NCBI GenBank assembly: GCA_017854795.1
Contig: JAFMHB010000002.1
Span: forward strand, 105,838-149,790
DNA length: 43,953 nt
From: Candidatus Nanopelagicales bacterium
GTDB taxonomy: Bacteria > Actinomycetota > Actinomycetes > S36-B12
Direction: 5' to 3'
Below are positions 1 to 43,953 of the stretch, one piece after another; the stretch's first letter is position 1; each line of letters opens with the position of its first letter. Made by a program: the position numbers and the translations under genes. The notes under the pieces were generated by a model. It had not been told where the DNA came from, did not search any database, and saw only the letters and a program-made list of their open reading frames with translations.

Positions 1-386
1 TTGCCAACATTGCTCTTCTTGCCACCGGGTGAAGACGTGACGACGGTGACGACCGCTTTACCAACCGACTTAGCTGTGATCTTCCAAATGGTCGTGCCGG
101 GAACACCGACCATGCCGGTTGCTTCAGGGGCAGCGTAAACGCCCTGAAACACCTTGATGGACTTCTTATCCCCGGAGACTTTTGTGTCCCAGGTGTAGCC
201 TGTAGTGGCATTAGTGGACAGTGACAGTGCTATGGATTCACCCGGAATCAACCGCACCTGTGCCGGCAATTGCGTTACAACGAGGGTGAGGTCCTTGTTG
301 GCGGCGTTTACGGGCGAGGACAGCAGTGCTGTCGCCATAAATACTGCGGAACCCACTGCGATGATGGCTTTCAAAGATTTTTTCAT
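1..386 (-). CDS. Secreted chagasin-like protease inhibitor (I42 family), 3' end cut by window edge
   Basis: Reading the minus strand from an ATG at 386 gives 128 complete codons running off the left edge. Residues 1-29 form a signal peptide (MKKSLK, a hydrophobic stretch, then an AxA-like site ending SPVNA). The mature part contains NATTGYTW, matching the NPTTGY/F loop of chagasin-type cysteine-protease inhibitors (MEROPS I42), and later GMVGVPGT followed by a beta-rich stretch, matching the second conserved region. Proteins of this family occlude the active site of papain-like proteases; here the product would act outside the cytoplasm. The target and the C-terminal RPW-type loop cannot be seen. 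An in-frame TGA at 402-404 and the absence of another start codon fix the ATG. No Shine-Dalgarno is present. The gene is divergent from leuS. The family call rests on motifs only. Confidence 0.75.
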   Translation of the reverse strand, partial: MKKSLKAIIAVGSAVFMATALLSSPVNAANKDLTLVVTQLPAQVRLIPGESIALSLSTNATTGYTWDTKVSGDKKSIKVFQGVYAAPEATGMVGVPGTTIWKITAKSVGKAVVTVVTSSPGGKKSNVG

Positions 387-401
387 GTTACCAATGGTAA
401 C
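387..401. promoter_or_regulatory. Palindrome over the probable -10 of the inhibitor gene
   Basis: GTTACC-AAT-GGTAAC is a perfect 6-bp inverted repeat directly abutting the ATG at 386. On the minus strand it contains TACCAT (399-394), a TANNNT hexamer seven bases before the ATG, so it could be both a -10 element for a leaderless transcript and a small operator. The functional reading is inference. Confidence 0.35.
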
Positions 402-507
402 TCAGGGGAGGCATACAACAAGTGTTTCTGCCTCGGTAGTCTTGCCCGCGCACATGTTCCTCATAAATGGCTTCTCTTGAAACCCTTCAAAGGATGGTTA
501 AAACCCC

Positions 508-2997
508 GTGACCGACGTAGTAACGAGTTCGGATCCCCGTGATGCGCAACGCTATGACTTCGCGGCAATACAGCAGCGTTGGCTGCCAATATGGGATGAA
601 CTGGCGCCATTTCGTTCGGGGGATCCCACGGATACCCGCCCTAAGAAATACGTATGTGACATGTTCCCCTACCCTTCGGGGGATTTACACATGGGACATG
701 CGGAGGCCTATGCAATAGGTGACGTAATTGCCCGTTACTGGGTGCTTAAGGGCTTCAATGTTCTGCATCCAATTGGTTGGGACGCATTCGGGCTCCCTGC
801 CGAAAATGCCGCTATTAAAAACAATGTTGATCCAGGTACGTGGACCTATGCGAACATTGAACAACAAAAAGCGTCAATGCGAAATTACGCGTGTTCATTC
901 GATTGGGATCGCGTTCTTTACACATGCGACCCGACCTATTATCGCTGGAATCAGTGGTTCTTTTTAGAGATGTTCAAACGGGGCTTGGCCTACCGGAAAT
1001 ACAGTGCGGTCAACTGGTGCACCCAATGCCAAACGGTGCTGGCTAACGAGCAGGTGGTTTCAGGCTTGTGTGAGCGGTGCGATTCACAGGTCACGAAGAA
1101 AAAGTTGGCCCAGTGGTATCTGCGCATCACCGATTACGCGGATCGTCTCCTGGAAGACATGGATCAATTGGAAGGCAAGTGGCCCGAGAAGGTACTACTC
1201 ATGCAGCGCAACTGGATTGGCCGTTCACAAGGTGCGCACGTTCAATTTGTGATCGAAGGTCGCGACGAACCCGTGAGCGTGTACACCACCCGCCCCGACA
1301 CACTTTTCGGCGCAACATTTTTCGTGGTAGCCGCTGACTCCGATCTTGCTGCAGAGTTGGCAGCGGGAACACCAGCCGAAGCGGAGTTCAATGCGTATTT
1401 GGACAAAGTGAAAGCGTCATCGGAAATGGATCGGCTGGAATCTGGTCGCGAGAAAACCGGTGTCTTCCTCGAGCGCTATGCAATTAATCCGGTTAATGGC
1501 GAGAAAATCCCGGTCTACGCGGCGGACTACGTTCTCGCGGATTACGGAACCGGCGCCATCATGGCGGTACCAGCACATGATCAACGTGACCTCGATTTCG
1601 CTCGCGCTTTTAAACTGCCGGTAACCGTTGTTGTCGACAGTGATGAGGACCCGCGTGAAACGGGGGTCGCGACTACAGACAACGGTGTATTGATTAATTC
1701 TGGGCCACTTGACGGATTGACCAAAGCCGAAGCTATTCCTCGCATGATTGAAGTGCTGTACGAGCGGGGAACAGGGTCGGCTGCGACCAATTACCGTCTG
1801 CGCGACTGGCTCATTTCACGTCAGCGTTATTGGGGAACACCAATACCGATCATCCATTGCGAGAAGTGCGGTGAAGTTCCCGTCCCCGAGAACCAATTGC
1901 CCGTTGAACTTCCCAGCACTGAGGGGCTTGACCTCAGTCCCAAGGGTGTTTCACCCCTTGCAACCGCACTTGATTGGGTCAACGTTGCTTGCCCAAATTG
2001 TGGTGAGCCAGCATTGCGTGACACCGACACCATGGACACTTTTGTCGACTCGTCCTGGTATTTCCTGCGCTACGCCGATTCACAAAACTCCGAGGCCGCA
2101 TTTGATCCCAGGAAAGTGGCGGAGTGGCTACCTGTTGACCAGTACGTCGGTGGAGTAACCCACGCGATCCTGCACCTGTTGTACGCACGCTTTTGGGTCA
2201 AGGTTGCCCACGACATGGGCCTCGTTGACTTCGTTGAACCATTCACTCGACTACTGAATCAAGGAATGGTGCTCAAGGACGGCAGCGCTATGAGCAAGTC
2301 GCGCGGGAACCTGGTGCGTTTGACCGAGGAACTCGAAATCAATGGTGTTGACGCAATTCGACTCTCCATGGTTTTTGCAGGGCCGCCAGAAGATGACATC
2401 GACTGGGCTGAAGTCTCACCCTCGGGTTCCAAGAAGTTCTTGGCGCGCGCGTGGCGCCTTGCAGGCGATGTCACGAGTGACGTTGGTGCAGACCCAACAA
2501 CAGGTGACGCCCAACTGCGTAAAGCAACGCATAAGGCAATCCGAGACGGCGAACTCAACGTTGAATCACTTCGGTTTAATGTTTTGGTGGCCCGCGTGAT
2601 GGAGCTTGTGAACGCTACCCGCAAAGCGATTGATACCGGTTGTGGGCCGGCAGACCCCGCAGTTCGCGAGGCGGTTGAAACCGTTGCGATCATGCTCTCC
2701 GTCGTTTGTCCCTACACGGCAGAAGAGATGTGGATGCTGCTGGGACACGAACCCACCGTGGCCCGAGCGGCATGGCCAACTGTTGACCCCACTTTGCTGG
2801 TCGAAGACTCGGTGACCTGCGTTGTCCAAATCGCAGGCAAGATCAAAGACAAGCTTCAGGTGAGCCCCGATATTTCCCAAGCTGAACTAGAAGCGTTGGC
2901 ATTGGCTTCATCAGAAATCACTGAGGCACTTGAAGGCCAAGAGATTCGCATGGTGGTTGTCCGAGCCCCCAAACTCGTCAACATCGTTCTTAAATAG
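508..2997 (+). CDS. leuS: Leucyl-tRNA synthetase
   Basis: This 829-residue class Ia enzyme charges tRNA-Leu with leucine using ATP in the cytoplasm. The HIGH signature reads HMGH (residues 61-64, after PYPSGDL). The KMSKS loop reads AMSKS (594-598). The CP1 editing domain carries [12 protein letters not shown], which serves hydrolysis of mischarged tRNA. A CxxC pair (CEKCGE) with a second CPNCGE cluster lies in the zinc-binding insertion. Length and domain order are typical of bacterial LeuRS. The start is GTG at 508, supported by an AAAGGATGG-like ribosome site at 489-497. The degV gene follows after 14 bases and is probably co-transcribed. Confidence 0.97.
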
Positions 2998-3011
2998 TCG
3001 GACGCGCAGTC

Positions 3012-3848
3012 ATGGGACGGGTGGCGCTGGTTACCGACAACAGTTCTGGGATCTCTGAGGAACTGGCTGCCCAACTAGGGATCCTTATGGTTCCCGTTGA
3101 TGTCATTGTTGACGGAGTTGTTCTGTCGGAGGGCGCCTCGATCGATGTTGCTCAAGCTGTACGTGATGGAGTGAAAGTAACGACCTCGCGTTCCACACCG
3201 GAGGCATTTGCCAGGGCGTTCGAGTCATTGTCGATCGACGGTTATGAACATGCGGTGGTTGTCACTTTGTCTTCTAAGCTTTCGGGAACTTTCGACTCAG
3301 CACAGGTGGCTTCGCAAACTAGCCCCATCTCGGTTTCGGTGTGTGATTCACTCAGTGTGGGCTTGGGTTTGGGATTCCCGGTCATCAACGCGGCGCGGGC
3401 AGCACAAACGGGTGCGAGCATCAGTCAAGTTCTCGAAATTGTGGAAGTGGGGATCACTTCTTCACAAGTATTTTTCTATGTCAACAGTTTGGAATACCTG
3501 AAGCGAGGTGGACGCATTAGCGCGACCGGTGCGTTTCTGGGAACTGCCTTGTCGGTAAAACCAATCATGGCGGTCGTTAACGGTGAAGTGGTGCTAAAAG
3601 AAAAGGTTCGCACCCAGGCTAAGGCTCTGGCCGAACTCGTCCGCCTTGCCGTGGATTGTGCACGTGAGTATCAACCTGCACTTATCGGACTTCAGTATTT
3701 TGGTGATCGAACTTTGGCTGATCAGTGTGCACTCAAGATTTCAGAAACAATGCCGGGTACCGAATTGCTTATCAGTGAAGTAAGTCCGGTGATTGGTGTT
3801 CACGCTGGTCCTGGCCTAGTAGGGATCATTGTTTCGCGGTCAGTCTGA
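3012..3848 (+). CDS. DegV family fatty-acid-binding protein
   Basis: The 278-residue protein has the DegV fold from end to end. It opens with VALVTDNSSG (the usual VTDSTADL-type N-terminus), has TSRSTPEAF in the TSQPSP position, and SLEYLKRGGRIS, the family's hallmark near the middle. DegV/FakB proteins bind a single fatty acid; in Firmicutes they present it to a fatty-acid kinase (FakA). No FakA partner is in this window, so a lipid-carrier role is likely but the pathway is unknown. The ATG at 3012 matches the family N-terminus although the ribosome site is weak. Its last 9 bases overlap the convergent CYTH-CHAD gene, leaving no room for a separate terminator. Confidence 0.9.
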   Translation: MGRVALVTDNSSGISEELAAQLGILMVPVDVIVDGVVLSEGASIDVAQAVRDGVKVTTSRSTPEAFARAFESLSIDGYEHAVVVTLSSKLSGTFDSAQVASQTSPISVSVCDSLSVGLGLGFPVINAARAAQTGASISQVLEIVEVGITSSQVFFYVNSLEYLKRGGRISATGAFLGTALSVKPIMAVVNGEVVLKEKVRTQAKALAELVRLAVDCAREYQPALIGLQYFGDRTLADQCALKISETMPGTELLISEVSPVIGVHAGPGLVGIIVSRSV

Positions 3849-5390
3849 TTTGCCCAGCCCTGCTCCTCGAGCTGCTGTGCGGGTTGGCGGCCAAGCTTTT
3901 GTGAATTTGCGGCGCTCAATCTGATTGTGCTGGATTTGGAGATCGAGTAGCCGGCCGAGTGCGAGTCCCTGCGGGCCGCTGACATTGGGGGACTGGGCAA
4001 GTTCGCGCAGGAATAATTCAGCTACATGAGCGTCATGCAGATCACCCAGAATGTCCGTGATGGTTGCTAGCTTGCCTGCGTAAGTGCGCATGGCTTTGCC
4101 GGAGATCGTTGCTGCAGCATCAGCTGTGTATCGGGCACGTTTGGCTTGAATTCGCACCGCATGCCATTGGGTGTCAGGAGATTCGAAGGAAAGGGTGTGC
4201 ACGCCCTTTGCGAGTTTCCTCCAGGTTCGCTCTGCCATTGAAGTGAGCAACTCCCGTGCTGGTTGAAATGCATCTTTGGTAACAGGGGGTTGTGAACTCG
4301 CTGTGATGAGGGTTTCGATCAAGTCAAAGTAGCGGGCACTTCGCAAGCCCAGTAAAGCGTTGTTCTCGGCAACCTCAAGTCGTTGTTGCAACTCTGATCT
4401 GATGACACTTGCGGCAACATCAGCATCGGTTGGGTCGGAGAGTTCAGCCGATTGCCGAATCAGTCGCTCAAGGAGTACCTCCAGATCTCGCACCTCACCT
4501 AATTCGTGGGCGATCCAGGACAGTTCTGTGCGTAATTGTTGAGTGCGTTCGAGATCGACGAGTCCCTTGAATGAGCGAAGGGTGCTCCGCAAGCGGCGAG
4601 CAGAGACCCGCATTTGGTGAATTGAATCGGGCATTCCTCGCCGGACGCCAACGTCAGCCATCAATAGGTGGCGGGTGTGTTCGGCAATTACGTATGCAAT
4701 GAAGTCAACCGCAAGGCAGTCCTTTGAGAGCGGACCCAGATCCGGGACATCCGGTGGTTCAGTTGCTGCAGGTCCCAAGGCGGAAGCCAATTTAGATAAG
4801 GTTATGGGGTTCGCCCCGGTATCAAGTATTCGATTCTGGATCTCACGTAATACTTTTCTGGAGCGCTTTGAGTCTTTGACAAGTTCCACTTCAATCTCGT
4901 GAAATGCGTTGATCTCGCGTGTGTTCACTTCGACGATTACCTGATCATCAGCGACTTCAACGAGGGGTTTGGCGTGCCTGTCGGCGAATGTGTATGTCGT
5001 GCGGGTGGTATTCACGTCCGCGAGGTATTCAATATTCCCATGGCGAAGCAGTGGTGCCATCATCGCAATGAATTCGGGTGGTACGTCACCGGGAGCGCCT
5101 TCGGTGAGTGGTAAGTGCAATTCCTCGCGAGCCCCGTCCTGATCGTCGGTCACCGGAAGTTTCATGTGCCAGCCAGAGTCAGCCCCACCTTCGCGCCGGC
5201 GCAAGGTGATGCCCCAGCGAAGTAGCGTGAGTTCCGCCGTGTCGTAGTAGGTGGCGCACAATTGCACCGTGTGTGGCCCAACGAGTGTGGTTCCGGGCAG
5301 GTCCTGCAGATAGGGAGCGCAATCAAAATTACTTGCAACCCGCATTTTTACTTCGACTTCGCGGTGAATATCAGAGGGCACACTCAACAC
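3840..5390 (-). CDS. CYTH-CHAD domain protein (polyphosphate-associated)
   Basis: The protein is 516 residues if the first GTG (5390) is used. The N-terminal ~200 residues form a CYTH domain: the ExExK signature is visible as EVEVK near residue 12, followed by YYDTAELTLLRWGITLRRREGG and WHMKLP. CYTH proteins hydrolyse or bind triphosphates with divalent metal. The C-terminal ~280 residues form a CHAD domain rich in His and Arg (IHQMRVSARRLRSTLRSF, then VRIQAKRARYTADA), a helical polyphosphate-binding module. Fusion of the two is common in Actinobacteria and is usually linked to polyphosphate metabolism; the exact substrate is unproven. The start is uncertain: a second GTG at 5381 lies five bases behind TAGTGT and would suit a leaderless message. 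The gene is divergent from comEA. Confidence 0.88.
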   Translation of the reverse strand: MLSVPSDIHREVEVKMRVASNFDCAPYLQDLPGTTLVGPHTVQLCATYYDTAELTLLRWGITLRRREGGADSGWHMKLPVTDDQDGAREELHLPLTEGAPGDVPPEFIAMMAPLLRHGNIEYLADVNTTRTTYTFADRHAKPLVEVADDQVIVEVNTREINAFHEIEVELVKDSKRSRKVLREIQNRILDTGANPITLSKLASALGPAATEPPDVPDLGPLSKDCLAVDFIAYVIAEHTRHLLMADVGVRRGMPDSIHQMRVSARRLRSTLRSFKGLVDLERTQQLRTELSWIAHELGEVRDLEVLLERLIRQSAELSDPTDADVAASVIRSELQQRLEVAENNALLGLRSARYFDLIETLITASSQPPVTKDAFQPARELLTSMAERTWRKLAKGVHTLSFESPDTQWHAVRIQAKRARYTADAAATISGKAMRTYAGKLATITDILGDLHDAHVAELFLRELAQSPNVSGPQGLALGRLLDLQIQHNQIERRKFTKAWPPTRTAARGAGLGKSD

Positions 5391-5502
5391 TAACCCCGTG
5401 GTTAGGTTGTTGACTTATTATCTTTGGTCAATGTGAACCAATCAGGGTGCCAAATAATCCACAGATCGAAAATTGGGTATTTCCCTCGCCTCTGGGTCAC
5501 CC

Positions 5503-5508
5503 TATTTT
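5503..5508 (+). promoter_or_regulatory. Probable -10 element of comEA (leaderless)
   Basis: TATTTT lies six bases before the ATG at 5515 and there is no Shine-Dalgarno. Transcription would start at or next to the A of the start codon. No good -35 hexamer is visible. The spacing favours ATG 5515 over ATG 5511. The same arrangement recurs before several other genes here. Confidence 0.5.
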
Positions 5509-5514
5509 TGATGC

Positions 5515-6264
5515 ATGTTGGGAACGAGAAAAACTACGAGCACCAAAGCCTCAGATCGACTCAAACACGCATTGGATGATTGGAAACTGGCACCACCTCC
5601 GAGAGATTTCGTCGCTTCACCCGCCAAACGCCGAGGCCTTCGAAGTCACAGTGACGAACCTGAGTTGGCAAAGGAATCAGTTGGCTCAAAAGTCGAGCCT
5701 CGGTTTCGAATGGGTAATTGGGATGGGCGCAGTATTCGACCACTATTTTTCATAGTTGGAGCGATACTCATTGTCGTCATCGGTTTGTGGTTTATTGGTC
5801 GACCGTCCGAACTTGAACCAGTGGTTACGGGTGTCGAATCTGAACTTGTCATGGATTCAGAAAACTCAGTCCCTGAAGTTACCGTTCACGTAGCTGGCTC
5901 TGTCAAGAATCCGGGTCTGTACCGACTGCCTGCTGGTGTTCGAATAGCCGATGCAATTACAGCCGCTGGTGGTGTGAATAAAAAAAGCGCAGCAAATTCA
6001 GTGAACCTAGCTCGTGAGGTTGTCGACGGTGAACAGATAATGGTCGGTGAGAATTCACCCGGTGGCGCTGGTAGTGGCATCAGTATCAACAGCGCCTCGG
6101 TAAATGAATTAGAGGACCTGCCCGGTGTCGGTCCGGTTATCGCGGCGCGGATTGTGAGTTATCGCGAAACAAACGGTCCGTTCACATCAATTGATGCATT
6201 GGGGGAGGTCTCAGGAATCGGCAACTCAATCTTGGACAGTGTCCGCGATATCGCCACACTGTAG
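5515..6264 (+). CDS. comEA: ComEA-type DNA receptor for competence
   Basis: This 249-residue, membrane-anchored DNA-binding protein would bind incoming double-stranded DNA and pass it to ComEC. Residues 1-70 are a basic, probably cytoplasmic tail. One transmembrane helix follows (about 75-95, FFIVGAILIVVIGLWFIG). Then comes a SLBB domain (VTVHVAGSVKNPGLYRLPAG, about 122-175). The C-terminus has paired helix-hairpin-helix motifs (INSASVNELEDLPGVG and IDALGEVSGIG). The domain order is that of actinobacterial and Gram-positive ComEA. The long N-terminal tail makes the start slightly uncertain. comEC begins 12 bases downstream. Confidence 0.92.
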   Translation: MLGTRKTTSTKASDRLKHALDDWKLAPPPRDFVASPAKRRGLRSHSDEPELAKESVGSKVEPRFRMGNWDGRSIRPLFFIVGAILIVVIGLWFIGRPSELEPVVTGVESELVMDSENSVPEVTVHVAGSVKNPGLYRLPAGVRIADAITAAGGVNKKSAANSVNLAREVVDGEQIMVGENSPGGAGSGISINSASVNELEDLPGVGPVIAARIVSYRETNGPFTSIDALGEVSGIGNSILDSVRDIATL

Positions 6265-6276
6265 AGGCCCCGTGCC

Positions 6277-8628
6277 ATGGATCTGCGTCTACTATTCCCG
6301 GCCATAGGTCTGTGGCTCGGGGTAGCAACGACCTTCTTCCTGTCAGGGAGAAACCCTGATCCGGATACTCGAAACTCCCATGCTCAATTTGCCTTCGTGA
6401 TTGCACTTGCGGGATGTGCGATATTGATCGCAGTCGTTGCCTATTTTAGATGGTTGCGCCCAACTGAGTTCAGGTCACAAAAACTCAGAATTCGCGGTAT
6501 TTCCTTTGCTTTTGTCCTACTTGGTTGCGGTGTTACAGCCCTACAAATCAGTGCCCAAACGAGTGAACCGCTATCCATTTGGATCAACCAGAAATCAGTA
6601 GCGCAGATCAGTGGCGTGATCAGCACGGAAACGCAAACGCGATCGACGCCAGGCGCCGCGGTGTGGAAGTCCCCCGAGGTGCACGTTGTCACCCTTGCCA
6701 CCGACTCAATAACTGTCGGAGATAACGCGTATCACATTGCGGTCCCCGTAACGGTTGAAGTTGAGGCAGAGGTTGTTGTCCCGCCTCCTGGTTCATCGGT
6801 TGTCATCACGGGAAAATTGGGTCAGTCATTTCGGTACGGAAACTTCGCCGCAGGATTGAGTTCGGTCAGCAGCATCGAGGTAATAAGTGCTCCGGGTTTT
6901 ATTGACTCACTGGCTGATTCAATGCGCGAGGGTCTCACTCGTGCATTAATTGGCGTTGATGAACGTGGCGGTTCGCTCGTTGCCGGGTTAGCCATCGGTG
7001 ACGAATCAGCATTACCGGCGGAACTCAGAGATCAAATGCGCTTGAGTGGTCTGGCGCATTTAACGGCAGTTTCTGGTGGAAACGTTGCCATCGTGTTAGC
7101 CATGGTCATTCTGGTCAGCATGCTTATCGGAATAAAACTCATCGGTCGGGTGGTGCTCTCACTCGGCGCGTTAGGTTTTTATGTGATCTTGGTGCAACCG
7201 CAACCTAGTGTGGTGCGCGCAGCCACCATGGGTGCGATTGTTGTGATCGCTTTTCTCGTTGGTGGCCGAACTGCTGGGCCCTCTATCTTGGCGACAGCAG
7301 TAATCATTCTTTTGATTTTTGATCCCAGTTTGGGAATCTCATGGGGATTCGTGCTTTCGGTGTGTGCCACGGGTGGAATCGTTGTACTCACCCCGATCTT
7401 GATGGACTATGTGCAACGGACGCCAATTATTGCGAGAACTCCGCCGGTAGTCCTTGTAGCCGCTCTTCTCACAATGTCGGCGCAAATCGCGACTCTGCCC
7501 GTGTTAATCGCCATGGGGACACCGATCGGACTTGGGTCGGTGCCAGCGAACATTTTGGCAATGCCCATGGTGGTGTTCATAACTGTTGGGGGATTGCTCA
7601 GTTCACTTACCTCATTGGTGAGTCCGGAACTTGCGCATGGATTCGCTCTCGTGAGTTCCTGGCCGGCAATGTGGATTGCAGGTCTCGCCGAATTCTTTTC
7701 AGGTTGGCCCGCACTGAGTGGGCTTACAGTGATTGCGGCTTTAATTATTGCTACGGGAATTGTGGCACTTGCATGGTATTTATCACAGCCCTTAATAGTG
7801 ATTGGTGCAGGAGCTGCACTGTTGCTTGTCCTACTTCTCCAAGGAACCCATATCGCTCCATGGAATAACTGGCCGGGTGATTCTTGGTTGCTAGTCATGT
7901 GTGATGTTGGTCAAGGAGATGGATTGGTTCTGCGTGATCGCGATGGCAGGGTCATAGTTTTTGATGTTGGCGGTGAAGATTCTGCAATCGATGACTGCCT
8001 CAAGGATTTGGGGGTCACCGAAATTTCCGCGATCGTGCTGACCCACTATCACCGTGACCATATTGGGGGAATCGCTGGTGCTTTGCAGGGGCGAAACGTA
8101 CAACAGGTTATTGCCACCGGTTACCACGAACCAATCGAGCAATTCGAATACGTTGTGCGTGAAATCCCAGTTGAGATTCGGCAATCAGAGGTCACGGCAG
8201 GCCAGGAATACTCGCTGGGGGAAATGACGCTGAAAGTACTATGGCCGTCGCGATTCATCCAACAAGGATCCGTACCAAATAACGCCAGTGTTGTTGTCTT
8301 AGTAACAATCGAAGGACGCGGGATTCTGATAACAGGGGATATTGAGCGTGAAGCACAGGCAGAAATCATGCGTGAAGTTAAATCAGTTGATGTTGACGTG
8401 GTGAAGGTTCCCCATCATGGATCAGCAAACTTTGTTGAAGGGTTTGCGGATTGGGTAAATGCTGAGATCGCTCTCATCAGCGTTGGTCAAGACAATGAAT
8501 ACGGTCACCCGTCACCCGAGGCATTACGAGCATGGGGTGGTGCGGAGATCTTCAGGACCGACCATTTGGGAGCCGTGTCACTTTCATTGTCCACCGAGGG
8601 TGTTTGGAGCGCTGTTACCCAAGGGTGA
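6277..8628 (+). CDS. comEC: ComEC/Rec2 DNA uptake channel
   Basis: The 783-residue polytopic membrane protein is expected to carry single-stranded DNA across the membrane during transformation. Residues 1-220 contain N-terminal helices and a soluble OB-like part (DUF4131 region). The central competence domain (about 220-510) is a run of hydrophobic helices, opening with LIGVDERGGSLVAGLAIGD and LAHLTAVSGGNVAIV, the family signature. The C-terminal ~230 residues are a metallo-beta-lactamase-like nuclease domain with an intact HxHxDH motif (HYHRDH, residues 590-595). The three-part architecture is complete. holA follows after 7 bases, the gene order known from mycobacteria. Confidence 0.95.
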   Translation: MDLRLLFPAIGLWLGVATTFFLSGRNPDPDTRNSHAQFAFVIALAGCAILIAVVAYFRWLRPTEFRSQKLRIRGISFAFVLLGCGVTALQISAQTSEPLSIWINQKSVAQISGVISTETQTRSTPGAAVWKSPEVHVVTLATDSITVGDNAYHIAVPVTVEVEAEVVVPPPGSSVVITGKLGQSFRYGNFAAGLSSVSSIEVISAPGFIDSLADSMREGLTRALIGVDERGGSLVAGLAIGDESALPAELRDQMRLSGLAHLTAVSGGNVAIVLAMVILVSMLIGIKLIGRVVLSLGALGFYVILVQPQPSVVRAATMGAIVVIAFLVGGRTAGPSILATAVIILLIFDPSLGISWGFVLSVCATGGIVVLTPILMDYVQRTPIIARTPPVVLVAALLTMSAQIATLPVLIAMGTPIGLGSVPANILAMPMVVFITVGGLLSSLTSLVSPELAHGFALVSSWPAMWIAGLAEFFSGWPALSGLTVIAALIIATGIVALAWYLSQPLIVIGAGAALLLVLLLQGTHIAPWNNWPGDSWLLVMCDVGQGDGLVLRDRDGRVIVFDVGGEDSAIDDCLKDLGVTEISAIVLTHYHRDHIGGIAGALQGRNVQQVIATGYHEPIEQFEYVVREIPVEIRQSEVTAGQEYSLGEMTLKVLWPSRFIQQGSVPNNASVVVLVTIEGRGILITGDIEREAQAEIMREVKSVDVDVVKVPHHGSANFVEGFADWVNAEIALISVGQDNEYGHPSPEALRAWGGAEIFRTDHLGAVSLSLSTEGVWSAVTQG

Positions 8629-8635
8629 AGTCTTT

Positions 8636-9634
8636 GTGCAATGCTTGGGTGTGCCTAAACGGATCACCATCGCGGTCGGAAGTGAAACCGTTCTCATTGA
8701 CCGTGTCAAAGTCAACCTCACGGTTGCGGTGACCAAAGAAGTCCCTGACATCACTCGAATCGTTGTGGATTCCTCACATGATGAAGTTTCAGCAAATATC
8801 TCTCAAGCATGTGCACCAACGCTGTTCGGGGAAGACGTCCTGGTTGTCATTGAAGGAATCGATAATCTCAATGACGACGGCGTGGATTCACTCAAGGCTG
8901 TCATGGCTGATCTCCCGGAAAATGTGTGGTTGTTGCTCACTCATCCGGGCGGAGTTAAACGAAAACCACTCATTGACGCTGCCGTTAAAGCGGGCGGTGA
9001 AAAAATTGACTGCAAAGAAATCAAGCGTGGACCGGATACCACCGCTTTTCTCACCAAGGAAGTTACTCGGCGAAAGCGTAAAATGACTCCCGACGCACTG
9101 AACCTTTTGGTCGAGTCTTTTGGGCAAGACTTGTCAGCCCTGACGAACGCAATTGGTCAATTGTGCAGTGACGTGGAAGCTGACCCCATCGATGCAACCC
9201 ATGTGCGGGCCTATTTTGAGGGGACAGCGCCTATCAGCGGTTATGCAATCTCTGATGCGCTTTGGGACAAAAAGACCGCCGAAGCGATCAAATTGCTACG
9301 TCAAAGCACATTGGAATCAGACCCGGGTCGAGTTGGGGTCACCACGGTCACCGCTCTAGCAAGTGGACTACGGTCGATGATCTTGGTTGGGGGGTCTGCG
9401 CCAGGATCCAGTGACAATGATGTTGCCCGTCAAGCTGGCGTGCCACCATGGAAGGTGAAGACCCTGCGCCGGCAGTGGTCGCGTTGGAGTGGAGATCAAC
9501 GAAAATTGGCTGCCCTTGTCGTTGCGCTGGCTGATGCGGATCCAGCGATGAAAGGCGGGATTACAATTGGATCATCATTGGATCCCGAGCAAAAGTTATA
9601 TGAGCTAGAAAAACTTGTGACCCGCACTCATTAG
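8636..9634 (+). CDS. holA: DNA polymerase III, delta subunit
   Basis: The 332-residue clamp-loader subunit opens the beta sliding clamp. Visible family features are an N-terminal SETVLIDR-type segment, a central ENVWLLLTHPGG strand followed by a Lys-rich AVKAGGEKIDCKEIK region, and a C-terminal helical domain with ALASGLRSMIL. The open frame extends upstream into comEC, but GTG 8636 sits about ten bases after an AAGGG site (8621-8625) and gives the usual length; GTG 8651 is an alternative. The stop codon at 9632-9634 lies inside the loop and arm of the terminator hairpin that serves the convergent rpsT gene. Confidence 0.9.
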   Translation: MQCLGVPKRITIAVGSETVLIDRVKVNLTVAVTKEVPDITRIVVDSSHDEVSANISQACAPTLFGEDVLVVIEGIDNLNDDGVDSLKAVMADLPENVWLLLTHPGGVKRKPLIDAAVKAGGEKIDCKEIKRGPDTTAFLTKEVTRRKRKMTPDALNLLVESFGQDLSALTNAIGQLCSDVEADPIDATHVRAYFEGTAPISGYAISDALWDKKTAEAIKLLRQSTLESDPGRVGVTTVTALASGLRSMILVGGSAPGSSDNDVARQAGVPPWKVKTLRRQWSRWSGDQRKLAALVVALADADPAMKGGITIGSSLDPEQKLYELEKLVTRTH

Positions 9635-9646
9635 TGCGGGTCACAA
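9609..9646 (-). terminator. Intrinsic terminator of rpsT overlapping the end of holA
   Basis: A perfect 14-bp stem (9615-9628 paired with 9633-9646) encloses the 4-base loop CATT. On the minus strand the stem is followed by GTTTTT, so it terminates rpsT. On the plus strand the downstream sequence is A-rich, so it is a poor terminator for holA. The stem lies within holA's last codons and its stop codon. Confidence 0.85.
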
Positions 9647-9664
9647 AAAGTTTAGAGTGAAGAT

Positions 9665-9925
9665 TTAGAGAGCAGCTGTTTGCTTAGAGATCGAACTCTT
9701 CCGGTTAGCGGCTTGGTTCTGGTGGATAACACCTTTACGTACTGCTATGTCGAGTTCGCGGTTAGCGGCGCGAGCTGCACTCACTGTTGCTTCCTTATCG
9801 CCCGTTGCTAGTGCTTCACGGAACTTGCGCACGGCAGAGCGGAGGGAAGACTTGACCGACTTGTTGCGAAGGCGTGACTTCTCGTTGGTGAGAATGCGCT
9901 TCTTCTGCGACTTAATATTTGCCAT
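9665..9925 (-). CDS. rpsT: 30S ribosomal protein S20
   Basis: This 86-residue, highly basic protein binds 16S rRNA early in small-subunit assembly. It begins [18 protein letters not shown], the standard S20 N-terminus, and ends with [10 protein letters not shown] followed by a short tail; length is typical. It is the only minus-strand gene between holA and lepA, as in mycobacteria. The leader up to lepA is about 190 bases long and contains inverted repeats (10016-10049) that could be regulatory. The ribosome site before the ATG is weak. Confidence 0.97.
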
Positions 9926-10015
9926 AGCGGTTCTTTGCTCTCAGTTCTTTTTGTGTGGGTCTTCTTGTATGAGTTCTTCTTGTGTTGGTCTCGTTGGTAC
10001 AACCAGCAAAGAGTA

Positions 10016-10049
10016 CCCCTAGGCTAGGGGGCATCGGCCACTGCCCCTA
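10016..10049. repeat. Two mutually exclusive inverted repeats between rpsT and lepA
   Basis: CCCCTAG (10016-10022) pairs perfectly with CTAGGGG (10024-10030) around a single G. The same right arm, as TAGGGGGCA (10025-10033), can instead pair with TGCCCCTA (10042-10049) apart from one bulged G. The middle arm cannot be in both hairpins. On the minus strand this lies in the long rpsT leader; on the plus strand it is about 65 bases before lepA. It may be an attenuator-like switch, a protein operator, or coincidence. Confidence 0.5.
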
Positions 10050-10113
10050 AAACTGTGCCATACCCGATTATCTTGACCCACCCGACCAAAATTTTTTTAT
10101 GTGAGGAAAAAAC

Positions 10114-11949
10114 GTGAGTAGTCCGCGCCCAGGATCCACCGATCCAGCAGTGGTGCGCAATTTTTGCATTATTGCCCATATTGACCATGGGAAATCCACG
10201 CTCGCTGACCGGATGCTCCAGCACACGGGGCTCGTGGACGCTCGATCCATGAGGGCTCAGTACCTGGATCGGATGGACATTGAGCGTGAGCGGGGGATCA
10301 CGATCAAGTCGCAAGCCGTTCGCCTGCCCTATCAATCATTGGGCGGCAAGGAATACATCCTTAACCTGATTGACACTCCAGGTCACGTCGACTTCACCTA
10401 TGAAGTTTCACGGTCTTTGGCGGCCTGTGAAGGCGCAGTCCTCCTCGTTGACGCCGCCCAGGGGATTGAAGCCCAGACCCTGGCGAACCTCTATTTGGCC
10501 ATGGAAAATGATATGGAGATCATCCCGGTTCTCAATAAAATTGACCTGCCAGCAGCCCAGCCAGAAAAGTACGCTGCCGAGCTTGCCCACATTATTGGGT
10601 GTGATCCCACTGACGTGTTAATGGTTTCTGCCAAGACAGGGGTAGGGGTTTCCGAACTCCTCGAGCGCATCATCGAGAAAGTTCCGGCACCCAAAGGCGA
10701 TGCATCAGCGCCTGCGCGGGCCTTGATTTTCGACTCTGTCTATGACACCTATCGCGGCGTTGTCACTTATGTTCGCGTGGTTGACGGTCGAATTGGAACA
10801 CGCGACAAGATCGAAATGATGTCACTGGGAACCACCCATGAACTTCTGGAAGTCGGCGTGATCTCACCCGAACCGGTTCCATCGGATGGAATTGGCGTTG
10901 GTGAGGTGGGATACCTCATCACGGGAGTGAAAGATGTTCGTCAGTCCCGAGTGGGTGACACCGTTACCACGGCTCTGCGCGGTGCTACTGAGTCATTAGG
11001 TGGTTACCGCGATCCGCTCCCCATGGTCTTCTCAGGACTGTATCCACTTGATGGCTCGGACTACCCCGAATTGCGTGACGCCCTCGACAAACTAAAACTC
11101 AATGACGCGGCATTGACCTATGAACCTGAAACCTCACTAGCCCTTGGTTTTGGTTTTCGCTGTGGATTCCTCGGATTGCTTCACTTGGAAATTGTGCGCG
11201 AGCGGCTTGAGCGCGAATTCAATCTTGAGTTGATCTCCACCGCACCGAACGTTGTTTATCGGGTAATCACTGACGCTGGAAAAGAAATCATTGTTACTAA
11301 CCCGAGTGAATTCCCGGAAACGAAGCTATCGCAGATCTTCGAACCCGTTGTTCGCGCTACCGTTCTTTTGCCGAGTGAATTTGTCGGAGCGGTCATGGAA
11401 CTGTGTCAACAACGACGCGGTGTACTCCTCGGCATGGACTACCTCTCTGAGGACCGGGTTGAATTGCGTTACACACTCCCGCTCGCCGAAATCGTCTTTG
11501 ATTTTTTTGATCAGTTGAAATCCCGCACCCGCGGTTACGCATCCTTGGATTACGAACCAACAGGTGAGCAGGAAGCGGATCTTGTGAAGGTCGACATCCT
11601 GTTGCACGGGGAAGCCGTTGATGCGTTTAGTGCAGTCGTGCACCGTGACAAATCGCAGGCCTACGGCGTCCTTATCGTGCAAAAACTTAAAGAACTCATT
11701 CCCCGCCAGCAATACGAGGTGCCAATCCAAGCCGCAATTGGTGCTCGGATCATTACCCGCGAAACCGTCCGGGCTGTTCGCAAGGACGTATTGGCAAAGT
11801 GTTATGGCGGAGATATCTCCCGTAAACGCAAGCTTCTTGAAAAGCAAAAAGAAGGCAAGAAGCGAATGAAGATGGTGGGAAGCGTTGAAGTCCCCCAGGA
11901 AGCGTTTATCGCGGTTCTGTCGACATCTGACAAATCAGCAAAGAAATGA
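10114..11949 (+). CDS. lepA: Elongation factor 4 (LepA)
   Basis: The 611-residue translational GTPase acts on the ribosome. It has the G1 motif AHIDHGKST (near residue 22), the switch region [17 protein letters not shown] (G3) and NKIDLP (G4), followed by domains II, III and V. The C-terminal domain peculiar to LepA is present, with [17 protein letters not shown] near the end. Start GTG 10114 follows a GAGG ribosome site at 10103-10106. Its stop codon overlaps the hemW start (ATGA), so the two genes are translationally coupled. Confidence 0.97.
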
Positions 11950-13139
11950 CGCACCAGAACCACACCCCGTTTTCGCTGTATGTCCACATTCCTTTTTGTT
12001 CAAGTATTTGCGGTTACTGCGATTTCAACACGTACACCGCACAACAATTAGGTGGCGGAGTTTCACAGGAGAGTTTCCACGCACTGTTGATCCGCGAACT
12101 TGCAGTTGCATCTCGCACACTTGATGCACCTTCTGTCTCAACGGTGTTTATTGGTGGTGGAACACCAACGCTGATTGGTTCTGATTCTTTGACGCAGATT
12201 CTGCGGGGCATCGAGAAATATTTTCCGATGGATGAAGATGTTGAGATCACAACCGAAGCGAATCCTGATTCAGTTAATGCACAGATGCTGTCGCAGTTGC
12301 GTCAAGGGGGATTTAATCGAATTTCATTTGGAATGCAGAGTGTTTCCTCCACAGTGCTGGCGACCCTTCAACGTACGCACACCGCTGGTGCGAGCGCTCA
12401 GGCAGCGACGTGGGCGCGCGAAGCAGGATTTGAGCATGTGAATCTGGATTTGATTTATGGGACTCCCGGTGAAACGGATTCAGACGTGCGTGATTCGGTG
12501 AACGTGTGCATTGATGCAGGAGTGGATCACGTTGCTGCGTACTCACTCATTGTTGAACCAGGAACTTCAATGGCTCGCGCGGTTAACTCTGGCGCGTTAC
12601 CTCCACCCGATGACGACGCATGTGCTGATCGCCACAACATAATTGACACGATGCTGCAGCAGGCTGGTTTTGATTGGTACGAGGTATCCAATTGGGCCAA
12701 ACCCGGTGGTCAAAGTGCACACAATCAGGTGTATTGGACGAGTGCAAACTGGTGGGGGGTCGGCCCGGGAGCCCACAGCCACGTCAATGGGCGGCGTTGG
12801 GTCAACCACAAACACCCGGCGACCTATGCCAAAGCCATGGAAGAAATAGCCACGGAAGAAATAGGCATGGAAAAAGTCGACCTGGTAATAGGCGAGGCTC
12901 TGCGCGCGAACACGGAGGAACTGACTCCCGAACAGATTCATGTGGAAAGGGTGATGTTGGCCCTGCGCACCCGAGCTGGGTTATCGGTTGGAGAACTTGA
13001 TGCCGAAGAATTTTTACGCGCAAAGGAGTTCGCCCGCAAAGGGGTAATTGACCCGGTTGAATTTGCGAGGGGAGTGGTTCGGGTCACAGATTCGGAACGA
13101 TTACTCGCCGATCGAGTGATTCGTGAACTCCTGGGCTGA
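11946..13139 (+). CDS. hemW: Radical SAM heme chaperone HemW
   Basis: The 397-residue protein resembles oxygen-independent coproporphyrinogen oxidase. The CxxxCxxC iron-sulfur motif appears as [11 protein letters not shown] near residues 17-27. GGGTPT and EANPD, typical of the HemN/HemW family, follow. HemW proteins bind heme and deliver it to target proteins; the short N-terminus before the cysteine motif and the position next to lepA favour HemW over HemN. A 15-base segment is repeated in tandem at 12840-12869, encoding [10 protein letters not shown], and lengthens one helix region. It overlaps lepA by 4 bases. The hrcA promoter's -35 hexamer includes its stop region. Confidence 0.92.
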
Positions 13140-13164
13140 CGGATCTACGGAACGGGCGTAGACT
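13136..13164 (+). promoter_or_regulatory. hrcA operon promoter
   Basis: CTGACG (13136-13141), a 17-base spacer and TAGACT (13159-13164) form a housekeeping-type promoter. Transcription would begin near 13171, inside the CIRCE element, giving a leader of about 100 bases. Confidence 0.7.
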
Positions 13165-13189
13165 GGCACTCTTAACGCCAGAGTGCTAA
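13163..13189 (+). promoter_or_regulatory. CIRCE operator (HrcA binding site)
   Basis: CTGGCACTC, a 9-base spacer and GAGTGCTAA match the CIRCE consensus (TTAGCACTC-N9-GAGTGCTAA) with a perfect right arm and two changes in the left arm. It overlaps the -10 hexamer and start of transcription. HrcA made by the downstream gene is expected to bind here and repress the operon until heat shock. Confidence 0.92.
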
Positions 13190-13273
13190 TGCCCACACGG
13201 CTCGTAACTAAGTGGGTAGGACTGCTTCGGTGAACTGGCGAACTGGTGAACGGTCAAATTTTTGGAGGTGCAT

Positions 13274-14302
13274 ATGCTCGAGGAACGTCGGCTCGCTGTG
13301 CTCCAAGCAATTGTCTCCGACTACGTGGCGACCCATGAGCCAGTTGGCTCTAAGGCACTCGTTGATCGTCATCAACTCGGAGTTTCCCCAGCCACTATTC
13401 GTAATGACATGGCCGCACTGGAAGAAGAGGGATACATCACGGCTCCGCACACCTCTGCGGGTCGCATTCCCACCGATCTTGGTTACCGCATGTTTGTTGA
13501 CCAGATTGCTCAAATAAAGCCGCTCAGTGCGGCTGAGCGAAAAGGAATTGACCTTTTCCTTTCCGATGCGGTTGACCTTGACGACATTATGACGCGGACC
13601 GTTCGGCTCCTAGCTCAACTGACCAAGCAGGTCGCTGTGGTTCAGTACCCTTCACTCTCGCGCAGCCAGATGAGACGTATTGAACTAATTCCACTCAATG
13701 AGCACCGACTCATGATCATCTTGATCGTAGACAGTGGCCGGGTTGAGCAACGCATTGTCGAGTGCTCGGTTTCCATTGAAGAGATTTTATTGGCTGACTT
13801 GAGGGAGCGACTTTCTGCCGCAATTTCCGATCAACCATTTTCATCTGTCCCACAGCGGGTGGAGGGGCTTGAACAGACTTTCGCCTCAGAAAGTCGTCCA
13901 CTTGTGCGTGCAGTTATTGCCGCAATTTTGGAAACGGTAACTGCGAAACTTGACGAGCGAGTAGTCCTGGGCGGTGCGTCCAATCTGGCTCGTTACAACG
14001 AAGATTTTCCGATGACCATTCAGCCGGTTCTCGAAGCGCTGGAAGAGCAGGTTGTGCTACTTCGCTTATTGGGTGAAGTCGGTACCGAAACTAAACTCTC
14101 CGTGCGTATCGGTCATGAAAACGAAGTGGAGGGATTAAGTTCAACCTCCATCGTGAGTTCGCACTATGCAAAGGAAAGTAAGCCCGTGGCTTCCCTTGGT
14201 GTGATCGGACCAACGAACATGGATTACGCCAATTCAATGAGCACAGTGCAAGCAGTGGCCCAGTACATGAGCCGGTTCCTTTCCGACAACGAGCTTAAGT
14301 GA
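13274..14302 (+). CDS. hrcA: Heat-inducible transcription repressor HrcA
   Basis: The 342-residue repressor has an N-terminal winged helix (residues ~1-75, with SKALVDRHQLGVSPATIRNDM and the wing GYITAPHTSAGRIPT) and a C-terminal GAF-like dimerisation domain. It represses chaperone genes through CIRCE, and one CIRCE lies in its own promoter, so autoregulation is expected. The start is ATG 13274 behind a strong GGAGG (13264-13268). dnaJ follows after 5 bases, the standard actinobacterial hrcA-dnaJ2 pair. Confidence 0.97.
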   Translation: MLEERRLAVLQAIVSDYVATHEPVGSKALVDRHQLGVSPATIRNDMAALEEEGYITAPHTSAGRIPTDLGYRMFVDQIAQIKPLSAAERKGIDLFLSDAVDLDDIMTRTVRLLAQLTKQVAVVQYPSLSRSQMRRIELIPLNEHRLMIILIVDSGRVEQRIVECSVSIEEILLADLRERLSAAISDQPFSSVPQRVEGLEQTFASESRPLVRAVIAAILETVTAKLDERVVLGGASNLARYNEDFPMTIQPVLEALEEQVVLLRLLGEVGTETKLSVRIGHENEVEGLSSTSIVSSHYAKESKPVASLGVIGPTNMDYANSMSTVQAVAQYMSRFLSDNELK

Positions 14303-14307
14303 GTTAA

Positions 14308-15441
14308 ATGAGTAACGCTGCAACCGATTACTACGAACTTCTCGAAGTGAGCCGAACGGCCAATCCCGAGGAGATTAAAAAGGCTTACCGCCGGCTGGCG
14401 CGTGAGCTCCATCCTGATGTTAATCCTGACTTGGAACATCAAGAGAGATTCAAGATGGTCACAGCGGCCTACGAAGTTCTCAGTGATCCTGAAAAACGTC
14501 AAATGTATGACCTTGGTGGGGATCCGTTGAGTAACCGCGGTGGCGGAGGTTTCTCAGGGGGCTTCGATTTCAGCGATGTCATGGGCGCCTTCTTTGGCGG
14601 TCGCGGTCAGAGCCGCGGACCACGTGGTCGTGCTCGCCGTGGCCAAGATGCACTCATCAGTATCACGATTGATTTGCCCGCGGCCGTTTTCGGCGAAGAA
14701 AAAGAAATTGCCGTGGATACCGCAATTGCATGTGAGAAGTGCACTGGATCGGGTTTGGCTGCGGGGACGGAAACAGTCACCTGCATCATGTGTAAGGGTC
14801 ATGGGGAAATTCAGTCCGTTCAGCAGAGTTTCTTGGGACAGGTCATGACTTCACGTCCGTGCCCCGCCTGCCAGGGTTACGGAACAACCATCCCGCATCC
14901 ATGTATCGAGTGCTCCGGGCAAGGTCGGGTTCGTCATCGACGAAACCTCACTATCGCTATACCGGCGGGGGTTGACACCGGAACGAGGATTCAACTGCAG
15001 GGTCAAGGCGAGGCGGGTCCTAATGGTGGGCCGGCAGGTGACCTTTACATTGAAATTGTTGTTCGCGGCCACGAACTCTTTGAACGCCAGGGCGATCAAC
15101 TGCACTGCGTGATCACTATCCCCATGACCTCTGCGGCCTTGGGCACCTCCATAAATATCGAAACTCTGGACGGACCCGAAGAGATCGCGGTCGCTGCAGG
15201 TACGCAATCCGGCGCGGTTGTCACCGTGAAAAACAGAGGAGCATCACGGCTTCGAAGCAATTCGCGTGGTGACCTATTCGTGCACGTCAATGTCGAAACC
15301 CCGCGCAAGTTAACGCCCGAACAGCAGGATCTGCTCAAGCAGCTTGCACAACTGCGTGATGAAAAACCGAACGAAATTGTGACCCGTGCTGACTCAACGG
15401 GTGTCTTTTCCCGGCTCAAAGAGGCGTTCACCAACAAGTGA
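14308..15441 (+). CDS. dnaJ: Chaperone DnaJ (DnaJ2 type)
   Basis: The 377-residue co-chaperone stimulates DnaK ATPase and holds unfolded protein. The J domain is at residues ~6-70 with HPD at 35-37. A Gly/Phe-rich linker follows ([12 protein letters not shown]). Four zinc-binding repeats are intact ([32 protein letters not shown]). C-terminal substrate-binding domains complete the protein. Linkage to hrcA rather than to dnaK-grpE marks it as the DnaJ2 paralogue. Its stop overlaps the rsmE start (GTGA). Confidence 0.96.
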
Positions 15442-16193
15442 GCGCGCCCGTTTTCCTTGTCGAACCCGAACTCCTAAGCGATTCGGGTATTGGGTCATTT
15501 ATTGCTCTGCCAAAACCCGTCGCGCACCACATCCACGTTATGCGAATTGAATCGAATGAATTGTGCGAACTCGTGGATGGACACGGGAAAAGAGTGAGTG
15601 GAACGGTAAACCCCGAGGGGTCCTTTGAGGTGAAAAGTGTGCAGGTTGAGCCGTTACCAGCCTTGCGCATTGATGTTGCTCAGGCGCTCATTAAGGGTGA
15701 TCGCTTGGAAAACTCCTTGGACATGCTGACCCAAGTTGGAGTGAGCGGCCTTATCCCTTGGATTGCGGATCACAGCGTGGTCAAGTGGAATAGTGAAAAG
15801 TCGGCAAAGCAATTGGTCAAATGGAAAAACGTGATAACTGCTGCAACCCAGCAATCCCGCAGATCCTGGACACCTGTTATTCATGAACCAATCGGATCAA
15901 ATGCACTGGCAAAAAAATTATGCGATTACGAACACGTCGTGGTGTTAGAGGAATCAGGAAAAAGTCAGGCACCTGGCATTGCCTCAGGTTCCGTGCTGCT
16001 CATCGTTGGACCAGAAGGTGGGGTGAGTGCTCACGAGCGCGAACTCTTCGCCTGTGCGGCGTCTTTGAGGTTGGGGAACAGTGTTTTCCGCTCAGAAACC
16101 GCCGGAGTCGTGGGCGTCTCCTACCTTTTCTCCAAGTCTGGGGAGTGGGATAGCGAAAGTGGAAGCACCATGCAAGGATTAAGCAATGCCTGA
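15438..16193 (+). CDS. rsmE: 16S rRNA (uracil-1498-N3)-methyltransferase
   Basis: The 251-residue SPOUT methyltransferase modifies U1498 of 16S rRNA using SAM. Typical features are an N-terminal PUA-like domain ([19 protein letters not shown]), [20 protein letters not shown] and [15 protein letters not shown] in the middle, and the SAM-binding knot [18 protein letters not shown] followed by [15 protein letters not shown]. Start GTG 15438 overlaps the dnaJ stop by 4 bases; the end overlaps the HIT gene by 8 bases. Confidence 0.95.
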
Positions 16194-16524
16194 CTGCATC
16201 TTTTGCTCGATCGTTTCGGGGGATATCCCGGCCAATATCGTGCTGCGCACCCCTGAGGTTGTTGCTTTCACAGATCTCAACCCACAGGCGCCCACCCATA
16301 TTTTGGTGATTCCCACCGAACACCATGAAAACGGTGCGGAATTGGCCAAGGACAATCCGGTTCAAGCAGCCGCTGTTTTAGCCGCAACCCATACGGTGGC
16401 CGCAGAGGCGGGTTTGACCGACTACCGAACCGTGTTCAATACCGGAGCGGAAGCTGGCCAAAGTGTTTTTCACGCTCACGCTCACGTCCTTGGGGGACGT
16501 AACTTAGGGTGGCCTCCCGGATGA
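16186..16524 (+). CDS. HIT family nucleotide hydrolase/transferase
   Basis: The 112-residue protein belongs to the HINT branch of the histidine triad superfamily. The HxHxHxx motif is HAHAHVL at residues 96-102, with His98 the expected nucleophile. CIFC at residues 4-7 is a zinc-type pair common in bacterial Hint proteins. HINT enzymes hydrolyse purine nucleoside phosphoramidates; the physiological substrate is unknown. It sits between rsmE and phoH with overlaps on both sides, a position also seen in other Actinobacteria. Confidence 0.93.
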   Translation: MPDCIFCSIVSGDIPANIVLRTPEVVAFTDLNPQAPTHILVIPTEHHENGAELAKDNPVQAAAVLAATHTVAAEAGLTDYRTVFNTGAEAGQSVFHAHAHVLGGRNLGWPPG

Positions 16525-17504
16525 CCAGAACCGTACTTGAAGTACCCGCCTCACAACCTATGGTTGCATTGCTCGGTGCATCCGATGAATACCTTCGATT
16601 AATTGAAGGCGCTTTCCCAGACGTTGATATTTTGGTGCGCGGCAATCAAATTACGCTTGAAGGTGAAGACAAGTCAGTCGACACGATCGACACCTTGGTT
16701 GGTGAAATGTTAGCCATGATTCGCACTGGCCAAAGTCTCAACGCTGACTCGGTTCATCGTTCCATTTCACTCATGAAGTCGGGAACGCGGCCGAGTGAAT
16801 TGATGACCGCCAATATTCTCAGTAGTCGTGGAAAGACAATCAGACCCAAGACCTTGAACCAAAAAAACTACGTCGAGGCGATTGACAACAACACGGTTGT
16901 TTTCGGAATTGGTCCTGCAGGAACCGGTAAGACCTATCTTGCTGTCGCAAAAGCAGTTCAGGCATTGCAAGCTAAGCAAGTGACCAGAATCGTGTTGACT
17001 CGACCCGCTGTTGAAGCTGGCGAAAAACTTGGATTCCTCCCCGGAACATTGTCAGAGAAAATTGATCCATACTTGCGTCCTTTATATGACGCTCTGCACG
17101 ACATGATTGATCCGGATTCAATTCCACGCTTAATCACGAGTGGAACAATTGAAGTGGCACCACTGGCCTACATGCGTGGACGAACACTCAATGACGCTTT
17201 CATTATTCTCGACGAAGCTCAAAATACGTCGGCTGCTCAAATGAAAATGTTTCTCACCCGATTGGGTTTTGGTTCAACGATGGTGGTGACAGGTGACGTC
17301 ACCCAAGTTGACCTGCCTTCGGGAACAACGAGCGGGTTGAGAGTTGTCTCGGAAATTCTCGAAAATGTTGATGACGTCGCATTTTGTAGACTCACCACAA
17401 ATGACGTTGTCCGTCACCGCCTAGTAGGCGAGATCGTTGCCGCTTACGAGCGCTACGACGAGGTGCAAGTGCGAAATACGGGTGGAGTTCGATCAATTCC
17501 GTGA
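16521..17504 (+). CDS. phoH: PhoH-like ATPase
   Basis: The 327-residue P-loop NTPase has Walker A GPAGTGKT (near residue 132) and Walker B-like FIILDEAQN, followed by TGDVTQVDLP. The N-terminal ~100 residues form the small KH-like domain of this family. PhoH-like proteins next to YbeY are linked to RNA metabolism, possibly as helicases, but the exact role is unsettled. I chose ATG 16521, which overlaps the HIT stop as ATGA and has AGGGTGG 8 bases upstream, over GTG 16509. Confidence 0.93.
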   Translation: MTRTVLEVPASQPMVALLGASDEYLRLIEGAFPDVDILVRGNQITLEGEDKSVDTIDTLVGEMLAMIRTGQSLNADSVHRSISLMKSGTRPSELMTANILSSRGKTIRPKTLNQKNYVEAIDNNTVVFGIGPAGTGKTYLAVAKAVQALQAKQVTRIVLTRPAVEAGEKLGFLPGTLSEKIDPYLRPLYDALHDMIDPDSIPRLITSGTIEVAPLAYMRGRTLNDAFIILDEAQNTSAAQMKMFLTRLGFGSTMVVTGDVTQVDLPSGTTSGLRVVSEILENVDDVAFCRLTTNDVVRHRLVGEIVAAYERYDEVQVRNTGGVRSIP

Positions 17505-17514
17505 GCGCCGATTC

Positions 17515-17973
17515 TTGACCATCAAATCTATTGAGATCGACAATGAAACAGGCGCCTTAATTGATTTGGCAGCCATCCATGATCTGTCCGTGCATCACTT
17601 GGCGTATCTCAATATTCACCCCGATGCTCGTATGAGTGTCACGTTCATTGACTCTGAGCGAATGACCACACTGCATGAAGACTGGATGCAAGAGCCCGGT
17701 GCCACCGATGTGCTTTCATTCCCCATCGATGAAATCACCTTGCCGTCAGATGGACGGGTCAGCGAGAGCGGGTTTCTCGGTGACATTGTGGTTTGTCCGG
17801 AATTTTTGCCACCTCAATTGATTGAATCTGGTCGATCCTTGCAACAGGAGTGTGAATACTTAGTAACTCACGGTATTTTACATTTACTCGGTCTAGACCA
17901 CCAAGAGGAAGAGGCGCACAGATTCATGTTCACGTTGACCGACACGTTACTCAATGATTGGCACAATCAATGA
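17515..17973 (+). CDS. ybeY: Endoribonuclease YbeY
   Basis: The protein is 152 residues from TTG 17515. YbeY is a metal-dependent single-strand endoribonuclease needed for 16S rRNA 3' maturation and ribosome quality control. The signature HGILHLLGLDH supplies the three metal-binding histidines, and MQEPGATDVLSFP is the conserved central motif. The open frame extends further upstream; TTG 17515 gives standard length and GTG 17482 is the alternative. It lies between phoH and corC, its usual place. Confidence 0.93.
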   Translation: MTIKSIEIDNETGALIDLAAIHDLSVHHLAYLNIHPDARMSVTFIDSERMTTLHEDWMQEPGATDVLSFPIDEITLPSDGRVSESGFLGDIVVCPEFLPPQLIESGRSLQQECEYLVTHGILHLLGLDHQEEEAHRFMFTLTDTLLNDWHNQ

Positions 17974-19289
17974 TCACGATTCTTTCCGTGTCAATCATCC
18001 TGCTCGTGATGGCTGGGTTTTTGATTAGCGCTGAAACCGCAATTAGTCGCATCTCGCGTTCACGCATTGAGGACTTGGAACAGAGTAAGGCATCTGTTCG
18101 ACTCCTGAGTGTCATCGATGACCGTCCACGCTATGTCAACGTGCTCCTGTTTGTGTCAACAATCGCGAGTGTCACCGCTTTCGTTCTGGTGAGTTACCAC
18201 GGTGTTAATTATTTAATTGACCAAGTCAGTCTGCCTTCAATGGCCGCTCTCGTAATCGTTGCTGCCATCCTGGTTTTAATCTCCTACATTGGGCTGGGTG
18301 TCGCTCCTCGTACTCTAGGAAGAATTCATTCGGAAAAAATTGCACTTGCGAGCGCGGGCCCAGCCAAATTCCTCGCTGCAATTCTTGGCCCAATCGCCAC
18401 ACTGCTCATTCACCTGGGAAACGCGCTCACACCTGGCAAGGGGTTTCGTCAAGGTCCTTTTGACTCCCAGGCCGAGCTGCGTGATTTGGTGGACATGGCC
18501 TCAAGTGACTCTCTAATCGAAGACGATGAACGCGCAATGATTCACTCGGTCTTTGAACTCAGCGACACATTTGCGCGTGAGGTTATGGTTCCTCGCACCG
18601 AAATGGTTTTTATTGAACGCGATAAATCACTTCGTCAGGCCATGTCACTTGGTTTGCGTTCTTGGTTCTCCCGGATTCCGGTAATTGGTGAGAACGCGGA
18701 TGACATTGTTGGTGTGATTTACCTGAAGGACATCGTTAAAAGAGTTTTTGAATACCGTGACGCCGAGCACGCTGAAAAAGTTGAAGACCTTATGCGGCCT
18801 CCCTACTTTGTGCCGGACAGTAAGCAGGCCGATGACCTATTGAGAGACATGCAAGCGGCTCGCGTGCACATGGCGATTGTCGTTGATGAATACGGTGGTA
18901 CTGCTGGCATTGTCACGATTGAAGACATCCTTGAAGAAATCGTGGGTGAGATCGCTGATGAATACGACACGGCTGCTCCCGAAGTGGAGGTTTTGGAAGA
19001 GGGCGGATTCCGAGTGATGGCCCGGATGAACATTGATGACTTAGCGGAACTGATTGATATTGATATTGACTCAGAAGAAGAGGGAGTTGATTCGGTTCTT
19101 GGCCTAATGGCTAAAAGACTCGGCCGGGTTCCTATTGCCGAATCTCGTATTGAGGTTCAAGGGTGGGAATTGGTCGCTGAGATAGGGACGAACCGCAGAA
19201 ACCGAATCGGCTTTGTTCGGGTGATCCCCGTTGAATTCGACGAAGATCAACACGCACATGAAACAGTCCTCGTACGTGACACCGACTAG
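17970..19289 (+). CDS. CorC/HlyC family protein (CNNM and CBS domains)
   Basis: The 439-residue membrane protein starts at ATG 17970, overlapping the ybeY stop as ATGA. A CNNM/DUF21 domain with three to four hydrophobic helices (about 1-150) includes FLISAETAISRISRSRIEDL, the hallmark of the family. A pair of CBS domains follows (about 195-320, EVMVPRTEMVFI and MAIVVDEYGGTAGIVTIEDILEEIVGEI). The C-terminal CorC/HlyC domain ends the protein. Relatives are linked to Mg2+/Co2+ efflux; the name hemolysin is historical. Direction and ion are not determined by sequence. Confidence 0.93.
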   Translation: MITILSVSIILLVMAGFLISAETAISRISRSRIEDLEQSKASVRLLSVIDDRPRYVNVLLFVSTIASVTAFVLVSYHGVNYLIDQVSLPSMAALVIVAAILVLISYIGLGVAPRTLGRIHSEKIALASAGPAKFLAAILGPIATLLIHLGNALTPGKGFRQGPFDSQAELRDLVDMASSDSLIEDDERAMIHSVFELSDTFAREVMVPRTEMVFIERDKSLRQAMSLGLRSWFSRIPVIGENADDIVGVIYLKDIVKRVFEYRDAEHAEKVEDLMRPPYFVPDSKQADDLLRDMQAARVHMAIVVDEYGGTAGIVTIEDILEEIVGEIADEYDTAAPEVEVLEEGGFRVMARMNIDDLAELIDIDIDSEEEGVDSVLGLMAKRLGRVPIAESRIEVQGWELVAEIGTNRRNRIGFVRVIPVEFDEDQHAHETVLVRDTD

Positions 19290-20178
19290 TTCGCGTGCGG
19301 GAGTTCTCTCAGTATTGGGAGCGGCTGTTCTTTTCGGTACCTCGGGTACAGCAAGTCAACTTTTGATCCCTGACGCAAGTTCAGCTTCGATTGCTGCGTG
19401 GAGACTCATTCTCGGTGCTATGGGCTTAGTGGTTTTGACTCGTGGTTTCGCTTTTTTACACCTGTACCGAATGCCACTCATTTGGCTCATGGGGCTTGGA
19501 GTGGCCGCGTTCCAATTCTTTTTCTTCCTCAGCGTCTCACTCGCTGGGGTGGCGGTCGGTACGTTGATCACGGTCTCGGCAGCGCCGTGGTGCACCGGAC
19601 TGCTTGGCTGGGCGTGGAATCGAGTGCGACCTAGTCGAGCATGGTGGTTCGCCACTTTCTTAGGCGTAATTGGTCTTGTTTTACTCGTGGGGCGGCCGAC
19701 TGAAGGTGATATCGAATTTGGTGGAATTGCGGCAGGATTAACCGCTGCCGCAAGTTATGCGGTATTTACCAATATCGGAACGCGACTCACAACAGAAGGG
19801 GCTTCTTCCACGTCAGTATTGGCTGCTTCGTTTGCGTTCAGCGCAGTCATTCTGCTCCCATTCGCCTTGACATCAGGCTCTTGGATCCTGACAGATGACG
19901 GAATTATGGCGGCCCTCTGGCTGGGTTTGATCGGAACCACTGTGGCTTACTGGTTGTTCGGTCGGGGAATGCGCGTCCTTAACGCGGGCACTATCGGGAC
20001 ACTGAATTTGGCTGAACCACTCGTTGCCACTATCTTGGCGTTATCAATTCTGGGTGAGGCAATATCAGCAATTGGCGTTGTTGGATGTTGCCTGATCCTT
20101 CTTGCACTGATTCTGCTCTCGCGATCGGTCACACATCAGGCACCACAAACGAAGAGATCGGATGTAGTCACAAGATGA
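19258..20178 (+). CDS. EamA/DMT family transporter
   Basis: The 306-residue protein has about ten transmembrane helices in two EamA repeats (residues ~15-140 and ~155-295). The first begins GVLSVLGAAVLFGTSGTASQ; the second repeats the pattern and ends with LAEPLVATILALSILGEAISAIGVVG, typical of drug/metabolite exporters. The substrate cannot be predicted. ATG 19258 is inside the end of corC (32-base overlap), and the stop overlaps era as ATGA, so it appears embedded in the operon. The usual actinobacterial neighbour at this point is a cytidine deaminase or era itself, so its presence is a local variation. Confidence 0.88.
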   Translation: MKQSSYVTPTSSRAGVLSVLGAAVLFGTSGTASQLLIPDASSASIAAWRLILGAMGLVVLTRGFAFLHLYRMPLIWLMGLGVAAFQFFFFLSVSLAGVAVGTLITVSAAPWCTGLLGWAWNRVRPSRAWWFATFLGVIGLVLLVGRPTEGDIEFGGIAAGLTAAASYAVFTNIGTRLTTEGASSTSVLAASFAFSAVILLPFALTSGSWILTDDGIMAALWLGLIGTTVAYWLFGRGMRVLNAGTIGTLNLAEPLVATILALSILGEAISAIGVVGCCLILLALILLSRSVTHQAPQTKRSDVVTR

Positions 20179-21098
20179 CGAGTGCAGATTTCAAGAGTGG
20201 GTTCGCAGCGATTGTTGGACGGCCAAATGCAGGGAAGTCCACGCTGCTCAATGCCGCTATGGGTAGCAAAATCGCGATAACTTCAGATCGCCCACAGACA
20301 ACCCGTCGGGTGATTCGGGCAATCATTACCAGACCCGATGGTCAGTTGATTTTGGTTGATACCCCGGGAATTCACCGCCCTCGAACCCTGCTAGGCCAAA
20401 GGCTCAATGACGAGGTTAAGGACACTTACTCGACCGTTGACGCCGTCGCACTGTGCATTCCAGCCAATGAAACGATCGGGCCGGGTGATCGATTCATTGC
20501 TACCTCAATTGCGGGATTGTCAAAAAGTATTAACTTTGCACTTGTTACAAAAACAGATCTCGTGAATCCTGAACAACTCATGAAACAGCTTCTGGCTGTT
20601 GCCAAGTTGGGCGAGGAAGTCGGGCTAAATTGGAACTCGATTATTCCGGTGTCTGCCAAATCAAATGATCAGGTCGACGTGGTGGTCAATGAACTGATGA
20701 ACGCTATGCCACCGGGACCGCAGTTTTTCCCCGAAGACACCGTGACTGATGAACCCGAAGAAATTTTCATTGCCGAGTTAATCCGTGAAGCGGCATTGAA
20801 AGGTGTCCAAGACGAGTTACCGCATTCAATTGCTGTCACCATCGAAGACATGTCATTGCGTGAAGATCGTCCAGAGAATTTCCCTCTCACAGATATTTAT
20901 GCGAATCTGTTCGTCGAACGCGATAGTCAAAAGGCGATTGTGATTGGTAAAGGTGGGTCAAGACTTAAGCGAGTTGGGACGGAATCCCGACTTGAAATTG
21001 AAAAATTTCTCGGTACGGCCGTCTTTTTGGACCTGCGGGTTAAAGTGGCCAAGGATTGGCAGCGAGATCCCAAGCAGTTACGTCGCCTTGGGTTCTGA
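20175..21098 (+). CDS. era: GTPase Era
   Basis: The 307-residue GTPase binds the 3' end of 16S rRNA and checks small-subunit assembly. The G domain shows GRPNAGKS (15-22), a TTRR-containing switch I, DTPGI (G3) and TKTD in place of NKxD (G4). The C-terminal KH domain has GKGGSRLKRVG. The protein ends KDWQRDPKQLRRLGF, as typical for actinobacterial Era. ATG 20175 overlaps the EamA stop; the open frame extends further upstream but without family similarity. The final 21 bases overlap the convergent AI-2E gene. Confidence 0.96.
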   Translation: MTSADFKSGFAAIVGRPNAGKSTLLNAAMGSKIAITSDRPQTTRRVIRAIITRPDGQLILVDTPGIHRPRTLLGQRLNDEVKDTYSTVDAVALCIPANETIGPGDRFIATSIAGLSKSINFALVTKTDLVNPEQLMKQLLAVAKLGEEVGLNWNSIIPVSAKSNDQVDVVVNELMNAMPPGPQFFPEDTVTDEPEEIFIAELIREAALKGVQDELPHSIAVTIEDMSLREDRPENFPLTDIYANLFVERDSQKAIVIGKGGSRLKRVGTESRLEIEKFLGTAVFLDLRVKVAKDWQRDPKQLRRLGF

Positions 21099-22289
21099 CT
21101 CTGGTTCTGATTCTGATTCATTTCGATCAAGAATAATTTCAACCGGCGTTCGCATTCGACGGGTCACGGTTCGCTTTTCAACCTCTGGGTGAAGTTCGTA
21201 TCGGTGGCCATAGGCCTCTACAACTGCGGTCACAATCGCCACCAGTGGGATTCCGATTATTGCCCCGATAGGTCCAAAGAGCGCAGCACCAACGAAAACT
21301 GAACCAAGGGCCACGCCCGAATTGATATCCATTGTTGCGGTTGAAATTCTCGGAGTGAAAACGTAATTTTCGACCTGTTGATAAACCGTTGCAAATATTA
21401 CGATCCACAAAATATCAATTGGTTGCTCAAAGGCAGCGAATAATGCGGGGAGCGCAACACCGATGTACGTTCCTATCGTGGGGATGAATTGACTGACCAA
21501 TCCTGCAAAAATTCCCATGGGTAACCAATAAGGAATGTCGATTAAGTAGAAGAATGCGACATGTGCGGCAGCTGAGAGTGATGCAAGAGCTAGTTTGGAG
21601 ATCAGGAATCCGCCGGCTTTGCGTACCGAAATATCCCAGACATTGATAAAGACCAATTGTCGATTGTGGGGGAGCCAACCAGCAATGAATCGCTTGATTC
21701 GTGGGCTATCCGCGGCGAAGTAGAAGCTAAAGACCAGCACGGTTAGCAAACTGAATGCGACACCAAGAACGCTGAACACGACTCCGAAGATTCCGCCGGC
21801 GAGTGACCCGGCGATTACCGTGATCTGTTCGGTTGTGAGGTTCAAGTTTGAGGTAATTTCAACGGGGTCAATATTTGCCTCGAATGTTGAATTGAGCCAT
21901 CGAACTAGGTCCAAAATCAAAGTTGGAATGGCAGCAATGAGTTCCGCGATTTGGGTTGCCAGCGCTCCGCCGAATAGGGCAATGAACCCACCAATTAAGG
22001 CGATTCCAGTGACGGCCACAATCGTGGTGGCGAGCCCGCGTCTCATGCCTCGTTCGGCGAGTCCGGTGACGATTGGATCGATGGAGATGGCTAGCAGCCA
22101 AGCGAGTAGCAGGTTGAATAAGAATCCGGCAAGGAGCGAGAAGGACCAGGTAACTACCTGAAATATCAGTACACCGATCAGAATAAAAAGAATGGACCTT
22201 CTCAGAAACTTCGGTTCAAAGGCAATAAACGCAATATTGCTCTTGAGATGTTCGGAATCATCCTTCGGATCCGTTTCCTGCTCAGACAT
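21078..22289 (-). CDS. AI-2E family permease
   Basis: The 403-residue protein has about eight hydrophobic helices and the AI-2E transporter family pattern: a paired-helix N-terminus (ILFILIGVLIFQVVTWSF), a soluble middle, and a C-terminal block with FIPTIGTYIGVALPALFA and GALFGPIGAIIGIPLVAIVTA. Family members have been linked to autoinducer-2 export or Na+/H+ exchange; the substrate here is open. I chose ATG 22289, with GGAG on the minus strand just upstream, instead of the longer frame. The C-terminal tail (SESEPESEP) is encoded by hexamer repeats that overlap the end of era. It interrupts the usual era-recO neighbourhood. Confidence 0.9.
   Translation of the reverse strand: MSEQETDPKDDSEHLKSNIAFIAFEPKFLRRSILFILIGVLIFQVVTWSFSLLAGFLFNLLLAWLLAISIDPIVTGLAERGMRRGLATTIVAVTGIALIGGFIALFGGALATQIAELIAAIPTLILDLVRWLNSTFEANIDPVEITSNLNLTTEQITVIAGSLAGGIFGVVFSVLGVAFSLLTVLVFSFYFAADSPRIKRFIAGWLPHNRQLVFINVWDISVRKAGGFLISKLALASLSAAAHVAFFYLIDIPYWLPMGIFAGLVSQFIPTIGTYIGVALPALFAAFEQPIDILWIVIFATVYQQVENYVFTPRISTATMDINSGVALGSVFVGAALFGPIGAIIGIPLVAIVTAVVEAYGHRYELHPEVEKRTVTRRMRTPVEIILDRNESESEPESEPKAT
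21094..21117. repeat. Hexamer tandem repeat at the era / AI-2E junction
   Basis: Four units, TCTGAC, TCTGGT, TCTGAT and TCTGAT, lie in tandem. The era stop codon is inside the first unit. On the minus strand the units encode the Ser/Glu/Pro-rich tail of the AI-2E permease. Confidence 0.7.
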
Positions 22290-22337
22290 GCCACTCCTGA
22301 CTGGAAATATGACGCGGATATCTGGTGCATAGCCGCC

Positions 22338-22343
22338 TAGAAT
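22338..22343 (+). promoter_or_regulatory. Probable -10 element of recO (leaderless)
   Basis: TAGAAT lies five bases before GTG 22349, with no Shine-Dalgarno. Transcription would start at or next to the start codon. No clear -35. Confidence 0.55.
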
Positions 22344-22348
22344 GTAGT

Positions 22349-23113
22349 GTGCCAGTTTATCGTGATGAAGCAGTAGTTCTTCGCGCTCAGAAACTAGGCG
22401 AGTCCGATCGAATCGTGACGCTGTTAACGCGTAGCCATGGCCGAGTTCGAGCGGTTGCCCGTGGGGTTCGTAAAACCTCGAGTCGAATCGGTGGTCGGTT
22501 AGAGCCATTCGCCCATGTTGACATTCAGCTGTACACGGGAAAGTCCCTGGAGAGTGTCACCCAAGTTGAAAGCATTGCTGCAATGGGTGGCCAACTTTCA
22601 TCAGATTATGTTGCTTGGACCTCGGGCACCGCAATGCTAGAAACTGCCGAGCGACTCACTCCGCAGGAAGGTGAACCGGCTGTTCCTCAATTCGCATTGC
22701 TTGTCTCGGGGCTTCGATCACTCACGGCCAGAGAGCACGACCCACGGCTGATACTGGACAGCTACTTACTTCGCTCACTCGCCGTTGCGGGTTGGTCTCC
22801 CTCATTTCATGACTGTGCTCAATGCGGGAGTGGGGGACCGCATCGCGCTTTCGCAATTGCCGCCGGCGGGATTGTCTGTGACGTGTGTCGACCACCCGGC
22901 TCGGCCGCGCCCAAGCCGGAAACAATCGAGTTGTTGGGAGCGTTGTTATCGGGTGAATGGGAGCGAGCAGATGTAAGTGAGTCACGTTCACGCACCGAGG
23001 CAAGTGGACTGATCGCTGCTTTCCTACAGTGGCACCTTGATCGAGGACTGAAGTCGCTGCCATTGGTTGACCGTAAGACTGCGGGAGTTAAATCCGTTGG
23101 GGGAGTGGCGTGA
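22349..23113 (+). CDS. recO: DNA repair protein RecO
   Basis: The 254-residue protein loads RecA in the RecFOR pathway and anneals SSB-coated strands. It opens [27 protein letters not shown], matching the actinobacterial RecO N-terminus (OB-fold domain), which fixes GTG 22349 as the start. A zinc-binding region with two CxxC pairs (CAQC and CDVC) lies at about residues 158-190. The stop overlaps uppS (GTGA), and recO-uppS is a conserved pair in mycobacteria. Confidence 0.95.
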
Positions 23114-23877
23114 AGAAGCCCTATGCGCTGCCCCCTGCTCACGTAAGTGGTGCGAAGCCACCACAATTGCCGAAAAATCTGATTCCTGCACATATTGCAG
23201 TCGTTATGGATGGCAATGGGCGATGGGCTCAGGAGCGTGGATTACCGCGAACGGCAGGTCATGAAGCGGGTGAGGCCAGTCTCCTTGATTGTGTCCACGG
23301 CGCCCTTGAGCTGGGAGTGGGCTGGCTCTCCGCCTACGCGTTTTCAACTGAGAATTGGCGCAGGTCACCGGAGGAAGTTCGGTTCCTCATGGGGTTCAAT
23401 CGTGATGTAATCCGTCGGCGCCGTGATGAACTTAATGACCTTGGAGTGCGGATCCGTTGGGCCGGTCGCCGACCAAAACTGTGGCGAAGTGTGATCAAGG
23501 AACTCGAAGAAGCAGAAGTACTAACCGCGAAGAACAACAAGTTAACCCTCACCATGTGCGTTAACTACGGCGGTAGAGCCGAGATCACCGACGCGGTTCA
23601 GCAAATTGCAGCCAAGGTTGCAGCGGGCAAAATTAACCCAGGAAAAATTACCGAGCGCACGATTGCATCGCATCTCGATGAAAGCGATATGCCCGACGTG
23701 GATTTATTCGTGCGCAGCTCAGGTGAGCAACGAATGAGCAATTTTTTGATATGGCAGTCAGCGTATGCTGAATTCGTTTTCCTCGACACACTCTGGCCAG
23801 ATTTTGATCGCAGGCAATTGTGGGAAGCATGTGAGATCTATGCATCCCGAAATCGGCGCTATGGCGGCGCTAGTTAA
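23110..23877 (+). CDS. uppS: Polyprenyl diphosphate synthase (UppS family)
   Basis: The 255-residue cis-prenyltransferase extends allylic diphosphates with isopentenyl diphosphate to make the lipid carrier for cell-wall synthesis. MDGNGRWAQ (catalytic Asp34) and RTAGHEAG form the diphosphate-binding region; [13 protein letters not shown] is conserved; [23 protein letters not shown] closes the active site. Its position after recO matches mycobacterial Rv2361c, a decaprenyl diphosphate synthase, so the product could be decaprenyl or undecaprenyl diphosphate. The last 4 bases overlap the convergent zur gene. Confidence 0.94.
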
Positions 23878-24263
23878 CTGCAGTTGGGACAAAGTCCAAA
23901 GATTTCAAGTGTGTGACTCACTTCAGTAAAACCATGGGTTGTTGAAATCGACTCAGCCCAATGTTCTACGGCTGGTCCTTCTACTTCCACGGTAAACCCG
24001 CATTTGCGGCAGACTAAATGATGATGATGCGCGTCACTGCAGAGTCGGTACACGGATTCACCATCTTCGCGCACAATAACGTCGACGTCTCCCGCTGAAC
24101 TGAGTGACTGCAAAGTGCGATACACCGTTGCCAGGCCAACACTGTCGCCACGCTCCCGCAGGTACTCATGGATTTCTTGCGTTGATCGAAAGTCGTCTAA
24201 CTCAGTTAAAGCTTCTGCGACTGCTGTGCGCTGCTTTGTGGTGCGAACTCCTACGGTTGCCAT
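23874..24263 (-). CDS. zur: Fur-family zinc regulator, probably Zur
   Basis: The 129-residue regulator has a winged helix (about 1-80, with [24 protein letters not shown] as recognition region) and a dimerisation domain with [11 protein letters not shown] and a final CPNC, two CxxC pairs that hold structural zinc. It is the last gene of the znuA-znuB-znuC-zur unit. A Fur-type palindrome lies on the znuA promoter, so repression of its own operon at high zinc is likely. The position next to uppS agrees with mycobacterial zur (furB). Assignment to Zur rather than Fur rests on context. Confidence 0.9.
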
Positions 24264-24273
24264 GTCAAAGACC

Positions 24274-25086
24274 TTAATGCGAATGATCGTCTAGGTGGTG
24301 TTCGGTGGGTAATAGAAAATCCGTGGCCTTGTGTTCATGGAGTGATCCCAGACCGTATGCATTGGTGAGATTCTCCGTGGTCAGGACATCTGCAGGTTTA
24401 CCGCAAGCAACAACTCGCCCGGCAGTAAGAATTACGTGGTCAGCGGCCCTGGCTTCCTCAAGATCATGGGTGGTCAGAACAACTGAGCAACCGCGTTCTG
24501 GTTCCTCGTGAATGATCGAGTCAATTGTTTTAGCGGAAGTAATATCTAAACCGGTGAGGGGTTCATCCAACAAGAGAATCGCATGGTCTTGAGCGATCCC
24601 TTGGGCAACATAGACCCGTTGCCGCTGCCCACCCGAGAGTTCAGTGAGATGGCGTTTGCCGAGATCTCTTATTTTCAATCGCTCCATGGCGGAGGCGACA
24701 TTCTTCTTATCCTCTTTGGATGCTCTGCCAAAAAGTCCTAATCCCGGGTATCGAGCCATAGCAACTGCCTCGGCCACGGTGAGCGGCGTGCCGGTGGGCA
24801 CTGTCGTGTACTGCAGAACATAGGAAATCTGAGATTGGCTGTTTAGCGGAGTGTTTTCAAGCACGGTGAGCGTGCCGCTGCTCACAGGGAGCAGACCTGC
24901 AATTGCGTGAAGAAGGGTTGACTTTCCACTGCCATTGGGTCCGATAATCGCTGTGATTTTTCCCTGCGGGATCGTGAAATCTGATGCCGCGAGGGCAATA
25001 TGCGAACCGCGAGCAATGACAACGTCGTGGCCAACGACAACATTAGACACAACATTAGACACGACATTAGACACAACATTAGACAT
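24274..25086 (-). CDS. znuC: Zinc ABC transporter ATP-binding protein
   Basis: The 270-residue ATPase powers zinc import. Walker A is GPNGSGKST, the Q-loop sits in YVLQYTTVP, the signature is LSGGQRQR, Walker B is ILLLDEP and the H-loop is VVLTTHD. The N-terminus is unusual: MSNVV is followed by further SNVV copies encoded by four 12-base tandem repeats, so any of four in-frame start codons (25086, 25074, 25062, 25050) could be used. The C-terminus is His-rich (EHHLDDHSH), which fits metal handling. The start overlaps the end of znuB by 8 bases, suggesting translational coupling. Confidence 0.92.
   Translation of the reverse strand: MSNVVSNVVSNVVSNVVVGHDVVIARGSHIALAASDFTIPQGKITAIIGPNGSGKSTLLHAIAGLLPVSSGTLTVLENTPLNSQSQISYVLQYTTVPTGTPLTVAEAVAMARYPGLGLFGRASKEDKKNVASAMERLKIRDLGKRHLTELSGGQRQRVYVAQGIAQDHAILLLDEPLTGLDITSAKTIDSIIHEEPERGCSVVLTTHDLEEARAADHVILTAGRVVACGKPADVLTTENLTNAYGLGSLHEHKATDFLLPTEHHLDDHSH
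25039..25086 (-). repeat. Four 12-bp in-frame tandem repeats at the znuC start
   Basis: Units on the plus strand are AACATTAGACAC (25039-25050 and 25051-25062), GACATTAGACAC (25063-25074) and AACATTAGACAT (25075-25086). On the minus strand each unit encodes a (M/V)SNV segment, and each begins with an in-frame ATG or GTG. The znuB stop codon lies within the first translated unit. Confidence 0.95.
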
Positions 25087-25921
25087 GGGATAACACCCTC
25101 TCGCGTCGAAGTGTTCGCAAACGAGTAAACGCCAAAACGATGAAGAAGAGCACTATGGGGACAATTGCCATGGTGGCGGATCCCGCCGTGTTGAGGTGGT
25201 AGCTCAGAGTGAGACCGATCCAAACGGAAAACACTGAAATGATCGCTGCGGTGAGCATCATGCGAGGAACGGTTCGCGAGATGAGAGCCGCTGTCGCGGG
25301 TGGCCCAACGAGTAGGCCGAAGACGAGAAGTGTTCCTACAGACTGGAAGCTTCCAATTACTGCAGCGGCGATAAGAACCAGTAGGGCGGCGTGTGCTCGA
25401 CCTGGATTTAGGCCCCACAGTTGTGCTTTGTCAGCGTTAAATGACAATGCGAGCAACGGTCGATAAAACAGGGTGGCCGCCGAGATCACAACAACAGCCA
25501 AAGCGGCCTGAATCATCAAGTCTTGGGCGGTTACCCCGAGGGCGTCGCCAAACAGGATGGTGGTGAGACTCCCCGAGTATGAATCAACCCTGGAAATAAT
25601 GATCACGCCGAGTGCGAGCATTCCGACGAAAAGCAAACCGATCGAAGTGTCTTCACTTAGCGCCGTTTGCCGGTTCACCAGTTCAATGGCCAGCACCATG
25701 ACGAGTGCTGCTGCGGCAGCGCCGAGAAGTGGATTGACGTCAAAGACCACAGCCGCTGCAATGCCAGGAACTATTCCGTGAACAAAGGCGTCACCAAAGA
25801 AGCTCATGCCGCGAAGAACCAACCACGTTCCGACAACTGCGGTCATGAGTCCAGCGAGGATTCCACCGGCTAAGGCACGCTGTTGAAACCCAAGAGCAAA
25901 CGGGTCAAGAATCCATTCCAC
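25079..25921 (-). CDS. znuB: Zinc ABC transporter permease
   Basis: The 280-residue ABC-3 family permease has about eight hydrophobic helices. FALGFQQRALAGGILAGLMTAVVGTWLVLRGMSFFGDAF is the classic N-terminal block of ZnuB/MntB proteins, and FQSVGTLLVFGLLVGPPATA is the conserved segment that contacts the ATPase. It forms the channel for metal delivered by ZnuA. It starts 4 bases after znuA ends and overlaps znuC. Confidence 0.94.
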   Translation of the reverse strand: MEWILDPFALGFQQRALAGGILAGLMTAVVGTWLVLRGMSFFGDAFVHGIVPGIAAAVVFDVNPLLGAAAAALVMVLAIELVNRQTALSEDTSIGLLFVGMLALGVIIISRVDSYSGSLTTILFGDALGVTAQDLMIQAALAVVVISAATLFYRPLLALSFNADKAQLWGLNPGRAHAALLVLIAAAVIGSFQSVGTLLVFGLLVGPPATAALISRTVPRMMLTAAIISVFSVWIGLTLSYHLNTAGSATMAIVPIVLFFIVLAFTRLRTLRRERVLSHV

Positions 25922-25925
25922 CAGG

Positions 25926-26942
25926 TCAGCCTTGCAGACCCTCCGCTATCAGCTGTGCATTGGTCCGCATCATGTCAATGTAAGTGGCTGCGGGTGAGCC
26001 TGGCTCCCCAAGGCTCCCGATGTAGAGTGCAATAACGTTAATGTTGGTGCCCGACTCTGCTGCAACGGCTTCAGCCAAGGCGGTTGGCGAAGATGTGTTC
26101 GAGAAAATTGCAGTAATGCCCTCGGCTTTGATGGTCGCAACCAGTGCGGCCAGATCTGCTGAACTGGGCTCAGCCAAGGTGGTTCCTGCTGGGATAACGG
26201 TCCCTGCGATCTCGTAACCGTAAGCATCGGCTAGGTATCCCAATGCTTCATGGTCGGTGACAAGTATTCGCTTGTCGGCAGGGACTGACTCGAGCAATGC
26301 GCGAACGTCACCTTCGGCTGCCCGGATTTCCGTTGCCGTTGTCTGAGCACATGCGGTGTACGCCTCATCACCTGTCGCTGTCGTGAGTTCGGCACCAATG
26401 AGCTCAGCGGCTGTTGCCATGCGATTCATGTCAAACCAGAAGTGTGGATCCAATGATCCGTGATCGTCGTGACCCTCTTCGTCTGAGTGACCCTCTTCCG
26501 AATGTGATCCAGCCCCAAATTCAATGGGGTCAAGTAAAGGTGCAACTTCGAAGATATTTGCGCCGTCACTCCTTGCATTTGCAAGCGAGTCGGTCAATCC
26601 ACTTTCCAGATCTAAACCATTAACTACTACCAGGTCAGCGCTGATCATGGATGCGATCTGATCTGATGAGGCCGAGAAATCATGGGGGTCGACACCATTG
26701 GGCATCAGGACGTCAACGTTTCCGCCGGCGCAGAGCACAATTTCACTCGTGACATCTCCGAGCATGGTGGTGGTTGCGACGACCGAGGCGCTTGCAGCGA
26801 CTTCCGCAGACTCTGATGCGGTCTCGATGGCACTTGGAGCATTGGTTGGCTCGGTCGTGGCGGTGTCAGAACTTGAGCATGCGGCGAGGATTAGGGCTGA
26901 AGCGGCAAGGGCGCTTAGGAGAGCAGTTTTTGTCGGAGTCAT
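25926..26942 (-). CDS. znuA: Zinc-binding lipoprotein ZnuA
   Basis: The 338-residue cluster A-I solute-binding protein has a lipoprotein signal peptide (LILAAC, lipid-anchored Cys22) followed by a Ser/Thr/Ala-rich linker. The first metal His is in DPHDFSASSDQ (His87). A His/Asp/Glu-rich loop (about 145-162, SHSEEGHSDEEGHDDHG) and DPHFW follow; such loops mark zinc- rather than manganese-binding members. It would capture zinc at the cell surface for ZnuBC. The ATG at 26942 lies six bases after a -10 hexamer, so the message is probably leaderless. Confidence 0.95.
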   Translation of the reverse strand: MTPTKTALLSALAASALILAACSSSDTATTEPTNAPSAIETASESAEVAASASVVATTTMLGDVTSEIVLCAGGNVDVLMPNGVDPHDFSASSDQIASMISADLVVVNGLDLESGLTDSLANARSDGANIFEVAPLLDPIEFGAGSHSEEGHSDEEGHDDHGSLDPHFWFDMNRMATAAELIGAELTTATGDEAYTACAQTTATEIRAAEGDVRALLESVPADKRILVTDHEALGYLADAYGYEIAGTVIPAGTTLAEPSSADLAALVATIKAEGITAIFSNTSSPTALAEAVAAESGTNINVIALYIGSLGEPGSPAATYIDMMRTNAQLIAEGLQG

Positions 26943-26948
26943 GATCCC

Positions 26949-26977
26949 AACATAAACTTAATGATAATGATTGTCAA
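26949..26977 (-). promoter_or_regulatory. znuA promoter with Zur-type operator
   Basis: On the minus strand TTGACA (26977-26972), a 17-base spacer and TATGTT (26954-26949) form a strong promoter whose start point falls at the ATG of znuA. The palindrome TGACAATCATTATCA (26976-26962) fits the pattern TGA-N-AAT-N-ATT-N-TCA of Fur/Zur boxes and covers the -35 and part of the spacer. Bound repressor would block RNA polymerase. Confidence 0.85.
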
Positions 26978-26989
26978 GTGCAATAAGAT

Positions 26990-27409
26990 TTAGAATGATC
27001 CACCGAGTTTGAGGATTGACATTCCCACCAAAGCCCCAACGACCAGAATTCGCATAAAGCGACGACCCGAACTCAACAGTGGCCAAGACAATGCCAGGAG
27101 CCAGCCGAGGAATGCGGCGACAATGAGTAGGAAGATCGCGCCCAACCAAGCCCATGAATCACTGAGAACCAAACCGAGAAGCAATGAGGAACCCAAGCCC
27201 ACAACAAGGAGCCAACGTGGGGCTGCGGTCACACGTGCCAAGACGGGGAAACTCTTGCGCTCAAAGGCAGCCCGACGTGGGCTTGATGAGTATTTGGGTG
27301 CCTTGGGAGCGCGAGGTGCCGCAGGCTGATTGCTCCCTGATGTGAATTGGGGACCACGGGGACCGCGAACACCACCGGTTTTTTTTGGATCCTTTTTGTC
27401 CTTGGCCAC
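26990..27409 (-). CDS. Small membrane protein, DUF6703-like
   Basis: The 139-residue protein has a basic, Pro/Gly-rich cytoplasmic N-terminus (about 1-60) and three hydrophobic helices (about 63-135). FLGWLLALSWPLLSSGRRFMRILVV resembles an actinobacterial family of unknown function that I recall as DUF6703. GTG 27409 follows a strong AGGAGGG (27417-27423). The gene is divergent from the monooxygenase-like gene and ends about 50 bases before the znuA start on the same strand. No function can be assigned. Confidence 0.7.
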   Translation of the reverse strand: MAKDKKDPKKTGGVRGPRGPQFTSGSNQPAAPRAPKAPKYSSSPRRAAFERKSFPVLARVTAAPRWLLVVGLGSSLLLGLVLSDSWAWLGAIFLLIVAAFLGWLLALSWPLLSSGRRFMRILVVGALVGMSILKLGGSF

Positions 27410-27476
27410 GGCTATTCCCTCCTAGTGAAAGCGAGTCCGAGTGAAAACCCGGCGCTAGTCGAACTCTAGTGCGCGT

Positions 27477-27482
27477 TAATGT
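27477..27482 (+). promoter_or_regulatory. Probable -10 element of the monooxygenase-like gene (leaderless)
   Basis: TAATGT lies six bases before ATG 27489, without a Shine-Dalgarno. Confidence 0.45.
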
Positions 27483-27488
27483 TCACAG

Positions 27489-27896
27489 ATGAGCCTGCCA
27501 GATTTTATGAATGTTGCACCAAATGCCATTGCTGTTATTGCTCAATTAGTGGTGCCAGCGGACGCGAGAGATCATTTTGATCAAGGTTGCGATCGCATGG
27601 TGGAATTGTGCGCGGAGTCACCTGGATTTTTATCCAGTGAGCTTGGTCAGTCCACCGATTCACTCGAGGATTTCACTTTGATTCACAGGTGGGCTGACGT
27701 TGGTGCGTACCGAAAATTCCTGAGTCGATACGAAATAAAACTTGAAGTAATTCCTTTCCTATCAATATTTACCAAGGATTCGGTTACGGTCGAGATTATT
27801 AGGGATTCTCAATCGGATCAGGTTGAACGTGGAACCAGTTCCCTTGCATTTGATGCACAAACATTTGATCGAGGAAGCATCCACGGTGAGCGCTAA
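27489..27896 (+). CDS. Antibiotic-biosynthesis-monooxygenase-fold protein
   Basis: The 135-residue protein matches the ABM ferredoxin-like fold: a beta strand IAVIAQLVVPA, a helix ARDHFDQGCDRMVELCAES, PGFLSSELGQS (the conserved PGF turn), FTLIHRWADVGAYRKFLSR. Members act as small cofactor-free monooxygenases, heme-degrading enzymes or have no known function. The C-terminal ~40 residues are not part of the domain. It overlaps the next gene by 11 bases, so the two are probably translated together. The fold call is from motif pattern only. Confidence 0.72.
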   Translation: MSLPDFMNVAPNAIAVIAQLVVPADARDHFDQGCDRMVELCAESPGFLSSELGQSTDSLEDFTLIHRWADVGAYRKFLSRYEIKLEVIPFLSIFTKDSVTVEIIRDSQSDQVERGTSSLAFDAQTFDRGSIHGER

Positions 27897-28419
27897 ATTT
27901 GAGAACCTCTTTGACGCTGGAGTTGAACTTGGCTCATTGCTACGCGAGCAACACCCGGACCTAATTGCCGATGCACTCATTGCGTGCATCATGCCTAACG
28001 GCGTTCCGGTTGCACTTGGAATTGAAAGTGTTGTTGGTGCCCGTGATTTGTTTGGTATCCAGTTGACCCGAACGGGTGAAACCGCAGAACTTGATCCGGA
28101 TTTTCGATCCAATTTTGACGAAAACCTGGTGAAGGGTAGACGAGTAATTCTGGTTGACGACGGTGTTGAAACGGGTACGGCGGCCACCATCTGCGGTCAA
28201 TGGCTCAGATCTTTAGGAGTTGTCGACCTGGTGCTCGCGGTTCCGGTTTGCCCACGAACCGCAATGAACCAATTGCAGTTCCTTTTCGCCAATATGGTGT
28301 CGGTGCAGTCACCCTTTGGCGCAAGATCCCTTGCCTGGCACTACACGGATTTTGACGTTATCGATCTTGAGAGTGCGGCAGCCCTCCTTAAACAGCGATC
28401 GAAAGCAATGGGTGCCTAA
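27886..28419 (+). CDS. Phosphoribosyltransferase-fold protein
   Basis: The 177-residue protein has a type I phosphoribosyltransferase PRPP loop, VILVDDGVETGTAA, at about residues 87-100. N-terminal FENLFDAGVELGSLL and C-terminal LAWHYTDFDVID resemble the COG1926 family of uncharacterised phosphoribosyltransferases. The usual PRGG motif near the N-terminus is degenerate (MPNGVPVA), so catalysis is uncertain. GTG 27886 follows GAGGAAG (27870-27876); a longer frame reaches back into the previous gene. It is followed by glyS after 22 bases, but glyS has its own promoter. Confidence 0.7.
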   Translation: MSAKFENLFDAGVELGSLLREQHPDLIADALIACIMPNGVPVALGIESVVGARDLFGIQLTRTGETAELDPDFRSNFDENLVKGRRVILVDDGVETGTAATICGQWLRSLGVVDLVLAVPVCPRTAMNQLQFLFANMVSVQSPFGARSLAWHYTDFDVIDLESAAALLKQRSKAMGA

Positions 28420-28429
28420 AGCTCACCAT

Positions 28430-28435
28430 TAGACT
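28430..28435 (+). promoter_or_regulatory. Probable -10 element of glyS (leaderless)
   Basis: TAGACT lies six bases before ATG 28442, with no Shine-Dalgarno; identical hexamer and spacing to dnaG. Confidence 0.6.
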
Positions 28436-28441
28436 CAGCCC

Positions 28442-29815
28442 ATGGATCGTGTTGACGCAGTCGTAAACCTTGCCAAGCGCCGTGGATTTGTTTTTCAATC
28501 CTCAGAGATTTATGGCGGAAGTCGCTCCGCTTGGGATTACGGCCCCAATGGCGTCGAGCTCAAAGAGAACGTGCGCAAGCAGTGGTGGCAGGCGGTCGTT
28601 CGTCAACGCGATGACGTCGTGGGACTTGATTCCTCGGTTATCTTGGCACCACAGGTGTGGGAGGCCTCAGGTCACGTCAATGCATTTGTTGATCCACTGA
28701 CCGAATGCAAGAACTGTCACAAGCGCTACCGGGCCGACCAGTTACTGGAAGCGTATGAAGAAAAACATGGCAAAGAAGCCGCTAACGGTCTTGCTGACAT
28801 TAATTGTGTGAACTGTGGCACGAAAGGTCAGTTCACCGAACCCCGTGACTTCAATGGAATGTTGCGCACATCTATCGGGGCCGTCGAAGATGCCGGTGCA
28901 GTTCACTACTTGCGTCCAGAAACTGCCCAAGGAATTTTTGTTAACTTCCTTAACGTGATGACCGCGGCCCGTAAAAAGCCACCATTTGGAATTGGGCAAA
29001 CAGGAAAAAGTTTCCGGAATGAGATTACGCCGGGTAACTTCATTTTCCGCACCCGTGAATTTGAGCAAATGGAAATGGAATTTTTTGTAAAGCCCGGAAC
29101 CGATGAAGAATGGCACGACTACTGGCTGGATCAACGCTGGAACTGGTACGTGGATCTGGGTATGGACCCAGAGAACATGCGGCGATTTGAACACCCAAAG
29201 GAAAAGCTCAGCCACTACTCAAAGCGCACTGTTGACATTGAATACCGATTCAAATTTGCGGGGAGTGAGTGGGCTGAACTTGAGGGCGTTGCAAACCGCA
29301 CCGACTTTGACCTCAAAACCCATAGTGAGCACTCGGGAACCGATTTGAGTTACTTTGATCAGGAATCTGGTGAACGCTGGACACCATTTGTTATTGAACC
29401 TGCCGCAGGTCTGACCCGTGCAGTATTGGCATTCATGCTGGACGCCTATGACGAAGACGAAGCCCCAAACTCAAAAGGTGGCGTTGACACCCGGACAGTA
29501 TTGCGTTTTGACCCACGCCTAGCACCCGTGAAAGCTGCGGTATTGCCACTCTCTCGGAATGCGGATCTTGGCCCGAAGGCACATGCGATTGCGGCAGAGT
29601 TGCGCAAGCGCTGGAATGTTGATTTTGATGACGCAGGTGCGATAGGCCGTCGCTACCGCAGACAGGACGAGATCGGTACGCCCTACTGCATCACGGTCGA
29701 CTTTGACTCACTCGAGGATCAGGCAGTCACAATCCGCGATCGGGACACTATGGCCCAAGAGCGCATTGGCATTGATGCGCTCACCGGCTGGTTGAGTGAG
29801 CGAATCCCTGTCTAG
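28442..29815 (+). CDS. glyS: Glycyl-tRNA synthetase, dimeric type
   Basis: The 457-residue class II enzyme charges tRNA-Gly. It is the single-chain alpha2 form, not the alpha/beta form of E. coli. Motif 1 region and [18 protein letters not shown] are near the N-terminus, a zinc-type insertion has CKNC and CVNC, motif 2 is [22 protein letters not shown], and motif 3 is around [11 protein letters not shown]. The C-terminal anticodon-binding domain (about 360-457) is complete. Its placement near zur and uppS agrees with mycobacteria. It ends 5 bases before the convergent MFS gene. Confidence 0.96.
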
Positions 29816-29820
29816 TCGTT

Positions 29821-31476
29821 TTAACTCTCGCTGGGTGACTCTTTAGGCGGTTTATAACCCTCAGATTCAATGCGGGCCGCATTTTTGGGGAGTAAGAAGC
29901 TTAAGAGCAGGCCAAGGAAGACGAAGAATCCAGCGACAATGGAAACGGACTTAATCGCAGTAACGAATCCCTCAGAAGCTCCAGCAACCAGCTCTTCACC
30001 ATTGGGCTGCGCGGCCAGTGATGGAATCGCTTGCCCTGCGCTGTTGGCCACCGCGTCGCTGACCTGTTGTGCCTGTGCTGCTGGAATCCCTCGATCTTCG
30101 AGGTGACCTGCGGTTGACCCAAGACCAATGAGCAAGGTCGTTCCAATGAGCGCAGTACCAATTGCGGCTCCGACTTGACGCGAAGTTGACTGCACGGCAC
30201 TTGCAGAGCCAGATTCAGCGACGGGGACTTCAGAGAGGATCACTCCGGTGAGTTGCGCTGTGGCAAAACCAACACCCAATCCGTAGAGGAACAACCACGG
30301 TGCCATATTCCAACCGGTCACCGTTTCAGAAACAATAATTCCAAGCCCCACGATTCCAATGACTTCTAAAACCATACCGATTTGCAAAACCCGCACAGGG
30401 CCAAGGCGTTGCGACAGTGGCGCGCCAGCGCCAGATGCGGCAAATGAACCGAGAGCGAGTGCGGTCAGGATAAAACCTGTTTGAAGTGCGTCGTAGCCTC
30501 GTGTTGCTTGAAGAAATAATGGAATGGCAAAAAGCAAACCGAATTCACCGAGGCTGACAACAAGTGCGACCCCGTTGCCAGCGCCAAAGCTTTTAATGCG
30601 GAATAGGCGTAAGTCGAGAATCACAACCTTGCCGGATGCAATCCGCTGCTTCTCAACAAAAACCATGAGGATGAGAGCAATAATTCCCAGAATCCCGGAA
30701 ACCAGCACGATCGACACGGAGTCAAGGGGCCACGTCCAACCGCCCACTGCGAAGTCAGCAATCGGGGTGACCCAGCCGTAACGTTGTCCTTCGATCACGG
30801 CAAAGACAATTCCGACTAAGCCCAGCGTGATTAACAAAGTACCTGGAATATCAAATCCCTTACGGGCATGAATATCGCGCGTCTCAGGAACTACCGCTAT
30901 CACGCCGATAATGACGATGATTCCAATCGGAACATTGATCAGGAAAGCCCAATGCCAGGATGCGTAAGTGGTGAGGTAACCGCCAACAAGCGGTCCAAGG
31001 GCCGCCATGCCACCGATTGTTCCTCCCCAAACCGCAAAAGCCACCGCGCGCGACTTACCAACAAAAACAGCGTTAATCACTGACAGGGATGCGGGCAAAA
31101 TCATTGCGCCACCAATTCCCTGGAGCGCCCGCGCCGTGATAAGCGTTATTGAAGAGTCGGAGGCAGCAACGAGTACGCTGGCAAGAACGAAAGTGACTAC
31201 ACCGACTATGAAAAGCAGTTTTCGACCAAAGCGATCGGCGAGGCGACCGAAGAAGATTAGAAGTGATGCAAAAGTCAGTGAATAAGCAGCATTGACCCAT
31301 TCGGCGTCATTGGTGGTCAAGTCCAGATCGGTGACCATGGTGGGAATTGCGACGTTCACCACGGTGGCGTCGAGAATAATCATGGCCACACCCAGTGACA
31401 GGAAGACTAGGGCGAACCATCGTTTTTTCCCTTCCAAAACCACATTGTGAATCGGTGGGGTGGTGGGATTCGCCAT
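29821..31476 (-). CDS. MFS drug exporter, DHA2 (EmrB/QacA) family
   Basis: The 551-residue protein has about 14 transmembrane helices, matching the DHA2 family of proton-driven multidrug exporters. LDATVVNVAIPTM is the DHA2-specific motif D1 in helix 1; GRLADRFGRK is motif A in the 2-3 loop; a motif C-like GPLVGGYL is in helix 5. The substrate is unknown. ATG 31476 follows AAGGAGA. It lies alone on the minus strand between glyS and dusB, with no regulator next to it. Confidence 0.92.
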   Translation of the reverse strand: MANPTTPPIHNVVLEGKKRWFALVFLSLGVAMIILDATVVNVAIPTMVTDLDLTTNDAEWVNAAYSLTFASLLIFFGRLADRFGRKLLFIVGVVTFVLASVLVAASDSSITLITARALQGIGGAMILPASLSVINAVFVGKSRAVAFAVWGGTIGGMAALGPLVGGYLTTYASWHWAFLINVPIGIIVIIGVIAVVPETRDIHARKGFDIPGTLLITLGLVGIVFAVIEGQRYGWVTPIADFAVGGWTWPLDSVSIVLVSGILGIIALILMVFVEKQRIASGKVVILDLRLFRIKSFGAGNGVALVVSLGEFGLLFAIPLFLQATRGYDALQTGFILTALALGSFAASGAGAPLSQRLGPVRVLQIGMVLEVIGIVGLGIIVSETVTGWNMAPWLFLYGLGVGFATAQLTGVILSEVPVAESGSASAVQSTSRQVGAAIGTALIGTTLLIGLGSTAGHLEDRGIPAAQAQQVSDAVANSAGQAIPSLAAQPNGEELVAGASEGFVTAIKSVSIVAGFFVFLGLLLSFLLPKNAARIESEGYKPPKESPSES

Positions 31477-31549
31477 TATTCTCCTTAGGATCGCCTCAGT
31501 CTGCCCTATGCAATGAATTAATGAAAATCAGACATGCAAAACTTGTGCA

Positions 31550-32701
31550 GTGTCAACCAAGTCTGCCGAGCTTGCAATCGGATCTTATGTAGTTGATCCA
31601 CCTGTCGTGCTGGCCCCAATGGCAGGAATTACTAACCGAGCGTTTCGCCGACTCTGCCGTGAAGAAGGCGCAGGACTCTACGTCTCCGAGATGGTGACAT
31701 CACGTGCACTGATTGAACGCAATGAAGCAACGATGGATCTGGTGAGCTTCGCAGCCGATGAATCACCGCGATCAGTACAGCTCTATGGCGTTGACCCAAT
31801 CGTGATGGCAAAAGCGGTCTCCATAATTGTTGACGAGGATCGCGCCGACCATATTGACATGAACTTTGGTTGCCCCGTTCCCAAAGTCACCCGCAAGGGA
31901 GGCGGCAGTGCGCTGCCGTGGAAACGCGATTTGTTCCAAGAAATTGTTGGACGAGCGGTTGAGGCTGCGAACGGCAAGGTTCCGGTCTCGGTAAAGATGC
32001 GGAAAGGGATTGACGACCAACACTTGACTTACTTGCAAGCGGGGGAGAGCGCCGCTCGAGCGGGTGTTGCCTGGGTCGCATTACACGGGAGAACAGCCGC
32101 GCAAATGTATGGTGGGAAAGCCGACTGGGACGCGATTAAGAATTTGAAGGATCACCTGCGTCAATTCAATACTCCGGTGCTCGGCAACGGTGACATCTGG
32201 ACCGGTGCGGACGCATTGGAAATGATGGCGCACACCGGTGCGGACGGGGTAGTCGTGGGCAGGGGTTGTCTGGGACGCCCCTGGCTGTTCTCCCAACTGA
32301 CCGCTGCTTTTGCTGGCGACGAGTTGCCCACCGAGCCGCGCTTGGGTCGCGTTCTTGAGATCTTGCGCAGGCATGCCGAATTACTTTCCCTAGATTACGG
32401 TGAAGCCAAAGGATGCCGCGATATGCGCAAACACATGGCCTGGTATCTCAAAGGGTTCAGCGTTCCGCACACGGTTCGTCAACCATTGGGAACGGTGCAG
32501 ACTCTCGCGGAACTCGATGCTCTCTTAGCCCAGATCAATCCTGATCAGGACTTCAATTCTGAGGTTGGTTCAGGTCCCCGCGGTCGAACTTCCGGAGGGC
32601 GCAGGCCGGCCCTCCCCGATCGCTGGTTGGAGAGTTGCGAGTTAACCGCCGAGGACCGTGTAAACGTTTCCCTTGCCGAACTTTCGGTCAGTGGTGGCTA
32701 A
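31550..32701 (+). CDS. dusB: tRNA-dihydrouridine synthase
   Basis: The 383-residue FMN enzyme reduces uridine in the tRNA D-loop with NADPH. APMAGITNRAFRRLCRE is the N-terminal FMN-binding signature, MNFGCPVPKVTRKGGGSAL carries the catalytic cysteine region (Cys in GCP), VSVKMRKG and LHGRTAAQMYGG follow, and GADGVVVGRGCLGRPWLF binds the phosphate of FMN. The start is GTG 31550 and has neither a clear Shine-Dalgarno nor the TANNNT pattern, so it is less certain. DusB rather than another Dus type is by family resemblance. Confidence 0.93.
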   Translation: MSTKSAELAIGSYVVDPPVVLAPMAGITNRAFRRLCREEGAGLYVSEMVTSRALIERNEATMDLVSFAADESPRSVQLYGVDPIVMAKAVSIIVDEDRADHIDMNFGCPVPKVTRKGGGSALPWKRDLFQEIVGRAVEAANGKVPVSVKMRKGIDDQHLTYLQAGESAARAGVAWVALHGRTAAQMYGGKADWDAIKNLKDHLRQFNTPVLGNGDIWTGADALEMMAHTGADGVVVGRGCLGRPWLFSQLTAAFAGDELPTEPRLGRVLEILRRHAELLSLDYGEAKGCRDMRKHMAWYLKGFSVPHTVRQPLGTVQTLAELDALLAQINPDQDFNSEVGSGPRGRTSGGRRPALPDRWLESCELTAEDRVNVSLAELSVSGG

Positions 32702-32803
32702 CCTCACATTTTGAGCGCTGCAAAACTGCCCATCTGCACCGCTTGAGTGACAAACTGATCGGGATGCGTGAGCCATCACGTTTCTGAAAAGGAGTGGGCC
32801 CCG

Positions 32804-35506
32804 GTGAAAAAATATGTATACGCATTTGCCGAAGGTGATCGCAGCATGTCAGACCTTCTCGGTGGCAAGGGTGCGAATCTGGCCGAGATGGCCTCACTTG
32901 GATTGCCGGTCCCACCAGGATTCACAATCACGACCAGTGCGTGTCAGGTGTATTTGGAAAGCGGTGCGCAACCCGTCGAACTGAAACAGCAAATCGATGC
33001 AGCTTTGGCTGATCTAGAAGATTCGATGGGCAAAAAACTCGGTGATGCATTTGATCCCTTACTTGTTTCAGTGCGATCGGGCGCAAAGTTTTCGATGCCC
33101 GGCATGATGGAAACAGTTTTGAATATTGGTCTCAATGATTTAAGTGTTCAGGGGCTGGCAAATACCTCACATAATGAGCATTTCGCTTGGGATTCCTATC
33201 GCAGATTGGTTCAAATGTATGGCAAGACGGTTCTTGATATTTCCGGTGAACCATTTGAGGAATGCATTGACGCTGCCAAGGCTCGAGAGGGAGTTGGCAC
33301 AGACGTCGAACTCAGCGTTGCAGCAATGCAGCAACTTGTGGGGGAATTCAAAGGGATTATTAATAAGCAAACAAATACGCAATTCCCGCAAGACCCAAAT
33401 GATCAACTCGCGGGAGCGATCCTCGCAGTTTTCGACTCTTGGAATACTGAGCGTGCCCGTATCTACCGTCGTAGGGAACACATCCCGCACGATCTTGGAA
33501 CCGCCGTAAACGTGCAAGTAATGGTGTTTGGCAACGCTGGTGTCGGTGAATCAGGGCTTGGGTCAGGATCGGGGGTGGCCTTCACCAGGGATCCGGCTAA
33601 TGGCGATCAGGGCGTTTATGGTGATTACTTGCCTGATGCCCAAGGCGAAGATGTTGTTTCGGGTGTTCGCAACGCGCACCCCTTGGACTACCTCAATGAG
33701 TTAGATCCGAATTCGTACTTGGCTCTCATGTCGAACATGAAAAAACTTGAGGACCACTACCGCGATCTCTGTGACATTGAATTCACGGTTGAACGAGGAA
33801 AGCTGTGGATGCTGCAAACGCGAGTCGGTAAGCGGACTGCCGCAGCCGCTTTTCGCATAGCAAACTCATTAGTCGATGAAGGGGTAATTACCCTCGACGA
33901 AGCATTGTTGCGAGTTACTGGAGCCCAATTGGCCCAATTATTATTCCCACACTTTGATGTGGATGCTGCTTCGACACTAATCGGCCAAGGCACCAATGCA
34001 TCTCCGGGAGCGGCGGTGGGTGAAATCGTCTTCTCATCACAAGCCGCAGTCGACAGAGCTGCTTTGGGTATTGACGTCATCTTGGTGAGGCGTGAAACTA
34101 CTCCTGAGGATCTCGGGGGCATGGTGGCGGCCACGGGAATTTTGACCAGCCGTGGTGGAAAAACTTCACACGCTGCAGTTGTCGCGCGGGGAATGGGGAA
34201 GACGGCCGTTTGTGGAGCAGAGTCTTTACGGATTGATACGAAAAAGGGTGAACTCACAACTGCTCAAGGTGAAATCCTCACCGCTGGAGACATCATCTCA
34301 ATTGACGGTAGTACGGGCGAAATTTTCCTGGGCAGTGTTCCCGTTACGGCAAGCCCAATTGTCAAACTTTTTGAACAGGGCAAACAGGCAGCGTTAGTAG
34401 GGGTTGATCCGGCAACAGCGGACCTTATTGAGTCGGTCGACCGGATCATGGTTCATGCGGACGCCAGACGGCGCATGGGAGTTCGCGCTAACGCGGATAC
34501 TGGACCCGACGCCGAGCGTGCGCGCCGCATGGGCGCTCAAGGTATTGGACTACTGCGCACCGAGCACATGTTTCTCGGGCAACGCCGCCAGTTAATCGAG
34601 GACTTGATTTTGTCCGAGTCCGCTGAACAAAACAAAAGTGCATTGGAAGCACTTATGCCACTTCAACGAAGTGATTTCACGCAAATCCTTGAGGCAATGG
34701 ACGGGCTGCCCGTCACCGTTCGATTGATCGACCCACCACTGCACGAATTTCTTCCCGACCGAGTTGACCTTGCAGTGAAAGTTGCCGTTGACACAGAACG
34801 TGGCGAAGTGAGTGAGACGGACATCAAGCTGTTGGCCGCCGTTAATCGGCTCAGTGAGCAAAACCCCATGCTGGGACTGAGGGGCGTGCGACTGGGCTTG
34901 GTACTACCCGGACTTTTTGCGATGCAAGTTGAAGCACTCACCCTTGCGGCATGTGACCAGAAACGAAACGGTGGCAACCCACGGCCCGAAGTAATGATCC
35001 CGCTGGTCGGTTCGATCATCGAATTCTCCATTATTCGAACTGAAGTGAACAAAGTTATTGATTCTGTTCTAGCCCAAGAAAAAATTGAGTTAGAGATCCC
35101 TGTCGGCACCATGATCGAGCTCCCACGTGCCGCGATTACGGCAGGGGACCTCGCCGAACTGGCTGAGTTCTTCTCATTTGGAACGAATGACCTGACCCAA
35201 ACAGTGTGGGGTTTCAGCCGCGATGACGTCGAGGCCGCATTTTTTAGCCGCTATTTGGATTTGGGAATCTTCCCCGTCTCACCATTTGAATCAATCGACA
35301 CCGAAGGTGTTGGTGAACTTGTGAAGCAGGCGGTCATCAAAGGTCGGGCAGCACGCCCAGGCATTTCATGTGGAGTGTGCGGTGAGCATGGCGGGGATCC
35401 TGCATCAATCCATTTCTTTAATGCAATTGGTCTGGATTACGTTTCCTGCTCACCATTTAGAGTCCCGGTCGCCAGACTTGAGTCGGGGCGGGCAGCACTG
35501 TCTTAG
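32804..35506 (+). CDS. ppdK: Pyruvate, phosphate dikinase
   Basis: The 900-residue enzyme interconverts pyruvate + ATP + Pi and PEP + AMP + PPi, serving gluconeogenesis or PPi-linked glycolysis. The N-terminal ATP-grasp domain includes GGKGANLAEM and SVRSGAKFSMPGMMETVLNIG. The swivelling domain has the phosphohistidine motif GGKTSHAAVVARGMGK. The C-terminal TIM barrel has GLLRTEHMF, TNDLTQ and the catalytic Cys in GISCGVCGEHGGDP. GTG 32804 follows AAAAGGAG (32787-32794); a longer frame to 32768 lacks such a site. It stands as a single gene with a terminator not obvious downstream. Confidence 0.95.
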   Translation: MKKYVYAFAEGDRSMSDLLGGKGANLAEMASLGLPVPPGFTITTSACQVYLESGAQPVELKQQIDAALADLEDSMGKKLGDAFDPLLVSVRSGAKFSMPGMMETVLNIGLNDLSVQGLANTSHNEHFAWDSYRRLVQMYGKTVLDISGEPFEECIDAAKAREGVGTDVELSVAAMQQLVGEFKGIINKQTNTQFPQDPNDQLAGAILAVFDSWNTERARIYRRREHIPHDLGTAVNVQVMVFGNAGVGESGLGSGSGVAFTRDPANGDQGVYGDYLPDAQGEDVVSGVRNAHPLDYLNELDPNSYLALMSNMKKLEDHYRDLCDIEFTVERGKLWMLQTRVGKRTAAAAFRIANSLVDEGVITLDEALLRVTGAQLAQLLFPHFDVDAASTLIGQGTNASPGAAVGEIVFSSQAAVDRAALGIDVILVRRETTPEDLGGMVAATGILTSRGGKTSHAAVVARGMGKTAVCGAESLRIDTKKGELTTAQGEILTAGDIISIDGSTGEIFLGSVPVTASPIVKLFEQGKQAALVGVDPATADLIESVDRIMVHADARRRMGVRANADTGPDAERARRMGAQGIGLLRTEHMFLGQRRQLIEDLILSESAEQNKSALEALMPLQRSDFTQILEAMDGLPVTVRLIDPPLHEFLPDRVDLAVKVAVDTERGEVSETDIKLLAAVNRLSEQNPMLGLRGVRLGLVLPGLFAMQVEALTLAACDQKRNGGNPRPEVMIPLVGSIIEFSIIRTEVNKVIDSVLAQEKIELEIPVGTMIELPRAAITAGDLAELAEFFSFGTNDLTQTVWGFSRDDVEAAFFSRYLDLGIFPVSPFESIDTEGVGELVKQAVIKGRAARPGISCGVCGEHGGDPASIHFFNAIGLDYVSCSPFRVPVARLESGRAALS

Positions 35507-35527
35507 TCATCCGTGTGCTGATCACTT

Positions 35528-35572
35528 GTTCACATGTGTCGCACCACCGAACTCACTGTTAAACATGTGAAC
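35528..35572. promoter_or_regulatory. Paired palindromic sites upstream of the YdcF-like gene
   Basis: GTTCACATGT (35528-35537) and ACATGTGAAC (35563-35572) are perfect inverted copies separated by 25 bases. Each contains the self-complementary core ACATGT, and the cores are 31 bases apart, close to three helical turns. They lie between ppdK and the GTG at 35581. A dimeric regulator binding both sites is plausible; a hairpin is less likely because of the long loop. Confidence 0.55.
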
Positions 35573-35580
35573 ATGGGGCA

Positions 35581-36198
35581 GTGTCTCTGGAACCGGTAAC
35601 TTCACCAGCGCGCATTTTCACCTTTGCCCTCACAGTCGGAGTCAGTTTGCTCCTACTGATCCCAATTGGGGCGGCTGCTCAGATTGTCCTCACTTCGCAG
35701 ATTGAAGATGAAACCCCGACTCAAGTGATCGTTGTGATGGATCCAACCGGGGCGTGGAATAACCAGAAGGCCGCCAAAAATGAGCGGCTTGAGCGGGCAT
35801 CGGAGTTGTACGCGGCGGGGGTTGCTCCGGTGATCATGGTCACCGGACCTCAGCGAGCCTTTGAGAAATCCCAAAAAGAATTAGAAAAATTGGGGATTCC
35901 CGCTAATGACGTGATTTACCAGCCCACGGGAACTGACACCCTAGGAACATTGGCCGTGGTTGCCACACTGCTCGAAGATCTAGGTTGGAGTTCGGCCACT
36001 ATTGTCACCGACCCGGCTCACTCGGCCCGGGCCCAAGTAACCGCTGGAAAATATGGGATTGATGCCCACATGACACCCTCATCGGTTGAGGGCGCGTCAT
36101 CACTAACTTCCGAATACGTCGCTCGCGAGGCCATCGCTCTGGTGCGGTACTACTTATACAATCAATGGCAGGTTCCACAGATCCTTTCAGGCCAGTAA
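35581..36198 (+). CDS. YdcF/ElyC-like DUF218 protein
   Basis: The 205-residue protein has one N-terminal transmembrane helix (about 12-35, FTFALTVGVSLLLLIPIGAAAQIVL) and an extracytoplasmic DUF218 domain: VIVVMDPTGAWN, RLERASELYAAGVAPVIMVTG, then GTDTLGTLAVVATLLEDLGWSSATIVTDPAHSARAQ. DUF218 proteins such as SanA and ElyC are linked to envelope integrity and lipid-carrier metabolism; biochemistry is unsettled. The start is GTG 35581 with only a weak GGGG upstream. The stop codon overlaps the -10 hexamer proposed for dgt. Confidence 0.8.
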   Translation: MSLEPVTSPARIFTFALTVGVSLLLLIPIGAAAQIVLTSQIEDETPTQVIVVMDPTGAWNNQKAAKNERLERASELYAAGVAPVIMVTGPQRAFEKSQKELEKLGIPANDVIYQPTGTDTLGTLAVVATLLEDLGWSSATIVTDPAHSARAQVTAGKYGIDAHMTPSSVEGASSLTSEYVAREAIALVRYYLYNQWQVPQILSGQ

Positions 36199-36201
36199 AG
36201 T
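36196..36201 (+). promoter_or_regulatory. Possible -10 element of dgt (leaderless)
   Basis: TAAAGT, whose TAA is also the stop codon of the YdcF-like gene, lies seven bases before GTG 36209; no Shine-Dalgarno is present. Confidence 0.4.
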
Positions 36202-36208
36202 CACACCT

Positions 36209-37438
36209 GTGGCGATTCCTGCGGGTTACAACGAACACGACGTTGTCCGTCCTGTGGTTGAGCCGGTCAAAGAAAATATTCGCAGTGCATTTGCCCGTGA
36301 TCGCGCCCGCGTATTGCACTCCTCAGCTTTACGTCGTCTTGCCGCCAAGACGCAGGTCCAATTAGCCGGAGTTGCTGACTTCCCGCGTACCCGACTGACC
36401 CACACCTTGGAAGTTGCCCAGATTGCCCGGGAATTGGGAGATGCATTGGGTTGTGACGCTGACTTGGTTGAGGTCGCAGGCCTTGCCCACGACCTTGGCC
36501 ATCCACCTTTTGGTCACAATGGTGAAGAGGAACTCAATCGACTCGCCGACTCGATCGGTGGCTTCGAAGGTAATGCCCAAACATTACGCGTTGTCAGTCG
36601 CCTTGAAGCAAAGGTTTTTACCGAAAGTGATGAGTCTGCGGGCCTGAATCTCACTCGTGGATCATTGGACGCATCCTGCAAATATCCGTGGGCGCGCACC
36701 CCGGGGAACCCTAAGTTTGGTTACTACGAAGATGACGCTCAGGTTTTTGCTTGGTTGCGTGAAGGTGCACCGGGAACCCAAACGTGTCTTGAAGAGCAAG
36801 TGATGGATTGGGCAGACGACGTCGCCTATTCTGTTCATGACTTTGAGGACGCCGTTCACTCAGGTCTGGTATCTATCCTTGAGTTCGGTGACAAAAATGT
36901 TACCGATGAACTGTGTTTAATTGCCCAGCAAAGGTATTTACCTGAAATCTCGTTGCAGCAATTACAGGAAGCAGTGTCACGGCTGCGCAACCTCGACTAT
37001 TTCCCCAGTTCATTTGATGGTTCCATGCGCAGCATGGTGATGCTCAAGAAATTCACCAGTCACCTGATCGGTCGTTTCAGCGTTTCCGCTCAAATCGCCA
37101 CCCAGCAGCAATTCGGGGATCAGCGTCTAACGCGCTATGACGCAACATTGATTGTTCCCCAAGAGGTAAGAGATGAAGTCGCGGTCATGAAATCTGTTGC
37201 CGTCAAGTGGGTCATGAACCGACCCGGCGCCGATCGCGCCTATGCACGTCAGCGGGAAATTATTGCCGAGCTAGTGCACGCGCTGGTATTGGACGCGGGA
37301 CGCAATCTTGAACGTTGGCTCAAGCCAACATTTGAAGAGGCAACCACCGATGCTCAGCGTTTTCGCGTAGTGATCGATCAGGTCGCCAGTCTTACCGACA
37401 TCAGTATCGAGCAGTGGCACACTCAATTTTGCCGTTAA
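36209..37438 (+). CDS. dgt: Deoxyguanosinetriphosphate triphosphohydrolase-like protein
   Basis: The 409-residue HD-domain enzyme removes triphosphate from dNTPs, limiting the dNTP pool. The metal-binding H...HD...D set is visible in RLTHTLEVAQIAR, GLAHDLGHPPFGHNGE and WADDVAYSVHDFEDA. RVLHSSALRRLAAKTQV is the conserved N-terminal motif. Length is typical for actinobacterial Dgt. In many Actinobacteria dgt lies directly before dnaG; here a minus-strand aminotransferase sits between them. It ends 10 bases before that convergent gene. Confidence 0.93.
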   Translation: MAIPAGYNEHDVVRPVVEPVKENIRSAFARDRARVLHSSALRRLAAKTQVQLAGVADFPRTRLTHTLEVAQIARELGDALGCDADLVEVAGLAHDLGHPPFGHNGEEELNRLADSIGGFEGNAQTLRVVSRLEAKVFTESDESAGLNLTRGSLDASCKYPWARTPGNPKFGYYEDDAQVFAWLREGAPGTQTCLEEQVMDWADDVAYSVHDFEDAVHSGLVSILEFGDKNVTDELCLIAQQRYLPEISLQQLQEAVSRLRNLDYFPSSFDGSMRSMVMLKKFTSHLIGRFSVSAQIATQQQFGDQRLTRYDATLIVPQEVRDEVAVMKSVAVKWVMNRPGADRAYARQREIIAELVHALVLDAGRNLERWLKPTFEEATTDAQRFRVVIDQVASLTDISIEQWHTQFCR

Positions 37439-37448
37439 CAAGAAACAA

Positions 37449-38657
37449 CTAGTTAGTTAATCCGCGCACTAGAGTTACGCAACGTTCGATTTCTTCACGG
37501 GTATTGAAAACATGCGGAGATACTCGGACCAGTGAACTCACACGGTGGGCAATGTAATCAACCTGTGAGTATTCGGGTGTTCCCATGGAAACATTGATTC
37601 CCGAGTTTTTCAACCCCGCAACAATTTCGGCCGCTTCAACCCGCTCGTGGTTGAAAGTGACGATTCCACTTTTTTCAATGCCGCGATCAAGTACGCGAAC
37701 ACCGGAAACCTCAGCCAACAGCAGGCGCAATTCATAGGCCAGAAAATCAATTCGCATCCGAATCGCATCCATGCCGAGTGCGAGGGCGTAGTCGACTGCA
37801 GCACCAAGCCCAAGCAAAGTTGCATAACTTTTTTCCCAGGCCTCGAAACGCTGCGCATCGGTGCGCATGCTGTAACCGTCGGGGTCCCAGTTGGCTCCGT
37901 GTAAATCCGCGGGGAAGGGTTCCAGTTCAGCCAAGGCTCGTGCGGAGCAATACATGAAGCCGGTTCCGCGCGGACCCCGAACAAACTTGCGTCCGGTCAC
38001 GCTTAAGAAGTCGGCGCCAACCGAAATGGCGTCAACGGGGAGTTGCCCAACCGACTGGCACGCGTCGACCAAGTACCAAGCATTTGACTGTGCCCGTGCA
38101 AGCGCATGGCCAATCGCGGCGACCGGATTGATCAACCCATTTTGACTTGGACAGTGGTTAATGAGAACAACCGCAACATCGTCATCCAACATTGACTCCA
38201 GTGCAGCAACATCGGTTACCCCGTTGTTGTCATCGGGAATAAATTCAAGTTGAACACCATGGTGGCGGGCTAATTGCATCACCGGCAAAACATTTGAGGC
38301 ATACTCCGAGGAGGATGCCAGAATTCTTGTGTCGGGACCGAAGTCTCCAGCAAAAGTGATCGCGCTAAAAGCCCGATCCCACGAATCGGTGGCAGAGGTG
38401 CTGAGGGCGATATTCGAGCCACTCGTGTCTAGCAGAGCGCCGATCGAGTGGCGAACCGCATCAAGGCGCTCGGCGGCGCGAGCATGTGCTTCATACCCTC
38501 CCTTCATTTCCTCAAGCCGCAGATGCTCAATCATCGTGTCAACAACGATGGACGGCGGCAGGGCGCTACCAGCGTTATTGAGGTGATCCACCTCAGAGCA
38601 CCCGAGGGTGTCAGCGCGAAGCTGTGCAACATCAAGTCCGGATTCGTCGTTAGCCAT
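37449..38657 (-). CDS. Class V aminotransferase / cysteine desulfurase-like PLP enzyme
   Basis: The 402-residue fold-type I PLP enzyme opens with VDHLNNAGSALPP. It has SATDSWDRAF in the phosphate-binding region, VDACQSVGQLPVD with the Asp that pairs with the PLP ring, and SVTGRKFVRGPRGTGFMY with the Schiff-base Lys. The group contains isopenicillin-N epimerases, selenocysteine lyases and many untested enzymes; no cysteine desulfurase active-site Cys loop is evident, so the reaction is unknown. ATG 38657 is chosen over a GTG at 38711, which would reach into the dnaG promoter. It is divergent from dnaG. Confidence 0.85.
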   Translation of the reverse strand: MANDESGLDVAQLRADTLGCSEVDHLNNAGSALPPSIVVDTMIEHLRLEEMKGGYEAHARAAERLDAVRHSIGALLDTSGSNIALSTSATDSWDRAFSAITFAGDFGPDTRILASSSEYASNVLPVMQLARHHGVQLEFIPDDNNGVTDVAALESMLDDDVAVVLINHCPSQNGLINPVAAIGHALARAQSNAWYLVDACQSVGQLPVDAISVGADFLSVTGRKFVRGPRGTGFMYCSARALAELEPFPADLHGANWDPDGYSMRTDAQRFEAWEKSYATLLGLGAAVDYALALGMDAIRMRIDFLAYELRLLLAEVSGVRVLDRGIEKSGIVTFNHERVEAAEIVAGLKNSGINVSMGTPEYSQVDYIAHRVSSLVRVSPHVFNTREEIERCVTLVRGLTN

Positions 38658-38701
38658 GGGAGCATTCAACCTTGGATCGAAGGGCCAAGCCTCACCGGAC
38701 G

Positions 38702-38707
38702 TAGACT
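38702..38707 (+). promoter_or_regulatory. Probable -10 element of dnaG (leaderless)
   Basis: TAGACT lies six bases before ATG 38714 with no Shine-Dalgarno; same hexamer and spacing as glyS. Confidence 0.6.
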
Positions 38708-38713
38708 GCACAC

Positions 38714-40522
38714 ATGGCGGGCCGAATCAGAGACGAGGATATTGCCCTCGTTCGTGAACGCGCCCGAATCGACCAGGTTGTCTCCGAATACGTCACCTTG
38801 AAGTCTGCAGGTGGGGGGTCCCTCAAGGGCTTGTGCCCATTTCATGAAGAGCGCTCACCCAGTTTTCACGTCACCCCCAGCAGGGGCATGTGGTACTGCT
38901 TCGGTTGTGGTGAAGGTGGAGATCTACTCAGTTTTGTTCAAAAAATTGATCATCTCAGTTTCGCCGAAGCGGTAGAAAAACTGGCGGACAAAGCCGGAGT
39001 CCAACTGCAATACGTGGATGGGGGAGCGAGCCCCAATAAACAACAGGGTCAGCGCAAACGTCTAATCGAAGCTCATAAAAAAGCAACAGACTTTTACCAA
39101 GCCCAGCTCCTCACCCCCGATGCGCAAACGGGAAGAGAGTTTCTCACCCAGCGCGGATTCGAATCAGAGATTTGCGCCACATTCAGTGTGGGATACGCAC
39201 CCAAAGGTTGGGATGCACTCACCAATCACCTGCGTCAAGCGGGATTCACCGATCAGGAACTCCTCGCAGGTGGACTAGTCTCCCAAGGAAACCGAGGAAT
39301 CTACGACAGATTCCGTGGCCGGCTGGTGTGGCCGATCCGTGAACTCGGTGGTGAAGTAATTGGTTTCGGAGCCCGCAAGTTGTACGACGACGACGAAGGA
39401 CCCAAATACCTCAATACTCCCGAAACACCGATATATAAAAAGAGTCACGTGCTTTACGGTCTCGATATTGCCAAGCGACTTATTTCAAAAGAGCAGCAAG
39501 CCGTCATTGTTGAGGGTTACACCGACGTTATGGCCGCGCACCTTGCTGGCGTGGGGACAGCGGTCGCAACGTGTGGCACCGCATTTGGCGCCGATCACAT
39601 CAGGGTGTTGCGCAGACTCCTCATGGACGACGACCGTATGCGTGGACAGGTCGTTTTCACTTTCGACGGAGATGCGGCAGGGCAGAAAGCCGCTTTGCGA
39701 GCTTTTGAGGAAGACCAGAAATTCGTTTCCCAAACATTTGTGGCAGTTGAACCCGGCGGGCTGGATCCATGTGACCTGCGACTGCAGAAAGGTGATGCTG
39801 CGGTAAGAGCTCTCATTGAGAACCGAGTTCCACTATTTGAGTTCGCAATCAAATCCGTGCTGGCCTCCTACGATTTGAATACCAGTGAAGGTCGCATTGC
39901 TGCACTGCAAGAAGCTACCCCGATCATTCGCAAAATTCGGGACTCGGCACTGCGCCCGGAATACTCGCGAAGGTTGGCGGGTTGGTTGGGCATGGACCCT
40001 GCAACCGTTGTCAAAGCAGTCGGTGGGAGTGCGCCTGCATCAAATCAGTCCCGCAAATCCACGATCGGGTCAAGTGTTGAACGCGAATCACTCAAGGCCG
40101 CATTACAACTTCCCGGCGCGGTCAGTGAATGGTACGCATCGGTTGAGGAGTCAACCTTCATTCACCCCAAGGCCGCAGCAGTTCACGTTGCTATCGCGAA
40201 AGCGGGTGGGCCAACCAAAGAACGTGAAGGCATGACTTGGATAGACGCGGTGCTCGCCAACGCAGAAAACGACGAAGTGCGTTCCACTATTCGTGAACTC
40301 ACCGTTGAACCAATGCCAACCGAACCAGGAACAGAAGATCGATACGCGGTTGGCATGATTGCACGTTTGCTCGAAGTGGATTCATCTAAAAAAATTGATG
40401 AATTAAAAGGCCAACTCACGAGATCAGAAGAAAGTGGAGATCCAACCCAATTGTTGAATCAACTTGTTGAAATGGAAACTTATCGGCGCTCACTACGTGA
40501 GATTTCATTCGGTGAAGCCTGA
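38714..40522 (+). CDS. dnaG: DNA primase
   Basis: The 602-residue enzyme makes RNA primers at the fork. The CHC2 zinc finger is complete (Cys41, His44, Cys62, Cys65 in CPFHEERSPSF and YCFGCGEGGD). The TOPRIM domain has VIVEGYTDVMAAHLAG and FTFDGDAAGQKAA. The C-terminal helicase-binding part (about 440-602) is divergent, as usual. The stop overlaps the next start by one base (TGATG). Confidence 0.97.
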   Translation: MAGRIRDEDIALVRERARIDQVVSEYVTLKSAGGGSLKGLCPFHEERSPSFHVTPSRGMWYCFGCGEGGDLLSFVQKIDHLSFAEAVEKLADKAGVQLQYVDGGASPNKQQGQRKRLIEAHKKATDFYQAQLLTPDAQTGREFLTQRGFESEICATFSVGYAPKGWDALTNHLRQAGFTDQELLAGGLVSQGNRGIYDRFRGRLVWPIRELGGEVIGFGARKLYDDDEGPKYLNTPETPIYKKSHVLYGLDIAKRLISKEQQAVIVEGYTDVMAAHLAGVGTAVATCGTAFGADHIRVLRRLLMDDDRMRGQVVFTFDGDAAGQKAALRAFEEDQKFVSQTFVAVEPGGLDPCDLRLQKGDAAVRALIENRVPLFEFAIKSVLASYDLNTSEGRIAALQEATPIIRKIRDSALRPEYSRRLAGWLGMDPATVVKAVGGSAPASNQSRKSTIGSSVERESLKAALQLPGAVSEWYASVEESTFIHPKAAAVHVAIAKAGGPTKEREGMTWIDAVLANAENDEVRSTIRELTVEPMPTEPGTEDRYAVGMIARLLEVDSSKKIDELKGQLTRSEESGDPTQLLNQLVEMETYRRSLREISFGEA

Positions 40523-41025
40523 TGTTTGGTCGCAATCAATTCCAAAAGCAGCTTGCCGCTGACGCGAAATTGCTCAAAGTTCCCAAAGGTGAGCGTATTT
40601 TGGCTACGGCTCTTGGCCCCAAGAATTATGAACCACCGGTTGTGATCGCAACCGACGCTGCTCTCTACTTTGCAACGAACACCGAGCCTGACCGCGTGGC
40701 CTGGACCCAGATCGCCAAAGCAACCTGGGAAGAGCCCTGGTTGGAAGTGACGACCAATGAAAACGTCGTGATCAAGCTTTTTCTTGATCCGTGTGGGCAA
40801 GTCCCACCCATAGTTCGGGACCGGGTCACTGCAAGCGTTCTGTTCCGAGAGACGTTAACCCTAGATATCGAAGGTAGCATTACGGCTATTGGGCGTCGGG
40901 ACCCCAATAGCACCGAAATCTCGTGGCTGATCGAATTTCACGGGGAACTTGACCCAAGTGACCCACGAGTAGCGGCGAGCGCTGACCGCGCCTTGGCGCA
41001 GCTCCGAAATACCCTCGGCGTGTAG
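40522..41025 (+). CDS. Conserved hypothetical protein downstream of dnaG
   Basis: The 167-residue soluble protein has no signal peptide or membrane helix. It reads as alternating strands (ERILATALGPKNYEPPVVIATDAALYFAT, VAWTQIAKATWEEPWLEVTT) and resembles PH-like or GRAM-like beta proteins, ending in a helix with ASADRALAQLR. Similar proteins occur next to dnaG in Actinobacteria, to my recollection. Start overlap with dnaG implies co-translation. Function is unknown. Confidence 0.78.
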   Translation: MFGRNQFQKQLAADAKLLKVPKGERILATALGPKNYEPPVVIATDAALYFATNTEPDRVAWTQIAKATWEEPWLEVTTNENVVIKLFLDPCGQVPPIVRDRVTASVLFRETLTLDIEGSITAIGRRDPNSTEISWLIEFHGELDPSDPRVAASADRALAQLRNTLGV

Positions 41026-41044
41026 CGTAGGGCCGGTCACTTGA

Positions 41045-41050
41045 TAGTGT
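41045..41050 (+). promoter_or_regulatory. Possible -10 element of tRNA-Asn
   Basis: TAGTGT would place the transcription start near 41057, about five bases before the mature tRNA. No convincing -35 is visible; read-through from dnaG is also possible. Confidence 0.35.
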
Positions 41051-41061
41051 TCGGCGGTCAT

Positions 41062-41134
41062 TCCCCCATAGCTCAATTGGCAGAGCATTCGACTGTTAAT
41101 CGAAGGGTTTCTGGTTCGAGTCCAGATGGGGGAG
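41062..41134 (+). tRNA. tRNA-Asn(GTT)
   Basis: A full cloverleaf is present: acceptor TCCCCCA paired with TGGGGGA, D arm GCTC/GAGC, anticodon stem TTCGA/TCGAA around loop CTGTTAA (anticodon GTT), and T arm TCTGG/CCAGA with loop TTCGAGT. The discriminator is G41134; CCA is not encoded. Confidence 0.96.
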
Positions 41135-41138
41135 CGTT

Positions 41139-41177
41139 GGGGCTGTAGCGGATAAAACCGTTGCAGCCCTGTTTTTT
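41139..41177 (+). terminator. Intrinsic terminator after tRNA-Asn
   Basis: GGGCTGTAGCGG (41140-41151) pairs with CCGTTGCAGCCC (41158-41169) through 12 pairs including two G-U, with a 6-base loop, followed by TG and six T residues. It closes the dnaG/tRNA-Asn region. Confidence 0.88.
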
Positions 41178-41232
41178 GTGAGTAGGTCAACCCCAATAGG
41201 GCGATTTTCGCAGGCTTTGTCTGCTTTCCGCG

Positions 41233-42402
41233 TCAGCGGTTGCGCCCAAGCCGCTCGTGACCGGTAACCCAATCGCCGGCGAGCACAGCCGATGACAGTG
41301 AAATCTCTCCCGCGAGGACGGTCGCTGCTGCGATCTCAGCAAGTTTCTTGGCCGATCCCGTTCCCGTGCAACCAAGAAGTTCCAGGCATTCACGTTGGGT
41401 TGCAAGTCCGGTTCCGCCACCGTGGGTGGCAATGATTACTGAAGGCAAAGTGATGGACCAGTAGTAGTCCCCGTTGTCAAGTACTTGTGTGTAGAGCAAG
41501 CCGCTGTGAGACTCGGCAATGTTGGCAACGTCTTGTCCAGTTGCGATGAACAATGCGGTGAGTCCATTGGCGGCATGGGCTCCGTTGTTGGCCGAACCGG
41601 CCATAAAAGCCCCGGCCTGCGAGATCTGTCGAGCCTTGAACAACTCGTTAGGTGAAACACCAACGAGATCACGCAAGGTTTGCGCCGACGTGGTGACTTC
41701 GGCAATCACTCGCTTTCCGCGCGTGAGCAGCGTATTGATCTGAGAATGTTTTTTATCGGTGTCGATATTTCCGGTGAGGATGAATTCCACTTTGTGTCCA
41801 TAGTTCTCCTTGATCCACACGCAGGCGGCAAGTGTTGCTTTACTTACCATGTTTTGTCCGGCAGCATCACCTGTCGAGTAATCAAAACGAAGATACAAAT
41901 TCGGTCCCACGGCAAACTGCCTAATTCCTTCGAGTTTTCCAACACTGGTCGTGCTTTCAGCTACGGTGCGAATTTTTTCCAATGTTTCGTTGACCCACAG
42001 ACCAAAGTCGCGTGCATCCCGGGCACTGGAAAACAGGAATGCGGGGGAGCGTTGCATGTGATCCTGGGAGATTGTGACGGTTGCGCCGCCTGACTCGTGA
42101 ATCACCCGCATTCCGCGGTTGTAACTTGCTACGAGGGCGCCTTCGGTTGTCGCAAGGGGAACGTAGAACTCGCCGGTAGCATGCTCACCGTTGACGAGAA
42201 GTGGACCTGCGATCCCAATAGGGACTTGCGCTGCCCCAATAAAGTTTTCGATATTCCCGCGGGTGGTTTCCGGATCAAAGCTGAATGCCGCCACGTGGTT
42301 CAAAGCAGTCCCACTATTTTCTTGGAGGAACTCCCGGCGAGTTTGAGCGGCTTGAGCCCCGTGGTCGTTCTCGCGATCGCGTGGGATAGAAATTCGACTC
42401 AT
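41233..42402 (-). CDS. Class I HMG-CoA reductase
   Basis: The 389-residue soluble enzyme reduces HMG-CoA to mevalonate with NADPH, the committed step of the mevalonate route to isoprenoids. Class I motifs are clear: ENFIG (52-56), TTEGALVAS with catalytic Glu87, DTDKK with Lys217/218, GQD with Asp291, THGGGTGLATQ, and a C-terminal GHE with catalytic His382. There is no N-terminal membrane domain. Some positions differ from the usual class I text (DAAGQNM instead of DAMGMNM, and DKKHSQIN instead of DKKPAAIN). ATG 42402 follows AAGGAG. No other mevalonate-pathway gene is visible in this window. Confidence 0.93.
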   Translation of the reverse strand: MSRISIPRDRENDHGAQAAQTRREFLQENSGTALNHVAAFSFDPETTRGNIENFIGAAQVPIGIAGPLLVNGEHATGEFYVPLATTEGALVASYNRGMRVIHESGGATVTISQDHMQRSPAFLFSSARDARDFGLWVNETLEKIRTVAESTTSVGKLEGIRQFAVGPNLYLRFDYSTGDAAGQNMVSKATLAACVWIKENYGHKVEFILTGNIDTDKKHSQINTLLTRGKRVIAEVTTSAQTLRDLVGVSPNELFKARQISQAGAFMAGSANNGAHAANGLTALFIATGQDVANIAESHSGLLYTQVLDNGDYYWSITLPSVIIATHGGGTGLATQRECLELLGCTGTGSAKKLAEIAAATVLAGEISLSSAVLAGDWVTGHERLGRNR

Positions 42403-42486
42403 AAATCATTGCTCCTTATTTAACCGAGACTTGACTTTATCCTGCGAAGTTTTATCGAACGTGAGGGCCGGAACATCTGCGCAGAT

Positions 42487-42492
42487 TAAGAT
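42487..42492 (+). promoter_or_regulatory. Probable -10 element of the histidine phosphatase gene (leaderless)
   Basis: TAAGAT lies six bases before GTG 42499, with no Shine-Dalgarno. Confidence 0.5.
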
Positions 42493-42498
42493 CCACGG

Positions 42499-43077
42499 GT
42501 GACCAGTGATCCGATCGCAGTATCTAAATACTCACCCAACACCATCATGTTCATTCGGCACGGTGAAAAGCCAAGTGACTCAGGTGCTCCTTTTGGAGTG
42601 AATCAGCACGGCAAAGAGGATTCCCACGCTCTCTCGGTCCGTGGGTGGCAGCGCGCAGGGGCTTTAACGGGGTTATTTAAGTTAGCGCAACAGTCGGAGT
42701 ACCCGGGCTTGGTCACACCAGCGGTGATTTATGCGACCGCCCCTAATTCGGACTCACACAGTACTCGCGAGTACAACACGGCGCAACCACTCGCGGATGC
42801 CCTTAGCATCGATGTCAATGTTGATTTCCCGCATGGGCACGAGCATCACCTCGCAACTCATATCGTGGGGCAAGGAGACGACACCTTGGTGGTATGGCAT
42901 CACGGGGAACTTCCTGCCGCTATTGGCGAGTTTCCCATTGTGAATAAACAGGACATTCCGAGTGCGTGGCCAGAGGAACGATTCGACTTGGTGTGGGTAC
43001 TCAAGCGTGATGGTGATTCTTCGCAGTACACATTTAGTCAGTTGAATCAGCGGCTCCTTGATGGGGATAAATCGTGA
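42499..43077 (+). CDS. Histidine phosphatase superfamily protein
   Basis: The 192-residue protein has the RHG active-site motif in MFIRHGEKP (Arg20, His21, Gly22), a second conserved Arg in STREYNTAQPLADAL (Arg90), and the second catalytic His in VVWHHGELPAAI (His134/135). These fit a branch 1 histidine phosphatase or phosphoglycerate-mutase-like fold. The substrate is unknown. It is divergent from the HMG-CoA reductase gene, with about 95 bases between them. Confidence 0.82.
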   Translation: MTSDPIAVSKYSPNTIMFIRHGEKPSDSGAPFGVNQHGKEDSHALSVRGWQRAGALTGLFKLAQQSEYPGLVTPAVIYATAPNSDSHSTREYNTAQPLADALSIDVNVDFPHGHEHHLATHIVGQGDDTLVVWHHGELPAAIGEFPIVNKQDIPSAWPEERFDLVWVLKRDGDSSQYTFSQLNQRLLDGDKS

Positions 43078-43090
43078 CTGTCTTGCTCGC

Positions 43091-43333
43091 ATGACCACGT
43101 ACGCAACAGGCCTCGATTGGAAATTGAATGACGGTTTTTCACTGACGGGAACTCAATTCGCGGATGTTCAAGTGCTGCTGGAAGAACGCAGTTTGGGTGA
43201 TTCCAGCGACGAGGACCGCGGTTTTGCTTTGCTGGCATCCGTCTTCATTGGTGCTTTCGTAGTTCGCTTTTTCCAGTTTGTTCACTTAAGGCACTTCTTG
43301 GTATATCCAGCTTGCACTTATCCAAGTGGCTGA
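43091..43333 (+). CDS. Small ORF of uncertain status
   Basis: An 80-residue frame begins MTTYATGLDWKLNDG and ends with a hydrophobic stretch (ALLASVFIGAFVVRFF). It starts 13 bases after the phosphatase gene and has neither a ribosome site nor a TANNNT at the right distance. I recognise no family. It could be a small membrane protein, a decayed gene, or chance. Confidence 0.25.
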   Translation: MTTYATGLDWKLNDGFSLTGTQFADVQVLLEERSLGDSSDEDRGFALLASVFIGAFVVRFFQFVHLRHFLVYPACTYPSG

Positions 43334-43835
43334 ACAAAGCGCCCCCAGATTCACCCTTGAGTGATATAACACCGTTCATTCTTCGGCGTGGCAACGCTTA
43401 CTCGCGGGGTTTTTGCTCTATAAATAAGGAAATCCCCTCGAAGTATGAGTTCGAGGGGATTTCCATTTAGGTGGCACCTTCGCTGTCCGGTTTCCCAGGG
43501 CCTTCGCGTACCTTGCTGTTTCGCGACGCTCGCTCCGTGTTGCCACGTTGCCAGTTGTTCTTCCACCTTCAGATCTTTATTCCCAACCGACCCCACCAGC
43601 ATGTGGTGTCTCCGGATCTACCCCGGACCAGCTGTCGAACTCTTACCTGACCTTCGCCTTGCGGCTCATTGGGATATTTGTACACCCATTGCAAATAGGC
43701 GCGCAAGTGTTTTTCAAAAATTTTTTAATTATTTTTCATTGTGCTGCATCATCTGAAACTTGTATAACTCCAGTAGTTTTCTTTCACTTCAGTTCAGTCG
43801 AACGGGCAATTGACTTCACGCGAAGAGTGCTCGTA
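43334..43835. other. Non-coding stretch before tRNA-Met
   Basis: About 500 bases with no convincing gene. Short frames exist on both strands, including an 83-codon minus frame at 43351-43602, but none has a start signal or a recognisable product. The region holds the perfect hairpin at 43428-43464 and an A/T-rich run at about 43700-43740. It may be a site of past insertion or an RNA gene I do not recognise. Confidence 0.6.
43428..43464. repeat. Perfect 15-bp inverted repeat
   Basis: GGAAATCCCCTCGAA (43428-43442) pairs perfectly with TTCGAGGGGATTTCC (43450-43464) around a 7-base loop. Neither side has a clean T run, although the minus strand continues T-rich (TTATTTAT). It could be a bidirectional terminator or part of a structured RNA. 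Confidence 0.8.
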
Positions 43836-43863
43836 TTGATCACCAAAGGGTTCTCGGTAGAGT
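43836..43863 (+). promoter_or_regulatory. Promoter of tRNA-Met
   Basis: TTGATC (43836-43841), a 16-base spacer and TAGAGT (43858-43863) put the start near 43870, seven bases before the mature tRNA. Confidence 0.6.
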
Positions 43864-43876
43864 TTGTGTACCGCAA

Positions 43877-43953
43877 GGGGCGGTAGCTCAGCTGGTTAGA
43901 GCCCCGAACTCATAATTCGGTCGTCGTCGGTTCGAGCCCGACCCGCCCCACCA
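43877..43953 (+). tRNA. tRNA with CAT anticodon, probably elongator tRNA-Met
   Basis: The cloverleaf has acceptor GGGGCGG/CCGCCCC, D arm GCTC/GAGC, anticodon stem CCGAA/TTCGG with loop CTCATAA (anticodon CAT), T arm GTCGG/CCGAC with loop TTCGAGC, discriminator A and an encoded CCA ending at the last base of the window. The paired acceptor start and lack of three G-C pairs next to the anticodon loop rule out initiator tRNA. A lysidine-modified tRNA-Ile cannot be excluded. Confidence 0.93.

Follow-up and report, generated by a model that had tools for sequence, protein, structure and literature searches.

A class-I-like HMG-CoA reductase homologue of Nanopelagicales belongs to a large bacterial clade that very probably acts outside the mevalonate pathway

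The reductase gene and its locus

The window analysed here, meaning the whole stretch of 43,953 nucleotides from a Candidatus Nanopelagicales bacterium, carries an open reading frame of 389 amino acids, running from ATG to TGA at positions 41233-42402 of the minus strand, that encodes a homologue of HMG-CoA reductase (HMGR). A preliminary description of the locus had these coordinates right and gave no strand; the plus-strand frame of the same interval is riddled with stops, and the open reading lies on the minus strand. A Shine-Dalgarno-like AGGAG (42412-42416, minus strand) precedes the start codon with 9 bases between its end and the ATG. Two motifs that had been pointed out earlier are both found in the protein: the nucleotide-binding motif DAAGQN (codons at 41851-41868, minus strand; residues 179-184), which corresponds to human DAMGMN 653-658, and the active-site loop DKKHSQIN (41734-41757, minus strand; residues 216-223), which corresponds to human DKKPAAIN 690-697. 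We use the name F for the DAAGQN type of class-I-like HMGR homologues.

The 3′ end of the gene is separated by 97 bases from a tRNA-Asn gene (41062-41135, plus strand), the conserved left edge of a variable stretch whose right edge is a tRNA-Met gene (43877-43953, plus strand). The divergent neighbour (42499-43077, plus strand) was named by eye as histidine-phosphatase-like from its RHG-like start, and Pfam returned zero matches for it. No mevalonate-pathway gene neighbours the reductase within the window, as the preliminary description had already remarked.

Family membership and predicted fold

The protein scores 418.4 bits with the Pfam profile PF00368 (cut-off 27), which places it in the HMG-CoA reductase superfamily. 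With the NCBIfam models it reaches 357 bits for the class I type (TIGR00533), under the cut-off of 441.8 for this equivalog domain, and 40.3 bits for the class II type (TIGR00532), under the cut-off of 259.95. The closest solved structures by sequence are of class I, with that of Methanothermococcus (6hr7) first, followed by those of Arabidopsis and human. An AlphaFold2 model of the window protein, built from 41 F sequences, has a mean pLDDT of 89.6 and superimposes on 6hr7 with a Z score of 44.3 (rmsd 2.0 over 374 residues, 42% identity), on human 1dqa with 43.5 (36% identity) and on the class II enzyme of Pseudomonas mevalonii, 1qay, with 28.2 (22% identity). By this model, the window protein is predicted to have the HMGR fold.

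Active-site residues of F

Alignment to the human enzyme bears out the earlier statement that all four catalytic residues are present, with E559, K691, D767 and H866 corresponding to E87, K217, D291 and H382 of the window protein. Residues were tabulated in human numbering for 114 distinct F sequences, drawn from 118 rows in which four genes were present twice (L033/L047, L032/L063, L036/L048 and L113/L179). E559, S565, R568, R590, D690, K691, K692, H752, N755 and D767 are kept in all 114, and H866 in 112, the remaining two rows ending early.

The available part of one published account names Ser684, Asp690, Lys691, Lys692, Asp767, Glu559, Lys735, Asn755, Leu853 and His866 as the HMG pocket, and Ser626, Arg627, Phe628, Asp653, Met655, Gly656, Met657, Asn658 and Val805 among the NADPH contacts (PMC7503714). 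Set against this list, F keeps eight of the ten HMG contacts, and several NADPH contacts are changed. Lys735 is found in 0/114 F sequences versus 5/5 class I comparators (human, Arabidopsis, Methanothermococcus and two of the Streptomyces type). Position 684, a serine in all five comparators, is Ser in 72, Glu in 29, Ala in 10, Thr in 2 and Asp in 1 of the F sequences. The window protein has a threonine here (T210) and no K735, so that it lacks both of these residues. On the cofactor side, M657 is replaced by Gln and M655 by Ala in every F sequence, P693 is mostly His (78), and R627, an arginine in 5/5 comparators, is Ser in 68, Arg in 32 and Lys in 5, with other residues in the rest. The window protein itself reads T, S, V, A and Q at positions 626, 627, 628, 655 and 657 and departs from the human NADPH site accordingly; it also has His for V805 and Gly for K722.

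Since T[GA]DAAGQN was one of two patterns in the scan from which 94 of the F rows largely come, the search itself accounts in part for DAAGQN being present in all 94. A fair sample for the motif is given by 24 rows that the Pfam profile picked up, one of them in the genome chosen as the centre of that search. In these, K735 occurs in 0/24 and Q657 in 24/24, while position 684 is Glu in 16, Ala in 6 and Ser in 2.

The K735 column of F holds Ser or Ala in our first alignment and a gap in our second, which leaves the register at this column uncertain, and Lys is absent in both. Three columns earlier, at human column 732, 80/114 F sequences have an arginine (R258 in the window protein), which the predicted model places within a helix (residues 251-268) that also contains the K735 column. 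This arginine could replace the salt bridge of K735, in which case HMG-CoA would still fit.

Extent and phylogeny of the F clade

A contig scan with alignment confirmed at least 535 stretches as relatives, of which the best 80 were kept; these best 80 of at least 535 already span six phyla (Actinomycetota, Pseudomonadota, Acidobacteriota, Bacteroidota, Thermodesulfobacteriota and Eremiobacterota). The Pfam profile, which is independent of the motif, matched in 15 of 396 actinobacterial genomes, 14 of them above the cut-off, of which 9, the host of the window included, have the F type. Bearers of F also include Hydrocarboniphaga, Paraglaciecola and Hymenobacter, and an Alteromonas macleodii whose copy lies on a plasmid (L142). 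Among 247 Bacteroidota the profile matched in 57 genomes, and the best-scoring 30 of 61 rows comprise 16 F, 5 of a second type that we call V, and 9 other HMGRs. The domain PF25653 (HMG-CoA_red_N) precedes the reductase in the three F proteins tested, two from Bacteroidota and one from G047, a member of the order, so part of the F clade is already known to Pfam curators; the window protein is too short to contain this domain.

In a tree of 75 rows, F forms one clade of 56 rows with support of 93 (97, starred, once three divergent actinobacterial rows are left out), separate from the human and Arabidopsis enzymes, from Methanothermococcus, from the Streptomyces mevalonate type and from class II. 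Together with the residue tables, this agrees with the earlier suggestion of a branch apart from the well-studied class I enzymes. The window protein falls in a seven-row clade (100, starred) drawn from its genus and from the sister genus g11, which is nested where Pseudomonadota, Acidobacteriota and other Actinomycetota mix; further Actinomycetota rows are scattered over several other places in the tree. The mixing of phyla, together with a clade that unites the genus and g11, suggests past transfer between phyla and yet old residence in the genus; the tree comes from a rapid search, leaves 21 of its 72 inner branches open and has long outgroup branches.

Comparison with known reductases

The class I enzymes of human (HMGCR), Arabidopsis (HMG1) and Methanothermococcus (6hr7) resemble the window protein in fold, in the catalytic Glu-Lys-Asp-His set and in the Ser565/Asn567/Arg568 CoA site. 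They differ from it at K735, S684, DAMGMN, R627, V805 and K722 (missing, Thr, DAAGQN, Ser, His and Gly, respectively, in the window protein), and the window protein has, in addition, its lower TIGR00533 score and surroundings free of mevalonate genes. The class I HMGR of the Streptomyces mevalonate cluster (L145, with L139 of the same type) is likewise actinobacterial, and Streptomyces plasmid matches are 32-38% identical. Unlike the window gene, L145 sits in a full mvk-mvaD-pmk-fni-HMGR-mvaS cluster, and both L145 and L139 keep K735 and S684, carry DASGHN and form a clade separate from F. This Streptomyces type also departs from the human sequence at 655 and 657.

The V type, HMGR-like proteins of Vibrio and some Bacteroidota, shows about 40-43% identity and resembles F in having Gln657 in 6/6 and in lacking K735 in 6/6 sequences. 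It differs from F in having Glu or Asp at 684 in 6/6, which would make carboxylate binding at that position harder still, and Ser at 655 in 4/6. Annotation names proteins of this type HMG-CoA reductase, and the 11 kb that were read of the one Vibrio plasmid contain no mevalonate gene; V forms a clade of its own, with its position relative to F not fixed in the tree. The catabolic HMGR of Pseudomonas mevalonii shares the superfamily fold with the window protein and is of class II in sequence. It is linked to an HMG-CoA lyase, a gene that was not found beside F genes in 95 loci.

Distribution in the genus and the variable stretch

The reductase gene was matched in 14 of 57 genomes, namely 10 of 12 in the genus (the host included), 2 of the 21 further family members, which both belong to genus g11, and 2 of the 24 further members of the order, where G047 carries two copies. 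The genus members without it are G003 (84% complete) and G005 (70% complete). Two of the matched copies are interrupted, one (G001) by a run of N and the other (G006) by the end of its contig. For the three pairs within the genus that could be computed (against G009, G010 and G011), dN/dS is 0.062, 0.054 and 0.073, and two further pairs are saturated. A match in 10/12 genus genomes and a dN/dS of 0.05-0.07 establish that this is a real gene under constraint and not a chance frame, and on a ratio of about 0.06 decay was rejected as well.

The frame of the locus is fixed in the genus by a 167-amino-acid gene and the tRNA-Asn, with dnaG ahead wherever it was read. The gene that follows the tRNA-Asn is the reductase in G000 and G009 and an amino-acid-permease-like gene (named by eye) in G005 and G008, with other genes elsewhere; in G007 the reductase stands 2 kb further from the tRNA-Asn frame. 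In G010 (locus L030) the tRNA-Met likewise lies beyond the reductase, and the distance from tRNA-Asn to tRNA-Met, with the reductase inside, is about 13.5 kb versus 2.7 kb in the window. The preliminary description had proposed acquisition by transfer next to tRNA-Asn. The variable content after the tRNA-Asn and the mixing of phyla in the tree speak for transfer as such; against it stand the age of the gene in the genus (10/12, one clade with g11) and its unremarkable composition. Foreign base composition as a sign of recent gain was rejected, with a GC of 0.545 versus 0.526 for the window and a GC3 of 0.563 versus 0.503-0.56 for five housekeeping genes. No stretch of at least 13 bases from the 3′ end of tRNA-Asn recurs on either strand of the window, and a repeat of this kind was dropped as a candidate attachment site.

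Immediately ahead of the reductase, in 8 of the 10 genus members that have it, lies a gene for a class I glutamine amidotransferase, which usually overlaps it by 4 bases; two of these amidotransferases were tested and score over the cut-off for PF00117. The amidotransferase gene of G011 is split over two frames. Zero matches to this gene were obtained anywhere in the host genome or in G009, and G014, G015, G023 and G031 have a 42-45% identical amidotransferase and no reductase. The pair is therefore a habit of the lineage and not a requirement.

Isoprenoid synthesis in the host and its relatives

The host genome is a draft of 60 contigs and 2.36 Mb, 99.49% complete. Our pathway search was confined to three enzymes, namely HMG-CoA synthase and mevalonate diphosphate decarboxylase of the mevalonate route and DXR of the MEP pathway. 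HMG-CoA synthase (TIGR01835) is over the cut-off in 0/57 relatives, the host included. Weak matches occur in 48 of the 57 and reach at most 44 bits, and the best one in the host (27 bits) is FabH, which scores 365 bits, over the cut-off, with the fabH model. The TIGR01835 cut-off is strict, as HMG-CoA-synthase-like proteins of other genomes score 105 to 150 bits, which is still far above every match in the 57. Mevalonate diphosphate decarboxylase (TIGR01240) is over the cut-off in 0/57, with weak matches in 5 and none in the host. DXR (TIGR00243) was matched in 55/57 and exceeds the cut-off in 52/57, with 338 bits in the host, in line with the earlier remark that most actinobacteria use the MEP pathway. 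On the counts for these three enzymes a hidden mevalonate pathway was rejected.

The same picture holds for bearers of F elsewhere. DXR is over the cut-off in 68 of 73 F-bearing genomes, a set made up of 50 from the 77 kept scan loci outside the records of the host's order, 15 Bacteroidota and 8 Actinomycetota from the profile search. HMG-CoA synthase is over the cut-off in 0/50 F-bearing genomes, and divergent members at 105-150 bits were seen in G452, G472, G491 (twice) and G492. The five F genomes without DXR are G452, G466, G472, G491 and G493. G466 has a match to neither DXR nor HMG-CoA synthase, and each of the other four has, in addition to F, another HMGR, which lies in a long frame (653 to 777 amino acids), bears the class II motif DAMGAN and scores over the class II cut-off in G491, G452 and G493. 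This second HMGR is fused to a mevalonate kinase domain in G491 and G452 (over the cut-off of that model) and to a partial one, cut by the contig end, in G493. Beside it lie mevalonate diphosphate decarboxylase over the cut-off in G472 and G493, IPP isomerase over the cut-off in G452, and, in G491, a protein over the Pfam HMG-CoA synthase cut-offs together with a further GHMP kinase. Since it is a class II HMGR that stands with mevalonate genes in four of the five DXR-less genomes, F is nowhere seen as the enzyme of the pathway. Two or three matches with F-like scores occur in 8 of 49 F genomes; the one second copy inspected, that of G492, is F. The enzyme of the window thus belongs to a very large clade uncoupled from isoprenoid synthesis, which could not be seen from the window.

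Gene neighbours of F

A shared-neighbour comparison across 93 loci gave no single conserved partner. The neighbours are varied and include TetR regulators, thiolase, CoA-transferase, enoyl-CoA hydratase, AMP-dependent ligases, wax ester synthase/DGAT and amidohydrolase, and by impression they lean toward acyl-CoA and lipid metabolism. Wax ester synthase/DGAT genes flank the reductase in 7/93 loci (three of the seven were checked with Pfam), adjoining it in L107, L110 and L115, all from Gammaproteobacteria (L107 and L110 from Woeseiaceae), and lying about 1 kb away in L081 and L098. This association is a lead, as a raw count over loci some of which are short and three of which are present twice. 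Neighbouring frames were chosen by a composition score, which dropped the reductase itself in 2/95 loci (L041 and L121). The reductase gene of L041 is interrupted by a run of N.

Proposed function and alternatives

We propose that the window protein, as a member of F, is an NAD(P)H-dependent acyl-CoA reductase working outside isoprenoid synthesis, probably on a changed substrate. We hold this predicted activity to be rather probable as a whole, from the predicted fold, the catalytic Glu-Lys-Asp-His, the conserved CoA-site residues Ser565 and Arg568, the purifying selection seen within the genus and, in the genomes that were searched, independence of the mevalonate pathway. Its parts differ in strength: action outside the mevalonate pathway is very likely, and a substrate other than HMG-CoA has an even chance or slightly better. 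The enzyme would keep the chemistry of HMGR and use NAD(P)H to reduce an acyl-CoA thioester in two steps, by way of a bound hemithioacetal and aldehyde, to a primary alcohol, or would run this course in reverse. The acyl group would not be HMG supplied by HMG-CoA synthase and might be that of a less acidic, hydroxylated or branched acyl-CoA, because F lacks the lysine in contact with HMG and frequently has Glu or Ala in place of Ser684. The loss of K735 alone does not exclude the use of HMG-CoA, as class II HMGRs act on HMG-CoA through other residues. In the species of the window, cofactor choice may also be loosened, because the NADPH-site arginine (human R627) is a serine; this argument is valid for part of the clade only, since R627 is kept in 32 of the 114 F sequences.

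A more specific form of the proposal is that F has a separate function as an HMGR-fold reductase that turns another hydroxylated or branched acyl-CoA into a primary alcohol for lipid or ester synthesis. We put this forward tentatively, as a conjecture that falls somewhat short of probable. If it is true, the wax ester synthase/DGAT and acyl-CoA-ligase neighbours at some loci would be partners of F. We know of no non-HMG substrate for the HMGR fold, and F would be the first.

The host genome has a leucine-type cluster with an HMG-CoA lyase (374 bits, cut-off 246), a carboxyltransferase and, named by eye, a biotin carboxylase and an acyl-CoA dehydrogenase, which would yield HMG-CoA in place of HMG-CoA synthase. 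F could then be a true HMGR whose mevalonate is secreted or serves as a signal or precursor. The catalytic residues, R590 and K692 are kept, as this would demand, and the arginine at column 732 may stand in for K735. The changed pocket residues argue against it, and HMG-CoA lyase does not track the gene: it is over the cut-off in 6/14 gene-bearing versus 19/43 other relatives, and G007, G008, G010 and G011 (90-97% complete, searched for the lyase alone) have the reductase without it. We consider such a mevalonate-making role unlikely and place it second, and it is because the lyase is not linked to the gene that we rank an acyl-CoA reductase with a changed substrate first.

The same counts weigh on a catabolic role, in which mevalonate would be taken up, oxidized to HMG-CoA in a CoA-dependent reaction and cleaved by HMG-CoA lyase. 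There is a precedent in Pseudomonas mevalonii, which converts mevalonate to HMG-CoA, split in turn by the lyase, with an HMGR that acts outside biosynthesis. Serine for R627 would relax the demand for NADPH in the window protein, the lyase is present in the host, and in locus L119 the reductase is immediately preceded by a symporter-like gene (by eye) and followed by a CoA-transferase. Opposed to this, a blastp comparison (E 1e-5) of the ORFs at 95 loci yielded no homologue of HMG-CoA lyase, and the enzyme of P. mevalonii is of class II, a type with which the window protein has little similarity by score. A catabolic system tied to HMG-CoA lyase was rejected on the lyase counts and the 95 loci, and mevalonate dehydrogenation as the role of the gene, third in our ranking, seems to us improbable.

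The preliminary description had also allowed for a complete mevalonate pathway elsewhere in the genome; parts of one could be missing from a 60-contig draft or be read as N, yet neither HMG-CoA synthase nor mevalonate diphosphate decarboxylase turned up in the host, both stay below their cut-offs in all 57 genomes and DXR is present, so that this very improbable reading is already close to refuted. That the gene is a decayed or selfish passenger without cellular function would fit its variable surroundings beside tRNA genes and its patchy occurrence outside the genus, and is scarcely credible against its low dN/dS and the invariance of the catalytic residues over the 114 distinct F sequences.

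Significance

Older work by Boucher and Doolittle reportedly dealt with lateral transfer of HMGR. Our search of the literature on orphan or non-pathway HMGRs, with most subscription journals outside it, turned up no paper on the F clade. The network in a 2026 preprint about HMGRs of bacteria starts from a Borrelia query, and no mention of the F clade was noticed in the part of it available (PMC13370337). A 2026 survey, in its accessible portion, discusses partial pathways, not an HMGR alone (PMC13001223), and prokaryote-like second HMGRs are reported in sponges in the available text of another study (PMC4784904). A RefSeq plasmid record already names an F protein hydroxymethylglutaryl-CoA reductase (L142), and annotation as 'HMG-CoA reductase' leads readers of genomes to infer a mevalonate or partial mevalonate pathway.

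There is a fair chance that F has a new function. To our knowledge the HMGR fold has one known reaction so far, so that a second substrate would be of genuine interest to enzymology and would also correct surveys that use HMGR as a marker of the mevalonate pathway. Hundreds of bacterial proteins make up the clade; they reside mostly in organisms with the MEP pathway and have either another job or HMG-CoA from elsewhere.

Conserved non-coding element

Within the window, a stretch of about 246 bases on the minus strand (43425–43670) was recognized as a conserved non-coding element, and the same element was located in L028 (6076–6324), L030 (5887–6135), L032 (10524–10772, minus strand), L029 (483–729) and L034 (3652–3891), which are loci of other genus members. 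It is retained at 80–96% identity in five members of the genus and is partial in a sixth. Fold prediction gave a strong structure (z of –4.0, with none of 200 shuffled sequences folding as well) in which a long hairpin forms the end of the element. For 9 of the 73 predicted pairs, both paired bases are changed in one or more of the six sequences. Rfam gave no match to the element. We consider the element a candidate RNA without a family name.

Genes adjoining the reductase in the genus

In 8 of the 10 genus members that carry the F-type reductase, a class I glutamine amidotransferase gene lies immediately upstream of it (among others, L030 7034–7759, L032 8906–9559, L034 7250–7903, L035 5190–6119 and L037 3929–4573). 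A search of the window's own genome gave no match to this gene. In that genome and in G009, a gene resembling histidine phosphatases (named by eye; window 42499–43077, L028 7024–7602) is divergent to the reductase; in G006 such a gene (L034 6628–7185) is divergent to the amidotransferase–reductase pair, and in G011 a similar reading frame comes after tRNA-Asn. Pfam gave no match for the histidine-phosphatase-like gene.

Variation among F-type and other HMGR homologues

The F reductases of Bacteroidota (most of L173–L188) and one of genome G047 (L040) carry an N-terminal extension comprising the first 110–130 residues. This extension was PF25653 in all three F proteins tested, one of which also gave a weak match, below the cut-off, to a C-glycoside deglycosidase beta subunit model (E = 0.007). 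In the tree, the F reductase of L124, a metagenome record whose source is labelled Bifidobacterium breve, groups with that of G403 (support 99, starred).

The second type, V, occurs in Vibrio and Bacteroidota (L143, L189, L190, L191, L196 and L197) and has the motif DA[SA]GQN, no Lys735 and Glu or Asp at human position 684. Three genomes with a V-type gene (G526, G565 and G659) contain an additional, lower-scoring HMGR match. Plasmid pMl1 of Sinorhizobium meliloti carries a gene (L144 6001–7245) whose annotation reads HMG-CoA reductase and whose neighbours encode indolepyruvate oxidoreductase, subunits of acyl-CoA carboxylase, and MmgE/PrpD. In the alignment, where its long row is hard to place, other residues replace the Asp-Lys-Lys of the catalytic loop, so that the gene may be inactive or have a different function.

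Neighbours in other lineages

In G491 (Woeseiaceae), the genome's second HMG-CoA-synthase-like gene (L150 3311–4804) adjoins genes resembling, by eye, geranylgeranyl reductase and chlorophyll synthase. In Zhongshania (L119 4669–5946), the F reductase has a symporter-like gene (by eye) 45 bases upstream and a family III CoA-transferase 33 bases downstream, neighbours which hint that the substrate source there may be an organic acid.
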